Source: Lentimicrobium sp. L6
GTDB lineage: Bacteria; Bacteroidota; Bacteroidia; Bacteroidales; UBA12170
Direction of reading: 5' to 3'
Length of the DNA: 64,000 nucleotides
Assembly: GCF_013166655.1 (NCBI RefSeq)
Contig: NZ_JABKCA010000019.1
Coordinates: forward strand, 1 to 64,000
Shown: positions 1-64,000 of the stretch, one piece after another
Layout: every line of letters starts with the position of its first letter
Numbering within the stretch: the first letter of the stretch is position 1
Notes under the pieces: model-generated
Told to the model about the DNA's origin: nothing
Databases searched by the model: none
What the model saw: the letters and a program-made list of their open reading frames with translations, nothing else
Made by a program: the position numbers and the translations under genes

Positions 1-71
1 GTGCTGATATCAAGGCTGTTGTGATAATCTCAGAATCAATTACTCGCCTGTTTTTAGGTTCTTTAATGCTC

Positions 72-81
72 AATTTCTATT
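72..81. repeat. Target-site duplication, left copy
   Basis: The ten bases AATTTCTATT directly precede the element. The identical ten bases follow it at 1312-1321. ISAs1-family elements usually generate 8-10 bp duplications, so the intact pair marks a single-step and probably recent insertion. Confidence 0.9.
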
Positions 82-99
82 CAGGGCAAACGCATCTAA
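82..99. repeat. ISAs1 terminal inverted repeat, left
   Basis: CAGGGCAAACGCATCTAA is exactly complementary to 1294-1311. The transposase stop codon at 96-98 lies inside this repeat. Confidence 0.92.
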
Positions 100-1198
100 T
101 TTTGATAGCTAAGAAGTTTTAGAAGGTATTCATTACTCCAACCAGCTTTTTTTCTACGGCTTTTGATGCCTACTTTGGAATCATCTTTTTTGAGTAGGTT
201 AAGGGCAATTCTATTAAGAGTTGAATAGTTTTGCGCAGCATTTCCTTGCCTTTTCCTACTAAGATCCTCATTAAATGCGACATCAAGAACCCAGTGGACT
301 TTATTTTCAATTCCCCAATGCTTTCGGATGCCATTAGCGATAACTTCAGCATTATCAAGAGAACTAATGTAATAGCTAATATCGGTTTCTTGTTTTGAAG
401 TTACCTTAAAATACCGGTTACGTTCTATCTTAACAATAGATGTTAATCCTTTCCAATTAGTAGTATTTTCAACTAAGCTTAAATCTGTAATCACGGAACA
501 TTTTCTTGTTTCAATTCTTCCATGACCATAGTCAAGTTCTTCTGATGTATCTATAGATGGTAGCATTTTAAAACTATCTTGAACATCCTCATAGAGCTCT
601 TTTTGATTCCCTTTGACAGACAAAATATAATCGGCTTTTCGACTTATGATTTTTTTTGCAATTGCTTTTTGGCAACCCATTGCATCGATGGTAACGATGC
701 AGCCTTCTAATAGCAATGTATTTAAAAGCTTTGGAATCGCTGTTATTTCATTGGACTTTTCTTCAACTTTTTTTGCCCCAATATCAATTCATTCTTGTCA
801 GCCCAAGCACTGACAATATGTGTTGATGACTTAAAACCTTGCTTTCGTGAGCCTCGCATTGTCTTACCATCTATGCTAACTAGCTCTCCTTGTGTAGATA
901 CATAAACTGACTTTATCCAAGATAAGAAACAACGCTCAAATGCTTCTGTATCTAAAGCTGAGAAAAACCTATTAAAGGTATCATGTGAAGGAATACCATT
1001 GGGCAATTCTAAAAAGCTACTTAACCAATCTTTTTTTAGTTCTCCATAATCTTCCATATCATTCCATGATTCGGCGCCACTCAGAACTGATGATATGGCG
1101 ATGAAAATAATATCTCCTATTAAATGACGCTTTGTTCTATCTACTCGATGATCTTCCATTTTCGAAAAATACGATAAAATATTGATTCCTGAATCCAT
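96..1198 (-). CDS. ISAs1-family DDE transposase, read in two frames joined by a -1 shift
   Basis: Frame A (1198-743, 151 aa) carries the H-repeat-associated N-terminal domain and the first catalytic Asp (VSIDGKTMRGS, D110). Frame B continues in the -1 frame from about 767 to 96 and holds the second Asp (TIDAMGCQ) and the Glu region (HWGIENKVHW followed by LDVAFNED). Joined after residue 144, the product is 367 aa, the normal length for this family. Without the shift, frame A ends nine codons beyond the run (KKLKKSPMK), so neither half has a full DDE triad. The joint lies on seven A residues, forming the heptamer A_AAA_AAG in the zero frame. Either programmed -1 frameshifting makes the full enzyme or the copy is inactivated by a one-base loss; the sequence alone does not decide. 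Confidence 0.85.
767..773 (-). promoter_or_regulatory. Candidate -1 ribosomal slip site (A_AAA_AAG) in the transposase
   Basis: In the zero frame the minus-strand codons are CAA AAA AAG at 775-767. The heptamer A AAA AAG is the classic bacterial -1 slippery sequence. After slippage the next codon is GTT and the reading continues VEEKSNEITAIPKLL into the second half of the transposase. A one-base deletion from an original run of eight A is the simple alternative. Confidence 0.5.
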
Positions 1199-1293
1199 TA
1201 CTTATCTGTTTGAATATCAGGTAAATATACGATATTTATCGCATATAGCAATGATAATTATCTGAAAATGTGAAGATTAAATGTTAAAAATAT

Positions 1294-1311
1294 TTAGATG
1301 CGTTTGCCCTG
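1294..1311. repeat. ISAs1 terminal inverted repeat, right
   Basis: TTAGATGCGTTTGCCCTG is the exact complement of 82-99. It is followed by the right target duplication AATTTCTATT at 1312-1321. Confidence 0.92.
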
Positions 1312-1566
1312 AATTTCTATTAGTAGGTCATCAATTATTGTGTATATTGCTGTTGATTTTTTAATCATATCCTCCAGATTAATTTGTTTCGCTGCAACAA
1401 TTTGGGGGATTTTTTTGTAAAAACATATACTTAACTGATTATCAGGCGTATTTTGTTAAAAACTTTCTTTTTCTTGTTAACATCACAACATCTTCACAAT
1501 TCCATAAACATTTTAAATCAGCAAGATAAGTAGCAACTTGAGTTAATTAATATTAATTTAGAAAAC

Positions 1567-2490
1567 ATGAAAAGAACCATCCTCCTATTAATTGCGATGA
1601 GCACTTTTATATTTAGCGGGTATTGCCAAAATCAGAAATTAACTTTTTCTTCAAACCCTTCCCTATCATTTGAAAAGTATATTTCAGGAGTAAAATATGC
1701 CGAAATAGGCCTTAATCCATTTAACCAAGAACAAGTAGACAATAAAACTGGAATTGCAGGTTTTTATTATTTGGCAAAAAAGTATTTACAGCAAATGGGC
1801 TTTGAATATGTGGCCCTTACTTCCAAAGAAAAAACAGAACTCAGTATTGCCATCAAATCCTATTGTGAATATTCTTTGGTAATGTTTGGAGGTGAAATCA
1901 ATAAAAACTCAGTTTCAGACATGACCATTTCTTTTATCTCATGTAATGGCGATGTCTTTTCTTTTACTTCGGATAAAACCTTTAAATATGGAAAGTTTAC
2001 ACATGTGGAGAACAAACTTGTGGAAGACTGGAAAAGCATTGTAAAATCGAAAGGGATATACAAAGCTTCTAATCAACTTCAGCTCCCTTCCAACCCAACC
2101 ATTTGGACCAGAGAAAAACTAAACCTATACTTTGCTGAAAACAAAGGAAATCTAGACCCAATGGAGGGAATTTATGAAAGAGTTCGTCTTTCATTTGAGG
2201 ATCTTTCAGCAGGTAAATATACAGTGGGTATCATCAAAAACCCTGTTAATGATGGTTTTTTAGTGGTTTATTTATCTGGAGCTAAGAATATTAGCGACTG
2301 GGAAAGTGGTGATGTTAAAGCCATATTCAACAATACTGCTACCAAAGGTTTTTATACTGTTCATTGGGTTGCAAGAGACAAATCTATTTATGAAGATGTT
2401 TATTGTAATACAGAATCTTTGGGGTTTAGTATATTTTCAAGTGGAATGTTACCCATCTCTTATAAATTCATAAAAATGTCTCCAAGGTAA
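1567..2490 (+). CDS. Secreted protein of unknown function
   Basis: The 307-aa protein begins with a clear Sec signal peptide (MKRTILLLIAMSTFIFSGYC, probable cleavage before QNQ around residue 21). The mature part has no transmembrane segment and no motif I recognise. It contains two regions: an N-terminal mixed alpha/beta half (about 25-165) and a C-terminal half starting near NPTIWTREKLNLYF that looks like a separate beta-rich domain. It stands alone, with the broken insertion-sequence region upstream and a convergent kinase gene 46 bp downstream. The exported location is well supported; the function is unknown. Confidence 0.75.
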   Translation: MKRTILLLIAMSTFIFSGYCQNQKLTFSSNPSLSFEKYISGVKYAEIGLNPFNQEQVDNKTGIAGFYYLAKKYLQQMGFEYVALTSKEKTELSIAIKSYCEYSLVMFGGEINKNSVSDMTISFISCNGDVFSFTSDKTFKYGKFTHVENKLVEDWKSIVKSKGIYKASNQLQLPSNPTIWTREKLNLYFAENKGNLDPMEGIYERVRLSFEDLSAGKYTVGIIKNPVNDGFLVVYLSGAKNISDWESGDVKAIFNNTATKGFYTVHWVARDKSIYEDVYCNTESLGFSIFSSGMLPISYKFIKMSPR

Positions 2491-2536
2491 GATAAAGAAT
2501 AAGCGATCTTGATAATAAACTGAATTCTATATTATA

Positions 2537-5130
2537 TTACGATATGGGAATAATGAAGAAAAAATCTGATCCTTTGCCCAATTCACTATGCAAGCCCATC
2601 TCTCCTCCTAGTAGTTCCACATAAGCTTTTGAAATAGTCAGTCCCAAGCCTGAACCTTCATTCACTCTAGAATCATCGGCATCTGCTTGGATAAATCTAT
2701 CAAAGATATGTTCTTGTTTTTCAAGTGGAATTCCAATTCCATTGTCTTTCACATGAAACTCAAAGTATTCATTATTCATTAATGTTATTCTTTGAAACCA
2801 AAACTCAATTATGCCTTTATCACTGTATTTAATGGCATTTTTTATTAAATTGGTAAGAATAGCATATAGTTTTTCTTTATCAGATTGAATGATCGTGCCT
2901 TTATGTTCTTGCGGAATACTTAGCTTTAATTCCATTCCTTTCTTCTCTGTTTCTTTTCTGAAGAAACTATAGAGTAATTGCATTTGCTCATTCAAATTAA
3001 AAGAAGAAATCATCACCTCTATCTGTCCTGCCTCAATCTTAGAAATATCAATTAAATCGTTAATGATATCTAGTAAGTGAGTTCCAGACCGATTAATTAC
3101 TTTGATATATTCCTCTTGTTCAACTTTAGTTAAATCAGGCTCCTTTAATAAACTAGCAAAACCTAAGATGCCATTCATTGGGGTTCTAATTTCATGACTC
3201 ATATTAGCTAAAAAAGCGGATTTTAGTCGATCACTTTCTTCTGCCTTCATTAAGGCATTAATCAAGTGTTCTTCTGCTCTTTTTCTATGTATCAGCATGC
3301 TTATTTGATCTGAAATAAATTCTAGCATTTCCAAATCAGAATCATCATAGGCCAATTCATTTGCATAGCTTTGAACTGCTATTACACCAATTACTTTTTT
3401 ATCTATTTTTACAGGAACGCCCATCCAAATTAATGATGTCTTACCAAAAAGGTGAATTTCACCATCAGAAGCTAACTGACTTATCTTTTGACTATTGGCT
3501 AATAATGGTAATTGAGTTTTAATCACATAATGAGTTAATGTATTTCCTTCTAGAAAGGATTTATCATCTTCAAATTCATCTTTTAAATAAGGAATAGTAA
3601 TTTCATTATTGCTATTATTATATAGCGCCAGATAAAAATTTGAGGCATCTATACTTGTATTCAACTCTTTATGAATAATACCAACAAACTGGCCTAAATC
3701 TTTGCTATAGTTAGCTGCATTTGAAATATTAAGAATAATTTGTCTGATATTGTCTTGCCTTTTATGTTCCGTAATATCCTTTGCAAAACTAATCATGCCT
3801 ATAATCTGATCATCACTAAAAATAGGTGCTGTATTTACCAAAAGCGTTAATAGCTTTTGATGATTTGTTTTTAGTTTGAATTCATAATTTACTGATTCTC
3901 CATTTAAATTCTTCAAAACAACTTCTTGCAAAAAAGCTAATTCTTCTGCCAATACTAATGGGCTAAAATGATTACCATACCATTCCTCACGTATAAGTCC
4001 CGTTTGCTCTACCGCTCGATCGTTGATAAAAGTAATTTTTCCTTCAAGGTCTAACATCCAAATAAAATCATTAGATGTTTCAATCATGGTACGGTACTTT
4101 TCTTCACTTTCACGTAGTATTTTTTCAGCAAGTTTTCTTTTTCTCTCCTCTTTTAGAAAAGCCCTTATTTTTGAGCTTGAGTAAAAAAAGTATAATATAA
4201 ATAGGAAAAGTACTGAGAAAATGAGAATAAGCCTATTACGTAGTTGATGTAATTCAGAATAAATATCCTCTTCTTCATATGAAATGATAATGGTCCAGTA
4301 TGTATTCCCAATAGGAGTTCTATAAAAGACCATATGCTTCTTTTGAACCTCTTCCTCTTTCAATAACACTTGTTGATGATGACTAATTATTGTTCCTGAA
4401 CTATCCTTTTTTATAACCTTGCTAAATTTTATCGCTTCATCTTCAAAATTGCAATTCTCAAGATATGATCTTCCCAAATGCTCTTTATATGGACAATATA
4501 TCTCTATCAAATCTTTACTGAGCAGCCATATTACGCCAGTTTCTCTAATTTTTACTTTTTGAAAATAACGCTGTCCTAACTTATCAATTGGTATTAAAAT
4601 AGCAATGCTTCCTATAAATCTGGCCTTATCAAAAATGGGAACATGCATAGCAATACAAAGATATCCTTGAACAGCTTGAAACACATCACTAATAACTATT
4701 TTTTGTGTTTTCAGAACCAACTCTACATGTTTTTGATAAGAAATATCTTTCCCTATTGATAAACTATCATAGGGAAAGGTATATTGGATAATTCCATTGG
4801 AGTCTACTCTAGTAATAGCAGATATAAGATTTTTTCGATTGTTAAAATAGCTTTTAAAAAGAGCACTACCTTCTGCATCAAAATCTTTTATACTTTCAAG
4901 TTCGGAAATAAAAGTGATTTCCGATTGATAATCATTAAAGAAAGATGTAATTCCTTGAGCTGCTGTTTGAGCAAGAGTTATTTGTTCTGTATTAAAATCA
5001 TTGATTGTTCCTTCTTCCTTTTTTCATATGCCAGATGGAAAAGAAGATAAAACACGAGCATTAATACAGGTATAATAAAATACCTTATTGAAAGCTTTGA
5101 ATTGATTCTATTATAATATCGTTTTATCAT
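2537..5130 (-). CDS. Membrane sensor histidine kinase (Cache-PAS-GAF-HisKA-HATPase), frameshifted near its N-terminus
   Basis: The main frame (4720-2537) encodes the end of a periplasmic Cache-like sensor, a membrane helix (LILIFSVLFLFILYFF), a PAS domain, a GAF domain, the phospho-acceptor motif NMSHEIRTPMNGILGF, the N-box NLIKNAIKYS, and the DNGIGI and GSGLGL ATP-lid motifs. Catalytic residues are intact. The N-terminus lies upstream in another frame: ATG at 5130 starts MIKRYYNRINSKLSIRYFII and a first membrane helix. The protein continues correctly (EGTINDFNTEQITLAQTAAQ...) only if one A is added to the six-A run at 5019-5024. Restored length would be about 864 aa. No receiver domain is attached. 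As sequenced, only the internal fragment is open, so this is a recent mutation, a phase-variable run or a sequencing indel. Confidence 0.8.
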
Positions 5131-5246
5131 TTATATTTATAAAGATAGTATTTATCTGATAACCAAACCAGCATAAGCGAATATAATGATAAATTATGAA
5201 TAGATTTTACATTTTAATGAGTAGTTCACAATTAAATCAAAAATCT

Positions 5247-5254
5247 TAATTTTG
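5247..5254 (+). promoter_or_regulatory. Bacteroidota-type -7 box
   Basis: TAATTTTG matches TAnnTTTG and lies 32 bp before the start codon of the PNPOx-like gene at 5286. No clear -33 TTTG box is present at the expected distance. Confidence 0.4.
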
Positions 5255-5285
5255 CAATAAGCATCAAACAAAAAACTAAGCAGAT

Positions 5286-5819
5286 ATGAAAACGAAAATC
5301 AATTTCTCATGCATACTCATTACGCTATTGTTTTCATTTATTGGCCTTACTTCTATACTTGCCCAAAATACAAATTCAGAGGAGGATAAAAATAAAAACA
5401 TTGCTCTAGAAATCATCAACCAAGCTAGCACTTGTGCATTAATTACTATTGATCAAGATGGTCAGCCAATAGCTCGAATGATGCAAACCCTGCCCACAGA
5501 AAAGGACTTTATCATTTGGTTGGCAACAAATCCTAAAACAAGAAAAGCCGAACATATCAAAGCAAATGAAAAAGTAAGTATCTATTATACTGAAGTCAAT
5601 TCAACAGGGTATGTCAGTATTCAAGGAATAGCAGAATTAGTAAATGATTTGGAAACAAAAAAAGCACGCTGGAAAGAAGGCTGGAAAGCCTATTATCAAA
5701 ACATGGAAACAGATATGGTTTTAATTAAAATCATGCCCATTTCAATGGAATTGGTGAGTTATAGCAAAGGCGTGATCAGTAAAGAAGAAAACTGGGGAGC
5801 AACTAAACTTAAATTCTAA
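5286..5819 (+). CDS. Exported pyridoxamine 5'-phosphate oxidase-like (FMN-binding split-barrel) protein
   Basis: The 177-aa protein starts with a Sec signal peptide of about 26 residues (ending SILAQ). The rest has the layout of the PNPOx-like split barrel of the general-stress-protein-26 group: an opening helix (ALEIINQASTCALITIDQDG), the strand ARMMQTLPTEKDFIIWLATN, the segment TRKAEHIKANEKVSIYY, then VSIQGIAELV. Members usually bind FMN or a related flavin and are cytoplasmic, so export is unusual. Substrate and cofactor cannot be told from sequence. It lies between two sensor kinase genes that run on the opposite strand. Confidence 0.7.
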   Translation: MKTKINFSCILITLLFSFIGLTSILAQNTNSEEDKNKNIALEIINQASTCALITIDQDGQPIARMMQTLPTEKDFIIWLATNPKTRKAEHIKANEKVSIYYTEVNSTGYVSIQGIAELVNDLETKKARWKEGWKAYYQNMETDMVLIKIMPISMELVSYSKGVISKEENWGATKLKF

Positions 5820-5824
5820 ACTCA

Positions 5825-7207
5825 TTAATAAGATGGTAAACGCACGATAAATTCACTCCCTTTATCAGGAATACTGGTTACCGAAATATTTCCACCGTTT
5901 TTTTCTACAAATTCTTTGCACAGTATTAAGCCCAATCCAGTGCCTTGCTCAAAATTGGTACCTGGAGTGGAGATATTCTTATCAATCTGAAATAGTGAAT
6001 CCACATGCTTTCTGCTCATTCCTAGACCAGGATCGATAAACTTAATAATAACAGCATCTTGATTGCTTTCGAGAATAATTTCGACGATTCCTTTTTTGGT
6101 AAATTTAATCGCATTTGAGATTAAATTCATCACTGTAGAATTTATCATATGCTCATCTGCCAAAACAATATAACTAAGCGCCTCTTTATATTCAAATTTT
6201 ATTGACAAACCCTTGCTTAAAATCTGGGCTTCTACTAAATTCACATTCTCTTCAATAAGCTCTTTTAAATCCAATTTAACAGGAACATATGATATATCAT
6301 TAGATTGAAGACGAGCCCATTCTAATAAGTTTAATAATAGTTGATATGACTTTTTAGATGAGGAATTTAACACATCAATATATTGTAATATTTCAGGATC
6401 ATCAATTTTTTGTTTTGCTTCCATCAACACATTACTAACACCTAAAATTGAATTAAAAGGATTTTTCAAATCATGTGAGATAATTGAGAAGAATCGGTCT
6501 TTTGTAGCATTCAGTTCCTGTAAACTTTGAGCCTTTCTTTCTAACTCAAACTTATGCTCCTCAATTTCACTTTGTTGGGCTAAAATCTCTTCTTGTTTAT
6601 TCATTAAAAGCATATTCTGTTTCTCCAACTTTCCATTTGCCCGAGTATACATATTATAATATATGTTTAGATAAATAATAATACCAGCTACCGAAAATGA
6701 AAAACCTAAAACCATATCCATATACTGAGCATGTTCATCAACATAAGGAATGATCAGCTGAGGATAAAGGTAACCTACCACCAAAGAAATTAAACTTGAA
6801 GCTATCAACATGGCTATTAAAACTACTCTGGTAGTTCCGGTAAATACCACATGAATAGCCACTAACATTAAGGGAATAAAGTATTGTATAGAACCATTGC
6901 TCCCTCCAGTAGAAAACCATAAAACCGGCAAAAAGATAAAAACGATAAAGCCAAGAGTTAGCATTTCAATAGCAGGATATCGTTTTCGCTTAAACCTTGT
7001 AAAATAATAGGCTATGCTGCAAACTATTAAGCTTAATAGCGCCATCACAATGGATATCCAGTGTAAGTCGAGAAGGAAATTAGACAGTGCCGCTAAACCC
7101 GAAAATAGAATCCCTATGGCTAGGGTAATATTGAGCAGCTGATGCCTAAGGTCAATTACTCTATCATCACCAGATATATAATTTATAATAACTTTTGTAA
7201 AGTTCAT
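5825..7207 (-). CDS. Membrane-bound sensor histidine kinase
   Basis: The N-terminal 190 residues contain about six hydrophobic helices with short loops and no large periplasmic domain, so the sensor is probably intramembrane. A coiled-coil linker (about 195-235) leads to the HisKA motif FFSIISHDLKNPFNSILG with the phospho-acceptor His. The ATPase domain has NLISNAIKFT, DPGLGMS and GTGLGLILCKEFVEKNGG. All catalytic motifs are present and there is no receiver domain. No response regulator lies nearby, so it is an orphan kinase. It ends 5 bp from the convergent PNPOx-like gene. Confidence 0.9.
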   Translation of the reverse strand: MNFTKVIINYISGDDRVIDLRHQLLNITLAIGILFSGLAALSNFLLDLHWISIVMALLSLIVCSIAYYFTRFKRKRYPAIEMLTLGFIVFIFLPVLWFSTGGSNGSIQYFIPLMLVAIHVVFTGTTRVVLIAMLIASSLISLVVGYLYPQLIIPYVDEHAQYMDMVLGFSFSVAGIIIYLNIYYNMYTRANGKLEKQNMLLMNKQEEILAQQSEIEEHKFELERKAQSLQELNATKDRFFSIISHDLKNPFNSILGVSNVLMEAKQKIDDPEILQYIDVLNSSSKKSYQLLLNLLEWARLQSNDISYVPVKLDLKELIEENVNLVEAQILSKGLSIKFEYKEALSYIVLADEHMINSTVMNLISNAIKFTKKGIVEIILESNQDAVIIKFIDPGLGMSRKHVDSLFQIDKNISTPGTNFEQGTGLGLILCKEFVEKNGGNISVTSIPDKGSEFIVRLPSY

Positions 7208-7378
7208 TAATGATTGTGATTATTGTAGATAGGAATAATTGATCGTAATGGTTTGATAAAATTAAGCTATTTTTTTTCCAATTACAAGGGAATATCACCT
7301 AATTAACCTAATATTCAAATACTAACATATCATTCACATTTATTTTACTATCTTCGTAAACCATATAAAACATATATC

Positions 7379-8809
7379 ATGATTACTAAATTTATTTCCT
7401 CTTATATTATAGTTCTATTCGCTATCCTTTTAGTTTCATCTATCAGTTATACAAAAGCACAAGAAGGAGAATGGTCAACACCTATCCCAATCACAGATTC
7501 ATTAACAAACAATAGCAATCCAGTAATGATTAGAATCACTCACCGAGATTTTGTATTTTATGAAAAGCAAACCAGTGAGAATAGCTATAGCATTTTTATG
7601 CGGAATATCACTGAAATGAGTGAAGCTATTGAAGTTTTGAATCAGGAGAATGTCTCTTTTAGGAACCCTCAGATCATTAAATTCTCAGGCTATCCAAATG
7701 ACCCCGACACCCTGTTTTATCTAGTTTTTGAGAGTGATTTAACAACTAATGGCATATTCAATATCTATTATTCAAAATATTCTCAAGATGGTAACTTCAG
7801 TGCACCTGAAAGCTTAGAAATTGGATATACCAGTTGTCAGGACTTGAAAATAATGGGCAGGAATTTAGTTTGGGAAAGAGGTGGAAATATTGAAACCACT
7901 TATTTAGATGGAAACAGCTCTAATTATTATTTCCATCCTATTATGACCATTGATGAGGGAGGATGCTCAAACCCATGTATCAGTGAGTCTGAAATCATTT
8001 ATCTAAAAGAAATAAATGATGAAAACAATATTTACCGAAGCACTTGGAATTATCCTTTGGGAGAATGGCATGAGTCAATCGGATTTTTTGATGGCATAAA
8101 TTCTTCACTTTCTATATTAACACTTGATATTACGGAAGAAGTGGTATTTCTTTGGGAATCTCTTGAAAATGGAATATGGAAACCTTATGCTTATGATGTT
8201 ATGGGAGAAGAAATAGAAAGTTTAGAATTATTTAGCGAAACTAAAACAACTCCAGATGCCGTTTTATTTGATGTCATAATTAAGAAGAAAAAAAAAGATA
8301 TTTGGTTTAATTATTTCGCATATACTTTTAATGATAATGAAAATTCGGATATTTTTGTAAATAACCTTTGGTCTGGTTATCAATATTGCTTTAATATTTC
8401 TCAGTCTTCGGCAATAGACTCAAAACCTAGATTATTCTACCTTCCTTCAGATTATCTATACACTACCTATCTTACCTTTCAGTCTGAAAGAAATAATAAA
8501 CAACAATTATTTATGTCCAAAGTATCCTTTTGGCTTGGAGAAAATGAATTGGCAAATCACAATAATAGCCTGACTATCTCCCCCAACCCCATTACTCATC
8601 AAACTCAAATCACCACTACACTTTCGAGTGCCGAAAATCTGAAAATAGAGATTTATAGTTCAACAGGAGTTTTAATCGAAACCCACCCCTTAAAAAACAC
8701 CCAAACTACCATTTGGACGCCATCAAAGGATTTGAAAAATGGCGTTTATATTATTAATTTAAAATCTGATTTAGAAAGTATTAGAAAAAAAGTAATTTTA
8801 CAGAGGTAA
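7379..8809 (+). CDS. Secreted protein with C-terminal type IX secretion sorting domain
   Basis: The 476-aa protein has an N-terminal signal segment (to about residue 28, TKAQ) and a long beta-rich region that reads like a propeller or repeat fold of short strands (FVFYEKQ, DTLFYLVFESD, IFNIYYSKYSQDG, NIETTYLDG). The last 80 residues are a typical Por-secretion C-terminal domain: LTISPNPITHQTQITTT, LKIEIYSSTGVLIET, DLKNGVYIINLKS and a basic end (IRKKVILQR). Such domains route cargo through T9SS, and porQ at 31884 shows the system is present. The passenger function is not recognisable. A weak -7 box (TATCTTCG, 7349-7356) precedes it. Confidence 0.85.
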   Translation: MITKFISSYIIVLFAILLVSSISYTKAQEGEWSTPIPITDSLTNNSNPVMIRITHRDFVFYEKQTSENSYSIFMRNITEMSEAIEVLNQENVSFRNPQIIKFSGYPNDPDTLFYLVFESDLTTNGIFNIYYSKYSQDGNFSAPESLEIGYTSCQDLKIMGRNLVWERGGNIETTYLDGNSSNYYFHPIMTIDEGGCSNPCISESEIIYLKEINDENNIYRSTWNYPLGEWHESIGFFDGINSSLSILTLDITEEVVFLWESLENGIWKPYAYDVMGEEIESLELFSETKTTPDAVLFDVIIKKKKKDIWFNYFAYTFNDNENSDIFVNNLWSGYQYCFNISQSSAIDSKPRLFYLPSDYLYTTYLTFQSERNNKQQLFMSKVSFWLGENELANHNNSLTISPNPITHQTQITTTLSSAENLKIEIYSSTGVLIETHPLKNTQTTIWTPSKDLKNGVYIINLKSDLESIRKKVILQR

Positions 8810-8829
8810 ATCGATAAATGCTTTTTTGA

Positions 8830-9312
8830 ATGAAAATAAATATTCGGCCAATTCAAGAATCTGATAATCCAGAACTCTCTAAAATCATTAAAGGAGTTTT
8901 TGAGGAGTTTGATGCTCCAAAAGAAGGGACTGTTTATGTAGATCCCACTACAGATGATTTATTTAGTCTGTTCCAAGAAAAACGCTCCGCTTGTTTTGTG
9001 GGTGAAATAGATGGACAAGTGATGGGAGCATGCGGTATATTTCCTACTTTAGGTTTAGATAAAGATTGCTGTGAGTTGGTGAAATTCTATTTACATAAAG
9101 AGGCAAGAGGATTGGGCCTTGGAAAACAATTAATGGAGCAATGTCATGTTTCTGCCAAAGAATTAAAATACCAAAAAATATACTTAGAGAGTTTCCCTGA
9201 GTTTGGAAAAGCAGTTGGCATGTACAAAATGGCGGGCTATAAATATATCGTTCAAGCTCTAGGGAATACTGGTCACTTTGGCTGTAGCATATTTATGATT
9301 AAAGACATATAA
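8830..9312 (+). CDS. GNAT-family N-acetyltransferase
   Basis: The 160-aa protein has the GNAT layout: an N-terminal strand (MKINIRPIQESDNPELSKII), the central CoA-binding motif A (KFYLHKEARGLGLGKQLMEQC, with the RGLGLGK pyrophosphate loop) and the C-terminal GMYKMAGYKYI region. The acyl acceptor is unknown. It starts 20 bp after the T9SS cargo gene, and a hairpin separates it from the next gene. Confidence 0.88.
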   Translation: MKINIRPIQESDNPELSKIIKGVFEEFDAPKEGTVYVDPTTDDLFSLFQEKRSACFVGEIDGQVMGACGIFPTLGLDKDCCELVKFYLHKEARGLGLGKQLMEQCHVSAKELKYQKIYLESFPEFGKAVGMYKMAGYKYIVQALGNTGHFGCSIFMIKDI

Positions 9313-9315
9313 CAA

Positions 9316-9343
9316 ATTGATTTTCAGATTTGAGAAAATCAAT
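9316..9343 (+). other. Intergenic hairpin
   Basis: ATTGATTTTC (9316-9325) pairs perfectly with GAAAATCAAT (9334-9343) around an 8-base loop. It has no following T-tract, so it may be a weak terminator or an mRNA-stability element between the GNAT gene and the membrane-protein gene. Confidence 0.35.
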
Positions 9344-9360
9344 CATATAAATATATCATT

Positions 9361-10206
9361 ATGGGTTCATTAATCAGCGACATCCTCTCCTATCTTTGGC
9401 AAGTGGTATTAACTACTGTTACACAAGTTTTTATTCTATTAGGTCCACTTCTTTTATTAGCGTATATCATGCATTTAGTAGCCAAGAAAAATGAAAAACT
9501 CAGTTATAGAGTTATGGGAAGAAAACTATATTTATATGGATTTGCCTGGCTAGGAACTTCTATTCATGAATTGGGCCATGCTTTTTTCGCTAAAATATTC
9601 CGTCATAAAATCACCGACATGGCGCTATTCACTCCCAATTCAGAAGATGGAAATCTAGGACATGTAAATCATTCTTTTAATCCCATGAGCACCTATCAAA
9701 GAATTGGTAATTTCTTTATCGGAATAGGCCCAATTCTTTTTGGAGTTATCCTTTTATACTTCATGAGCTGGCTACTTTTTGGTTTTGGGTTCTCCAAAAT
9801 GGCTGTATATGAAATTCAAGCAGACTCGTTCTTTAGCTTCTCCAACTTTACTGGACTTTTTGCCAATACTTGGGATAATATTGTTATTTACTTGAGTTTA
9901 GCATTTGGGCCATCCTCCAGTTTTCTTAAAGTATTATTGCTTATCTATTTCCTTTATGCCATTGGCTCTTCTATCACATTAAGCCCATCAGATATCAAAG
10001 GAAGCCAAGGTGGTTTTATCTATTTTGTGTTGGCTTTATTTATTTTCAACCTTTTCTCCTCTTGGATTGGTGACTTTATGCTGTGGTTGCTTTTAGACTC
10101 ATTTATGCTTTTCTTCAGCTTCTATTTTCTAATGATACTTAGTATCATTATCAATTTAACATTTGTTGGAATTCTATCTATTTTCGCTAAAGTATTGAAT
10201 AAGTAG
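9361..10206 (+). CDS. Integral membrane protein with M50-like HExxH motif
   Basis: The 281-aa protein has roughly six to seven hydrophobic segments. A membrane-proximal HELGH motif (residues 69-73, SIHELGHAFFAKIF) is typical of M50 site-2-type zinc peptidases and related M48/M50-like membrane proteins. A second conserved-looking stretch follows: NHSFNPMSTYQRIGNFFIG, then IGPILFGV. The usual M50 NxxPxPxxDG motif is not obvious, so peptidase activity is likely but unproved. It stands between the GNAT gene and the metal-efflux operon. Confidence 0.6.
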   Translation: MGSLISDILSYLWQVVLTTVTQVFILLGPLLLLAYIMHLVAKKNEKLSYRVMGRKLYLYGFAWLGTSIHELGHAFFAKIFRHKITDMALFTPNSEDGNLGHVNHSFNPMSTYQRIGNFFIGIGPILFGVILLYFMSWLLFGFGFSKMAVYEIQADSFFSFSNFTGLFANTWDNIVIYLSLAFGPSSSFLKVLLLIYFLYAIGSSITLSPSDIKGSQGGFIYFVLALFIFNLFSSWIGDFMLWLLLDSFMLFFSFYFLMILSIIINLTFVGILSIFAKVLNK

Positions 10207-10282
10207 ATCACCTGATTTCTGTATTTTATAATATTTGACCCAATTTTAACCTAAAATTAAGTCTTCTTTTGAAGAGAATAAT

Positions 10283-10290
10283 TACTTTTG
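10283..10290 (+). promoter_or_regulatory. -7 box of the metal-efflux operon
   Basis: TACTTTTG matches TAnnTTTG and lies 14 bp before ATG 10305. It overlaps a possible TTG start at 10269, which argues that translation begins at 10305. No convincing -33 box is seen. Confidence 0.4.
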
Positions 10291-10304
10291 CTAAAATTTA
10301 TAAA

Positions 10305-10736
10305 ATGAAAAAGAGTTTAGCCATCGTACTTCTTCTTTTAGCCAATATTACATTATTGGTTCACGCGGCTATTCCTCACCATTATCATGAAGGTGATTTT
10401 TGTTATATAAGCACTTCTTGCGAAGATGAATGTGATAGCCACGAAAACCATAATCACCAAAAACATGAACATCATGAAGAAAATGGTAACATGCAGTGTG
10501 AACTAAATTCAATAGTTATCATTCCAAACAATATCAATCCAAGACAAGAGGTTGCCATATTAGAATTAAACCATTTACCATTGGCTAATTTCAGTCTAAC
10601 TTCTCAATTAAATAACTTACCAGAAACTTACTTCAATCAAAGAGATCTCAAATCTCAAATCCCTTTAAAGCTTTCGCTTTATCATATTTTCATAAATTAC
10701 AGTGCAGGTCTTCGCGGCCCTCCTTCTTTTGTTTAA
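10305..10736 (+). CDS. Small His-rich exported protein, first gene of the metal-efflux operon
   Basis: I start it at ATG 10305 (MKKSLAIVLLLLANITLLVH), giving 143 aa with a signal segment. An in-frame TTG at 10269 overlaps the promoter box. The mature N-terminus is packed with possible metal ligands (HHYHEGDFCYISTSCEDECD and then HENHNHQKHEHHEENG), and the C-terminus ends in AGLRGPPSFV. Similar small proteins often precede CusB/CusA-type pumps in Bacteroidota; this is context knowledge. It probably binds metal in the periplasm and may hand it to the adaptor encoded next. The family is not named with certainty. Confidence 0.7.
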   Translation: MKKSLAIVLLLLANITLLVHAAIPHHYHEGDFCYISTSCEDECDSHENHNHQKHEHHEENGNMQCELNSIVIIPNNINPRQEVAILELNHLPLANFSLTSQLNNLPETYFNQRDLKSQIPLKLSLYHIFINYSAGLRGPPSFV

Positions 10737-10820
10737 ATCATAACAATCTTAATTTCAATTATTTAAAAAATTTGTTTTTTTTTAAATGGTTTATCAATGA
10801 TTTTATTTAAACAAAATAAT

Positions 10821-12698
10821 ATGAATTATAGAATATATTTAATGGTAGCAACGATGCTTATTTTCGTGGCCTGCAAAAACAATTCCTCTCAAAATAACAC
10901 TACAGAACATGAACATGTAGCTGGAGTAACACACGATCATGAACAAACAAATGTGCACCAACACAAAGAAGGTGAAGAATGCAATCATGACCAAGCAGAG
11001 AAACACACCCATGCAGCTGAAGAAAATCACAAGCATGACCATAAAAGTGAACATCAACATCAAAAGGGTGAAGAATGTAATCATGAACATGCAGAAGAAC
11101 AAGCCCATCAAGCTATAGAATCGCATCATCATAATCACATTAACGGACATCAGCATGGAGAAAACGGGGAGCATCAAAAACCTCAAAATCAAATTATAGA
11201 AAGAAATCCAGAGAAAGTATTAATTCTAAAGTCAGAAGCAGCTCATGATCATGCAGCTGAAACAGCAAATTCTGGTGGACATGCCCATGATGAAGTAAAA
11301 TATCAAATCACAGCTTATTCTAATGAATTTGAATTATTTGCTGAAACAGACCCTTTTTCCAATGAAGGAAGCTCTTCTATTTTAGCACATTTCACATGGC
11401 TCGATGATTTTTCTCCTCTACAAAATGCTCGTATAAAAGCAGAAATAAACACAAATGGACAAATATCTCAGGATATTCAAACCCAAATGTTAAGACCCGG
11501 AATATATCGATTCAATATTCAAGCAAAAAAAGCTGGAGATGCTATATTAAGCTTCCATATTGAAACCAAAAATGGAGTTTACAGTATGTATATCCCGGAG
11601 ATAAAAGTATTCGCCGATGCGCATGCTGCCATGCATTGGGATGCTCCAGAAGCCAACACAACTAATACAACTTCTTTTACCAAAGAACAATCTTGGAAAG
11701 TAGCCTTTGGAACTGAAAGAGTAGGAATTCAGCCTTTCGGAAAAACCATAAAAACTACAGCATTAACAAAACCATGTGTGGCTGGCGAAGCCATTATCTC
11801 TTCTAAATCAAATGGAATTGTTGATTTGCAATCCAATCATATTACTGAAGGAATGCAAGTGAAGAAAGGTCAAAAGCTTTTCGTCATATCTGGAAGCGAT
11901 TTAGCCAACGATAATTCCTCCGTTCGCTATGTGGAAGCCAAGAATAACTATGAAAAAGCAGTTTCTAATTTTGAAAGAATAATGGAATTAGAGAAAGATA
12001 AGATTGTGACTTCAAAAGAAGTATTGGAAGCCAAAAATGAATTCGAAAACACCAAGGTCATTTTTGATAACCTACAAGCCAACTTTAGCTTGCAAGGCCA
12101 AAGCATCACCTCTCCAATCGATGGTTATATCAATAATTTAAGAGTGAGTAATGGTGAATATGTAGAAGCAGGTTATCCTCTATTGGCCATCACAAAAAAT
12201 CAACGATTGATTTTAAATGCCGATGTACAGCAAAAATATGCTGCTATCCTTCCTCAAATTTATACAGCGAATATTAAAAACATCTATAATAACAATACTT
12301 ATAGTTTGGAGGAGCTTAATGGACATATATTATCCTATGGAAAAACCACCAACAGCAATAATTACCTCATTCCCATATCTATAGAAATTGACAATACAGA
12401 TGATTTTGTGGCAGGAGGCTTTGTAGAATTATACCTAAAATATCAGGGTAATGAGTCCTACTTGAACGTTCCTAATTCAGCCTTATTAGAAGAACAAGGA
12501 AATTTCTTTGTCTATGTGCAAGTCCATCCGGAGTTATTCGAAAAAAGAGAGGTTTTTATAGGAGCTAGCGATGGCGAAAGAACAGAAATCCTTAAAGGGC
12601 TTTCGGCCCATGAAAGAATAGTAAGCAAAGGTGCCATCCTCATTAAATTGGCTCAAGCTACTGGTGGATTAGATGCTCATTCAGGTCACGTACATTAA
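10821..12698 (+). CDS. RND efflux periplasmic adaptor (CusB-like) lipoprotein with a His-rich N-terminal tail
   Basis: Start chosen at ATG 10821 (MNYRIYLMVATMLIFVACKN), which gives a lipobox with Cys; an upstream in-frame ATG at 10797 exists. Residues about 25-120 form a His/Glu/Cys-rich tail with roughly 24 His, followed by a beta domain and a classic membrane-fusion core: the lipoyl/biotinyl half (SKSNGIVDLQSNHITEGMQV), a coiled-coil hairpin (about 370-415) and SPIDGYINNLRVSNGEYV. It links the inner-membrane pump to the outer-membrane channel and may load metal. It is followed after 11 bp by the pump gene. Total length is 625 aa, far above the usual 400, because of the tail and the extra N-terminal domain. 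Confidence 0.88.
   Translation: MNYRIYLMVATMLIFVACKNNSSQNNTTEHEHVAGVTHDHEQTNVHQHKEGEECNHDQAEKHTHAAEENHKHDHKSEHQHQKGEECNHEHAEEQAHQAIESHHHNHINGHQHGENGEHQKPQNQIIERNPEKVLILKSEAAHDHAAETANSGGHAHDEVKYQITAYSNEFELFAETDPFSNEGSSSILAHFTWLDDFSPLQNARIKAEINTNGQISQDIQTQMLRPGIYRFNIQAKKAGDAILSFHIETKNGVYSMYIPEIKVFADAHAAMHWDAPEANTTNTTSFTKEQSWKVAFGTERVGIQPFGKTIKTTALTKPCVAGEAIISSKSNGIVDLQSNHITEGMQVKKGQKLFVISGSDLANDNSSVRYVEAKNNYEKAVSNFERIMELEKDKIVTSKEVLEAKNEFENTKVIFDNLQANFSLQGQSITSPIDGYINNLRVSNGEYVEAGYPLLAITKNQRLILNADVQQKYAAILPQIYTANIKNIYNNNTYSLEELNGHILSYGKTTNSNNYLIPISIEIDNTDDFVAGGFVELYLKYQGNESYLNVPNSALLEEQGNFFVYVQVHPELFEKREVFIGASDGERTEILKGLSAHERIVSKGAILIKLAQATGGLDAHSGHVH
10956..11147 (+). repeat. Two tandem 96-bp (32-residue) metal-ligand repeats inside the adaptor gene
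   Basis: Copy 1 (10956-11051) and copy 2 (11052-11147) both start His-Gln-His and share GEECNH followed by His-rich spacing. The DNA is clearly similar (GGTGAAGAATG, then AATCATGA in both), so the tail grew by in-frame duplication. Confidence 0.75.
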
Positions 12699-12709
12699 AA
12701 TAGAGTCTT

Positions 12710-15700
12710 ATGTTGAATCAATTGATAAAATTCTCGCTACAGAATAAGTATATTATTCTGTTTAGCTCTGTTTTTCTTCTCATCATTGGAACGCGTACAG
12801 CTACCCAAATGGATGTAGATGTATTTCCCGACCTCACTGCACCCACTGTTGTCGTAATGACCGATGCCCATGGAATGGCTTCTGAGGAGGTCGAAAGATT
12901 AGTGACCTATCCTATAGAAACAGCAGTAAATGGAGCCACTGATGTCAGACGAGTTCGCTCTGCTTCTTCACAAGGATATTCCTTTGTTTGGGTAGAATTT
13001 GATTGGGGTACGGATATTTACAAAGCCCGACAAATCGTTAGCGAAAAGCTCATTACCGTGACTACCCAAATGCCGCTGGGCGTTGGGCAGCCTATTTTGG
13101 CCCCACAATCCAGTGTGATGGGTGAGATATTCTTCGTTGGTATGCAGGCAGATAGTACTTCTATGATGGACTTAAGAACCATTGCCGAATGGAATGTAAA
13201 ACCACTCATTCTAGCTACTGGAGGCGTTTCTCAAGTAACCATTATTGGCGGTGACTTTAAGCAGTATCACGTTCTAGCCAATGCCGACAAATTGAAGTTC
13301 TATGGCGTTTCACTTAATGAATTAGCTGAAGTTTGCCAAAGCATTTCTCAAAATTCTACCGGTGGAGTTCTTCGTCAATATGGTAATGAATATGCCATTA
13401 GAGGAATTGGAAGAACTTCTGATATTGATGATTTGGCCAATACCTATATCAAATCGGAGAATGGGAAACCCATTAGAATTAGAGATGTTGCAGATGTAGA
13501 AATTGCACCTGCTGTAAAAATGGGTTATGCTTCTCGTAATGCCGAACGCGCTATTATCTTGTCCATCTCTAAACAACCCGGAACCAATACCTTAGAAATT
13601 ACCGAAAGGATTGAGTCCAATCTTGCCGAATTACAAAAATCGATGCCAGCAGATGTGATTTTAGATACTAAAATCTTCCGTCAAGCCGATTTCATAGAAA
13701 CTTCTGTAAATAATGTTCAACGTGCTTTATTAGAAGGCGGTATATTCGTTATTATCATCCTCTTTGTGTTCTTGGGAAGTTTTAGAACCACATTAATATC
13801 TCTATTGGCCATCCCCATTTCATTATTGAGTGCTATATTGGTTATGAAATATTTAGGTTTGAATATCAATACCATGAGTTTAGGGGGAATGGCAATCGCT
13901 ATTGGTTCTCTGGTGGATGATGCTATTATTGATGTGGAGAATGTTTATAAACGGCTTCGGGAAAACCATCTCAAACCTAAAGAAGAACAAGAATCTTCAT
14001 TTACAGTGGTTTTTGAAGCTTCCAAAGAAATACGTTCTTCTATCTTTAATGCTACCCTTATTATTATGGTGGCTTTTGTTCCCTTATTCTTTTTAAGTGG
14101 AATGGAAGGAAGAATGCTACAACCTCTAGGAATTTCATTTATCATTTCCCTATTTGCCTCTCTTATTGTGGCCATGACTTTAACGCCATTACTCTCCAAA
14201 CTTCTTTTGAGCAATGAAAAATACTTAGACAAGAATAAGAAAGAAAAATGGATCGTTAGAATACTAAGCGAAAGGTATGGAAGTGCTTTAGCTTGGTCGC
14301 TCACCCATAAAAAGTGGGTTCTCATACCTACTCTGATTTTATTCATCATATCATTATATGTATTTTCTGGATTGGGAAGAAGTTTTCTTCCGGAGTTTAA
14401 CGAAGGCTCATTAACCTTATCTGTTGTCAATCAGCCAGGTACTTCTTTAGAGGAGACCCATAAGATTGGTAATCTAGTAGAGACTGAATTATTGGCCATT
14501 CCAGAAATATTTAGCACAGCCAGAAGAACAGGTCGAGGAGAGTTGGACGAGCATTCACAATCCACAAACAGTGCTGAAATTGATGTGAATTTTGACTTAT
14601 TAGAAAGAAGTCAAGAAGAATTTATGGCAGATGTGAGAGAAACACTGGCCCATATCCCAGGCATCGCCTTTACGGTGGGCCAACCACTTGGTCATAGAAT
14701 AGATCATATGCTTTCCGGCACTAGAGCCAATATTGCCATTAAACTGTTTGGAACCGACTTAAACAAAATGTTCATGATCGGAAACCAGATTAAAGCTTCC
14801 ATCATTGACATAGAAGGATTAGTGGATGTAAATGTGGATCAACAGATTGAAGTGCCTCAAATTCAGATTAGAGCCCATAGAGAAATGCTGGCTCATTATG
14901 GCATTAGTTTGGCTCACTTTAATGAGTTTGTCGACATAGCTTTTAATGGGGAGAAGATGGCGGATATCTATGAAGGACAAATGAGCTTCGATTTGGTTTT
15001 AAAACTCAATAAAGATTATAGCCAAAGTATAGATGGAATTAAATCAGCTTTAATAGAAACTTATGATGGTAAAAAAGTTCCTCTGGAGCAGGTTGCAGAA
15101 ATTTTATCTGTTTCGGGGCCTAGTTCTATTAGCAGAGAGAATGTACAGAGAAAGATAGTAATTTCTGCTAACGTTGCAGAAAGAGATCTTCGTTCTGTGG
15201 TAGAAGAAATTCAAAGGAATATTGATAGAGATATCACTTTACCAGAAGCATATAGGTTAGAATATGGTGGTCAGTTTGAAAGTGAAGCCAAAGCTTCTCG
15301 TACGCTCCTACTTACTTCTGCCCTCGCCTTGCTGATTATTTTCTTATTGCTATTCCAAGAATTTAAAAACTTCAGATTAGCCGGTATCATCCTCCTCAAT
15401 TTACCTTTAGCGTTGATCGGTGGAGTATTCTCCATTTATTTTACTTCGGGTATTTTGAGTATTCCAGCCATTATTGGATTTATCACCTTATTTGGAATTG
15501 CGACCAGAAATGGAATACTGTTAATTTCCAATTACCAAAAGCTTCAAGCTTCAGGAATGAAAAGATATGAAAGGGTTTTAAAAGGTTCTACCGACCGATT
15601 GAATGCCATCTTGATGACTGCATTAACGGCTGCTCTCGCTCTTATTCCTTTGGCTATGAATGGTGATTTATCGGGCAATGAAATTCAGAGCCCTATGGCA

Positions 15701-15811
15701 AAAGTGATTTTGGGAGGCTTATTAACATCCACCCTATTAAACATCTTTGTGGTACCTATTATTTATAGCAGCTTAAAAGATAAAAGTATCATTAAAAAGG
15801 AGAAAATATGA
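12710..15811 (+). CDS. Heavy-metal efflux RND pump (CusA/CzcA family)
   Basis: The 1033-aa protein has the complete RND topology: TM1 at the N-terminus, a large periplasmic loop (DVFPDLTAPTVVVMTDAHGM opens the porter domain), TM2-6 with the proton-relay helix GSLVDDAIIDVENVYKRL, a second porter loop (LPEFNEGSLTLSVVNQPGTS) and TM7-12 (FGIATRNGILLISNYQKL). The acidic pair in TM4 and the lack of a drug-pump signature place it in the HME subfamily. The metal (Cu/Ag or Zn/Co/Cd) cannot be fixed, because no clear methionine triad was located by eye. The final ATGA overlaps the start of the TolC-like gene, so translation is probably coupled. Confidence 0.93.
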   Translation: MLNQLIKFSLQNKYIILFSSVFLLIIGTRTATQMDVDVFPDLTAPTVVVMTDAHGMASEEVERLVTYPIETAVNGATDVRRVRSASSQGYSFVWVEFDWGTDIYKARQIVSEKLITVTTQMPLGVGQPILAPQSSVMGEIFFVGMQADSTSMMDLRTIAEWNVKPLILATGGVSQVTIIGGDFKQYHVLANADKLKFYGVSLNELAEVCQSISQNSTGGVLRQYGNEYAIRGIGRTSDIDDLANTYIKSENGKPIRIRDVADVEIAPAVKMGYASRNAERAIILSISKQPGTNTLEITERIESNLAELQKSMPADVILDTKIFRQADFIETSVNNVQRALLEGGIFVIIILFVFLGSFRTTLISLLAIPISLLSAILVMKYLGLNINTMSLGGMAIAIGSLVDDAIIDVENVYKRLRENHLKPKEEQESSFTVVFEASKEIRSSIFNATLIIMVAFVPLFFLSGMEGRMLQPLGISFIISLFASLIVAMTLTPLLSKLLLSNEKYLDKNKKEKWIVRILSERYGSALAWSLTHKKWVLIPTLILFIISLYVFSGLGRSFLPEFNEGSLTLSVVNQPGTSLEETHKIGNLVETELLAIPEIFSTARRTGRGELDEHSQSTNSAEIDVNFDLLERSQEEFMADVRETLAHIPGIAFTVGQPLGHRIDHMLSGTRANIAIKLFGTDLNKMFMIGNQIKASIIDIEGLVDVNVDQQIEVPQIQIRAHREMLAHYGISLAHFNEFVDIAFNGEKMADIYEGQMSFDLVLKLNKDYSQSIDGIKSALIETYDGKKVPLEQVAEILSVSGPSSISRENVQRKIVISANVAERDLRSVVEEIQRNIDRDITLPEAYRLEYGGQFESEAKASRTLLLTSALALLIIFLLLFQEFKNFRLAGIILLNLPLALIGGVFSIYFTSGILSIPAIIGFITLFGIATRNGILLISNYQKLQASGMKRYERVLKGSTDRLNAILMTALTAALALIPLAMNGDLSGNEIQSPMAKVILGGLLTSTLLNIFVVPIIYSSLKDKSIIKKEKI

Positions 15812-16980
15812 AAAAGATAATCATCAGTTTTATGATGCTCATGTTGGCTTATCCATTATTTGCTCAGGATATAGCTAGGCTTTTGGCAGAAATAGAACAA
15901 AATAATACCAAGCTTACTGCACTTAAAAAAGCTAATGAAGCAGAAAGATTAGAAAACAGAACCGGAATCTATTTAGAAAATCCAGAATTTGAATTTCATT
16001 ACTTATGGGGAAACCCAACGAGCATGGGACAAAGAACAGATATTTCTATCAAGCAATCTTTTGATTTCCCTACCGTGTATGGACATCAAAATAAGATTTC
16101 CGATTTGAAGAATGAACAAATAGAACTCAAATATATTAAAGAGCAAAAAGCCATTATTCTTCAAGCTAAGCAAATACTTTTTCAACTGGTTTTTCATAAT
16201 GCTCAACAAGAACAATTAGCAGAAAGACTAAAGCATGCGCAAAGTATTGCTTCCTCTTATCAAGCTAAATTTAAAGTAGGCGAATGCAATGTGCTTGAGT
16301 ATAACAAATCACAGTTGAGTTTATTAAACCTTCAAAAAGAATCGGAATCTGTAAAGATTGAAAAAGAAAGCTTATTGGCAGAACTGAGGAGTCTTAATGG
16401 AGGAAAAGAAATCGTCTTCGAAAATTCGTCTTACGAGCTGGTGAGTTTACCCTCTGACTTTGAACAATGGTATTTAGTAGCGGAATCTAATAATCCATTG
16501 CTGAATTGGTTTAAACAAGAAGTAGAATTGAGTCAAAGACAAGAAAAACTGAGTAAAGCCATGAGCTTACCCAAACTCAATGCAGGTTATATGAGTGAAA
16601 AAGCGGGTGGACAACAATTCCAAGGCTTAATTGTGGGGGTATCTATTCCACTGTGGGAAAATAAAAACACGGTAAAATACGCCAAAGCCAATACCGATGC
16701 TATGCAAAGCTATGCTGTGGATAATAAAATCGTTTTCTATAATCACCTGATGAGTTTATATGAAAAGGCTAAAAGCTTGCAATTGAATACCGAGGATTAT
16801 CGTGTTCAATTAAGCAAATATGAGCATTCTCAATTACTAAAGAAAGCTCTAGATAAAGGACAAATCACCCTTATCGATTATATGCTGGAGTTGTCTATTT
16901 ATTATACCAGTCAGAATAATTTATTAGAAATGGAGAGAGATTTGAACTTGTGTTTAGCTGAGCTTTATCAGTTTATGTAG
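15808..16980 (+). CDS. TolC-family outer-membrane channel of the metal-efflux system
   Basis: The 390-aa protein has a signal peptide (ending PLFAQ) and two repeated helical segments typical of OEP/TolC proteins (ALKKANEAERLENRTGIYLE; NPLLNWFKQEVELSQRQEKL). The conserved middle phrase SLPKLNAGYMSEK sits at the barrel entry. It starts inside the stop of the pump gene, so the four-gene set (small His-rich protein, adaptor, pump, channel) forms one operon spanning all envelope layers. An AAGGAG sequence precedes the ATG, but it is also coding for the pump C-terminus. Confidence 0.9.
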   Translation: MKKIIISFMMLMLAYPLFAQDIARLLAEIEQNNTKLTALKKANEAERLENRTGIYLENPEFEFHYLWGNPTSMGQRTDISIKQSFDFPTVYGHQNKISDLKNEQIELKYIKEQKAIILQAKQILFQLVFHNAQQEQLAERLKHAQSIASSYQAKFKVGECNVLEYNKSQLSLLNLQKESESVKIEKESLLAELRSLNGGKEIVFENSSYELVSLPSDFEQWYLVAESNNPLLNWFKQEVELSQRQEKLSKAMSLPKLNAGYMSEKAGGQQFQGLIVGVSIPLWENKNTVKYAKANTDAMQSYAVDNKIVFYNHLMSLYEKAKSLQLNTEDYRVQLSKYEHSQLLKKALDKGQITLIDYMLELSIYYTSQNNLLEMERDLNLCLAELYQFM

Positions 16981-17026
16981 AATTATAATCCAATAAATCG
17001 ATAGACATTTGACTAGTCAATTTTAA

Positions 17027-17187
17027 ACAAGAGGCTGTCCAAAAAGGTACTGCATTAGGAATTCAATGACTTTTTTGCCCCGACCCAGAAGGGAGAAGTC
17101 ATTGAATTTCAGGCTCCCTTTAGGAAATGGGGCAATCCTGAAATTCAATCATTAAGGCTTAATATCACTTTTTGGACAGCTCCTTGT
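17027..17187. repeat. 161-bp inverted-repeat element with three mutually exclusive stem arms
   Basis: Outer ends ACAAGAGGCTGTCCAAAAAG and its near-complement CTTTTTGGACAGCTCCTTGT form imperfect terminal repeats (about 19 of 23 match). Inside, arm 1 (17060-17072, AATTCAATGACTT) pairs perfectly with 17096-17108. Part of the same middle arm (17101-17113, ATTGAATTTCAGG) also pairs perfectly with 17137-17149. No ORF and no clear target duplication were found. It resembles a MITE or a mobile hairpin unit and may terminate transcription after the efflux operon. Confidence 0.65.
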
Positions 17188-17415
17188 TGCATAAGCTCAT
17201 ACTGCATTAAAATATTCCTTACGAATCAGTCTAAATCAAATTATTTTAGAATACCTATTTTTCAATCTAATAGTTTTGCTAAACCTTTTCCCTCACTTCC
17301 CTTGGGCTTGGGACAATCAGGAAAAATCAAACATATTATTTCTTACAAATTAACAAGGTATTTTCTAGTCAAGTTTCTAAGATTCTTTTAATTTAGCATT
17401 TCGAAAACATCTCCT

Positions 17416-18657
17416 ATGGCAAAAAGAAAAAAAAATAAAGGGAAAGTCATTCAAATGCTATCCCCTGAAAACTATATCAAGCAAAAAGCTAGAGCATTAC
17501 CTATTCAAGAATGTTGGATTAATTCTTTGTGGAAAGATGAAGGTCTGGCTCAGACATTAGTTGCACGAATTCATAGCAATGGCCATTTTACGGTCGGTAT
17601 GTATTTAGTCGATTTAAAATGCTTAGGCATTAAAGATGCTATGTACTTCTTTAATATGGATATTAGAGAATATCAAGAGCTTTTAAATAAGATGAAGGAT
17701 AATATGCCAATGGAACTTGTTGAATATAACCTAGTTCATAATATTATATTTGCTGGAGAAGAATATGCTCAAGATCTAGGATTCGAGCCTCATAAAGACT
17801 TTAGAATAGCAGAATACATCCTTGAAGAGGACACTGATGATATTGAATTGCTTGACATTGAATGTGGTCGTCACGGGAAACCTTTTTATATCCGTGGACC
17901 TTATGAAACTGACCTTCAAGTCCTCCAAATAATAGCTCAATTAACAAAAAGCGTGGGCATTGGAAATTTCGAAATTGCTAATTCTGATTTCAATGACTTA
18001 AATCATGACTTCGAAGAGGATTCCGACCTTGATGAGGAAAGAAGCCCTTATTCAGAAAAAGACATCAAAGAAAGTAAAACCTTTCAATTTAAAATTCAAA
18101 TTCAAGGAATAACGAAACCTCCTGTTTGGCGGAGAGTAAAGATACCTAGTTATTATACTTTTGAGGATATGCACGAAATCATCCAATATGCTTTTGGTTG
18201 GGAATCTTATCATATGTATAGCTTTTCTCCAACAGGTTATGGCTCCTATCCAGTGATACAAGAAATTAAGGAAGTAATTGAAGATTTTAGCTTCTCTGAT
18301 TTTGACGATCCAATAGATGCCGAAGAAACTATACTATCAGAAATCTTTGTAGAAGAAGGGCAAAAATACACCTATATCTACGATTTTGGCGATGACTGGA
18401 TTCATAAAATCACCCTTGAGAAAATCATAGAAGAAGCCTCAGAAAAACCGGTATGCTTAGCAGGAAAAGGAAAATGTCCTCCGGAAGATTGCGGTGGAAT
18501 TTGGGGCTATGAACAATTGAAAGAAACCCTTAGTGACAAAAGCCACCCTGAATATGAAGAATATAAAGAATGGCTTGGCTTAGAAGACGGTGAAGAATGG
18601 GATGCCAAAGAGTTTAATTTAAAAGAAGCCCAGGAAGATTTTGAGGATATTTATTGA
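17416..18657 (+). CDS. Protein with plasmid pRiA4b ORF-3-like domain
   Basis: The 413-aa protein begins with a basic segment (MAKRKKNKGKVIQML) and an N-terminal domain of about 190 residues that I do not recognise. The C-terminal half (about 215-400) has the pRiA4b ORF-3 pattern: FQFKIQIQGITKPPVWRRVK, the IIQYAFGWESYHMYSF segment, YIYDFGDDWIHKITLE and the Cys/Gly-rich stretch CPPEDCGGIWGYEQLKETL. The biochemical role of this domain is unknown. It is followed after 18 bp by another uncharacterised gene and probably forms a two-gene operon. The protein is very acidic around 200-225. Confidence 0.75.
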   Translation: MAKRKKNKGKVIQMLSPENYIKQKARALPIQECWINSLWKDEGLAQTLVARIHSNGHFTVGMYLVDLKCLGIKDAMYFFNMDIREYQELLNKMKDNMPMELVEYNLVHNIIFAGEEYAQDLGFEPHKDFRIAEYILEEDTDDIELLDIECGRHGKPFYIRGPYETDLQVLQIIAQLTKSVGIGNFEIANSDFNDLNHDFEEDSDLDEERSPYSEKDIKESKTFQFKIQIQGITKPPVWRRVKIPSYYTFEDMHEIIQYAFGWESYHMYSFSPTGYGSYPVIQEIKEVIEDFSFSDFDDPIDAEETILSEIFVEEGQKYTYIYDFGDDWIHKITLEKIIEEASEKPVCLAGKGKCPPEDCGGIWGYEQLKETLSDKSHPEYEEYKEWLGLEDGEEWDAKEFNLKEAQEDFEDIY

Positions 18658-18675
18658 TAGTGAAGAGATATTGAA

Positions 18676-19674
18676 ATGAAAATTGCAGAGCTAAGAACCA
18701 TTGTAAAAGGTCACCAAAAAAAAGATTTGGAATTCCTTGTAGCAGAGTTGTACAAACTCATTCCGAAGAATAAAAAAGAGGATAACCAAATAGATGAACT
18801 GATAACAAAACCAGTTAAAGAAAAGAAAGTATCTAAGGCAAATAAAGCCATCAGAACCATTGAGGAAATATCAGGTGAAGTCAAATTATTTCATAATAAT
18901 GCCATTAACCAAAACTATCTGTATCCCAATTCTCATGTTCCTAAAAAGGACCGTTCAAAATGGCGGTTTTTGGTCAAGAGATTAGTAAAGGAAATAAACC
19001 TAGCTGCACAAAATGGGAATTCACGACGTAGATGTGCAGAAGAATTGCAAGTGTTGTATGAAACCCTATGCTATGCTTGTGCCTATCAAACTTTTACAGC
19101 CTACGACCCTTTTGAATCTGTTGGCATTAGTCAAATTGAGTTTTTTGATCAAATGATCAAATATCATCGTGATAGCATGGATTATAAGGAATTTATTGAC
19201 AAGGGAATTAAGCTAATTTTCAATAATGAACTAAGCCGCTATACTTTATATAGTGGATTAATGGAAACATTTATCAATTATTGTCAAACACCAAACATGA
19301 AAGAAGTAGCCATAGAAAGAACCAAAAAGCTATGGGATAGTACAAATAAGAATAAAACCAAGAAAACATCTTGGAGGAATAGTGATTTTGAAAAAATTGA
19401 CACCTTGAACAATTATTCTGTATTAATATTTAGATTATCCCTCCAGTTATCCGAATACGAAACAGCTATTGAGGAATTCAAGGCTAAGTATATTGAAATA
19501 GACAAAGAAATTGTATTGAATATCTATATCTCTATTTTATTCACCTATCAATTAAAAGATATTATCCTCAAAGAGCTCCAGACAGCCAAATCTGATGGAA
19601 TCGAAATTCGCCCTTCACTTGTTCAACTACTAAAGCATATTCAGAAGCATAATCAACTACCTGATTATATATAG
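18676..19674 (+). CDS. Uncharacterised helical cytoplasmic protein
   Basis: The 332-aa protein has no signal peptide or membrane helix. It opens with a SAP-like helical segment (MKIAELRTIVKGHQKKDLEF, then LVAELYKLIPKNKKE) and a Lys-rich linker. The rest is predicted all-helical, with RRRCAEELQVLYETLCYACA and LIFRLSLQLSEYETAIEEFK. I cannot assign a family with confidence. Its 18-bp spacing from the pRiA4b-like gene suggests that the two work together. The next gene (miaA) is convergent. Confidence 0.7.
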   Translation: MKIAELRTIVKGHQKKDLEFLVAELYKLIPKNKKEDNQIDELITKPVKEKKVSKANKAIRTIEEISGEVKLFHNNAINQNYLYPNSHVPKKDRSKWRFLVKRLVKEINLAAQNGNSRRRCAEELQVLYETLCYACAYQTFTAYDPFESVGISQIEFFDQMIKYHRDSMDYKEFIDKGIKLIFNNELSRYTLYSGLMETFINYCQTPNMKEVAIERTKKLWDSTNKNKTKKTSWRNSDFEKIDTLNNYSVLIFRLSLQLSEYETAIEEFKAKYIEIDKEIVLNIYISILFTYQLKDIILKELQTAKSDGIEIRPSLVQLLKHIQKHNQLPDYI

Positions 19675-19860
19675 CATTAGTTCTTATTTGAAAAATGCTA
19701 TTAATTTGCCTTAGGTATTCCTCATATTAAACAGATTCCCAACAGCGAGCACATCGACCACAGGGAGAGCATTGAAGCCACATAGCAACAGCGAGGTGTG
19801 AAAGTAAATCTAACTTTTTCTCACATAAAACTATTCAGACGTTTCAATCGATGTTTTCAA

Positions 19861-20760
19861 TTACCTCAACAAAGGCATCAACTCCATCATCTTTTGTTCG
19901 TGGGTCAGGTTTCCATTAAGCCAATGAATTTCAAAGCCTTGTTTTTCCATTCTTCGGAACCAGGTCATTTGTCTTTTTGCGAATTGATGAATAGCTGTAT
20001 TTAGTCTACGAGACATTTCATCGTAGCTGATTTCATCGCTTAAATACTGCGTAACGAAACGATATTCTAAACCATAGAACTTCAGCTTTTCTGCACTCAC
20101 TCCTTGTGCTAGCAAATCTTCTACCTCATCAATCATTCCGCCTTTTAGACGCTCCTCTAACCGATCTGTAATTCTTGACCTTACTACTCTCCTATCAAAA
20201 TCTAAACCAAGAATAATCGTATTGATCTCAGGGAAGCTGGTATCTAGATCAGGATTTTCGTCATAATAAGTTTGAATCTCAATGGCTCTTAATAATCTAT
20301 CGCGATCAGAAACATCCGTGGTATTATGTAATGCTTTGAAGTTCTCCAGAATTTCTTCTAGTTCTAAATCGGATTTTAACTCTAAGTCCTCTCTTAATAA
20401 TTCATTCTCTGGAACATTAATCAGTTTATAGCCTTTGAGCACAGATTCTATATACATTCCTGTACCACCACAGAGAATAGGGAAAGTTCCATTTTGCTCT
20501 ATTTGCTCATAAGCCTTTAAAAAGTCTCTTTGAAACTCAAAAACACTATACTCATATCCTGCCTCAACGATATCAATCAAATGATGAGGAATTTGTCGAC
20601 CTTGGTATTCATATTCACTAAGATCTTTCCCTGTTCCTATGTCCATTCCTTGGTACACTTGACGGGAATCTGCGGAGATGATTTCTCCATTTAATTGAGC
20701 GGCCACATAAACAGCAAAGCTAGTTTTTCCGGTGGCTGTGGGTCCTAATATTGTTATCAT
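19861..20760 (-). CDS. miaA: tRNA dimethylallyltransferase
   Basis: The 299-aa protein carries the MiaA P-loop GPTATGKT at residues 6-13, the substrate motif IISADSRQVYQGMDIGTGK and the insertion-domain end KRQMTWFRRM. It adds a dimethylallyl group to A37 of tRNAs reading UNN codons. The length is normal. It is the last gene of a minus-strand operon (Rrf2 regulator, glycosyltransferase, miaA) with gaps of 9 and 21 bp. Confidence 0.96.
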   Translation of the reverse strand: MITILGPTATGKTSFAVYVAAQLNGEIISADSRQVYQGMDIGTGKDLSEYEYQGRQIPHHLIDIVEAGYEYSVFEFQRDFLKAYEQIEQNGTFPILCGGTGMYIESVLKGYKLINVPENELLREDLELKSDLELEEILENFKALHNTTDVSDRDRLLRAIEIQTYYDENPDLDTSFPEINTIILGLDFDRRVVRSRITDRLEERLKGGMIDEVEDLLAQGVSAEKLKFYGLEYRFVTQYLSDEISYDEMSRRLNTAIHQFAKRQMTWFRRMEKQGFEIHWLNGNLTHEQKMMELMPLLR

Positions 20761-20781
20761 AAATGAATTAAAAGTGCAAAT

Positions 20782-21999
20782 TTAAGACAAAGATTGTATC
20801 CTGCGGTATTTATATTCTAATTTCGTCAATTCCTCTCTCAAAATAATCATATTCTCCTTATTTAGAGGGGTATCAGTATTTGAAAAATCGAGATAAAAGG
20901 AAGCAAATTCTTCATCGTTTTCCGCAAACCATTTCAAGTTTAAACGTAAATCTTCAAGATCTCCTTTTGAATAAGAAGTGTGCTTTTCTTTGAGGTACTG
21001 GAGAATACGTAATCCGTCTACCAATTCTTCACAGGCACGAATGAATTTTTCTTCTTTTTTATTGTTTTTTCTCAGTGGCGACCATAGATCCTCTTTTTTC
21101 AATTGTTTCTTTAAAAACTCGGACATCGGAAAATCAATATCTTTTAAAAAGAGTTTAGAAAAAACATTATAACTCTGCTTGATTTGTTGAAATAATGGAG
21201 GAGGGTAAAAAGGATAACTCGACCAATCACCACTATTCCCTTTTATCATTGCAGGACCTGTGCCAAAATTCACACGATCAGAAAAACGAGCTTGTGGGTA
21301 TACCTTCACCTCATTATATTGATGAAGAGGAGCCATCTTTCTCATATGTTGTAAAAAATAAAAATCTTCACCACTGGCTTTGGGACTGATTCCACCAATC
21401 TTAGTATAATTCTCAATTGAAGAAGCCATTCCTGAACCAATAGCACTAAAGGCATAAGGATTTGATATGAGCAACATATTAATGGCATACACTCTCATAT
21501 AGAGCTCATATCTTAATATTGCGCTATCCTCTTCTTGCTTACCAGTCAAACGATGGAAATAAGGATTACTATGTGCAGAAAATGATTTATCATTACTGAA
21601 AATAGAAATAATGGACTCAAAATAGTCCGGAGGATAATAAGTATCGGCATCTACAGAAAGAATAATATCTTTCTTTTCCCCAAGCTCAGAAGCGTAGTCC
21701 ATACTTAACTTTCTTGCCCAACCCACTCCCTTCTTTTTACCAATCCAACCTTTTCCAATAGAGCTTCTATCAATAATATGAATATCTAAATCACTAGACT
21801 CCTCTAAAAACTTTATACTATTGGCATTATCATGGCAAATCTCAAGTTTCTCATCATGTTTCCACCATTCATCAGCTTGGTTCACACAAACAATAAGCTT
21901 AAAGTTCTGATAACTTTGTAATCTGAAAGATTTTAATAAATCAGGGAGATTTTCATATTCATTCAGAACAGGCAAACAAATATATAAAATAGGACTCAA
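20782..21999 (-). CDS. Family 2 glycosyltransferase
   Basis: The 405-aa protein has a GT-A fold start (YICLPVLNEYENLPDLLKSF) and the metal-binding stretch IILSVDADTYYPPDYF, with the DAD motif. It lacks membrane helices. The C-terminal 150 residues are helical and charged, with no known domain. It lies 9 bp after the Rrf2 gene and 21 bp before miaA. The sugar donor and acceptor are unknown; the product is probably an envelope polysaccharide or glycolipid. Confidence 0.88.
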   Translation of the reverse strand: MSPILYICLPVLNEYENLPDLLKSFRLQSYQNFKLIVCVNQADEWWKHDEKLEICHDNANSIKFLEESSDLDIHIIDRSSIGKGWIGKKKGVGWARKLSMDYASELGEKKDIILSVDADTYYPPDYFESIISIFSNDKSFSAHSNPYFHRLTGKQEEDSAILRYELYMRVYAINMLLISNPYAFSAIGSGMASSIENYTKIGGISPKASGEDFYFLQHMRKMAPLHQYNEVKVYPQARFSDRVNFGTGPAMIKGNSGDWSSYPFYPPPLFQQIKQSYNVFSKLFLKDIDFPMSEFLKKQLKKEDLWSPLRKNNKKEEKFIRACEELVDGLRILQYLKEKHTSYSKGDLEDLRLNLKWFAENDEEFASFYLDFSNTDTPLNKENMIILREELTKLEYKYRRIQSLS

Positions 22000-22008
22000 T
22001 AGACTGGG

Positions 22009-22407
22009 CTATATATACTTATCAATAGTTTCTGCTTCCAAATAAGTTCTTAAGTCAGAAGTAACTTTATGTATAATTCCACCCATCAAACATTTATCAA
22101 AAGGACAAACGGGACGTTCCATAGGGCAACCTTCAATTTCTATTGGTCCTTCTATGCTTTCATAGATATCATAAAGTGTGAATTCATTGGGTTTCTTCTT
22201 GAGCTTAAATCCTCCATTAGGACCTCTACTTGAAGCAACCAAGCCTTGCTTTCCGAGTCTTTGCATCACTTTTGCCAGGTGGTTCTTACTAGCTCCAGTA
22301 GCCTCTGCAATTTGATTTACGTTAATGAGTTTATCACTAGCTGCTATTAACACAACCGCATGTATGGCTAGTGAAGCAGCTTCAGATATATTTACAACTT
22401 TTGACAT
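22009..22407 (-). CDS. Rrf2-family transcriptional regulator with Fe-S cysteines
   Basis: The 132-aa protein has the winged helix typical of Rrf2 (ISEAASLAIHAVVLIAASDK, then INVNQIAEATGASKNHLAKV and GLVASSRGPNGGFKL). Three cysteines follow in the pattern C-x6-C-x4-C (CPMERPVCPFDKC), as in Fe-S members such as NsrR or IscR. It therefore probably senses redox, NO or Fe-S status. It heads the operon with the glycosyltransferase and miaA. Aconitase, itself an Fe-S enzyme, is the next gene upstream on the same strand, separated by a MITE. Confidence 0.9.
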   Translation of the reverse strand: MSKVVNISEAASLAIHAVVLIAASDKLINVNQIAEATGASKNHLAKVMQRLGKQGLVASSRGPNGGFKLKKKPNEFTLYDIYESIEGPIEIEGCPMERPVCPFDKCLMGGIIHKVTSDLRTYLEAETIDKYI

Positions 22408-22424
22408 GATAGGTTTGTTTGCTG

Positions 22425-22432
22425 CAAATTTA
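22425..22432 (-). promoter_or_regulatory. -7 box of the Rrf2-GT-miaA operon
   Basis: The minus-strand TAAATTTG ends 17 bp before the ATG at 22407. Just upstream (22445-22457) is GTATTCGCGATAC, a near-palindrome that could be an operator for the Rrf2 protein itself; this is inference. Confidence 0.45.
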
Positions 22433-22555
22433 ACAATAATTTAGGTATTCGCGATACTAGATACTTATTTAGAGTGATTTCACACAAGAGATTCGGAAAG
22501 ATGGACAAAAGTATAAAAAAGTATTCAAATACCAAATCCCTTAAAACCCAAATTC

Positions 22556-22715
22556 CAGGGCAAACGCCTACTTTTATTTTATCCGTGTTAATTTGTGAAA
22601 ATTACTTTCAGTGAGCTCGCTTCGCTTCGGTTAGCGGAATCCGTGCTTAGATTTTCTCTTTATTAAAATATATGTCGATTCTAAATCATGAACCTAAAGA
22701 TATGAGTCTGCCCTG
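22556..22715. mobile_element. 160-bp MITE with ISAs1-type ends and a perfect 10-bp target duplication
   Basis: The left end CAGGGCAAACGCCTACTTTT shares its first 12 bases with the ISAs1 end at 82. The right end, read inward on the complement, is CAGGGCAGACTCATATCTTT. The two ends match at 15 of 20 positions. ACCCAAATTC occurs at both 22546-22555 and 22716-22725, a perfect 10-bp duplication, the same length as that of the ISAs1 copy at 82-1311. The interior has no ORF and includes a GC-richer block around 22610-22650. This is best read as a non-autonomous derivative moved by an ISAs1 transposase. Confidence 0.82.
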
Positions 22716-22737
22716 ACCCAAATTCGATTTCACACAT

Positions 22738-22772
22738 AAAAAAAGCCGAAAACAAATATGTTCTCGGCTTTT
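22738..22772 (-). terminator. Rho-independent terminator of the aconitase gene
   Basis: On the minus strand AGCCGAGAAC and GTTTTCGGCT form a stem around ATATTT and are followed by a run of seven T. It lies about 30 bp after the aconitase stop codon. Confidence 0.85.
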
Positions 22773-22800
22773 CTTTTTACAGAACCTTACTAATCATAGT

Positions 22801-25065
22801 TTAAGCATTCTGCTTTTTAATCAAGTTCAAAGCACTTCCTGCTTTAAACCAATCAATTTGACTTTGATTATAAGTATGGTTTACTAAAATATCATCCTTC
22901 GTTCCATCTGCATGGTTTAATACCACTGTTAATGGTTTTCCAGGAGCAAATTCAGTAAGTCCAATAATGTCGATATTATCATCTTCTTTGATCAGATCAA
23001 AATCGGCTGGATTAGCAAATGTCAAACCTAACATTCCCTGCTTTTTTAAGTTTGTTTCGTGGATACGAGCAAAAGAACGAACGAGAACAGCTTTAACGCC
23101 CAAATTACGTGGCTCCATAGCTGCATGCTCTCTAGAAGAACCTTCGCCATAATTCTCATCTCCCACTACAATACTTCCCATACCAGCAGCTTTATATGCT
23201 CTTGCAACGGCTGGCACTTCTCCTTTTTCACCTGTCAACTGATTCACTACTTCATTGGTAGCTTCACCAAAATAGTTAACTGCACCAATGAGCATATTAT
23301 TGGAAATATTATCTAAATGTCCTCTAAATCTCAACCAAGGGCCAGCCATAGAAATATGGTCAGTAGTACATTTTCCTTTAGCTTTAATCAGAAGTTTCAT
23401 GCCTTTAATATCCTCACCATTCCATGGCTCAAACGGAGTTAATAACTGTAATCTCTCTGAATCAGGGCTCACTACAACTTCAACACCACTTCCATCAGCC
23501 GATGGGGCTTGGTAACCATTATCCTCAACAGCAAAACCATTAGTTGGCAATTCATCTCCTTTTGGAGGATCTAACATCACCTCTTCACCATTTTTATTAA
23601 TCAGCTTATCTGTTAACGGATTGAAACCTAAGTCACCAGAAATAGCAATAGCAGCCACCATTTCAGGAGAAGCTACAAAAGCATGGGTATTTGGATTTCC
23701 ATCAGCACGCTTGGCAAAGTTTCTATTGAAAGAATGAACAATACTATTTTTCTTAGCATCTGAGGCTCCATCTCTATCCCACTGACCAATACATGGTCCG
23801 CAAGCATTGGTGAAGATTTTAGCATTTAAATCTTCGAATATTTTAATCAAACCATCTCTTTCAGCTGTAAACCTTACTTGCTCAGACCCAGGGTTAATTC
23901 CGAATTCAGCTTTTGCAACCAAGCCTTTATCAACAGCTTGCTTAGCAATACTAGCTGCTCTAGCCAAATCCTCATAAGAAGAGTTGGTACAAGAACCTAT
24001 TAAACCCCAATCCACTTTTAAAGGCCATCCATTAGCTTCTGCTTTTGCACGCATTTCGCTAACTGGAGTTTGTAAATCTGGTGTAAATGGACCATTCACA
24101 CTGGGCTCTAATTCATCTAAATTAATTTCAATCACTTGATCAAAATATTTTTCTGGATTGGCATATACTTCCTCATCGCCAGTAAGATATTCCTTTACGC
24201 CATTAGCCAAATCAGCAACATCGGCTCTATCTGTGGCACGTAAATAACGCTCCATGCTTTCATCGTAACCAAAAGTAGAGGTGGTTGCTCCTATTTCAGC
24301 TCCCATATTACAAATGGTTCCTTTTCCGGTTGCTGATAAAGATTGAGCACCTTCACCAAAATATTCAACAACAGCACCTGTTCCACCTTTTACAGTGAGT
24401 ATTCCAGCTACCTTAAGAATAATATCTTTTGCAGCGGTCCATCCATTTAATCGACCAGTCAATTTAATACCAATTAACTTTGGAAATTTCAGTTCCCAAG
24501 GCATACCAGCCATGACATCAACAGCATCGGCTCCACCAACTCCAACAGCTATCATACCTAAACCACCGGCATTTACTGTATGAGAATCTGTACCTATCAT
24601 CATTCCCCCAGGAAATGCATAATTCTCTAGAACTACTTGATGAATGATACCTGCTCCAGGTTTCCAAAAACCTATACCATATTTATTAGATACGGATTCT
24701 AAGAAATTATATACTTCATTATTTTTATTGATGGCTTCTTGTAAATCTTTACCAGCACCAATTTTTGCTTGAATAAGGTGATCGGCATGTACTGTAGAAG
24801 GAACAGCTGCTGTTTGTTTTCCAGCTTGCATAAACTGCAATAAAGCCATTTGCGCCGTAGCATCTTGCATAGCAACTCTATCTGGAGTAAAATCAACATA
24901 AGACTCTCCTCTTGAAAAAGCTTCTGTTGGGTTTCCTTCATCAAGATGAGAATAAAGAATCTTCTCGGCCAGTGTTAATGGTTTTCCAACCACTTTTCTA
25001 GCAGTATCTACTCTTTCAGCGAGCTTAGAGTAAACTCCTTTGATCATTTCTATATCGAATGCCAT
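22801..25065 (-). CDS. acn: Aconitate hydratase (mitochondrial/AcnA type)
   Basis: The 754-aa TCA-cycle enzyme converts citrate to isocitrate. The Fe-S ligand motifs are present ([12 protein letters not shown], and [13 protein letters not shown] with the paired Cys), as are the substrate segments [14 protein letters not shown] and [14 protein letters not shown] of the swivel domain. The length matches the mitochondrial-type subfamily. It is monocistronic, with a promoter box at 25110-25117 and a strong terminator at 22738-22772. Confidence 0.97.
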
Positions 25066-25109
25066 AAAATTGTGTTTTTATTATTTTCAAATATGCTTGT
25101 TATAAAAGG

Positions 25110-25117
25110 CAAATTTA
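25110..25117 (-). promoter_or_regulatory. -7 box of aconitase
   Basis: The minus-strand TAAATTTG lies 44 bp upstream of the aconitase ATG at 25065. It matches TAnnTTTG, without a clear TTTG box at -33. Confidence 0.4.
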
Positions 25118-25231
25118 ATAAAAACGAAGGGATTTGAAAAGATAAAAAAGTCTAAAAAGACCATTTATAAATAGCATTTTTTAGTTTTTTAGAATCAGCA
25201 TATAAGCTCCGTAAAAAATAAAATAAATGTG

Positions 25232-25239
25232 TAGTTTTG
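25232..25239 (+). promoter_or_regulatory. -7 box of the gmhA operon
   Basis: TAGTTTTG lies 18 bp before ATG 25258. It overlaps the in-frame TTG at 25237, so the start at 25258 is preferred. Confidence 0.4.
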
Positions 25240-25257
25240 CAGCAAACACAATTATAT

Positions 25258-25839
25258 ATGTCAGTAGAAAAAGCTTTAAAAGAAAGCATAGAGTTAAAAA
25301 AGACAGTACTTGAACATCCTAGTATTACTAGTGATTTAAATATATTAGCCCAAAAAGTAGTCGATAGTTTTAAAAAAGGAGGACGCGTTTATTTTTGCGG
25401 AAATGGAGGCAGTGCAGCCGATGCACAACACCTTGCGGCAGAACTCAGCGGAAGATACTATTACGATAGACCTCCTCTTGCGGCTGAAGCACTTCATGTG
25501 AACACCAGCTACCTTACTGCTGTAGCTAATGATTATAGCTATGATGAAATATATGCTAGACTATTCATTGCTTTTGGCCAACCTGCCGATGTATTGATAG
25601 GCTTGTCTACCAGTGGAAACTCTAAAAATGTAATTAGAGCATTTGAAGAGGCCAATAAAAAAGGGGTCCTTACAGTAGCTTTCACAGGTGAAACTGGTGG
25701 AAAAATGAATGAAGTAGCTGATATGATATTTAAGATACCTAGTACGGATACTCCAAGAATACAAGAAGTCCATATGCTATTAGGCCACAGCCTTTGTGAG
25801 ATTGTTGAACAAAAAATGTTTCCTAGAAATGACCAATGA
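25258..25839 (+). CDS. gmhA: Phosphoheptose isomerase (sedoheptulose 7-phosphate isomerase), SIS domain
   Basis: The start is set at ATG 25258 (MSVEKALKESIELKK), giving 193 aa, the usual GmhA length; a TTG seven codons earlier overlaps the promoter. GmhA motifs are present: RVYFCGNGGSAADAQHLAAE, GRYYYDRPPLAAEAL, the phosphate loop LSTSGNSKNVIRA and IQEVHMLLGHSLCEIVE with the catalytic His. It converts sedoheptulose 7-phosphate to glycero-manno-heptose 7-phosphate, the first step of nucleotide-heptose synthesis. The next gene overlaps by 11 bp. Confidence 0.93.
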   Translation: MSVEKALKESIELKKTVLEHPSITSDLNILAQKVVDSFKKGGRVYFCGNGGSAADAQHLAAELSGRYYYDRPPLAAEALHVNTSYLTAVANDYSYDEIYARLFIAFGQPADVLIGLSTSGNSKNVIRAFEEANKKGVLTVAFTGETGGKMNEVADMIFKIPSTDTPRIQEVHMLLGHSLCEIVEQKMFPRNDQ

Positions 25840-26527
25840 AGCGATAATTATTTTAGATCCAGATGATTTAAAAAACAATCATCAACTATTATTTGAAGAG
25901 ATAAAAGGAAAACCATTCTTACATTATCAACTCAGCTATTTGGCGGAAAACCTCTTCAAGCATATTGTATTCTTAATCCCAGAAAATGACAATAGAGTTC
26001 AACGTCTTTTTGGTGAAGAATACATGGATATAAAAATAACTTATCTAGATTGGCATCCTAAATTCGGAAATGGAGGGAATATATTCAATGCCTTAGATTT
26101 TATAAAAGACACCTTTGCTTTTGTATTCTCTGCAAAGAATTATTTCAGATTGAATTTAAGAAAAGCCGATGATTTTAGAAGAATGAGAGATTCTAAAATT
26201 CTTCTCATCGGAAAAAAGACAACAGATTATGAAATTGATAAAATCAAGCTATTTTTAGATTTCAAAGGAAAAATCACTAATATATCCGAATCAATTATTA
26301 CAGAAGAGGAAAACGCCTACAATACAAACACTTGGCTTATCAATAAAGTCTACTTTAAGAAACAATTTGCCAAGCTAAGCTTCTCTCTCTTTAATGATTA
26401 CCTCAAAAAAGAATATAAAGAAAATCCTCAATATTGTTTGGCATGTAGACAATATTTTATCACAATGGAAGAAAATAAAGACTTAGAAAAAGCAAAATAT
26501 GAATTTGCAGAATACTATTACCACTAA
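25829..26527 (+). CDS. Degenerate sugar-nucleotidyltransferase-like protein in the heptose cassette
   Basis: The start at ATG 25829 overlaps the gmhA end, giving 232 aa. The fold resembles HddC-type sugar-phosphate nucleotidyltransferases: an opening strand, then GKPFLHYQLSYLAENLFKHI, then PKFGNGGNIFNAL where active enzymes have GTGGA. However, the glycine-rich nucleotide loop (normally AGGxGTRL) is replaced by ILDPDDLKNN, and the usual NGDTYF metal motif reads SAKNYF. Catalysis is therefore doubtful and a structural or regulatory role is possible. Its position between gmhA and gmhB ties it to heptose metabolism. Confidence 0.65.
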   Translation: MTNEAIIILDPDDLKNNHQLLFEEIKGKPFLHYQLSYLAENLFKHIVFLIPENDNRVQRLFGEEYMDIKITYLDWHPKFGNGGNIFNALDFIKDTFAFVFSAKNYFRLNLRKADDFRRMRDSKILLIGKKTTDYEIDKIKLFLDFKGKITNISESIITEEENAYNTNTWLINKVYFKKQFAKLSFSLFNDYLKKEYKENPQYCLACRQYFITMEENKDLEKAKYEFAEYYYH

Positions 26528-27050
26528 ACGATTTTTATTTCTCGATAGAGATGGGGTGATCAATAAGCGAAAGGTTGGCGGCTACATTACTAAATGGGAA
26601 GATTTTGAAATACTACCCGGTGTATTAGAAGCTATTACTGTTTTCAGTAGCTATTTCGATCGTATCATCATAGTCACTAACCAACAAGGTATCGGTAAAG
26701 GTTTAATGTCAGCCGATTCGTTACAATATATTCATGAGCAATTTGGGAAATTGGTAGAAGAAAACCATGGCCATATTGATGCATTCTATTATTGTCCCAT
26801 GCTGAAATCCGAAGCCGATAATTGTAGGAAACCAGGTATAAAGATGGCTTTAAAAGCTCAAGAAGATTTCCCAGAAATAGACATGAGCAAAAGTATGATG
26901 ATTGGTGATACGGCTAGCGATATGAACTTCGCTAAAAATGCTGGAATGACTGCTATCCTTTTGCAAAACGAGCATACCATTGAATCCGACTTAACACTGA
27001 GTAATTATTCAATCAAAACTTTAACTGAAGTTTCTAATCTACTTAAATAA
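26499..27050 (+). CDS. gmhB: D-glycero-D-manno-heptose 1,7-bisphosphate phosphatase-like (HAD, GmhB type)
   Basis: The 183-aa HAD-IIIA protein has the nucleophile motif FLFLDRDGVINKRK, the Thr motif IIVTNQQGIGKG, CRKPGIKMALKA with the conserved Lys, and MIGDTASDMNFAKNAG. Typical GmhB carries a zinc loop (CxH...CxC); here it reads CPMLKSEADNCRKP, with the His and one Cys missing, so zinc is probably not bound. It overlaps the previous gene by 29 bp. It likely removes the C7 phosphate of heptose bisphosphate, though another sugar phosphate or histidinol-type substrate is possible. Confidence 0.8.
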   Translation: MNLQNTITTKRFLFLDRDGVINKRKVGGYITKWEDFEILPGVLEAITVFSSYFDRIIIVTNQQGIGKGLMSADSLQYIHEQFGKLVEENHGHIDAFYYCPMLKSEADNCRKPGIKMALKAQEDFPEIDMSKSMMIGDTASDMNFAKNAGMTAILLQNEHTIESDLTLSNYSIKTLTEVSNLLK

Positions 27051-27056
27051 AACAAC

Positions 27057-28505
27057 TTGACTCACACAACCATATTGCTTGTTTTTGCACTTTATACGCT
27101 TTTATTATTTGTCATCAGCTGGTGGACAAGTAGAAAAGCAGGTAACTCAAGTTTCTTCTTAGGAGATAAAAAATCGCCATGGTATGTGGTGGCTTACGGA
27201 ATGATTGGCGCCTCATTAAGTGGTGTTACTTTCATTTCAATCCCAGGAACAGTTGGTTCAAATGGCTTTAGCTATATGATGATTGTTTTGGGATATTTAT
27301 TGGGATATTTTGCTATTTCTAAAATATTACTACCCTTATATTACCGACTCAATTTAACCTCCATTTACACCTATTTATTGGATCGATTTGGTAATTCTAG
27401 TTATAAAACTGGAGCCTCTTTCTTTTTATTATCTCGTATTATCGGAGCTTCTTTTCGAATGTTTTTAGTGATAAATGTACTTCAATTATTTGTGTTCAAT
27501 GCTTTAGGAATTCCATTTTGGATTACTGTATTTGGATTTGTTGGCCTCATTCTACTCTATACTTATCAAGCAGGTATAAAGACGATTGTCTGGACAGATA
27601 CCCTTCAAACTACTTTTATGCTTCTTGCTGTAGGTATAACTATTTATTTTATTTCTGATGATTTACAAATCAGCATTGGAAACTTATACCAAAGCATTGA
27701 TGCCGAAGGCTTAACCAAAATGGTAAATTATAATTGGAATAGCAAAACACATTACCTTAAACAATTCTTTTCTGGAGCCTTTATTGCCATTGTGATGACT
27801 GGTTTAGATCAGGATATGATGCAAAAAAACTTAAGCTGTAAAAATGTAAAAGAAGCTCAAAAGAATATCATCTCTTTAAGCTGGGCTTTGGTTCCTGTAA
27901 ATTTCATATTCCTTAGCCTTGGAGGAATTCTTTTTTATTATGCTCAAACCAAAGGAATTATCATAGAAGGAACTACAGATAATCTTTTCCCAACCATCGC
28001 CTTAGATCATTTAGGAATAGGTGCAGGAGTCGTTTTTATCATTGGGCTTATTGCTGCAGCTTATTCTAGTGCAGATAGTGCTTTAACTTCATTAACCACC
28101 TCTTTTTCTATTGATATTCTCGGAATTGAAAGAAATACCAAGCTCACTATAAAAGATAAAGAAAAGCAAAGAAAAAGAGTTCACCTGGGAATGGCTGCTG
28201 TTTTGGTTTTAGTAATTTCTGCTTATCAATTAATTAATGACCAGGCGATTATAACAAAATTATTCACTATTGCTGGCTATACCTATGGGCCACTACTTGG
28301 CCTTTTTGCTTTTGGATTATTTACAAAACGAAGAATTAAAGACTCGTGGACTCCACTTATCGCTATTCTTGCTCCGCTTCTCTCTTATTTTATTAAAGTT
28401 TACGCTCCTCAAATTATAGATGGATACGAAATCGGATTTGAACTCTTAATTATCAATGGAGCAATTATGTTCTTGGGTTTATTCCTTATCTCAAAAAAAT
28501 CGTAA
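27057..28505 (+). CDS. Sodium/solute symporter (SSF family)
   Basis: The 482-aa membrane protein has about 13 helices and SSF hallmarks: SRKAGNSSFFLGDKKSPWYV, then MIGASLSGVTFISIPG and the AAAYSSADSALTSLTTSFSI sodium-site helix. The only reasonable start is TTG at 27057, six bases after the gmhB stop; the next in-frame ATG would remove the first helices. The transported solute is unknown. The location suggests transcription with the heptose cassette, but no functional link is shown. Confidence 0.9.
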   Translation: MTHTTILLVFALYTLLLFVISWWTSRKAGNSSFFLGDKKSPWYVVAYGMIGASLSGVTFISIPGTVGSNGFSYMMIVLGYLLGYFAISKILLPLYYRLNLTSIYTYLLDRFGNSSYKTGASFFLLSRIIGASFRMFLVINVLQLFVFNALGIPFWITVFGFVGLILLYTYQAGIKTIVWTDTLQTTFMLLAVGITIYFISDDLQISIGNLYQSIDAEGLTKMVNYNWNSKTHYLKQFFSGAFIAIVMTGLDQDMMQKNLSCKNVKEAQKNIISLSWALVPVNFIFLSLGGILFYYAQTKGIIIEGTTDNLFPTIALDHLGIGAGVVFIIGLIAAAYSSADSALTSLTTSFSIDILGIERNTKLTIKDKEKQRKRVHLGMAAVLVLVISAYQLINDQAIITKLFTIAGYTYGPLLGLFAFGLFTKRRIKDSWTPLIAILAPLLSYFIKVYAPQIIDGYEIGFELLIINGAIMFLGLFLISKKS

Positions 28506-28507
28506 TT

Positions 28508-28960
28508 ATGAACTATCAAATCACAAATGCCACAGAAAAACATATAGAAATTATAACTGATTTTCAGTTAAGGATGGCTCTCGAAACAGAGTCTATTCAT
28601 CTTGACAAACCTACTGTTTTAAAAGGAGTTTCCGCAGTTTTCAACGACAAGAGTTTAGGCCAGTATTTTATAACCAAGGATAATGATAAAGTAATTGCTT
28701 CATTAATGATTACCTACGAATGGAGCGATTGGAGAAATGCCAAAGTTTGGTGGATACAAAGTGTATTTGTGATTCCAGAATACAGGCGAACAGGTGTATT
28801 CAGTCAGGTCTATCAACATATAAAAACAATTGTAAAAGAAGACGTTACTATTGGAGGACTTAGACTTTATGTAGATAAAACTAATGTTTCAGCTCAAAAT
28901 ACCTATAGCAAAGTTGGTATGAATGGGGAGCATTATCAGTTATTCGAGTGGATGAAGTAG
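28508..28960 (+). CDS. GNAT-family N-acetyltransferase
   Basis: The 150-aa protein has the GNAT motif A (WWIQSVFVIPEYRRTGVFSQ, with the R-R-T-G-V-F CoA loop) and the C-terminal LRLYVDKTNVSAQNTYSKVG segment. It begins two bases after the symporter stop and is the last gene of the cassette. The substrate is unknown. Confidence 0.88.
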   Translation: MNYQITNATEKHIEIITDFQLRMALETESIHLDKPTVLKGVSAVFNDKSLGQYFITKDNDKVIASLMITYEWSDWRNAKVWWIQSVFVIPEYRRTGVFSQVYQHIKTIVKEDVTIGGLRLYVDKTNVSAQNTYSKVGMNGEHYQLFEWMK

Positions 28961-29228
28961 CTTTATTGCTTGCCATAATATGCCGTCTTTTCTTGTTAGA
29001 CTTGTACTGAAACCAATTACTTCGAATAAGTTCAGCACATCGCAATTACATTAGCATACTATTTGTTTTCAGAGTTCTCACAGATAAATATTTTCCTGCG
29101 TTCGTGAGCTCCCTTCGGTCGGTTCATACGTCTCAAACCTGCTGTTTCCTTATTAAGCAAAACAAGATATTTAGGTTCTTGGTAGACGCTAGTAATAAAT
29201 GAAAAACAAAAATCATCAATGTTTTTCG

Positions 29229-29915
29229 TTAATTCAAATCAACAGAATAGGAAACCAATAAAATATAAGCTCGCAATGGCATATATTTGTAATATTCTCT
29301 TTGAATTCTATATGCCAAGCTTAAGTCCGACCATTTATTTATTGGATAACTGGCTCCAATAGTATATCGCATTTGCGCAGTTAACCATTTCAATTCACCA
29401 TTTAAACCTAGATAATGTTCAATGGCGATAAAAGGCTCAATCTTGTTTTTTCTAACATCGTAGCTGAGCTCAAACTTTGAACGAAATAATTGTTCGCTAT
29501 ATTCCTGTTTATAATTGCTATAAAACCATTGTTGTTGGTAGCGTCCACGAATATCATAAGAGAATCGTCCAAATTTATTATCATAAACCAAGTCTAAATT
29601 CCATCGATGAATAGAGGTCTTACCAAATTCGTAATAATCAATAAAACGATATCGAGTTCCTAAAGAAAAGCGTTTATTTAACTTGTATTTCACACCTAGG
29701 TCCCAGTGGTATTGTTTTAATAATTCCGAGTTTTCTCTCGTCCTAATTCCCAGTTGGGTATCCAATCGAAACTTCTTATTGATTTTATATTTCGCTGAAA
29801 TATCTCCCCAGATTTGAAAATCCTCCTCTTGAGCAGTAACTGGAAATGCTATTACAAACCCAATCATCACAAAAAGTAAGATAGATAAATATTTATAGAC
29901 TAATTGATTAATCAT
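29229..29915 (-). CDS. DUF2490-family outer-membrane beta-barrel protein
   Basis: The 228-aa protein has a signal peptide (ending VTAQ) and alternating amphipathic strands: FQIWGDISAKYKINKKFRLD, RFSLGTRYRFIDYYEFG, RWNLDLVYDNKFGRFSYDIR. This is the pattern of DUF2490 proteins, predicted small outer-membrane barrels of unknown function. It is the third gene of a minus-strand operon after the lipoprotein and the VTC-domain gene. Confidence 0.8.
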   Translation of the reverse strand: MINQLVYKYLSILLFVMIGFVIAFPVTAQEEDFQIWGDISAKYKINKKFRLDTQLGIRTRENSELLKQYHWDLGVKYKLNKRFSLGTRYRFIDYYEFGKTSIHRWNLDLVYDNKFGRFSYDIRGRYQQQWFYSNYKQEYSEQLFRSKFELSYDVRKNKIEPFIAIEHYLGLNGELKWLTAQMRYTIGASYPINKWSDLSLAYRIQREYYKYMPLRAYILLVSYSVDLN

Positions 29916-29930
29916 TTTGGTTGAATTTGC

Positions 29931-30695
29931 TTATAAAGAGTCAGTTCCCATGGTTTTACTGATCATAGAAAACCGTCTCTTAAACCGATTAAATTTAAGA
30001 TCTTTATGAAAAATATACATACCAGTGATAAATTTACTAAAGCCATTTGGATAGATATGAAACTCCTTTAGCTTACGCTGGATTTCACTCATTCCACCAG
30101 AACGCTCCGACTTTACCTCTAAAACTACTAATTTCTCTAATTTAGTCATTTCATCATTGTCACTCTCCCCAAAGCTCACATTCAAATCTATGGTTACACG
30201 TTCAGCACTTATTCTATTCACCAACATGATTCTTTGAAAGCTATTATTGAGCACATGTTCGAGATCATTCATACTAAAAGGAGTATTTTCAAGGATAAAC
30301 TTCTTATCCTTTTCTGTATTGACATTATATAACCTTCTAGTTTTCTCAGTATTTCCTTTATTGGATTTGAATTTTATTTCTAAGAAATCCTGACCTGTCA
30401 ACATATATTTTCTTCGACGAATCTTATATCTATTCAGTTTCCCATTTTGATGCCAACGCAACATTTGCCTATCTGCAGTATCGTAATAAACACTTTCATA
30501 GGGCATTATTCTAATGCCTTCAATTTCTAGTACATGATAATACTGCCTTATAGATTCTAGAATAGGAGCTAGATATTCTTCATCAAAATAGAACTTGGTA
30601 TCTACCCTATCCATCAAACTCACTCTATCCATTTCTTTCAACGAAATAGCTTCCATCTTGTCAACTACTGCAATAGCTTCCTTTAAATCACTCAT
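29931..30695 (-). CDS. VTC-domain (polyphosphate-polymerase-like) protein
   Basis: The 254-aa soluble protein has the basic tunnel signature of the VTC/CYTH-related fold: MDRVDTKFYFDEEYLAPIL, GKLNRYKIRRRKYMLTG, FLEIKFKSNKGNTEKTRRLY and the late acidic/basic strand LVVLEVKSERSGG. Eukaryotic VTC4 makes polyphosphate; bacterial members are mostly uncharacterised and often sit beside envelope genes. It starts 2 bp after the lipoprotein gene and 16 bp before DUF2490, giving a compact operon with an envelope theme. Confidence 0.8.
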   Translation of the reverse strand: MSDLKEAIAVVDKMEAISLKEMDRVSLMDRVDTKFYFDEEYLAPILESIRQYYHVLEIEGIRIMPYESVYYDTADRQMLRWHQNGKLNRYKIRRRKYMLTGQDFLEIKFKSNKGNTEKTRRLYNVNTEKDKKFILENTPFSMNDLEHVLNNSFQRIMLVNRISAERVTIDLNVSFGESDNDEMTKLEKLVVLEVKSERSGGMSEIQRKLKEFHIYPNGFSKFITGMYIFHKDLKFNRFKRRFSMISKTMGTDSL

Positions 30696-30696
30696 A

Positions 30697-31431
30697 TTAA
30701 TCTATTATATCTAACCTACCAACATTAACTGCTTGATTATTCTCTTCAATGTTAACATTAATAATGACCGGTATTTCATCTTGAGGATCCAACATTTCAG
30801 GATCACGACTATAAGCGAATATTTCATATTCACCCTGTGGTAATAATTGAAATACAAAAGAACCATCATGGTAGGTTCTAATTCTATCAAAATAATAATT
30901 ATCAAGCTTACGAGCTATATAAACGTATTCATTTCTCACATAAAAACTATCTTTTAAAATAGTCATCTCTGAATTATAGTCATAAGCAAAAAGCCTTCCA
31001 GAAATGGAGTTTGACCCTTCATAATTTGTTACTTTATCCAAAACCAACATATCCTCAACAGTGACTTTTTTTCCATTTTTTTTAATAGCAACATCTCTCT
31101 CTACTACAACTTTACCACTTGTAGATTGACCTGTACTATCATCAGAATAAGTATATACACGATAATTACCTTTTCTCAAATATCCAAAATGATATGTTCC
31201 ATCATAATGAGTTTCTGTTTTATCAGAATAGAAATCATCATCACCATAAACGATATAAACATCTTGAGATAGAGCTGGGAAATTAGCATAAGTGGTTTGA
31301 AAATCATCACTAACCAATTTCATATTTACTGTGCCCGAAATAGATGCTGTTCCGCCTTCACCCTCTTTTTTTGTACAAGAAGAAATAACTATTATTATTG
31401 CCAATAAGCCCAATGACCACCATTTTTTCAT
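30697..31431 (-). CDS. Lipoprotein with two transthyretin-like (carboxypeptidase-regulatory-type) repeats
   Basis: Start chosen at ATG 31431 (MKKWWSLGLLAIIIVISSC), which places the lipobox Cys at residue 19; the longer frame from 31473 would start inside the promoter box. The mature 225 residues contain two similar Ig-like modules, each with YHDG followed by a strand and a G-N/E-Y-x-V/I-Y/F-x-Y-S ending (YHDGTYHFGYLRKGNYRVYT and YHDGSFVFQLLPQGEYEIFA). It is probably anchored in the outer membrane. It leads the operon with the VTC and DUF2490 genes; function unknown. Confidence 0.78.
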   Translation of the reverse strand: MKKWWSLGLLAIIIVISSCTKKEGEGGTASISGTVNMKLVSDDFQTTYANFPALSQDVYIVYGDDDFYSDKTETHYDGTYHFGYLRKGNYRVYTYSDDSTGQSTSGKVVVERDVAIKKNGKKVTVEDMLVLDKVTNYEGSNSISGRLFAYDYNSEMTILKDSFYVRNEYVYIARKLDNYYFDRIRTYHDGSFVFQLLPQGEYEIFAYSRDPEMLDPQDEIPVIINVNIEENNQAVNVGRLDIID

Positions 31432-31470
31432 GAGTATTCTTTTTATTATACAGTTTGTGTAAATTTTGAA

Positions 31471-31478
31471 CAAAGATA
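31471..31478 (-). promoter_or_regulatory. -7 box of the lipoprotein-VTC-DUF2490 operon
   Basis: The minus-strand TATCTTTG matches the consensus and lies 39 bp before ATG 31431. It supports that start over 31473. Confidence 0.5.
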
Positions 31479-31883
31479 CAATTCTATTAAAACCTCAGAC
31501 ATATATCCATTCTTAATCCTCACGTATTAATACTTTTTAATATTAATAATTAGGGCTAAAAATGGTTGCAAAGGAATTAGACTTTAAAAATAGTAAATAG
31601 TTTAAGCTCCAATTGTTTTTTTTAAATCTATTGGTTTGCCTAAAGACAAACCCAAATCCAACAATCTCATTAACAAGGCAATAATAAATGATATTCACAC
31701 TAATTTTGTAAAAAACACAAACTAGCTAATTACTATAGTAATAAGCCATTTAAAATACAACTCTTTTTCATAGGATTTAATATATTTGCATCTGCTCATT
31801 TTTTGAAGATGTTTTTTTAATTTGGAACAATATAACCATTATAAACATCGTTAGTAGAGCAATTCATAAACAAATATTTTATT
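31479..31883. other. AT-rich intergenic region between divergent envelope operons
   Basis: About 400 bp hold no ORF and no strong repeat. The only signals seen are the minus-strand -7 box just outside it and TATATTTG at 31781-31788, about 95 bp before porQ, which may be the porQ -7 box and would leave a leader of roughly 90 nt. Confidence 0.5.
31781..31788 (+). promoter_or_regulatory. Possible -7 box of porQ
   Basis: TATATTTG fits TAnnTTTG exactly. There is no clean TTTG 19 bp upstream. Confidence 0.35.
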
Positions 31884-32930
31884 GTGAGAAAATTTACTTT
31901 AAGCTTACTTCTGACATCTCTTTTATTTGGCACTTTAGCATTTGCACAAAGTGGAGAAAAACATACTTATAAATTCCTTACGCTTCCAAACTCAGCCAGA
32001 ATAGCAGGTCTAGGAGGAAATTTTGCAACCATTAATGATAATGACATTAATATGGCTGTTGCCAATCCTTCCTTGATTAATCCTAAAATGCACAATAACC
32101 TTGGGATGAGTTTTGTGGATTATCACTCCGATGTTAATTATGGATATGCTACCTATGGTAGACATTTCAATAAAATTGGAAGTTTTGTTGGAACCATGCA
32201 GTTTATTGATTATGGAACATTCGATTATGCGAATGAAACCGGCGATGTGCAAGGTAATTTCTCAGCTGGCGAATATGCCATGAATATAGGTTGGGGACGT
32301 TCTTTAGATAGTACTTTCTTCATTGGAGCCAATTTAAAAGGAATTTATAGTAGCTTAGAAAGTTATAATAGTTTTGGTTTAGCTGTTGATGTGGCAGGAA
32401 CCTATTATAATGAAAAGGCAAAATTTACAGCCTCATTAATCTTTAGCAATATTGGTCGTCAAATTACTACCTATAATGGCTATAACGAAACCCTTCCTTT
32501 CGAAATAAAAGCTGGTCTTTCTAAGACCTTACAACATATTCCATTAACTTTTTCTGTGTTATTTACGAATCTTCAGAAATGGGATTTAACTTACCCAGAA
32601 ACAGAATCATCATCTGGTTCGTTTAATAGTGAAGAAAGTTCTAAAAGTGGAATAGCTGATTTTAGTGACAAATTAATGCGTCATATTGTGATTGGAGCCG
32701 AACTTAGACCATTTAAAGTTATCCGTTTACGAATTGGCTATAATTATTTAAGAAGACAAGAAATGGCCATAGAAAGCAAACCCGGAACTGTAGGTTGGTC
32801 ATGGGGATTAGGTGTAAAAGTTTATAAATTCGAAGTAGCCTATTCTCGTAGTGCTCAATACCTCGGCCCTTCTTATAACTTCTTTACATTAACTACCAAT
32901 ATTGACAGTTTCTTTAAAACAATAAATTAA
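31884..32930 (+). CDS. porQ: Type IX secretion system protein PorQ
   Basis: The 348-aa outer-membrane protein starts at GTG (MRKFTLSLLLTSLLFGTLAF, cleaved after AFAQ). PorQ features are clear: HTYKFLTLPNSARIAGLGGN, NPSLINPKMHNNLGMSFVDY, YGRHFNKIGSFVGTMQFIDY and GEYAMNIGWGRSLDSTFFIG, with barrel strands to the end. PorQ belongs to the T9SS attachment machinery at the cell surface. It is a single gene with a weak hairpin after it, and it matches the sorting-domain cargo at 7379. Confidence 0.93.
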   Translation: MRKFTLSLLLTSLLFGTLAFAQSGEKHTYKFLTLPNSARIAGLGGNFATINDNDINMAVANPSLINPKMHNNLGMSFVDYHSDVNYGYATYGRHFNKIGSFVGTMQFIDYGTFDYANETGDVQGNFSAGEYAMNIGWGRSLDSTFFIGANLKGIYSSLESYNSFGLAVDVAGTYYNEKAKFTASLIFSNIGRQITTYNGYNETLPFEIKAGLSKTLQHIPLTFSVLFTNLQKWDLTYPETESSSGSFNSEESSKSGIADFSDKLMRHIVIGAELRPFKVIRLRIGYNYLRRQEMAIESKPGTVGWSWGLGVKVYKFEVAYSRSAQYLGPSYNFFTLTTNIDSFFKTIN

Positions 32931-32960
32931 GGACAGCTCTAAATTTTTTTCTAGACTATC

Positions 32961-32982
32961 ATAAATTCATTTTAGAATTTAT
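32961..32982 (+). terminator. Weak AT-rich hairpin after porQ
   Basis: ATAAATTC pairs with GAATTTAT around ATTTTA. The stem is AT-rich and has no T-tract, so termination is possible but weak. Confidence 0.3.
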
Positions 32983-32996
32983 CCCCTATTTGTGTC

Positions 32997-33026
32997 TTGC
33001 GCAATAAAGTTTTATTATTAATTTTG
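32997..33026 (+). promoter_or_regulatory. Two-box promoter of the sugar-transporter gene
   Basis: TTG (32997-32999) and TAATTTTG (33019-33026) are separated by exactly 19 bp, the spacing of the Bacteroidota housekeeping promoter. It lies 38 bp before the ATG at 33065. Confidence 0.6.
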
Positions 33027-33064
33027 GGCTCGAACCAAATAAATACAAATACAAAACTTTTAAT

Positions 33065-34441
33065 ATGCAAAAAAAACCAAGACTCAGTTTTTGGCAAATA
33101 TGGAATATGAGCTTTGGATTCCTAGGAATTCAGTTCGGTTTCGCCCTTCAAAATGCAAATGCAAGCAGAATATTAAGCACATTTGGTGCCGATGTTGAGC
33201 ACCTTTCCTGGTTCTGGCTTGCTGCTCCCTTAACCGGAATGATAGTTCAACCTATCATTGGTCACTTTTCCGATAAAACATGGAATCGCTTCGGTCGACG
33301 TCGCCCCTACTTTTTGTTTGGTGCTGTTTTGACCTCCATCGCACTCGTCTTGATGCCTAACTCCGGGAATCTTGCCGTATATATGTCACCAATGATTATT
33401 GGAGCTGGTATGCTAATGATTATGGATGCCAGTATTAACATCTCCATGGAGCCATTTAGAGCTCTTGTTGCTGACTTACTTCCATCCGATCAAAGAACAC
33501 TTGGTTTTTCCATACAAACTTTCCTTATAGGAATTGGTGCCGTTTTTGGCTCATTTATGCCTTATATACTTGCCGAATGGGTTGGTATAAGTAAGGAAAG
33601 CGTCACTGGTGGAATCCCCGACAATGTTATTTTCAGTTTTTATATAGGTGCAGCTGTTTTAATTGCTACTATCTTATGGACCGTTTTTAGAACCAAAGAA
33701 TATCCTCCAGAAGATTTTGAGGAATTTGCTAGACAAGAAGCCATAGAAAAAGGAGAGATAGAAGAAGGGGAAGAAATTATTAAAGCAAAAAAACAATCTG
33801 GTTTTTTAGAAGTTTTCAACGATTTCAAAAATATGCCCACAACCATGAAACAGTTGGGAGTGGTACAGTTCTTTAGTTGGTTTGCTCTATTTAGCATGTG
33901 GGTTTTCACTACACCCGCCATTGCACAACATATTTATGGTCTCGATATCACCGATGCTTCATCTGCAGAATATAATGAAGCAGGAAACTGGGTAGGCACC
34001 CTATTTGCTGTTTATAACGGAGTAGCTATGTTCTACGCCCTCCTCTTACCATTTATTGCTACCAAGATTGGTAGAAAAAGAACTCATGCTGTTTCACTTA
34101 TTGCTGGTGGATTGGGATTAATTAGTATGTATTTTATTACAGATAAAGATTGGTTACTACTTTCAATGGTAGGAATTGGATTTGCTTGGGCTAGTATTTT
34201 AGCCATGCCTTATGCTATTCTTGCTGGTTCTATTCCTGTGAAAAAGATGGGAATTTATATGGGCATTTTTAATTTCTTCATCACTTTTCCTCAAATTGTA
34301 AATGGAGTTTTTGGTGGACCTATCGTTAAAAGGCTTTATGATTCACAAGCCATCATTGCTATTGTCATTGCAGGTGTATTTATGATATTAGGTGCCGCTT
34401 CTGTTTTCTTTGTAAAAGATAAAGATGCCATTGTAAAATAA
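33065..34441 (+). CDS. MFS disaccharide-type transporter (SLC45/GPH-like), probably maltose
   Basis: The 458-aa protein has 12 predicted membrane helices. The N-terminus FLGIQFGFALQNANASRILS, the loop PIIGHFSDKTWNRFGRRRPY with its arginine cluster, and MEPFRALVADLLPSDQRTLG are typical of the sucrose/maltose-transporting SLC45-like group of Bacteroidota. The gene directly before malQ, separated by a strong hairpin, supports maltose or maltodextrin import across the inner membrane. The substrate is inferred from context. Confidence 0.85.
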   Translation: MQKKPRLSFWQIWNMSFGFLGIQFGFALQNANASRILSTFGADVEHLSWFWLAAPLTGMIVQPIIGHFSDKTWNRFGRRRPYFLFGAVLTSIALVLMPNSGNLAVYMSPMIIGAGMLMIMDASINISMEPFRALVADLLPSDQRTLGFSIQTFLIGIGAVFGSFMPYILAEWVGISKESVTGGIPDNVIFSFYIGAAVLIATILWTVFRTKEYPPEDFEEFARQEAIEKGEIEEGEEIIKAKKQSGFLEVFNDFKNMPTTMKQLGVVQFFSWFALFSMWVFTTPAIAQHIYGLDITDASSAEYNEAGNWVGTLFAVYNGVAMFYALLLPFIATKIGRKRTHAVSLIAGGLGLISMYFITDKDWLLLSMVGIGFAWASILAMPYAILAGSIPVKKMGIYMGIFNFFITFPQIVNGVFGGPIVKRLYDSQAIIAIVIAGVFMILGAASVFFVKDKDAIVK

Positions 34442-34482
34442 AAGCTATCCATTTACAGCAGTGATAAGAAATTGTTAAAGCC

Positions 34483-34516
34483 TAAGCTCCCTTAGTTATA
34501 AAACTAAGGGAGCTTA
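34483..34516 (+). terminator. Perfect 15-bp hairpin between transporter and malQ
   Basis: TAAGCTCCCTTAGTT (34483-34497) pairs perfectly with AACTAAGGGAGCTTA (34502-34516) around ATAA. Only a short TCTTTG follows, so it may be a terminator without a strong U-tract or an mRNA-processing or stabilising hairpin. Confidence 0.6.
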
Positions 34517-34600
34517 TCTTTGCAAAAAAAACAAACCATTTTTTTTATTTTCAATTAATAATATTTTGCTTGAAAATAAATATCGAAATTTAAGATTACT

Positions 34601-36091
34601 ATGAACAGAACATCAGGAGTATTATGTCCTTTATTCTCTTTAAACGGAGATTATGGAATAGGACAAATGGGTAAATCTGCCTTTAATTTTATCGATTATT
34701 TATCGGAATGTGGATTTACACATTGGCAAATTCTACCTTTAAATCCAGTAGATTTTGTAAAATCACCCTACTCCTCACCCTCCGCTTTTGCAGGATATTT
34801 TGCTTTAATTGATCCTGATCAATTATTTGACATGAAACTTTTGAACAGAACAGAAATGCCTTTGCCCTCTCGGGAGAAGGAAGACCGTGTTTCCTATCAA
34901 ATAGTAGAGGAGCTAATGCATAACACTCTAAAAACTGCTTTCAATAACTTTTATAAGTATGCAGATAATAAACTACTTACAGATTACGATTTATTTCTGA
35001 GCCAAAACTCCAAATGGCTGAATGACTATGCTCTTTTCATGGCCATAAAAGACCATCATGAAGGAAGCATGTGGACCCAATGGACTGATCAATATAAGTT
35101 TTACAATCAGCTTTCCCGAGAAGACAAACTCCCTTTTATGGAATCTGCTGAATTTTATAAGTTTATCCAGTTTGTATTTTTCAAGCAATGGAAAAAAATC
35201 ACAGCATATGCACATCAGAAAAACATCAAAATTATTGGGGACATGCCCATTTATGTGAGTTATGATAGTGCCGATGTTTGGAGTCAAACTCATTTATTCC
35301 AATTGGAAGATGATTTAAATCCAAAAGCTGTAGCTGGTGTTCCTCCAGATTTCTTTGCGCAAGATGGGCAATTATGGGGCTTTCCTCTCTATGAATGGGA
35401 AGCACATCAAATAAGCAATTTCCAATGGTGGAAAGCAAGAACCAAACACCAATTAGAAATGTATGATCATTTGCGATTCGATCATTTTAGAGCCATAGAA
35501 GCTTATTGGTCTGTTCCCGGTGACCATCCTACAGCAAGATATGGACAATGGATTAAAGCGCCGGGGAAAGAATTACTAGATGCGATAGCTGGTATTAAGG
35601 AAAATGGACTCATAGCCGAAAACCTTGGAGATATTTCTGAGGAGGTTGAAATTTTGAGGAAAGACTTTAAAATTCCAGGCATGAAAATTCTACAATTTGC
35701 CTTTGGTGGACATATACAAGACCAACACCTCCCCTATAATGCCCCAAATGAAGACATATATTATAGTGGCACACATGATAACGACACCTTACATGGCTGG
35801 TTACAAACACTTTCTCCTCATGCTTTTGAACACCTCTGTAAATATTACGGAGTGACGGTTGAACAAGTTCATGTGGTTTGGTTAGTGGACAGAATCCTCA
35901 GTGGTCCAGCCAAATTACTCATACTTCCCATTCAAGATTATTGGGGTTTAACAGAAAGTTGCAGGTTCAACTCACCAGGTACTGTTTCTGATGACAACTG
36001 GACTTGGCGTTTAACCCAAAAAGAATTGGATAATAACAATAGCTCCAAAGTTAAAGAACGCTTACAATTTTTCGGAAGGACTAAATTATAA
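34601..36091 (+). CDS. malQ: 4-alpha-glucanotransferase (amylomaltase, GH77)
   Basis: The 496-aa enzyme carries the GH77 motifs: the start SGVLCPLFSLNGDYGIGQMG and the 250-loop region AGVPPDFFAQDGQLWG. The nucleophile is in RFDHFRAIEAYW, the acid/base in LIAENLGDIS and the third acid in YSGTHDNDTLHGW. The length fits the short bacterial amylomaltase type. It transfers maltodextrin units in the cytoplasm and follows the probable maltose transporter. Confidence 0.95.
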   Translation: MNRTSGVLCPLFSLNGDYGIGQMGKSAFNFIDYLSECGFTHWQILPLNPVDFVKSPYSSPSAFAGYFALIDPDQLFDMKLLNRTEMPLPSREKEDRVSYQIVEELMHNTLKTAFNNFYKYADNKLLTDYDLFLSQNSKWLNDYALFMAIKDHHEGSMWTQWTDQYKFYNQLSREDKLPFMESAEFYKFIQFVFFKQWKKITAYAHQKNIKIIGDMPIYVSYDSADVWSQTHLFQLEDDLNPKAVAGVPPDFFAQDGQLWGFPLYEWEAHQISNFQWWKARTKHQLEMYDHLRFDHFRAIEAYWSVPGDHPTARYGQWIKAPGKELLDAIAGIKENGLIAENLGDISEEVEILRKDFKIPGMKILQFAFGGHIQDQHLPYNAPNEDIYYSGTHDNDTLHGWLQTLSPHAFEHLCKYYGVTVEQVHVVWLVDRILSGPAKLLILPIQDYWGLTESCRFNSPGTVSDDNWTWRLTQKELDNNNSSKVKERLQFFGRTKL

Positions 36092-36112
36092 ATGCAAACA
36101 TAAGTTCAAGTA

Positions 36113-36134
36113 GCACTGCTCGGGAGAGCTGTGC
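36113..36134. repeat. Short GC-rich hairpin after malQ
   Basis: GCACTGCTC and GAGCTGTGC form a 9-bp stem with one mismatch around GGGA. It is followed closely by the palindromic repeats at 36163-36267 and may be part of the same repeat cluster or a terminator. Confidence 0.4.
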
Positions 36135-36162
36135 CATAGATATAATAACCACAAACGAGCTA

Positions 36163-36183
36163 GATCGGATTTGCAATCCGGTC
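36163..36183. repeat. Palindromic CGGATT-type repeat, copy 1
   Basis: GATCGGATTTGCAATCCGGTC is a near-perfect palindrome. It is an inverted copy of the repeat at 36247. Confidence 0.6.
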
Positions 36184-36246
36184 GTTTAAATTAAATTTTC
36201 ATCATCTTTTAGAGTAACTTTATTTCGGAATTAGTATTAATTATAT

Positions 36247-36267
36247 CATCGGATTGCAAATCCGATG
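36247..36267. repeat. Palindromic CGGATT-type repeat, copy 2
   Basis: CATCGGATTGCAAATCCGATG has perfect 9-bp arms around GCA and is the inverse of copy 1. The 63 bases between the copies are AT-rich. The pair lies between the malQ and DUF2461 stop codons. Confidence 0.65.
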
Positions 36268-36305
36268 GAGTTAGGCATAAGCATAACTCACTGCTTCAGG
36301 AAACA

Positions 36306-36968
36306 CTAATCCATAGCCTGATTAAGGAAATGATTAAAGTCTTTCATCACTTTAAATGCCTCAATCACCTGATTTACAAATCCTGAATTATTCACCTCTG
36401 CATCCGGTACTTTATGAAGCACCGTATAGCTTTTAAATTTCAGTAATTCTACATCGGCAAAATCAGCTGGAAATCCTTTTGGTGGTCTTTTTAATTTCTC
36501 CCCCTCCACTTGTCCAAAGGTTTCAACAAACTTGTCCGACTCAATAATACTTTTGAAAACTTTGGTATTATACAAAACTTCTTCTCTAATTTTCTTTAGA
36601 TTGGCTGATTCTGGCATATACACTCCTCCAGCAATAAAGCTATTTCCTGGCTCTAAATGTAAATAGTAACCTGCTTTGCCACTCTTCTTACCTCCAGGAA
36701 CTATAAAACCACCCATATTATTTTTATATGGCTCTTTATTTTTAGAAAAACGAACATCTCTATAAATTCTAAAAACACATTTTTTTGCTTGTTGGTCGGC
36801 AACTGAAGAATCAAACTCCGCTATTCTCTCAATCACATTCTGAACCAAATCCTCCATTTCTTGTTTTGCCTCTAAATAACTCTGTTTATTGGCATCGAAC
36901 CATAGTTTATGGTTGTTCTCACTCAGTTCACTTAAAAAGCTAATTATGTTGTTTTTATTTACGCTCAT
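36306..36968 (-). CDS. DUF2461-family protein
   Basis: The 220-aa cytoplasmic protein matches the TIGR02453/DUF2461 pattern: FLSELSENNHKLWFDANKQS, then CVFRIYRDVRFSKNKEPYKN, GYYLHLEPGNSFIAGGVYMP and a late KSYTVLHKVPD. The family is widespread but its biochemical function is unknown. It is divergent from the PorV-like gene 40 bp away. Confidence 0.9.
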   Translation of the reverse strand: MSVNKNNIISFLSELSENNHKLWFDANKQSYLEAKQEMEDLVQNVIERIAEFDSSVADQQAKKCVFRIYRDVRFSKNKEPYKNNMGGFIVPGGKKSGKAGYYLHLEPGNSFIAGGVYMPESANLKKIREEVLYNTKVFKSIIESDKFVETFGQVEGEKLKRPPKGFPADFADVELLKFKSYTVLHKVPDAEVNNSGFVNQVIEAFKVMKDFNHFLNQAMD

Positions 36969-37008
36969 TTTTTCCTATTTTTATGATCATAAAAGTATAA
37001 ACAATAAG

Positions 37009-37827
37009 ATGAAAAATAAACTGTTTTTTCTAATTCTTTTGTTAATCTCTGCGCAAGTTAAATCTGCCCACGATCCTACATCCATTGGTGCAAAATCTGC
37101 ATCTTTAGGAACCATTAGTGTGGTAGGTATTGATTTTAACAATCTCCATAATAATCAAGCTGCATTGGCCTATTATAATAAAATGACCATTGGTTTAGAT
37201 TATGACCAAGGCTATTTTGTAGATAAAAATCTGAGCACAAAAACACTGGGATTTGCCATGCCTACCGGATTTGGTAGTATCGGTGTCAACATGAAGTATT
37301 TCGGCTACGAACAATATAATGAACAAAAAATTGGTTTGGCCTATGGTAAAACATTAGGTAAATACTTAGCCATTGGAATACAACTAGATTATTTTAGAAC
37401 TTTTATTGGCAATGACTATGGTTCTGCCCAAGCAGTAAGTTTCGAATTGAGTTTATATAGTAAATTGAGTGAAAAACTAGAACTCGGAGCTCACCTCTTT
37501 AATCCTATCGGAATGCAGATAGGAGAACAAAGTAAAGAAGATATACCCATTTCTTTCAAACTTGGACTCCTTTATCAAGTTGATGAACGCTTATATCTTG
37601 CCACTGAAGCCGAAAAAGTATTAGATCAAAAGACTATTTATAAATTTGGACTACAGTATATGATAGTCGAGCGTTTCATTGCAAGAATTGGTGTAGCCAC
37701 TAATCCCGGATTATATACTTTTGGTTTCGGATTGAAGTGGGACAGGTTGATTTTGGATATTGGAACAGGTTATCATCAGACTTTAGGCTTTACGCCACGT
37801 GTTTCATTACAGTTTAATTTGAAATAA
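37009..37827 (+). CDS. PorV/PorQ-like outer-membrane beta-barrel protein
   Basis: The start is ATG 37009 (MKNKLFFLILLLISAQVKSA), 272 aa; an upstream extension would run into the divergent DUF2461 gene. The mature protein begins GAKSASLGTISVVGIDFNNL and continues in amphipathic strands to SLQFNLK. It resembles the FadL-fold PorV/PorQ relatives found across Bacteroidota. The next gene overlaps by one base, so the two products are likely partners in the outer membrane. Confidence 0.75.
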   Translation: MKNKLFFLILLLISAQVKSAHDPTSIGAKSASLGTISVVGIDFNNLHNNQAALAYYNKMTIGLDYDQGYFVDKNLSTKTLGFAMPTGFGSIGVNMKYFGYEQYNEQKIGLAYGKTLGKYLAIGIQLDYFRTFIGNDYGSAQAVSFELSLYSKLSEKLELGAHLFNPIGMQIGEQSKEDIPISFKLGLLYQVDERLYLATEAEKVLDQKTIYKFGLQYMIVERFIARIGVATNPGLYTFGFGLKWDRLILDIGTGYHQTLGFTPRVSLQFNLK

Positions 37828-39953
37828 TGAATCTTAAAATCCTACATATTTGGAAGCTGATTTTTATCATTCTCATTTTGGGAATTTTCTCTATACCTTA
37901 TCAGGCCTATTCTCAAGAGGCTGTCATTAAAAATATCATTGAGGATTTAACGGAAAAATCGGAGACCGAATTTGATTATTCAGATTTACTGGATGAATTT
38001 TTAGATTTAAATCAGAACCCAGTAAATATTAACTCCACAGAAAGCCAAAGCCTCGTTTCCTTATTTTTACTCGATGAGCTACAATATCGTAACCTTCGAC
38101 AATATATTGATAGCAATGGATATGTATTTAGCCCTCAAGAACTTCTTCTTATTGATGGCTTTAGTCCGCAAAACATTATAAACCTCACTCCTTTTATTAA
38201 AGCAGGACCCTTAGAGGAGTCTGTTCAGGTAAAACCTTCAAGAATATTCAAATATGGTAGTCATCAGATATTTACCCGTTACCAGAGAACGGTGCAAGAA
38301 GCTGAAGGTTATAAAAACAGGACCGATTCCACCTGGTCAGCAAGCCCTAACTCAAAATACTTGGGAGATGCTAATAAATATTACTTAAAATATCAATTTA
38401 AGTACTCAAATATGGTGAGTGCCGGTTTAGTAGCTGAAAAAGACGCTGGAGAAGTGTTTTTCGAAAACATTGATCATCCCGTTTTAGATTCATTAATTGG
38501 AGATAAAATAAAAAAAGGCTTTGATTTTTACACTGCTCATCTATTTGTTCAAAAAATTGGAATCCTCGACCAAGCAGTAGTTGGAGATTACCACCTGCAA
38601 TTCGGACAAGGTTTAAATATGTGGTCATCCTTAGCCTTTGGAAAATCGAGCAATGCCCTGAACATTAAGAAATACGAAAGAGGCATAAAAGCTAATACTT
38701 CTACCGACGAAAACAAATTCTTAAGAGGTGCAGCAGCCCAAATTTCTAAAGGAAGCTGGTTATTCACTGCATTCTATTCTTCTAAAGAACAAGACGCCTC
38801 TAGTTATTATGGAGCCGAAGATCAGGAAACCAATTTTGTAGAATCCATTAATGGAACAGGGTTTCATAGAACCGTAAATGAGCTTTTAAAGAAAAACTCC
38901 ATTCAAGTACAATTGATGGGAGGAAGAATTAAATACACTAAAAAATTATTTAGCATTGGACTTATTGCCTCTCATGCCATCCTCAATAAAGAATTATTAC
39001 CAACAGGAACCCCTTATCAATATTATAATTTCACTGGAAATGAGAATACAGTGATTGGCTCAGATTTTCAATTTAGGTTCAAAAATGTTGATTTTTTTGG
39101 AGAATTCAGTTATAATATTGATGGAGGGCTGGCTTATCTTGCTGGATTAAATGCCCCTTTGAGTAATAGAGTAGCCTTAGCCATTTTATTTAGAAATTAT
39201 AATGAGAAGTATAACAACCTTTTCGGTGCAGCATTTGGAGAAAATACAGTCAATAAAAACGAAAGAGGAATCTATACAGGCTTAAGTTTTCAAATCTCCA
39301 AAAAACTACACCTTAATACTTATGTAGACTTATTTAGTTCTCCTTGGCTGCGTTACAGAACAGATGCACCTTCCTATGGAAGTGAGTTTTTGGCCTTGTT
39401 AAATTATGAATACAGCCGCAAAGTACAAATGCAATTCAGGGCCAAGTATAAAAACAAAATGCTGAATTATACTGAAGAATATGCCATGACATCAAGGCTT
39501 GAAAATCAAGTAAAATATGGCTTAAGATATCATATTTCCTATCAAGTACACCCTTTATTTACGCTGAAAAACAGAATTGAATACCAGATATTTGAGTCGA
39601 AAGATGTGGGACAAAAACCAGGCTTTTTAATCTATCAAGATATTAATTATAAAAGTAAAAATCAGAATTTAGCTATGAGTACGCGATTTGCGCTTTTCGA
39701 TGTAGAAGACTATAACAGTAGATTATACGCCTACGAAAATGATTTGCTTTATGTATTCTCCATACCAGCCTATTATAATAGAGGAGTCCGTGCATATTTT
39801 GTTTTCAACTACAGAATAAACACCACTTTCCAGTTCTGGTTTAAGCTAGGACACACATGGTACGAAAATGTTAACGAGATAGGTAGTGGATTAAATACCA
39901 TAGAAGGAGGAAATAAAACAGAAGTGAGAGCTCAGTTAAGAATTAAAATTTAA
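37827..39953 (+). CDS. Helix-hairpin-helix domain outer-membrane barrel protein
   Basis: The 708-aa protein has a signal segment (ending QAYSQ). A helical N-terminal region follows (EDLTEKSETEFDYSDLLDEF, then NQNPVNINSTESQSLVSLFL and FSPQELLLIDGFSPQNIINL), the helix-hairpin-helix type fold seen in ComEA-like proteins. From about residue 130 it is a long beta-barrel with aromatic strand ends. Such HHH-barrel proteins are common and uncharacterised in Bacteroidota, often paired with a PorV-like gene as here. DNA or protein binding by the HHH part is possible. Its stop overlaps the convergent DUF3078 gene by 11 bp. Confidence 0.8.
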   Translation: MNLKILHIWKLIFIILILGIFSIPYQAYSQEAVIKNIIEDLTEKSETEFDYSDLLDEFLDLNQNPVNINSTESQSLVSLFLLDELQYRNLRQYIDSNGYVFSPQELLLIDGFSPQNIINLTPFIKAGPLEESVQVKPSRIFKYGSHQIFTRYQRTVQEAEGYKNRTDSTWSASPNSKYLGDANKYYLKYQFKYSNMVSAGLVAEKDAGEVFFENIDHPVLDSLIGDKIKKGFDFYTAHLFVQKIGILDQAVVGDYHLQFGQGLNMWSSLAFGKSSNALNIKKYERGIKANTSTDENKFLRGAAAQISKGSWLFTAFYSSKEQDASSYYGAEDQETNFVESINGTGFHRTVNELLKKNSIQVQLMGGRIKYTKKLFSIGLIASHAILNKELLPTGTPYQYYNFTGNENTVIGSDFQFRFKNVDFFGEFSYNIDGGLAYLAGLNAPLSNRVALAILFRNYNEKYNNLFGAAFGENTVNKNERGIYTGLSFQISKKLHLNTYVDLFSSPWLRYRTDAPSYGSEFLALLNYEYSRKVQMQFRAKYKNKMLNYTEEYAMTSRLENQVKYGLRYHISYQVHPLFTLKNRIEYQIFESKDVGQKPGFLIYQDINYKSKNQNLAMSTRFALFDVEDYNSRLYAYENDLLYVFSIPAYYNRGVRAYFVFNYRINTTFQFWFKLGHTWYENVNEIGSGLNTIEGGNKTEVRAQLRIKI

Positions 39954-40944
39954 ATGCAATTCCAAAACCATAATTTTGTTTCACTTGTAAATTAATACTT
40001 TCTCCAGTTTTAATCCTATCACCATCAACCACCTCATATTCAGGAACTTTTACATTATGATCATAAATCATATGTAAGTAAAGGTTGGCTACAAAATACT
40101 TATTAATGGTAAAATCGAATAGTGTTTCCCAATCCACATCGATATTCCATTGATTAGAAGGGTCAGGATCTGCATAGTTATTATATAAATTCATAGTTGA
40201 ACTTACATCTATGTTTTTAAACAATTCTTTTCTATATCTTAATTTTATATTAACCCCCAATTCAGCCTTTATATTATCACCAGGAACTAATATATTACCT
40301 TCCTCATCCTTAACAGCTGCTTTAACACCGTAGCTACCCGCATCTGCCAAATCTTGATTCATTACAAATATTAGTTTACCTGCTACTGGAGCAAAAAACA
40401 TAGATAAACCTTCGATAGATTTATTTTCAATGCCCAAAGACAAAGTTAGGTATGCTGGTGCAAACCAATCAGATACCACAGTAGAATCATTAGGATATTT
40501 AAAACCTTCACTATATTGGCTTTTGAAATCTAACTGGGCATTATAAAAATAATTCTTAACAAATTGATGAGCAACACTGGAGTTTAAATTTAATTTATCC
40601 TCAGATTTACGTGTCCCAGAATATCTATATAATTGTAAGCCATATGCAGTATTTAAATAATTCTCAAATTTAAAATTTCCTTTCTCATACTTTGCCACTA
40701 AATCAAAATATGCTGTTGTAGAAAAAGAGCTTTCTCCACCATCAGCCCAATTGCTTAATAAAATAGTATTCATATTAAGACGAGTTCTTCCTTCCCACCT
40801 CCAATAAGTCCCAGAATCATATACTTTAATAGAATCTATTGGCAATATAATGGCTGGAGGAAGCGTATAATCCTTCTCACTAGCCTTCACACCATTTAAT
40901 AAGCCCAAAAGGCCAATAATAATTAATAAAACAACTTTTCTCAT
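39943..40944 (-). CDS. DUF3078-family outer-membrane protein
   Basis: The 333-aa protein has a signal peptide (about 1-21) and the DUF3078 opening YWRWEGRTRLNMNTILLSNW followed by ADGGESS. Amphipathic beta strands then end in GFGIAFKF with a terminal aromatic residue. It is predicted to be an outer-membrane barrel of unknown role. A well-spaced promoter lies upstream at 40962-40991. Confidence 0.88.
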   Translation of the reverse strand: MRKVVLLIIIGLLGLLNGVKASEKDYTLPPAIILPIDSIKVYDSGTYWRWEGRTRLNMNTILLSNWADGGESSFSTTAYFDLVAKYEKGNFKFENYLNTAYGLQLYRYSGTRKSEDKLNLNSSVAHQFVKNYFYNAQLDFKSQYSEGFKYPNDSTVVSDWFAPAYLTLSLGIENKSIEGLSMFFAPVAGKLIFVMNQDLADAGSYGVKAAVKDEEGNILVPGDNIKAELGVNIKLRYRKELFKNIDVSSTMNLYNNYADPDPSNQWNIDVDWETLFDFTINKYFVANLYLHMIYDHNVKVPEYEVVDGDRIKTGESINLQVKQNYGFGIAFKF

Positions 40945-40961
40945 TTAAAATAGATTCTTTG

Positions 40962-40991
40962 CAAAATTAATAATTATAACAAACTACCCAA
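40962..40991 (-). promoter_or_regulatory. Two-box promoter of the DUF3078 gene
   Basis: On the minus strand TTG (40991-40989) and TAATTTTG (40969-40962) are spaced by exactly 19 bp. It is one of the two best promoter matches in the window and lies 17 bp before the ATG. Confidence 0.65.
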
Positions 40992-41305
40992 TGATTTATT
41001 ATCCATCAATGACTAAAAACATTTATTAATATTCAAAAGGACTACTATACGCCAATTAAGCAATTCTATTTTCATTAGTATTTAAATTGATAAAAAATTA
41101 CAAATCTAAAACCTGACTGTTAATAAAATCGATAATATTTTCCCAATACGCTTACTGATTCCAATCTATGGACACTTTCCTTATTGAATACAAAATTATT
41201 AAATCCTGTATTTCAATACATTACATAATTGGCATCATTATTAATGTAGGAAAAGCATAATCAAAACAGGAATTAAATAAAATTTCAAAACTAAAAATAA
41301 ATAAA
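40992..41305. other. AT-rich intergenic region before the candidate thioester lipoprotein
   Basis: About 310 bp without ORFs or clear repeats. No convincing promoter box for the gene at 41306 was found; it may use a different sigma factor. Confidence 0.4.
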
Positions 41306-42766
41306 ATGAGAAAATTACTTTTATCGATGACCGCGGCAGTAGCATTATTGTTTACAGCTTGCGACAAAGACAAAGAACAAGACCAAGCTCCTGCTGAATC
41401 TGGCTTTGAATTCAAAATTGAACAAACAGACTTCAACTTCAAAAGTGATGTTCCAGAATGTGCAAACATTGAAATGGATTATGTAAAGTTCGTTATTGAT
41501 GGTGTTACTTATACAAGTGATATTTATACTGTAGATGGTGAAATGCTAACTCAAGTTATCAAATTACCTGTTGGTGAATACACTATGTCTAGCTTCTTGG
41601 TTTATAATATCAACGGAACTCCAGCTGATGAGTCTGATGATATTTTAGTTAAAGCATCTCCACAACCAGGTAGCGAATATTATGATCTAATTGAAAACAA
41701 ATTAAATCTTAATATTGCTGTTGAGGCTTTCTACAAAAAACAAATCACAGTTGATGTATTATGTTTTGAAGACCTATTCTATGAATCTTTCGGTTTCACA
41801 TGGTTTCAATTTAACGATATCAAAATTGAAAAACTATGCTTCTTCGGTGATATTTGTACCGGTTGTTACGAAGACTTTGCAGGAAGTTTGTATGCAGATC
41901 AGCCAGAAGGCGTTCAAATGGATATGCCAGCCATTTTCCAAGTTAAAGTATTTAAAGAAGGTGAGTCTACTCCTATAAGAGTATTTGATAATACTTCATT
42001 TTTAGGTGTTGGTTCTTGTTTAGAGATATACTGGCCTAATGACTTAAGCAAAGAAGATAACTTTACATTCGAATTATGGGTTTTACTTCCAAGTGGTGAT
42101 ACTTTCGATTATGAATTGATTACTGTATGGGACGTTCAAGACGAGGTTGGTCCAAATGCTGGAGAAGACGGTGTTGTTGACTTTGTAATTGGTAGCTGTC
42201 AATATCAGAATTCTGATTATAATTTCCCTTACTGGATGAATCTTCCTGATGGTGAATTCACTATGGTAACTGGCGGTTCTTCACCTGGTTCACAAGGAAC
42301 ATATTTTGATGTGACATTCTCTGGTATAGGAAATGGTTATAATCTTTCAAATGGTACTTTCGGTGTTTATTGTGGAGACAAAGAAAATACAATTGGTTTA
42401 GGTCAAACTTTTAGCAATACCACAGCTTATAATTCTTTATCAACAACACTTCCTGATAATTTCCCACTAACATCTGAAGAAACCGTTATTGTTAACTATT
42501 TCTTCAACCATATTGGTGATTATATTGATGGTTGGGATTATGACAACCCATCAAGCTACGCAATTGTTCAAGATGTAATTTGGGGCATTACTGATGCTGA
42601 TACTTTCACACCAAGTGGACAAGCTTTAACCATCTTAAATGATGTGATGGTTAATGGTGCTGGTTACGTGGTTCCTCCTAGTGGATACGCTGGTATTATC
42701 TTATGGGATAGTGGTCAAAACCCTGCAATCCAAATGATATTCACAGTTATTGATCCTTGTTTATAA
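41306..42766 (+). CDS. Lipoprotein with DUF4397-like start and a candidate Cys-Gln thioester domain
   Basis: The 486-aa protein has a lipobox ending at Cys19 (LLFTACDKDK). Residues about 40-150 form a beta domain (VKFVIDGVTYTSDIYTVDGE, LPVGEYTMSSFLVYNINGTP), a middle Cys-rich part follows (CFFGDICTGCYED), and the C-terminal 190 residues look like a thioester-domain fold: Cys356 in FGVYCGDKEN and Gln422 in SYAIVQDVIWGITDAD. The known thioester motifs are an aromatic-Cys pair and a hydrophobic-Gln-polar-hydrophobic-hydrophobic stretch, both seen here. In Gram-positive adhesins this bond forms covalent links to targets. The fold assignment is inference. A strong terminator follows. Confidence 0.65.
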   Translation: MRKLLLSMTAAVALLFTACDKDKEQDQAPAESGFEFKIEQTDFNFKSDVPECANIEMDYVKFVIDGVTYTSDIYTVDGEMLTQVIKLPVGEYTMSSFLVYNINGTPADESDDILVKASPQPGSEYYDLIENKLNLNIAVEAFYKKQITVDVLCFEDLFYESFGFTWFQFNDIKIEKLCFFGDICTGCYEDFAGSLYADQPEGVQMDMPAIFQVKVFKEGESTPIRVFDNTSFLGVGSCLEIYWPNDLSKEDNFTFELWVLLPSGDTFDYELITVWDVQDEVGPNAGEDGVVDFVIGSCQYQNSDYNFPYWMNLPDGEFTMVTGGSSPGSQGTYFDVTFSGIGNGYNLSNGTFGVYCGDKENTIGLGQTFSNTTAYNSLSTTLPDNFPLTSEETVIVNYFFNHIGDYIDGWDYDNPSSYAIVQDVIWGITDADTFTPSGQALTILNDVMVNGAGYVVPPSGYAGIILWDSGQNPAIQMIFTVIDPCL

Positions 42767-42785
42767 GCAATATTAAAATATTTAC

Positions 42786-42817
42786 AGGCGGCAATCTTAG
42801 GATTACCGCCTTTTTTT
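42786..42817 (+). terminator. Rho-independent terminator of the thioester-lipoprotein gene
   Basis: AGGCGGCAATC and GGATTACCGCCT form a GC-rich stem around a TTA loop, followed by seven T. It lies about 20 bp after the stop codon. Confidence 0.9.
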
Positions 42818-42934
42818 ATGCCTGCAATTCACACCTGTTTTTTTACAAAAGAGGATTATTTTAGACGAACAACCATTATGGGATAAAGATTTACACTAAC
42901 TTTATAGCCCAAATCATTTAAAATCGCTCGCATC

Positions 42935-44026
42935 ATGTCATATACCATTTACAATTCGCATATCCACACTTTCCGAGATATAGATATTCCGCGTAAATTC
43001 TTACCTTTAGGATTGGTTCGATTATTGGCTAGTAACTTTGGTGCCAATATTTTCACTACGCTATTAAATCATGCAAATCCATTTTCGGAAAAAGATCTGC
43101 TTGACCGATATGTGAAATTTATCAAAATTGGGAAATTAAAAAGCCAAGAGAAGATATTTGAAGAATGCTCTAAATTCTATCCTGAAAAAACTCGCTTTGC
43201 AATTCTTCCTATGGACATGGCCTATATGGGTGCAGGTAAAGTTCCAAGATCATATATAAAACAACTCGATGAACTTGCCACAGTAAAAAAAAGATATCCC
43301 AATAAGGTCTTACCATTTATTCATATAGATCCCCGTAGACCAAATAGCTTAGAAATATTTAAAGAATACATAGAGCAACATGATTTTCACGGTCTTAAAC
43401 TCTACCCTCCCCTTGGTATATTTCCATATGATGAACGACTTTATCCTATTTATGAGTATTGTCAAAAACAAAAACTACCAGTGATAGCTCATTGTAGTCC
43501 GAAAAATCCAGTGCATTATAAAGGAAGTAAAAACGAAATTTATGAGCTCCTAAAAAGATCCAAACTACACATTGATACAAAAAAGAAAAGTAAGAAAGAA
43601 CTATGTTCATATTTTACACATCCCAACAACTACAAATATGTAATGACAGATTTTCCGGATTTAAAAATCTGTGCTGCCCATTTTGGCTCTGGAGACCAAT
43701 GGAATGAATATATAGAGCAGCCTGGGAATCCAGATAATTGGTTTAGTATTATTAGAGAAATGTTAGAGCAATATCCTTATTTCTATACCGATATTAGTTT
43801 CACTATGAATGACAAGAGTTATTTTTCTCTTCTTAAGGTCTTGATGTGCGATGATAAAATCAATTCTAAAATATTATTTGGTTCTGATTATTACATGGTA
43901 GAAACCGAATCTGACGAAAGAAGGTTTGGAGTTGACCTAAGAGCATTTTTAGGAGAACAGAATTTCAGAAAGATAGCACATTCTAATTCGGAAACTTTTC
44001 TATGTAAATCGGCATTAAAACCTTAG
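42935..44026 (+). CDS. Amidohydrolase-2 family metal-dependent hydrolase
   Basis: The 363-aa cytoplasmic protein opens with a strand and the metal motif NSHIHTF. Further barrel signatures are DFHGLKLYPPLGIFPYDERL, LPVIAHCSPKNPVH, LKICAAHFGSG and ILFGSDYYMVE with the final Asp. It belongs to the TIM-barrel amidohydrolase superfamily (amidohydro-related/TatD-like branch). The substrate is unknown. It is a single gene. Confidence 0.85.
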   Translation: MSYTIYNSHIHTFRDIDIPRKFLPLGLVRLLASNFGANIFTTLLNHANPFSEKDLLDRYVKFIKIGKLKSQEKIFEECSKFYPEKTRFAILPMDMAYMGAGKVPRSYIKQLDELATVKKRYPNKVLPFIHIDPRRPNSLEIFKEYIEQHDFHGLKLYPPLGIFPYDERLYPIYEYCQKQKLPVIAHCSPKNPVHYKGSKNEIYELLKRSKLHIDTKKKSKKELCSYFTHPNNYKYVMTDFPDLKICAAHFGSGDQWNEYIEQPGNPDNWFSIIREMLEQYPYFYTDISFTMNDKSYFSLLKVLMCDDKINSKILFGSDYYMVETESDERRFGVDLRAFLGEQNFRKIAHSNSETFLCKSALKP

Positions 44027-44106
44027 GCTACTAAAAGCATTCTTTTATCACTATTCTCCATATTTAAAAATGAATAATAACTGATATATTACCGCTGAGA
44101 AATCCA

Positions 44107-44114
44107 TATATTTG
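44107..44114 (+). promoter_or_regulatory. -7 box of the cysH-type gene
   Basis: TATATTTG lies 18 bp before the ATG at 44133 and matches TAnnTTTG; the -33 box is unclear. Confidence 0.4.
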
Positions 44115-44132
44115 CAGCAAAATTGAATCATT

Positions 44133-44837
44133 ATGACCCCAACAGATATCTCTGAAATAAGGAAAAAAGTAACTAACAAAAGTCCTGAAGAAGTAATTTC
44201 ATGGTTTTTAAAAGAGTATAAAGGTAAGATTGCTTTATCAAATAGTATGGGAGCCGAAGATCAAGTGCTAACACATATGATTTGTCAAATGGACTCCTCT
44301 ACTCCTATTTTCACATTGGATACTGGTAGGATATTCCCAGAAACCTATGATCTAATTGATAGAACTAACCAAAGATATGGAATTAATATTCAAGTGTATT
44401 TTCCAAAATATGAAGAGGTTCAAAAGATGGTGAATGAAAAAGGTGTTAATTTGTTTTTCAACAGTATAGAAAATCGCAAACAATGCTGCAATACACGAAA
44501 AATGGAGCCTCTAAAGCGTGCATTTAAAGGCTTAGATGTATGGATTTGTGGACTTAGAAGAGAGCAATCAGTTACTAGAACAGATATGCAAATAGTAGAA
44601 TGGGACGAAAATAATGGCCTTCTTAAACTCAACCCTCTAATCGATTGGACCGAAGAACATATGTGGGGTTATATTAAAAAGAACAATATTCCTTATAACA
44701 AATTACACAATCAAGGATTTCCAAGCATTGGATGCCAACCCTGCACAAGAGCTATACAAGAAGGAGAAGATGTTAGAGCCGGACGTTGGTGGTGGGAAGA
44801 CCCAGAATCAAAAGAATGTGGCTTACATGCAAAGTAG
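44133..44837 (+). CDS. cysH: Adenylyl-sulfate (APS) reductase, CysH family
   Basis: The 234-aa enzyme has the PAPS-reductase start SNSMGAEDQVLTHMI, the TLDTGRIFPETYDLID motif, the Cys pair RKQCCNTRKMEPL, a second Cys pair IGCQPCTRAIQEGED and the catalytic ECGLH end. The CC...CxxC set binds a 4Fe-4S cluster and marks the APS-using type rather than the cluster-free PAPS type. It reduces APS to sulfite in assimilation. No cysD/cysN or sulfite reductase genes lie nearby, so it is unlinked here. Confidence 0.92.
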   Translation: MTPTDISEIRKKVTNKSPEEVISWFLKEYKGKIALSNSMGAEDQVLTHMICQMDSSTPIFTLDTGRIFPETYDLIDRTNQRYGINIQVYFPKYEEVQKMVNEKGVNLFFNSIENRKQCCNTRKMEPLKRAFKGLDVWICGLRREQSVTRTDMQIVEWDENNGLLKLNPLIDWTEEHMWGYIKKNNIPYNKLHNQGFPSIGCQPCTRAIQEGEDVRAGRWWWEDPESKECGLHAK

Positions 44838-44876
44838 CATTTACCCTAGAAACATAACCCCGTTTCCTTCTTCTAC

Positions 44877-47267
44877 CTAAGCTATTAAACTTTCAAGCAA
44901 TGTTTTTAATTCAAATATTTGGTAAGGTTTATTGATGATGGCATCACATCCATCACTCAATATTTGATTTCTATATTTGATATCTGGCGAAGACATAATG
45001 AAAACAACTTTAGTACTTGCCTCTAATTGTAGTTTTAAATTTTCTTGAATCAAATGAAGAAGGTTAAATACATCACTTTGCTTTATTGGAGCTTCAACCA
45101 AAATAAAGTCTAATTTACCTGTTTTTAGAAGAGCAGAAGCGTGAGTTCTATTATTAGCAAATTTAGCTTGAATTCCAATTTCATCAAATTGACTTAAATA
45201 CACTGATTTTAAGGAAAAATCTTCGAGAATAAAGAGTAATTTTTTATCGCTTAGCTTTTTAGAAAAAAGATTCTTCACCAAAGTCCTTGGTTTTAAATTC
45301 ATCTCTTTTGAAAATACACCTTTATTAAACTTTACTTGAATAAAAAACATAGAACCCTCATTTACAACACTCTTTACACCTATTTCCCCATTAATAATTC
45401 CAGCTAATTGCTTGAGTATAGCAAATCCAACACCTTGGCTATTTAAAGTATAAAAATCATTCAAATCCTCACCAAATCTTATCTGATTTGGCATCTCTTG
45501 CGTCATTCCAACACCAGAGTCTTCTACTTCAAAAGAAATTTTTACCGAAGTCTCATAATCCTCTATCAATTTGGTTCTAATAATAATATTCCCTTGATTC
45601 GTAAAATATATCGCGTTAGTTACAAACTGTTCAATAATTAATTGAAGTTTATCCTCATCACCAATTAAATATTTAGGAACCATTTCATCCTTTTCAATTA
45701 TCAAGTTTAAGCCTTTACTAATAGAATTCTCCAAATTCGCATTGACTATTAATTGAATAGTTTTATCAACATTAAAAACAGTGGAGGAGTATTCCTTTAT
45801 ATCATAGGGATAATCCCCTAATACAAAGTGCCGTTTTAATCGCTTATTAATCAAAATACTAGACTCCATTAGTTGCGATATCACCTCCTTATTTTCTTTA
45901 GTTTTATCTTTTCTACTTAACAATTCAACATTAGACAATATACTTTGTAATGGAGAACGAATTTCAAAATTAAACATATCAAAGTATTCCTTTTTACTAT
46001 TTTTACTTCGATAAATAAATTCTTTACAATCCTTTACTTCCTTAGTCAAAATTTGAGTTTGGTTGAGTAATTGCTTTGTTGATTTCTCTCTCTTTTGATT
46101 AATCTCATTGATATCTTGCTTTAACACCTTTAAGGCATTATATATATCTTTATAATCACTACTAGGGTTATCCAAAACATTTTCCATTTCATAATCATCT
46201 GACCACAAAACCCCTCCAATAGCTTCGAGAATCTTTCTTTTTTCTACATCACTAGCTATTTTAAGTTTCTCATTTTCTTTTCTTAGAGCCAATAATTCAT
46301 TAAAAACATCACCATTCTCCTTTTTATTTCCTTCAATTTCAGCGTTTTCTTTAAAATAAGTTTGGCCATATTTATGATTCAAAACTAACTTTACTGCCTC
46401 CTCAAATGAATCAGCGATTTTCACCTTATAGAACTTTGGATGAATGAGTTTCCCAAACTTAACAATGGCCTTCATAAATGAATTCAAACCATAAAAAACC
46501 ATTAAATCTATTCGATTTATATTATTAATGATATAATTGGTAAAGTCTCTACGAGCTGACAAGCTACTACTCAATACCTCCGTATAATCCTGGATTCGAT
46601 AATAATGGGCTTTCGTTCCTAATAATTTATAAACTACTTTATCAAAAAGCACATTTGCTGATAGGGAGTTTTCTTCTTCTATATAACCCACTGGCCGAGA
46701 AATAAAAATATTGGCATCTAAGAGATCTATTTTATAATAATATGAATTGCTTGGGTGCTGATAATTCCAACTCTTATCATGAATCATAATAAAACTCTTA
46801 TCGATAATTTTAATATTATCCTTTATTATCCCAGTAAATGAGGAAGGTCCGATGGCTAAAGTATTCATTTTCTCTAGGCTACTTAACTCTTTAGCTTTGA
46901 TTAATGCCTGATCTTCAGTATCAAATTCAAATACAGTAATATTGGAATCATTATGAAATAGTAAATGCAAATTTGCACTATACCCTATCTTTAATCCATA
47001 TACAAGAATTTCGAAACCTTTATGTGGAAAGAAATTATTTTCAAAAACATATTGCTTGGCCTTAAACTCTATGGAAATAAATTCGTTTAAATCGAGAATT
47101 ACATATATGGTTTGCTTATTCTCCTTTTCTTTAGAAAAATATTTTTCAATTTCTAACAGAGAAACCAATGACAAGTCACCTTTAATAGTAATCTTTATTA
47201 AATGCAAATCAAGCTCAACAATCTCTAAATTGTTTTTCTTAGAATTAATTTGATTTGCACTGTTCAT
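44877..47267 (-). CDS. Degenerate hybrid histidine kinase (pseudokinase-type) with STAS-like N-terminus
   Basis: The 796-aa soluble protein starts with a STAS-like domain (HLIKITIKGDLSLVSLLEIE) and a second uncharacterised domain (about 130-310). It continues with a coiled coil (325-420), a DHp region, an HATPase domain and a receiver-like end. The DHp motif reads FNFEIRSPLQSIL: Phe434 stands where the phosphorylated His belongs. The ATPase keeps N551 and DSGVGM (583-588), but the G2 box is NSQGVGF. In the receiver the acidic pair and Lys780 remain, while the phospho-acceptor Asp is Glu725 (LDFILVEAP). Classical phosphotransfer is therefore unlikely; the protein may be a signalling scaffold or a locked-state regulator. 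Confidence 0.8.
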   Translation of the reverse strand: MNSANQINSKKNNLEIVELDLHLIKITIKGDLSLVSLLEIEKYFSKEKENKQTIYVILDLNEFISIEFKAKQYVFENNFFPHKGFEILVYGLKIGYSANLHLLFHNDSNITVFEFDTEDQALIKAKELSSLEKMNTLAIGPSSFTGIIKDNIKIIDKSFIMIHDKSWNYQHPSNSYYYKIDLLDANIFISRPVGYIEEENSLSANVLFDKVVYKLLGTKAHYYRIQDYTEVLSSSLSARRDFTNYIINNINRIDLMVFYGLNSFMKAIVKFGKLIHPKFYKVKIADSFEEAVKLVLNHKYGQTYFKENAEIEGNKKENGDVFNELLALRKENEKLKIASDVEKRKILEAIGGVLWSDDYEMENVLDNPSSDYKDIYNALKVLKQDINEINQKREKSTKQLLNQTQILTKEVKDCKEFIYRSKNSKKEYFDMFNFEIRSPLQSILSNVELLSRKDKTKENKEVISQLMESSILINKRLKRHFVLGDYPYDIKEYSSTVFNVDKTIQLIVNANLENSISKGLNLIIEKDEMVPKYLIGDEDKLQLIIEQFVTNAIYFTNQGNIIIRTKLIEDYETSVKISFEVEDSGVGMTQEMPNQIRFGEDLNDFYTLNSQGVGFAILKQLAGIINGEIGVKSVVNEGSMFFIQVKFNKGVFSKEMNLKPRTLVKNLFSKKLSDKKLLFILEDFSLKSVYLSQFDEIGIQAKFANNRTHASALLKTGKLDFILVEAPIKQSDVFNLLHLIQENLKLQLEASTKVVFIMSSPDIKYRNQILSDGCDAIINKPYQIFELKTLLESLIA

Positions 47268-47391
47268 ATCATGATATCTTCAAGATGAGTATTAAAAGAT
47301 TAAAATTACTTCTAATATAAAAAGAAAAATATACAATTGAACAAACCAAGGATTTCTAAGGATTAATGTACGGGTATAATGATCAAACGTT

Positions 47392-48696
47392 TTATATGCG
47401 TTTTATTTTTGCCCCTAGTTGATTAAGACGTTCATCTATATTTTGATAACCCCTATCTATTTGTTCGATATTATCAATAATTGAAGTTCCTTCAGCTGAT
47501 AATGCAGCAATTAGCAAAGCTACCCCAGCTCTAATGTCTGGAGAGGTCATTCGTATACCATGTAGTTTATTTTGATGATCACTACCAATCACTGTAGCTC
47601 TATGAGGATCGCAAAGAATAATCTGAGCACCCATATCTATCAGTTTATCCACAAAGAACAGTCTACTTTCAAACATCTTCTGATGTACAAGTACACTACC
47701 CTTAGCCTGTATAGCGGTAACAATAGCAATACTAATTAAATCTGGAGTAAACCCAGGCCAGGGTGCATCAGAAATGGTAAGGATGGCTCCATCCCTATAC
47801 TTTTGTACTTGATATGAATCTTGAGCAGGAACATATAAGTCATCTCCTCTTAATTCCATTTGTATTCCTAGTTTTTGAAATACTTGAGGAATAATCCCTA
47901 ATTCCTCGTAATGTACATTTTTAATGGTAATTTCTGATTTTGTGATTGCTGCTAAACCAATAAAACTACCTATCTCAATCATATCAGGAAGCATAGTATG
48001 CTCTGTTCCTCCTAATCTATCAACACCAGTAATTTTTAATAAATTACTTCCTATACCATCTATTTTAGCTCCCATTCGACTCAACATACGTGCCAATTGG
48101 AGTAAATAAGGTTCACAAGCAGCATTAAAGATAGTTGTCTTACCTTTAGCCATTACACAAGCCATCAATACATTAGCAGTACCTGTCACACTAGCTTCGT
48201 CTAGAAGCATATAATTACCGGTAAGCTGTTTAGCTATTACCTCATAATAGTTACCTTCTTTATTATAGTTAACCTGAGCTCCTAATTTTTCCAATCCAAT
48301 AAAGTGAGTATCTAATCTTCTTCTACCGATTTTATCACCGCCTGGAGTTGGAATTAAGGCTTTTCCAAACCTGGCCAATAATGGCCCCATAAGCATTACC
48401 GAGCCTCTTAGCATTCCACCTTTTTTAATGAAATTTTCAGAATGTAGATAATCTAAATTTACTTCATCAGCTTTGAAGCTAAATTTACCAGGAGCTAGTT
48501 TCTCAACTTTCACTCCCATTTCAGCTAAAATATCTATTAATTTATTGACATCACGAATGTCTGGAATGTTATTGATAATAACCTCCTCTGGTGTTAACAG
48601 AACAGCACAAAGAATCTGAAGAGCCTCATTTTTAGCTCCTTGCGGATGAATATCACCTGATAATTTATGCCCTCCCTCTATCAGAAATGAACTCAT
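47392..48696 (-). CDS. murA: UDP-N-acetylglucosamine 1-carboxyvinyltransferase
   Basis: Start chosen at ATG 48696 (MSSFLIEGGHKLSGDIHPQG), 434 aa; the longer frame runs through the upstream DUF4290 gene. MurA motifs are present: GAKNEALQILCAVLLTPEEV, RGSVMLMGPLLARFGKALIP and a C-terminal DIRAGVALLIAALSAEG. It commits UDP-GlcNAc to peptidoglycan. The loop that holds catalytic Cys115 in E. coli reads TPGGDKIGRRRLD, with Asp121 in place of Cys, a change that elsewhere gives natural fosfomycin insensitivity. It lies 16 bp after the DUF4290 gene. Confidence 0.95.
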   Translation of the reverse strand: MSSFLIEGGHKLSGDIHPQGAKNEALQILCAVLLTPEEVIINNIPDIRDVNKLIDILAEMGVKVEKLAPGKFSFKADEVNLDYLHSENFIKKGGMLRGSVMLMGPLLARFGKALIPTPGGDKIGRRRLDTHFIGLEKLGAQVNYNKEGNYYEVIAKQLTGNYMLLDEASVTGTANVLMACVMAKGKTTIFNAACEPYLLQLARMLSRMGAKIDGIGSNLLKITGVDRLGGTEHTMLPDMIEIGSFIGLAAITKSEITIKNVHYEELGIIPQVFQKLGIQMELRGDDLYVPAQDSYQVQKYRDGAILTISDAPWPGFTPDLISIAIVTAIQAKGSVLVHQKMFESRLFFVDKLIDMGAQIILCDPHRATVIGSDHQNKLHGIRMTSPDIRAGVALLIAALSAEGTSIIDNIEQIDRGYQNIDERLNQLGAKIKRI

Positions 48697-48712
48697 GGGA
48701 ATGGTGTTTTTT

Positions 48713-49408
48713 TTAATTGGTTCTTTTTCTATTTGAAGTATAATTGCTTCGACCACTAGGACGATTATTATCGTAACGACCAGTCTTTTGCTTGTACTTA
48801 CTATTGCTTTTGGATTGATAGCCACCTTTTTGCTGGCTACCTGTAGACTTCTTATTACCAATAATTTCTTGAGTACTAGGAAATACAAAATCATCAGGAA
48901 CAGACAGTTTACCTCCACTCATTCTTACTAAATCATCTTTTATATGATCATCATCAACTGATGTACGATTCCAAGTAAGGTATGTTTTCTTTAAATTGTA
49001 TGCGATCAATTTAATCAAGGCTTGCTTCTCTTCACCTTCCTCAAATTCACATGCTTTATCTATGATACCTTGTAAGTTTCTGCCATAAGTTCTAAATTTC
49101 AAGTTATCATCGGCATATTTCATTGGTTTGGGTTTAGCCGCAATCTTATCTCGGTCTGGCATTGGATATGGAGAATCCACATCTAAGTCAAAATTAGCGA
49201 TAATATAAAAATGGTCCCAGATTTTCTGATTGTAATCGCCATAGGTCCCAGCTTGAGAATTCAAATTAGCCATTACTTTTACAATGTATTTAGCTGATTC
49301 TGTTCGCTTGTCTCTGTCTTCGATGCTCTTGGCATATTCTACCATTTTCTGAACATTACGACCATATTCTGGAATAACAAGTTTGTTTCGTGAAGTATTA
49401 TAATCCAT
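48713..49408 (-). CDS. DUF4290-family protein
   Basis: The 231-aa protein matches the Bacteroidota-specific DUF4290: MDYNTSRNKLVIPEYGRNVQ, DRDKRTESAKYIVKVM, KIWDHFYIIANFDLDVDSPY, and a basic low-complexity tail rich in Gln, Ser, Lys and Asn (about 190-231). Its function is unknown, but it typically lies next to murA, as here, suggesting a cell-wall link. The pair forms an operon. Confidence 0.92.
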   Translation of the reverse strand: MDYNTSRNKLVIPEYGRNVQKMVEYAKSIEDRDKRTESAKYIVKVMANLNSQAGTYGDYNQKIWDHFYIIANFDLDVDSPYPMPDRDKIAAKPKPMKYADDNLKFRTYGRNLQGIIDKACEFEEGEEKQALIKLIAYNLKKTYLTWNRTSVDDDHIKDDLVRMSGGKLSVPDDFVFPSTQEIIGNKKSTGSQQKGGYQSKSNSKYKQKTGRYDNNRPSGRSNYTSNRKRTN

Positions 49409-49496
49409 TAAAAATTTGTTAGGTGAAAAGATTCACTTTTTTGGGTAATATTATTAAATCCTGTAAATATTTGATGCTTATTGTAGGAAATCATTG

Positions 49497-49504
49497 CAAA
49501 TATA
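49497..49504 (-). promoter_or_regulatory. -7 box of the DUF4290-murA operon
   Basis: The minus-strand TATATTTG lies 88 bp before the ATG at 49408, between the uvrD-type stop and the DUF4290 gene. Confidence 0.4.
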
Positions 49505-49507
49505 AAA

Positions 49508-51814
49508 TTATTTTACAATTCGAAGCCTTGCAAACCTTAAAATTAATTGTTTCTCTCCTTCTTTAAACTTCACTTTTGCCTTTTTATTGGCTCCTTGCCC
49601 TTCTAATTTAATAACTACACCTTGACCAAACCTTTGATGTTCTACATTCATTCCCTCAATAATATCATCTGGATCACTAGCTTTTAATGAGGATGTAGGT
49701 CTATTTACAATATTAGATGTAGGAGTACTTGTTTCTACTTTTTTGTAGGATGGTCTTGGAGGAGTTTTGGCTTCTACAGTTTTTGCTTTAATTCTAATTC
49801 CACCTCCCATGGGTTCCATTTTCTTGGGTTTCGGCCTTCTTGGTAAATCAAGATATTCTGGAGCTATTTCATCGATAAAACGACTTGGCTCACAATAATC
49901 TAATTTTCCCCATTTAAACCTAGACTCAGCATATGATATACTCACTTTCTTTTCTGCTCTAGTTAAAGCCACATAAAACAGCCTCCTCTCCTCTTCCAAA
50001 TCAGCTCTAGAGTTTAATGACATCATAGAAGGGAAAAGGTTCTCCTCCACGCCAACAATATGCACAAAAGGAAATTCCAAACCTTTAGCTTGGTGGATGG
50101 TCATCAGAGAAACCTTTGGTCTATCATCTTTATCTTGCTCATCAGCATCTGTTAATAAAGCAATATCTTGCATAAATTCCTCCAGGGTTTTCACTCGTAC
50201 TTCTCCAGTTACAGGATCAGCATTGTCTGTCTCCACAAACTCTTTAATACCGCCCATCAGCACTTCTACATTTTCGAAACGGGAGACTCCTTCAGGCGTT
50301 TTATCAATATATAAGGTGGATAATAATCCTGTTGATTTACCAATCTCTTGCCCTAAATCATAAGCATTTAAATCCTTCAACTGTGCCTTGAAACTTTCTA
50401 TCATGGTCACAAAATCTACTAGTTTATTAGTGGTACCTGAATTCAATCCCAACTGCATAGATTTCGATTGCTTCATGATATCCCAATAAGGCATTCCATG
50501 TTGTCCACTGGCAACAATTATCTTTTCCATGGTGGTTTTACCAATACCTCGGACGGGATAATTGATGACTCTTTTCAAAGCTTCCTCATCGGCAGAATTG
50601 ATAGTCAAACGGAAATAAGCCAATAAATCTTTTATTTCTTTACGCTTATAGAAAGATAATCCACCAAAAATGCGATAGGGTAAATTCAATCTCCTTAAGG
50701 CCTCCTCCATAGAACGCGATTGGGCATTGGTTCTATATAGAATGGCGAAAGAATCCAATGGTTTATTCTCATTCATCTGATCGGAGAAAATCTGATGAGC
50801 CACCATGCTTCCTTCTTCTTTATCGCTGCTGGCTCTAATCAGTTTTATTTTTTCGCCAACTTTGTTCTCTGTCCAAACTTTCTTAAAAATCTGAGCCTTA
50901 TTATTATGAATTACGGTATTGGCAGCATTCACAATATTCTGAGTAGAACGGTAATTTTGCTCTAGTTTTACGGTTAAAAGCTCTGGATAATCTTTTTGAA
51001 AATTGAGGATATTTTCAATATTAGCACCACGGAAAGCATAAATACTCTGTGCATCGTCTCCTACCACACAAACATTTAAATTATTGGCTGACAGCTTCTT
51101 CACAATTAAATACTGAGAAAAGTTAGTATCTTGGTACTCATCCACCAATACATATTTAAACTTCTGCTGGTATTTATAAAGTACTTCAGGATAATCTCTA
51201 AACAGCACATTTATTTTAAAGAGTAAATCATCAAAATCCATTGCTGCATTGGCTAATAATTTCTTTTGATAGAGTCTATAAAGACTAGCTATTTGAGGTC
51301 TCCCACTGCTTTTATCTTGATTCATCAATTCCCCATTCTGAATGTAAGCATCAGGAGAAATTAAATTATTTTTTGCCGAAGAAATTCTACTTAAAACAAA
51401 AGAATCTTGATAAACCTTAGGATCTAGATTTTGAGATTTCACAATCCCTTTCATGGTGCTTTTACTATCATCGGTATCGTAGATGGTAAAATTGGAAGGA
51501 AAGCCTAAATAACTGGCTTCCACCCTCAAAATCCTAGCAAAAACAGAGTGAAAAGTTCCCATCCAAAGGGAACGAGCAATTCCATGCCCTACCAAATTAC
51601 CGATACGCTCTTTCATTTCACGAGCTGCCTTATTGGTAAAAGTAAGGGAGAGAATATTAAAGGGATCTATTCCTTTTTTCAGTAAATAGGCTATACGATA
51701 AGTCAAAACTCTAGTTTTACCTGATCCTGCTCCCGCCACTACCATAATTGGTCCATCTGTTCTTACTACTGCTTCTTGCTGCTTATCGTTTAAACCACTT
51801 AATAATTCTTCCAA
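49508..51814 (-). CDS. pcrA: UvrD/PcrA-type DNA helicase
   Basis: The 768-aa SF1A helicase has Walker A GAGSGKTRVLTYRIAYLL, Walker B VDEYQDTNFSQY, the motif GDDAQSIYAFRGA, LEQNYRSTQNIVNAAN and the late TIHQAKGLEFPFVHIVG. The C-terminus ends in a small basic Tudor-like tail (HQRFGQGVVIKLEG). It unwinds DNA in repair and removes recombination intermediates. It starts 13 bp after uvrA, a repair operon. Confidence 0.93.
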   Translation of the reverse strand: MEELLSGLNDKQQEAVVRTDGPIMVVAGAGSGKTRVLTYRIAYLLKKGIDPFNILSLTFTNKAAREMKERIGNLVGHGIARSLWMGTFHSVFARILRVEASYLGFPSNFTIYDTDDSKSTMKGIVKSQNLDPKVYQDSFVLSRISSAKNNLISPDAYIQNGELMNQDKSSGRPQIASLYRLYQKKLLANAAMDFDDLLFKINVLFRDYPEVLYKYQQKFKYVLVDEYQDTNFSQYLIVKKLSANNLNVCVVGDDAQSIYAFRGANIENILNFQKDYPELLTVKLEQNYRSTQNIVNAANTVIHNNKAQIFKKVWTENKVGEKIKLIRASSDKEEGSMVAHQIFSDQMNENKPLDSFAILYRTNAQSRSMEEALRRLNLPYRIFGGLSFYKRKEIKDLLAYFRLTINSADEEALKRVINYPVRGIGKTTMEKIIVASGQHGMPYWDIMKQSKSMQLGLNSGTTNKLVDFVTMIESFKAQLKDLNAYDLGQEIGKSTGLLSTLYIDKTPEGVSRFENVEVLMGGIKEFVETDNADPVTGEVRVKTLEEFMQDIALLTDADEQDKDDRPKVSLMTIHQAKGLEFPFVHIVGVEENLFPSMMSLNSRADLEEERRLFYVALTRAEKKVSISYAESRFKWGKLDYCEPSRFIDEIAPEYLDLPRRPKPKKMEPMGGGIRIKAKTVEAKTPPRPSYKKVETSTPTSNIVNRPTSSLKASDPDDIIEGMNVEHQRFGQGVVIKLEGQGANKKAKVKFKEGEKQLILRFARLRIVK

Positions 51815-51827
51815 AATATGTCGTTTT

Positions 51828-54647
51828 CTAAAGTTCTAAATGTATTTTTAAGGATTGAGCGGTGTGGGTATCCGATTTCAATAAATCTTCCGGAAGCCCA
51901 GCAAATACAATTTCTCCTCCTTTGTCTCCTCCTTCTGGCCCCAAATCTATTATCCAATCCGCATTTTTCACCATATCTAAATTATGTTCTATCACAATTA
52001 ATGAATGCCCTTGGTCTATCAATGCATAGAATGCCTTCAATAGGTTATCAATATCGTGGAAATGCAAACCAGTAGTTGGCTCGTCAAAGATAAACAAGAT
52101 AGGGTCAATATTTTGGCCTTTAGACAAATAATAGGCCAATTTAATTCTTTGGGCTTCTCCACCACTTAGAGTACTGCTGGCCTGTCCCATTTTTAAATAG
52201 CCTAATCCCACATCTTGCAATGGCTTTAACTTATTGATAATGCTAGTCATGAGTTTATACTGTCCTTGATGTTCAGTAAAGAATTCCAAGGCTTGATTGA
52301 TGGTCATATCTAGGATTTCAAAAACATTCTTTCCTCCAACTTGAACATCCAACACTTCATCTTTAAAACGCATTCCTTTACACTCTTCACAAACCAAACT
52401 GATATCAGCCATAAACTGCATTTCAATCTTCACCGTTCCTTCGCCTTCACAGGTTTCACAACGACCTCCTGGAATATTAAAAGAGAAATAACCAGGCTTA
52501 TAGCCTCTCATAGTCGAAAGTTTTTCTTTAGAGAACAGTTGTCGAACATCATCCCAGGCTTTTACATAAGTAGCCGGATTGGAACGAGAGGAGCGCCCAA
52601 TTGGATTCTGATCTATCATCTCCACATCGCTGATTCTATCGTAATCCCCTTTTAGCTGACCAAAGTTTCCAGTTTTTTGAGCATAGCCCCCAAAATGTTT
52701 CTTTAGGGCAGGATATAATATCCCTTTTACCAAACTCGTTTTACCCGAACCACTGACTCCAGTGACCACTGTATAATTATTGAGCGGAAACTTAACAGTT
52801 ACGTTCTTCAGGTTATTCTCTACCGCATGAGTGATTTCAATATAATCTCTCCACTTTCGAGTATATTCTAAAGAGGCCACCTTCATCTTTCTCTGTATAT
52901 AATGTGCGGTAAGCCCCTTTTCTTCTTTTTGTAATTCTTCCATATTGCCAGAAAAAACCAATTCTCCGCCTAAATATCCAGCCTTGGGTCCTAAGTCGAT
53001 AATATGATCGGCAGTACGTATGATTTCTTCATCATGTTCTACCACTACCACCGTATTTCCTAAATCTCTGAGGTCTTTCAATACTTTAATCAATCGTGAG
53101 GTATCTCGAGAATGAAGTCCTATGGAAGGTTCATCTAAAATATAAATAGAGCCCACCAAATTACTCCCCAAAGAAGTAGCCAAATTAATTCTTTGGGATT
53201 CTCCACCTGATAAACTTCCAGCCAATCTATTTAAGCTTAAATATCCCAATCCTACATCAATCAAGAATTTCAATCTTCTTTTAATCTCTATAAGAATACG
53301 GCTTCCCAATTGCAAATCATGATCGTTAAGCTCTATTTTATCGAAGAATACTTTAAGATCAATTAACTGGAGCTTCACCAAATCACTAATGCTTTTTTCA
53401 TCTATCTTTACATAATTGGCATCATGTCGAAGACGCGTCCCTTCACATTCAGGACATTCTGTTTTTCCTCTATAACGAGAAAGCATGACTCTATATTGGA
53501 TTTTATAGGCTTGCTCTTCTACTTCTTTAAAAAACTCATTTAAACCAGCGAAATATTTATTTCCAGACCACAGAAGGCTATGTTCTTTCTTAGATAATTC
53601 ACTAATGGGTTTATGTACTGGAAAATCAAAATGGTGTGCATTCATCAATAATTGATTTTTCCATTCGCTCATTTTCTCACCTTTCCAACAAGCAATAGCG
53701 CTTTCATAAACGGATAGGGATTTATCGGGAATCACCAAATCGGGATCTATTCCGATGATGGTCCCAAAACCATCGCAACGCTTACAAGCACCATAAGGAT
53801 TATTGAAAGTGAATAAATTTAAGGAAGGTTCTTCAAAAGTAATTCCATCCAATTCGAACTTATTACTGAACTCATGAATGATTTCTCCTTCTGGGCTCAT
53901 CTGATGAAGATGACAAATTCCTTTCCCTTCGAAAAAAGCAGTTTGAACTGAATCCGCAAGGCGCGACTCAAATTCATTATTATGTTTTACAACAAGTCTG
54001 TCAATTATAACATGAACAAGGCTATTCTTTTCAAGACCATCTATTTCTATAACCGTAGATATATTCTCCACTCGTCCATCTAATCCAACTCTAGTATAGC
54101 CTTGCTGAAGCATAATCTTCAACTGATCATAGAAATCCCTACCTTCTGGTACTTCCGCAGGAGCTGAAATCATTAATTTACTTCCTTCAGCCCATGATAA
54201 AGTTTTATCAATAACATCGGCCACAGCATGCCTTTTCACCACTTTACCACTAATGGGAGAATAAGTCTTACCAACTCTAGCGAATAAAAGTTTAAGGTAT
54301 TCATAAATTTCGGTACTCGTGCCAACCGTAGAACGAGGATTACGAGAAATCACTTTTTGCTCAATAGCAATGGCAGGTGATATGCCTTTAATATACTCCA
54401 CATCTGGTTTATCCATCCTCCCCAAAAACTGGCGAGCATAACTACTTAAACTCTCTACATAACGTCTTTGTCCTTCGGCATAAAGCGTATCGAAGGCCAA
54501 TGATGACTTTCCAGAGCCGCTAAGTCCCGTTATTACGACCAATTTATTACGAGGAATGGCCACATCTACATTTTTTAGATTATGGATATGCGCATTCTTT
54601 ATAAGTATATATTTCTTAGGATCAAGCTTTTCAAGGTTGATTTGCAT
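51828..54647 (-). CDS. uvrA: Excinuclease ABC subunit A
   Basis: The 939-aa nucleotide-excision-repair damage sensor has both ATP sites ([16 protein letters not shown] and [19 protein letters not shown]), two ABC signatures ([12 protein letters not shown] and [12 protein letters not shown]), and zinc modules ([37 protein letters not shown]). The length is standard. It is co-transcribed with the helicase gene and has a -7 box upstream at 54689-54696. Confidence 0.97.
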
Positions 54648-54688
54648 TTAAAACAAGGTTTTTTGAGGTTGTTTTCACAAAATTCCAG

Positions 54689-54709
54689 CAAAATTATTAA
54701 TTAAATTTG
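54689..54709. promoter_or_regulatory. Back-to-back -7 boxes for uvrA (minus) and the sigma gene (plus)
   Basis: The minus-strand TAATTTTG (54696-54689) precedes uvrA by 41 bp. The plus-strand TAAATTTG (54702-54709) points to the sigma gene 133 bp downstream, so the two divergent transcripts start from the same short segment. Their -33 boxes are weak. Confidence 0.45.
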
Positions 54710-54831
54710 CATCTGAGTGTTTTTTTTCCTTAATTTGCGTTGATTAAAACACGTTTTATTAACAATCTTAAATCTTTGGAGGATACCATATAGAATAAAT
54801 CTCTACTCTTTATAGAAAAATCAAATCAAAA

Positions 54832-54839
54832 AAGGAGGT
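54832..54839 (+). promoter_or_regulatory. Unusually strong Shine-Dalgarno sequence before the sigma gene
   Basis: AAGGAGGT is fully complementary to the 16S rRNA 3' end and lies only 3 nt before the ATG. Bacteroidota genes generally lack SD sequences, so this stands out. Confidence 0.7.
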
Positions 54840-54842
54840 TTT

Positions 54843-55427
54843 ATGAATGCGCTCACACCAAGTGATAAAGAGCTCATCAGAGATTATTTGAATGGCCGCG
54901 AGTCTTCCCTTGAGAAAATCATTCTCAGACACAAAGATAAACTCTACGCTTATATATTTACCATGGTTAAATGTCATCAAACTACCGATGATATCTTTCA
55001 AGATACCTTTATAAAGGTAATCAACACCCTAAAAATGGGCACTTACAATGAAGAAGGAAAGTTCATTCATTGGGTAACTAGAATTGCTCATAACTTAATT
55101 ATCGATCATTTCAGAAGAAATAACAGAATGCCAATTCAATCACAAAAAGATGATCAAGATCCTTTTGAGAGAATCTATTTACCTTCCCCTTCTGTGGAGG
55201 ATTTATTAATAGAAGAGCAAATACATAAGGATGTAAAAGCTCTAGTAGAAGAATTACCAGCAGACCAAAAAGAGGTTTTAAAGATGCGTCATTATATGGG
55301 CATGAGCTTTAAGGATATTGCTGATTCTACTGATGTTTCCATCAATACAGCCTTAGGCAGAATGCGTTATGCCATTATTAACTTACGTAAGTTTGCTTCG
55401 GAAAGAGATATTATTTTAACACGTTAA
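54843..55427 (+). CDS. RNA polymerase sigma factor, ECF (sigma-70 family)
   Basis: The 194-aa protein has region 2 (AYIFTMVKCHQTTDDIFQDT and FIHWVTRIAHNLIIDHFRR) and region 4 (LPADQKEVLKMRHYMGMSFK, then DIADSTDVSINTALGRMRY). No anti-sigma gene is adjacent. The leader is about 130 nt and contains a perfect SD. Downstream come a hairpin and a 56-aa ORF, followed by a terminator, so the two coding regions form one transcript. Confidence 0.93.
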   Translation: MNALTPSDKELIRDYLNGRESSLEKIILRHKDKLYAYIFTMVKCHQTTDDIFQDTFIKVINTLKMGTYNEEGKFIHWVTRIAHNLIIDHFRRNNRMPIQSQKDDQDPFERIYLPSPSVEDLLIEEQIHKDVKALVEELPADQKEVLKMRHYMGMSFKDIADSTDVSINTALGRMRYAIINLRKFASERDIILTR

Positions 55428-55437
55428 ACAATAAGCT

Positions 55438-55484
55438 TCGACTTTTGCCGTTTCCTTTAGGAAATAAATAATAACAAAAGTCGA
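55438..55484 (+). other. Nested hairpin just before the small ORF
   Basis: TCGACTTTTG (55438-55447) pairs perfectly with CAAAAGTCGA (55475-55484). Inside it TTTCC (55451-55455) pairs with GGAAA (55460-55464) around TTTA. The outer stem ends three bases before the ATG at 55488, so folding would hide the ribosome-landing region. It may control translation of the small ORF after the sigma gene. Confidence 0.6.
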
Positions 55485-55487
55485 TTT

Positions 55488-55658
55488 ATGAATAAATTTT
55501 ACACTCGAGAAGCAAAAACCATATCAAGTAAACAAGAAGGAATAAAGATCAAATCTGGACCTTCGGATATGGCCATACAAAACATCCTAAACTACTCTCG
55601 TGCACTTAATGTGATGAAGAGTAGAAGAAATCAGACAATAGAAATTGTCTTAAACTAA
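55488..55658 (+). CDS. Small 56-aa protein downstream of the sigma factor
   Basis: An ORF too short for most gene callers runs from ATG 55488 to TAA 55658. It reads MNKFYTREAKTISSKQEGIK, continues through SGPSDMAIQNILNYSRALNV and ends MKSRRNQTIEIVLN. It is basic and has no signal or membrane helix. The ILNYSRALNV helix and its position after a sigma gene recall small proteins seen in other Bacteroidota, but I cannot name a family. A terminator follows 7 bp later, consistent with a real end of transcript. Confidence 0.7.
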   Translation: MNKFYTREAKTISSKQEGIKIKSGPSDMAIQNILNYSRALNVMKSRRNQTIEIVLN

Positions 55659-55664
55659 GATATA

Positions 55665-55691
55665 AAACCAGGCTTGAAGTCTGGTTTTTTT
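55665..55691 (+). terminator. Rho-independent terminator of the sigma/small-ORF transcript
   Basis: AAACCAG and CTGGTTT form the base of a stem with partial pairing of the inner CTT/AAG, followed by a run of seven T. Confidence 0.85.
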
Positions 55692-55879
55692 ATGCAGTGT
55701 GATTTGCACCAAGTTGTTTGAACTAGGGATTTATTTGCCACTCATTAAAGGCTTAAAATTGTTAAAACCTTTGCTATTTCGACAAGCTCAATGACCTAAT
55801 GAAACCAAGAACAAAGTGACGCTTTTACTTTACAGTATTCAACAGGTTTTTTATTAATTTCGCATCATAAAGCAAAAGC

Positions 55880-57019
55880 ATGAAGAAAATCGTTACTATT
55901 ATTGGGGCTCGCCCACAAATTATAAAAGCAGCAGCATTAAGCAGAGCCATTAAAAATCACTTTCAGGACCAATTGAAAGAGATTATTGTTCATACGGGTC
56001 AGCATTATGATGCGAATATGTCGGAGGTGTTTTTTGAGGAGTTAAGTATTCCACGTCCTGATTATAATCTGAATGTGGGTTCTGGGAAACATGGTGAGCA
56101 AACTGCTAAGATGATTCAAGGGATTGAAGAAATTCTAATTAGCGAAAAGCCCAATGCTCTGGTTTTATATGGTGATACCAATTCTACATTAGCTGGAGCC
56201 ATTGCTGCTAGCAAAATCCACATTCCTATAGTTCATATCGAAGCCGGACTGCGCTCTTTTAATAAAAGCATGCCCGAAGAGATCAATAGAATTATGTGCG
56301 ATCATGCTTCTACCCTTTTATTCTCGCCTACTCCCACTGGATATCGTAATTTGATAAATGAAGGATTTAAAGAATTAGAGGAGGGCCCGTTTAGTGTAGA
56401 TCGTCCTAAGGTTTATCATTCTGGCGATGTGATGTATGATAATAGTTTACACTTTAGCACCTTGGCCAAAGAGAAGTCGAGCATTTTGGTGGACGAGAAA
56501 TTGGAAGCTGGAAGTTTCATTCTGGGGACCATACACCGCGATAATAATACTGATATTCCGGAGCGATTGACAGCTATTTTTGAAGCTTTATTAGAGATTG
56601 CCCAAGAAAATAAAATCATATTACCGCTTCACCCACGCACCAAGAAAAAGATGCAGGAAGTCCTCTCCCCTGACTTGTTAACACAAATTACTAATTGCCA
56701 GAACTTACAATTGATAGCACCGGTCTCCTTTTTAGACATGGTCTTATTAGAAGACTCCTCAAAAATGATTATTACCGATTCTGGAGGGGTACAAAAGGAA
56801 AGCTTCTTCTTTAAAAAACCATGTTTGATATTAAGACCAGAAACCGAATGGGTAGAAATAGTAGAAGCAGGCGCTGCTCGTATTTGTGATGCTGATAAAG
56901 ACATCATTTTAAAATCTTATAGAAACTTCATGTCAAACCCTCCTCAAGACTTTGAAGGGATTTTTGGAGATGGTCAAGCTTCTAAGTTTATTTGTGGGGA
57001 GATTTTGGAGTGCTTATAA
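55880..57019 (+). CDS. wecB: UDP-N-acetylglucosamine 2-epimerase (non-hydrolysing)
   Basis: The 379-aa enzyme has GARPQIIKAAALSRAIKNHF, IVHTGQHYDANMSEVFFEEL, LYGDTNSTLAGAIAA, HIEAGLRSFNKSMPEEINRI and the UDP-binding TDSGGVQKESFF. It makes UDP-ManNAc for surface polysaccharide. It is a lone gene; TAATTTCG at 55855 is a poor -7 box. No polysaccharide cluster lies around it. Confidence 0.95.
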   Translation: MKKIVTIIGARPQIIKAAALSRAIKNHFQDQLKEIIVHTGQHYDANMSEVFFEELSIPRPDYNLNVGSGKHGEQTAKMIQGIEEILISEKPNALVLYGDTNSTLAGAIAASKIHIPIVHIEAGLRSFNKSMPEEINRIMCDHASTLLFSPTPTGYRNLINEGFKELEEGPFSVDRPKVYHSGDVMYDNSLHFSTLAKEKSSILVDEKLEAGSFILGTIHRDNNTDIPERLTAIFEALLEIAQENKIILPLHPRTKKKMQEVLSPDLLTQITNCQNLQLIAPVSFLDMVLLEDSSKMIITDSGGVQKESFFFKKPCLILRPETEWVEIVEAGAARICDADKDIILKSYRNFMSNPPQDFEGIFGDGQASKFICGEILECL

Positions 57020-57114
57020 ATAGAAATCTGTATTCTGTTTTTATATTGGCTATTGCACAAAGGAACACTAAGCAGTCACAAAAACCACAAAGAAAAACCT
57101 CCACAAAAGGAATA

Positions 57115-57186
57115 TAGTTACTCCAGCCGGCAGGAAATTCTTTCTTCGAATCAAATTTCTTCTGGCCGATTTTTAAAGCAGAATAA
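57115..57186 (+). repeat. Diverged 70-bp repeat, copy 1
   Basis: It contains CGGCAG, TTTCTTCGAATC, TTCTGGCCGA and TTTTAAA in this order. The same blocks in the same order and spacing recur at 58242-58310. CCGGC and GGCCGA at the ends give a short inverted repeat. Confidence 0.7.
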
Positions 57187-57304
57187 ACTCATATACTTGT
57201 GTTTATTAAATACTCTAAACTTTCAAACTGTTCTTCAGCACCCATGAAATTTAGCTTTCGTTAGGAGCTACCTTTTCTTTAAATTGAATTTTCAACCTTA
57301 GAGT

Positions 57305-57745
57305 TTAAAAAAATAATCCTAGAACAAGTATGCTGAAACCTGTGAATAAAATGAAAAGTATTGTCAAAACAGAAAACAATGAACCAGAATCATAATATTT
57401 TATTCTTTTGTCCATTAAAGCATCGTACAAATCCGTAAAGCTTTTCAAATCGTAAGATTTATACCAAATGCGTTGTTGCAAGATAACAAGGACCATTGGA
57501 ACCAAAAGTATTATCCCAACATCAAAATTATCTAGATCACTAGTTATCAAGAATCCTAATTCGAATACAAACCCTATTAATATGATTAGCCCTTTTATGA
57601 AATTTGGCCAAGAGAAAGACATATTTGGTTTAACTATACTGCTTTCTAAATTGCCATCTTGATAAATTATGCTCTTGCAACACTCACAAATCGTTTCCAC
57701 TTGTGGCTGAATTTGCACATCTCTTTTACATATTGGGCAAATCAT
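57305..57745 (-). CDS. Small membrane protein with N-terminal zinc ribbon
   Basis: The 146-aa protein begins with a treble Cys pattern (MICPICKRDVQIQPQVETIC then ECCKSIIY), a zinc-ribbon shape. Membrane helices follow near residues 48-66, 72-88 and 120-145. No family is recognised. It is a single gene isolated between the two 70-bp repeats and in opposite orientation to its neighbours. Confidence 0.65.
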   Translation of the reverse strand: MICPICKRDVQIQPQVETICECCKSIIYQDGNLESSIVKPNMSFSWPNFIKGLIILIGFVFELGFLITSDLDNFDVGIILLVPMVLVILQQRIWYKSYDLKSFTDLYDALMDKRIKYYDSGSLFSVLTILFILFTGFSILVLGLFF

Positions 57746-58241
57746 TTTCAGAATTTAAATTATATATTACATCATTGTTTTATTATGGTTGTCCATAACT
57801 GAATATAAGCTCACCTCAGACTCAACCGCCACCAAAGTTAAAAAACCATACCTTAAAAAGATAAATTATTTATCAACAGTTAGACGTTAAAATTCCAAAT
57901 CTAAGAAAGTGAAAAATTATCAAGGTTTAGTTATTAATTTGATACGCACATAATTCAAATAAGGTGCGTACATAAATTCTATTACAAACGTACATAAAAC
58001 CAATTAGTGTTCGTCTATAAAGTCCAAATCGTCCTTGTAGCTCAAAATCCAAATCCTCAAATACACAAGTATTTTACGGATTGAATTTTTCACACATCTA
58101 GAACCGATTAAAAGGAGCTCATGAACACAAAACATACTGTACTATTTGTGAGTAATTTGAACTTTATTGTTCAAACGTCCTACATTATGGATAGATTGTA
58201 ATTATTCAAAAAAAACAAGAAAAACCGCTACTAAGAAAACT

Positions 58242-58310
58242 TAGTTAAACAAGTCGGCAGATATCATTTCTTCGAATCTTCTCCTTCTGGCCGACTTTTA
58301 AATCAGATAG
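58242..58310 (+). repeat. Diverged 70-bp repeat, copy 2
   Basis: It shares CGGCAG, TTTCTTCGAATC, TTCTGGCCGA and TTTTAAA with 57115-57186. The ends GTCGGC and GGCCGAC are inverted. Confidence 0.7.
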
Positions 58311-58317
58311 AATTCAT

Positions 58318-58343
58318 TTACCATGGGTTAAAACCCATGGTAA
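58318..58343. repeat. Perfect palindrome before the cytochrome operon
   Basis: TTACCATGGGTT and AACCCATGGTAA form perfect 12-bp arms around AA. A second small hairpin (CGCTAC, GTAGCG) follows at 58392-58410. Confidence 0.7.
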
Positions 58344-58565
58344 TTCATATTGAATTACTGACGCATCGGTTAATGACGATACTATCATTATCGCTACATT
58401 TATCGTAGCGTCCAGCATCATTCCAAACCTACGGCATTTTTTAATCACTATATTTCCATACCTACTGCAAACAAAGACAAGAAAAAACAAGTCCAATTAT
58501 TATATCATTCCCTAGAAATTCCCTATTATTGTATACTCATTTAACAGGTATATAAACCAAAATCA

Positions 58566-59840
58566 ATGACCGCTAAATCACCGAAGAAATCTTACGGTAT
58601 CTTCACCACTTTTTTACTGCATTTACATCCTCCATTGGTGGATAAATCTGCTATAAAATTCACTCGAACTTTTGGACTAGGAGGCATCAATGCTTTACTA
58701 TTTATCATATTGGCTATTACCGGCATACTCCTACGATTCTCCTATTTACCGGCACCAGAACAAGCTTACGAAAGCATACTAAATTTGCAGAACCAAACTT
58801 TCTTGGGTGGACTCCTCCGAAACCTTCATCATTGGTCGGCTAAATTGATGGTGGTGACTGCATTCTTGCATCTGCTTCGGGTTTTCTTTACCCAATCTAT
58901 CTATTTTGAACGAAAAAAAAACTGGTATTATGGTCTTTTGCTTTTTGCAATAGTTCTGGCATTTAACTTCACGGGATATTTACTTCCCTGGGATCAGCTT
59001 TCATTTTGGGCCGTTACTGTAGTGAGCAATATGCCTTCTTATATCCCATTTATTGGCGATGGCTTGTCCAACTTCCTTAGAGGAGGACCAGAAGTGGATG
59101 GCCACACTTTATTGAATTTCTATAATCTACATACCTCTATTCTTCCCTTGCTTTTTGTGGTGATGATGTCGCTTCACTTCTATTTAGTAAGAAAAGCAAA
59201 AGGCGTTACCGTTCAAAATCCAGAGGAAAGAGAAATGGTGAAAGTAAACCCTAATTTAGTGATACGAGAAGCATTAGTAGCCTTAGCTTTGTTTTTAGGT
59301 CTATTGATTTTCTCCATGATTTTTGCCGCGCCTCTTTTGGATTATGCAAATCCACTACTAAGCCCGAATCCCATTAAAGCACCTTGGTATTTTGCGGGTA
59401 TGCAAGAATTATTGATACATATTCATCCCACCTTGGCTATTCTCATTGTCCCTCTTAGCTTGATCGGGTTTCTATTATGGATTCCGAATCAAAAGATTAA
59501 TACTCAGAATATTGGAAAATGGTTTTATAATGAAAGAGGCAAAAGCTTACTGCTTTACTCCTCCTTACTCTCTGCCTTCTTTACATTTGCTATAGTATTA
59601 GTCAATGAATATTTTCTCACTGAAATGCTTTTATCAGGCCCTCCTCTTATTTTGGGCTTGGTGCCTTTCTTACTTTATATTGCATTGACTTTGGGCATTA
59701 TATTCTTCCTCCAAATGAAATTTAAAATCGATAAAATTGAATTATTCAATGCTTTGTTTAGCATCATATTTTGTTCTTATTTAATATTGAGTATCATCTC
59801 CATCTATTTCAGAGGAATCAATATGGAATTAATATTTTAG
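58566..59840 (+). CDS. Cytochrome b subunit of a quinol-oxidising b6/bc-type complex
   Basis: The 424-aa protein has about nine or more membrane helices covering both cytochrome b halves in one chain. Heme-ligand His pairs lie in helix B (RNLHHWSAKLMVVTAFLHLL) and helix D (NLHTSILPLLFVVMMSLHFY). The helix D pair is separated by 14 residues, as in cytochrome b6, rather than 13 as in mitochondrial cytochrome b. The Qo-site PEWY motif reads APWYFAGMQELL, without the usual Glu. It starts the operon with the Rieske protein 4 bp later and an octaheme protein after that. Confidence 0.9.
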   Translation: MTAKSPKKSYGIFTTFLLHLHPPLVDKSAIKFTRTFGLGGINALLFIILAITGILLRFSYLPAPEQAYESILNLQNQTFLGGLLRNLHHWSAKLMVVTAFLHLLRVFFTQSIYFERKKNWYYGLLLFAIVLAFNFTGYLLPWDQLSFWAVTVVSNMPSYIPFIGDGLSNFLRGGPEVDGHTLLNFYNLHTSILPLLFVVMMSLHFYLVRKAKGVTVQNPEEREMVKVNPNLVIREALVALALFLGLLIFSMIFAAPLLDYANPLLSPNPIKAPWYFAGMQELLIHIHPTLAILIVPLSLIGFLLWIPNQKINTQNIGKWFYNERGKSLLLYSSLLSAFFTFAIVLVNEYFLTEMLLSGPPLILGLVPFLLYIALTLGIIFFLQMKFKIDKIELFNALFSIIFCSYLILSIISIYFRGINMELIF

Positions 59841-59844
59841 CACC

Positions 59845-60306
59845 ATGACCATGAAATTTAATAGAAGAGGATTTATAAAAAAAGGCGTCATTGCATTGAT
59901 TGGTGCTCAACTGGGATATCTGTTTTTTGATTCCTTTAAAAAGAAAGGGGAAAATGAGGAAGACCAGCATTGGTATGAGGTAGGTCCCATCAGTAATCTA
60001 GAAGCCAATACCATTTATCCTTTCCAGAGTGGGCAATTCTATCTTTCAGTATTGGAGGATGGTGGAATATTGGCATTCTCTGTAAAATGCACCCATTTGG
60101 GCTGTGTGATTCAAGCTCAAAAAGATGGCTTTATCTGCCCTTGCCATGCTTCATCATTTAATAAATATGGCGAAGTGATGTCGCCTCCAGCCACTCGCGC
60201 CTTGGATACTTTCGACATCAAAGTAAGAAACGGAATCCTTTTCGTTGATCATCAAAATGCAAAGAAAAGATCTCAATTCGAAAAACCTCAAATCACCTAC
60301 GCCTAA
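59845..60306 (+). CDS. Rieske 2Fe-2S protein of the cytochrome b complex
   Basis: The 153-aa protein has a TAT-like N-terminus (NRRGFIKKGVIALIGAQLGY) serving as export signal and anchor, and both cluster motifs: KCTHLGCVIQA and CPCHASSFNKYGEV. It moves electrons from quinol to the cytochrome c partner. A second ATG at 59851 is an equally possible start. The next gene begins directly after the stop. Confidence 0.92.
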   Translation: MTMKFNRRGFIKKGVIALIGAQLGYLFFDSFKKKGENEEDQHWYEVGPISNLEANTIYPFQSGQFYLSVLEDGGILAFSVKCTHLGCVIQAQKDGFICPCHASSFNKYGEVMSPPATRALDTFDIKVRNGILFVDHQNAKKRSQFEKPQITYA

Positions 60307-62571
60307 ATGAAAGATAATCAAAAATATAAAAGAATCATACAGCTCTTAGGCTTTCTCGCCTTAGTGATGATTCCCCTATACTTGCTTTTACAGGTTTATG
60401 TTTTTCCTCAAGAAGATTCTTCCACTCCTAAAGAACCTCAATATGTAGGAGGACAAGTATGTCTAGAATGCCACCAAAAGGAATTTGAAGACTGGAAAGG
60501 TTCTGATCATGATTTAGCTATGACTGAAGCTACTGAAGAATTCGTACTGGGAGACTTTTCCGATGCTGAAATCAATAGAAATGAAATCATCCATAAAGCC
60601 TATAAAAAAGGTAAAGACTTTTTTGTCCTTACAGATGGAGCTGATGGAGAAATGCAGGAGTTTCAGATAAAATACACCTTTGGACATTATCCTTTGCAGC
60701 AATATTTAGTAGAATTTGAGGAAGGTAGATTACAAACATTAGCCTTAACTTGGAACAGTAGAGACAGTAATTGGTATTATATGGCCGATTCAGTTTATAG
60801 AGACATGAACGTGAATCACGAGAACTGGCTGCATTGGACCAATCAATCACAAAACTGGAATTCCATGTGTGCCGATTGTCATTCTACCAACCTTAAGACT
60901 GGTTACCAACACGAAAGTCAATCTTATAATACCACTTGGTCGGAAATCGATGTGAGCTGCGAAGCCTGTCATGGACCTGCTTCTGAACATATGATATGGG
61001 CCGAGAAACCTGAGTATTTGCGCTCAAGAGAAGCGAAAATGGGTTTAAGTGTTCAAACCTCTAATATTGATAATGAAGCTTTTGTAAATATTTGTGCCCG
61101 TTGTCATTCACGCCGAGCCTCATTATCTGATTATGCTCCCCATGATCAAAGTATGTATAATCACATGATTCCTGTATTACCGGTGGAGCCTCAATTTCAT
61201 ATCGATGGTCAGATTTTGGATGAAGATTATGTTTTTGCATCCTTCACCCAAAGTAAAATGTATATGAACGATGTGAAGTGTAATGATTGCCATAATGTAC
61301 ACAGCGGCCAACTTATTTTACAAGGAAACGCACTTTGCTTACAATGTCACCAGGCAGATACTTATGACAGTCCTCAACATCATTTTCATAAGGCAAAAGG
61401 GGAAGACGGTAAAGGCTTAATATCTGAAGCAGGTGAGTTTTTCGATGTTGGAAGTGGCACCGAATGTATCAACTGCCACATGCACGGACAAAACTATATG
61501 GGAGTGGATTATCGCCGCGATCATAGCTTTAGAATTCCTCGCCCGGATTTGACAAAGAAGCTAGGTTCTCCCAATGCTTGTAATCAATGTCACACCCAAG
61601 AAACTGCTGACTGGGCACAAACTTATATAGAGAAATGGCATGGTAGCAGTAGACCATTTCAATATGGAGAAGCTTTTCACAATGCCAATTTGGAAACCCT
61701 AGGTTCCGATGAGCAATTGATTAAGATGATAGAAGATGAATTATATCCTCTCAATATCAGAAGTGCTGCCATCATGTATTTGGGGCAACAAAGCCATCCA
61801 AGAACTAAGGAAATCATATATCAATCCTTAAAAAGCATTCATCCGCTCATTCGTATTTACAGCATCAGGAAGATGGATGTGCAAGACCCTGACGATTTAG
61901 AACAACTCTTCCCGCTTCTTTATGATGAAACTAAGGCCGTCAGAATAGAAATGGCCTCTAAGCTTGCTCTTATTCCTGCAGAATATATTCCTGAGAAACA
62001 TAAAGAAATGCTCCAAAAAAATGGAGAGGAGTATTTGGAGGTTCTAGAATTTAATAGCGACTTTCCTTTGGGCAAATATAATTTGGGTAATTACTATTAT
62101 AATAGAGCCGATCATCAGAATGCTGAGAAGTATTATTTAATGGCATTGGAGCAAGATCAAGATTTGCATCAGTTAAAAATGAATTTGGCCATTATGTATA
62201 GTGGGATTGGCAGAGCTGTGGAGGCCGAAGAATTATTGGCCAACTATATTGAAGCCGTGCCTGAGGATTATTCGGTCTATTATAATTATGGTTTGATATT
62301 GGCAGAAAACAAGAAATATGAGGAGTCTATAAAATACTTAAAAATTGCTAGTGATCAACTTCCTCAAAATTCCAGAGTAGATTATAATATTGCCATGCTT
62401 TATGAGTTTGAAAAGGACTTGAAGAAAACCGAATTCTATCTTTTGAAAGCCCTAAAGAAAGAAAATAGTGAAAACAATTATTCCAATTTATATCAGTTTT
62501 ATAACAGAACACAACAGCAAGTTAAGGCTGAAAAATTGGCGAATGAAATTCGAAATGTATTTAGGGAATAA
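60307..62571 (+). CDS. Octaheme c-type cytochrome with HEAT-like and TPR domains
   Basis: The 754-aa protein has a membrane anchor (residues 8-33) and eight CxxCH heme sites (starting at residues 52, 188, 218, 263, 325, 344, 387 and 425), a cytochrome c554/multiheme arrangement. After about residue 470 come HEAT-like helical repeats (LNIRSAAIMYLGQQSHPRTK) and, from about 590, tetratricopeptide repeats (YNLGNYYYNRADHQNAEKYY; NYGLILAENKKYEESIKYLK). In place of the small cytochrome c1/f, this large heme protein probably receives the electrons and the TPR part may recruit partners. The final acceptor is unknown. Confidence 0.88.
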   Translation: MKDNQKYKRIIQLLGFLALVMIPLYLLLQVYVFPQEDSSTPKEPQYVGGQVCLECHQKEFEDWKGSDHDLAMTEATEEFVLGDFSDAEINRNEIIHKAYKKGKDFFVLTDGADGEMQEFQIKYTFGHYPLQQYLVEFEEGRLQTLALTWNSRDSNWYYMADSVYRDMNVNHENWLHWTNQSQNWNSMCADCHSTNLKTGYQHESQSYNTTWSEIDVSCEACHGPASEHMIWAEKPEYLRSREAKMGLSVQTSNIDNEAFVNICARCHSRRASLSDYAPHDQSMYNHMIPVLPVEPQFHIDGQILDEDYVFASFTQSKMYMNDVKCNDCHNVHSGQLILQGNALCLQCHQADTYDSPQHHFHKAKGEDGKGLISEAGEFFDVGSGTECINCHMHGQNYMGVDYRRDHSFRIPRPDLTKKLGSPNACNQCHTQETADWAQTYIEKWHGSSRPFQYGEAFHNANLETLGSDEQLIKMIEDELYPLNIRSAAIMYLGQQSHPRTKEIIYQSLKSIHPLIRIYSIRKMDVQDPDDLEQLFPLLYDETKAVRIEMASKLALIPAEYIPEKHKEMLQKNGEEYLEVLEFNSDFPLGKYNLGNYYYNRADHQNAEKYYLMALEQDQDLHQLKMNLAIMYSGIGRAVEAEELLANYIEAVPEDYSVYYNYGLILAENKKYEESIKYLKIASDQLPQNSRVDYNIAMLYEFEKDLKKTEFYLLKALKKENSENNYSNLYQFYNRTQQQVKAEKLANEIRNVFRE

Positions 62572-62582
62572 TATATAATATT

Positions 62583-62858
62583 ATGGGATTTGCAGAATCA
62601 GGAGCTACAAGATTAAAAAACAATAGGAATTTGATTGGCCAAAAGGCTAAAATGAATGATGCTCATTTGAAACTTGGAAAATCGAATAAAAATACGAAGA
62701 AGCATAAAAATAAAATGACGAAAGATGAATTTGATAGATTCAAATTTGAGCTTCAAAATAAAAAAGAAACGGATAACAGAAGATCGGTTCTAACTTTAGT
62801 GTTTTTAGCTTTATTAGCCATATTATTTGTTGTTCTATTATTGGTGTTTTTAAATTAA
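62583..62858 (+). CDS. Small membrane-anchored protein
   Basis: The 91-aa basic protein has a single C-terminal membrane helix (LTLVFLALLAILFVVLLLVF) and a Lys/Asn-rich cytoplasmic part (KSNKNTKKHKNKMTKDEFDR). It has no recognised family. It starts 11 bp after the octaheme gene and could belong to the same operon. Confidence 0.65.
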   Translation: MGFAESGATRLKNNRNLIGQKAKMNDAHLKLGKSNKNTKKHKNKMTKDEFDRFKFELQNKKETDNRRSVLTLVFLALLAILFVVLLLVFLN

Positions 62859-62875
62859 AAGAAATAAATTAAAGC

Positions 62876-63679
62876 ATGAAAATCAAAAAATACCTCCTCA
62901 TTCTATTCACTCTTGTATTGACCATTAATATGAGAGCTCAAACTTTTGATGATTTAATTATCACAAAAGAACAGGACACTATTCAATGCAAAATCACCTT
63001 AATCAATGATTATAGCATCTTCTATGATTACAAAAAGAAGAAAAATACTAAATCTACTTATATCTCAAAAGCAGAAGTTGAAGAATACTTATCGGAGACT
63101 TACAAGGTAGATGAAAACCTGAAATTCTCAAGGAATTACCCTAGCTGTGATACCTGCAAAAACTGGATCGTATTAAAATCCGATGATACTTTATTTTATA
63201 ATATCAAATTGAATTTACTCATAAAAGAGGGATATCACTTTAGCGAATTTCGAGTTAAAGAAAAAGAATCCATTTCATATTATACTTTTGACGTCATTAA
63301 ATCAGCTCTTTGGAATAATGCATATTATTATTCCTTTAACTTATCGAATAGGGAAATCTTTGACTCAGAAAATAAAAATATTTTACAAAACGTTCTTCAA
63401 AAGGAGTTCGTTGGTTATGAAAAATATAGTGGACGATTAAAAATAGTCGAGTTCTTTTATGAAATTCTTCAATTTAACGACTATAGTACACACATAGAAC
63501 TTGGTTATTGTATCCTAGATAAATCAGAATATGTCTATATCCCCAATAATAGAAAGGAATTCATTGAAGTGATGAGAAAATATATTACTGAAAATCCGAA
63601 ATTACTTGAAGCCATAGAAAATAAAGAGTTCAAATACAAAGATCTTGAAACGATAATAAAAATCTATAATCTAGAGTAG
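62876..63679 (+). CDS. Secreted protein of unknown function
   Basis: The 267-aa protein has a signal peptide (MKIKKYLLILFTLVLTINMR, then AQ). The mature part starts TFDDLIITKEQDTIQCKITL, a beta-type opening common in Bacteroidota secreted proteins, and has a Cys pair in PSCDTCKNWI. No domain is assigned. It follows the small membrane protein after 17 bp. Confidence 0.65.
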   Translation: MKIKKYLLILFTLVLTINMRAQTFDDLIITKEQDTIQCKITLINDYSIFYDYKKKKNTKSTYISKAEVEEYLSETYKVDENLKFSRNYPSCDTCKNWIVLKSDDTLFYNIKLNLLIKEGYHFSEFRVKEKESISYYTFDVIKSALWNNAYYYSFNLSNREIFDSENKNILQNVLQKEFVGYEKYSGRLKIVEFFYEILQFNDYSTHIELGYCILDKSEYVYIPNNRKEFIEVMRKYITENPKLLEAIENKEFKYKDLETIIKIYNLE

Positions 63680-63699
63680 TATTTAGAAAATAAAACATC

Positions 63700-64000
63700 A
63701 TGAACTCAACAGAAATATTAGCCAAAAAACTAAAGCAACTCTACTCCTATCAAAGCTTAAATCAAATGACGATAGAGCTCATAGCTGCCTATCAAGCCAA
63801 AAGCCAGAATTTAATTCAAGCTATTGCACATAAAGTTTTAGATTCTTCTGAGGAGTCTTTCACTCGACAATTCTCCAAGATTATTCAATTATTCCATCCT
63901 GATAAAGAGACTTATTGGAAACAAAGGATAGACGAGTTATTGGAGTATGAGGATTTGGAAGAACTAAGAAAATTAAATAGTATAACAATTGTTCAGGCCT
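63700..64000 (+). CDS. Partial gene, J-domain-like N-terminus, cut by window edge
   Basis: ATG 63700 opens a frame that runs off the window after about 100 codons: MNSTEILAKKLKQLYSYQSL, a helical stretch and FSKIIQLFHPDKETYWKQRI, then LLEYEDLEELRKL. The HPD tripeptide in a helical context resembles J-like domains of DnaJ relatives, but the family cannot be fixed on a fragment. It begins 20 bp after the previous gene. Confidence 0.6.
   Translation, partial: MNSTEILAKKLKQLYSYQSLNQMTIELIAAYQAKSQNLIQAIAHKVLDSSEESFTRQFSKIIQLFHPDKETYWKQRIDELLEYEDLEELRKLNSITIVQA

Follow-up and report, generated by a model that had tools for sequence, protein, structure and literature searches.

The gene at positions 44877-47267 of the window (i.e., the whole 64,000-nucleotide stretch of Lentimicrobium sp. 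L6 DNA that was analysed) encodes a hybrid histidine kinase in which both phospho-acceptors are replaced. The explanation that we favour, and hold to be probable as a whole, is that it is a genus-wide degenerate hybrid kinase now serving as a STAS-domain and dimer scaffold outside any phosphorelay, vertically inherited within one Bacteroidales genus. Throughout, G000 designates the genome of the window and G003 that of its sister (closest) species.

A hybrid histidine kinase without phospho-acceptors

The features of the gene and of its upstream neighbour are as follows.

44877..47267, - strand: whole gene, degenerate hybrid histidine kinase, 796 aa (open frame)
46863..47231, - strand: STAS1, about residues 13-135, SpoIIAA-like by fold, evolving fast (fold comparison)
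46338..46829, - strand: STAS2, about residues 147-310, most constrained part (fold comparison and identity)
46008..46337, - strand: linker and helical (coiled-coil-like) region, about residues 311-420, running into the DHp helix (low-confidence model)
45783..46007, - strand: DHp domain, about residues 421-495 (HisKA below cut-off and column comparison)
45966-45968, - strand: Phe434 at the phospho-His position, codon TTT (codon read)
45288..45782, - strand: GHKL ATPase (CA) domain, about residues 496-660 (HATPase_c)
44880..45254, - strand: receiver domain without phospho-Asp, about residues 672-796 (Response_reg below cut-off and model)
45093-45095, - strand: Glu725 at the phospho-Asp position, codon GAA (codon read)
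47395..48690, - strand (same strand): murA-like gene, directly upstream (Pfam EPSP_synthase)

The frame 44877-47267 (-) runs from ATG to stop with no internal stop. The DHp domain reads FNFEIRSPL where the H-box is expected, and Pfam HisKA matches residues 435-471 at only 16 bits, under its cut-off of 26.9. HATPase_c passes its cut-off of 26.4 at residues 536-647 (48.4 bits), and the ATP-site residues identifiable by sequence are N551, D583, G585 and G587, with G2 as GVG and the box DSGVGM; the N-box Lys is replaced by Tyr. Response_reg matches residues 693-791 with 22.2 bits, under the cut-off of 30.2, and the receiver retains the E682/D683 acidic pair and K780. A first-pass annotation of this DNA had placed Phe434 and Glu725 at the acceptor sites and had reported N551, DSGVGM and K780 as retained, all of which our reading confirms. 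Of the two residues expected of a hybrid kinase, the phospho-His is thus represented by Phe434 and the phospho-Asp by Glu725, Asp being found at this site in 0/8 orthologues. By sequence and structure model, the protein has the profile of a histidine pseudokinase, with the HisKA/GHKL fold present and the kinase reaction disabled.

A sequencing error or chance frame was ruled out, as the sister species has identical TTT and GAA codons at both sites. Moreover, a single sequencing error cannot explain Phe434, because going from His (CAY) to Phe (TTY) takes two base changes.

Loss of the phospho-His is rare within the window's own genome, where 86 of 89 HisKA matches have His (83 scored by pattern, 6 by eye). 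The three proteins without it are the window protein, a 281-aa protein (Phe) and a 283-aa protein (Asn). The 281-aa kinase-like protein (L195:2750-3592; G000:C44:5249-6091, +) has its Phe within an H-box that is normal in all other respects (MSFEIRTPM) and has HisKA and HATPase_c over cut-off; no G1 DxGxG motif was seen in it by eye. The 283-aa kinase-like protein (L196:2154-3002; G000:C46:14653-15501, +; NITNEIINPF) lies in a chemotaxis-type cluster, flanked by cheR-like and cheD-like genes, after which come a cheB-like gene and a canonical hybrid kinase gene (names assigned by eye). The window itself encodes two further histidine kinases at 2540-5023 and 5828-7219 (-), both with HisKA and HATPase_c over cut-off and one bearing dCache, PAS and GAF domains.

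Two STAS-type domains at the N-terminus

By predicted fold, the N-terminus looks like two STAS-type domains, securely so for STAS2 and less so for STAS1. The AlphaFold model of residues 1-340 has an overall pLDDT of 76; within residues 161-300, 13 of 14 ten-residue blocks lie at 86-93 and one at 78. Against known structures, the model has the STAS superfamily fold, more weakly in STAS1: residues 171-298 match SpoIIAA 1tid_B (Z 12.8, rmsd 2.5, 117 aligned), and residues 10-127 match 2ook_B (Z 10.0, rmsd 2.8, 110 aligned; Foldseek E 2e-3). Seven of the eight Foldseek rows at E <= 0.001 are STAS chains and one is unrelated. STAS1 is the less secure of the two because unrelated protease chains score Z 9.4-9.7 in the same structure-comparison list. 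The first-pass annotation had described a STAS-like domain and an unknown domain in place of the usual sensor; the former stands, and the "unknown" domain appears to be of STAS type by fold as well.

Sequence searches were less telling. A Pfam scan of the N-terminal 310 residues gave no STAS family match, and searching the PDB sequences with a profile of the N-terminus returned no STAS chain, its best row being 2fyh_A (E 4e-4, positions 3-68). Related proteins have SpoIIAA-like or DUF7793 Pfam matches, all sub-threshold.

In phospho-regulated STAS proteins of the SpoIIAA type, the phosphorylated Ser lies at the start of helix 2. In the predicted model, Ser234 sits between strand 231-234 and helix 236-249; judged from topology and not from alignment, it may be the counterpart of SpoIIAA Ser58. 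The position holds Ser or Thr in 8/8 orthologues and Thr also in the relatives L052 and L054, most other relatives being different.

Confidence in the full-length AlphaFold model is low (pLDDT 68, pTM 0.33), and we consequently claim no inter-domain arrangement. It predicts helices at 321-355 and 370-452, the latter including F434, and places residue 725 at the end of receiver strand 721-725.

Degeneration of the phosphorelay across the genus

At the phospho-His column, the eight orthologues have Phe (G000, G003), Gln (G002), Asn (G001) or His (G004, G007, G008, G010). At the receiver Asp column they have Glu (G000, G003), Ser (G001, G002, G004) or Asn (G007, G008, G010), the Ser of G002 sitting in a gapped, eroded receiver. 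His has therefore been lost in four of eight orthologues, at least twice on the tree, and neither the receiver Asp nor a complete H-box occurs in any of the eight. Within the H-box, R-[TS]-P is kept only in G000 and G003, both of which have Phe, and is gone in all four orthologues with His. The Pfam receiver model scores over its cut-off in G003 only (31.6 vs 30.2 bits) and below it in the other seven.

At the ATP site, N551 and G585/G587 are retained in 8/8 orthologues, D583 in 7/8 (lost in G002) and the G2 GxG in 6/8, the second Gly being lost in G003 and the first in G002. All members of the five-genome clade still have the N-box Lys, with Tyr or Asp instead in the window's clade.

These columns bear directly on how Glu725 is to be read. 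The first-pass annotation took it for a phosphomimic and proposed, as a check, that Phe and Glu conserved among orthologues would support a pseudokinase family; yet the pair is common only to the window species and its closest relative. Because Glu is found in only two of eight orthologues, with Asn in three and Ser in three, we interpret the change as loss of the acceptor and not as a selected mimic. The same annotation would have given up its reading had orthologues carried His and Asp at these sites, and half of this is the case, with His in 4/8 and Asp in 0/8. Before a Glu in place of a receiver Asp is interpreted as a phosphomimic, the orthologues ought to be checked.

To place the loss, relatives were collected from 393 sampled genomes of the order, among them that of the window; a protein matching STAS2 is encoded in 17 of the 393. 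The outgroup set comprised 20 genes, after three genes of the window clade and two duplicate rows were dropped. HE-[IV]-R-[TS]-P is found in 16/20, the open frames of the remaining four showing no kinase domain. Since both His and R-[TS]-P are intact in all 16 kinase-bearing relatives sampled from outside the clade, the loss is derived in the genus. In other Bacteroidales, L062, L063, L064 and L065 have STAS2-like domains with no kinase domain found, two of them with a C-terminal PAS.

Distribution and inheritance

Orthologues are present in 8 of the 11 genomes of the genus, that of the window included, and in all eight the gene lies directly after murA (murA and cysH being the names we take to correspond to Pfam EPSP_synthase and PAPS_reduct matches). 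Reading the murA locus of G005, G006 and G009 showed that the gene is missing there; the best matches elsewhere in these genomes span only residues 393-795, i.e., the kinase half. The three absences are not grouped on the neighbour-protein tree, and for this reason we count two or three losses; the two nodes separating G005 and G006 have supports of only 62 and 72. The gene tree contains two clades, one made of G000, G003 and G002 and the other of G001, G004, G007, G008 and G010, and matches the neighbour-gene tree wherever nodes are well supported.

A plasmid origin was considered and rejected: 1310 records of the plasmid collection match, none over more than 80% of the query and all at less than 60% identity, and the synteny is fixed. 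Promoter-like sites near the gene show no excess (19 vs a shuffle mean of 16.2, sd 4.8), and no terminator-like site was found in the same scan.

Evolutionary constraint

At L040:6751-10877 (G000:C22), the window's genome also carries two paralogues of the window gene, canonical kinases in tandem that combine STAS-like N-terminal domains with HisKA and HATPase_c. Between G000 and G003, the window protein is 83% identical in STAS2, 57% in CA, 54% in both the receiver and STAS1, and 51% in DHp. For the canonical paralogue and the same genome pair, the values are 93% in DHp, 85% in CA, and 82 and 79% in the STAS domains, so that the order of conservation among domains is reversed relative to the window gene.

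Substitution rates show the same trend. For this pair, dN is 0.105 for STAS2, against 0.309 (ATPase), 0.335 (STAS1), 0.360 (receiver) and 0.435 (DHp); that of STAS2 falls within the range of five neighbouring genes (0.067-0.119). The whole gene is still under purifying selection (dN 0.28, dS ~2.4; NG86), the ratio being only rough because dS is saturated in most parts. Genus-wide tree lengths on a fixed topology are 2.0 for STAS2, 5.7 for the ATPase, 6.6 for the receiver, 7.6 for STAS1, 10.7 for DHp and 11.9 for the linker. Judged by these sequence comparisons, selection is shifted from DHp to STAS2. The conservation of STAS2 is evidence of constraint and not of a binding role.

Residues 432-452, around Phe434, are identical at 19 of 21 positions between G000 and G003, the most conserved 21-mer after residue 310. 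Shuffling residues 421-660 gave this identity in 119 of 5000 trials, for one sequence pair, and 21-mers starting at 374 and at 646-653 are nearly equal to it (18/21). The H-box is a conserved stretch in any kinase. Conservation of 432-452 is as would be expected if the window species still used the DHp surface.

Putative function and alternative explanations

Because the residues that pass phosphate are lost, the relatives are degenerate in various ways and STAS2 is nearly unchanged, the window protein probably acts by binding and not as an enzyme. The ancestor would have been an ordinary kinase in which two STAS domains and a helical linker were followed by DHp, ATPase and receiver. All eight orthologues show loss or damage of the phosphorelay residues, in different ways, with STAS2 nearly frozen. 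STAS2 would bind a partner or ligand and the helical linker and DHp helices would form the dimer, while the leftover kinase and receiver folds would at most help in docking or in conformational change, as in DivL or RocA; no phosphate would pass via residue 434 or 725. The first-pass annotation had likewise proposed a signalling scaffold without phosphotransfer. This survives, given the absence of the receiver Asp and of a complete H-box in all eight orthologues and their eight open frames, without its phosphomimic Glu. Against such a scaffold, STAS1 is no slower in its evolution than the kinase half, and the four orthologues that have His also retain N, G1 and G2 and could, by their sequence, still autophosphorylate.

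The main rival, which we consider rather unlikely, is plain decay, in which kinase and receiver would be functionless, only STAS2 or nothing would be in use, and the gene would be on its way to being lost. Its absence at the murA locus in 3/11 genomes, with two to three losses on the tree, and the fast kinase half (dN 0.31-0.44 vs 0.07-0.12 in the five neighbours) speak against the scaffold and also fit decay, and the second G2 Gly is lost in G003, as are D583 and the first G2 Gly in G002. However, decay would not lead one to expect frames open in 8/8 orthologues across ~800 codons, a STAS2 dN of 0.105 similar to that of the neighbours, a former H-box still 19/21 identical between G000 and G003, or N551 and G585/G587 in every orthologue. 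The claim of the first-pass annotation that the gene reflects selection and not decay needs qualifying: STAS2 is strongly constrained, but the kinase half evolves fast and the gene is absent in three genomes. An improbable alternative is that the protein forms heterodimers with a canonical kinase, e.g., a C22 tandem paralogue, through the linker and the DHp helices, and sets the activity of that kinase. The two canonical paralogues of similar N-terminal architecture and the conserved H-box surroundings in G000 and G003 would suit such a modulator, for which ChrS with HrrS and RetS with GacS, as proposed in print, are precedents; yet the window gene and the C22 kinases are not genetically linked, and among the matches listed, only G000 and G003 have full-length matches to the first C22 kinase. 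In the other nine genomes, the best match listed spans the kinase half only, which makes a C22 partner unlikely for the other species.

Still less credence is given to an ATPase that would hydrolyse ATP or phosphorylate another residue, with Glu725 locking the receiver in an active-like state. N551, D583, GVG and the receiver acidic pair and Lys are all present in the window protein, but Glu occurs in only 2/8 orthologues (Asn or Ser in the rest), receiver identity is no higher than that of the rest of the kinase half, the window's clade has lost the N-box Lys to Tyr or Asp and the second G2 Gly is gone in the sister species. Fainter still is the prospect of a self-contained partner-switch module, in which the GHKL ATPase, no longer tied to a phospho-His, would act on, or be gated by, the fused SpoIIAA-like STAS2 (with its Ser/Thr234 in 8/8 orthologues) as SpoIIAB acts on SpoIIAA; were it true, two distinct signalling logics would be combined in one chain.

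Several states of one syntenic gene coexist in one genus: His with a broken H-box, His lost from an otherwise intact H-box, all eroded, and gene absent. A direct test of phosphotransfer loss with a sensor-side domain under selection is possible, because relatives are still canonical and a canonical paralogue provides a rate control.

Relation to known systems

Pseudo-histidine kinases are already known (e.g., DivL, RocA, ChrS). According to PMC4211667, DivL of Caulobacter has Tyr in place of the phospho-His, shows no autokinase activity and weak binding of an ATP analogue, and acts by binding; it has a conserved patch around the replaced residue, and the Tyr is conserved in orthologues save for one Ala. 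The window protein resembles it in being of histidine-kinase fold with the phospho-His replaced and its surroundings conserved, kinship being compared only at the level of the shared kinase fold. Yet DivL has PAS sensors, whereas the window protein has two STAS domains and a receiver that is likewise dead, and its inactivating residue is not conserved among orthologues as in DivL but differs from species to species.

RocA of group A Streptococcus is described in PMC7028121 as a kinase-like protein that works without using its His; unlike the window protein, it is a membrane protein with a transmembrane sensor, and its His is present but dispensable. The ChrS variant of Corynebacterium glutamicum is an inactive kinase that still signals, proposedly via heterodimers with its paralogue (PMC9491836); it is a laboratory-evolved frameshift in the ATPase domain, whereas the window gene represents a natural lineage. 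RetS-GacS heterodimers are a precedent treated in a review (PMC12189002). Among literature titles on histidine pseudokinases, STAS hybrid kinases and degenerate receivers, none was about a STAS-hybrid pseudokinase.

The canonical STAS-STAS-HisKA kinases of Bacteroidales (the G000:C22 pair and the hybrid L018 of G043) have a similar architecture at 16-21% overall identity. They keep HEIR[TS]P, and L018 also the receiver Asp, whereas the window gene keeps neither. SpoIIAA- and RsbS-type STAS proteins share the fold of STAS2, and less securely that of STAS1, at ~10% identity. These proteins are partners of a separate anti-sigma factor, whereas the STAS domains of the window protein are fused to a kinase.

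Separate RsbW-like proteins were detected in 10/11 genomes of the genus (E 4.4e-18 or better, frames of 163-190 aa), with a family model that also matches in 12/14 control genomes. SpoIIE-type phosphatases were found in seven of the 11 genomes, and not in G001, G004, G005 and G006. A partner switch with a SpoIIE phosphatase as a general mode is thus a weak candidate, as G001 and G004 (the latter 75% complete) carry the gene. A cluster at G000:C16:62349-66574 encodes a SpoIIAB/RsbW-type ATPase, a SpoIIE-type phosphatase and a 762-aa frame fusing an RsbW-type domain to a HisKA kinase, and similar groupings are also present in G002 and G003.
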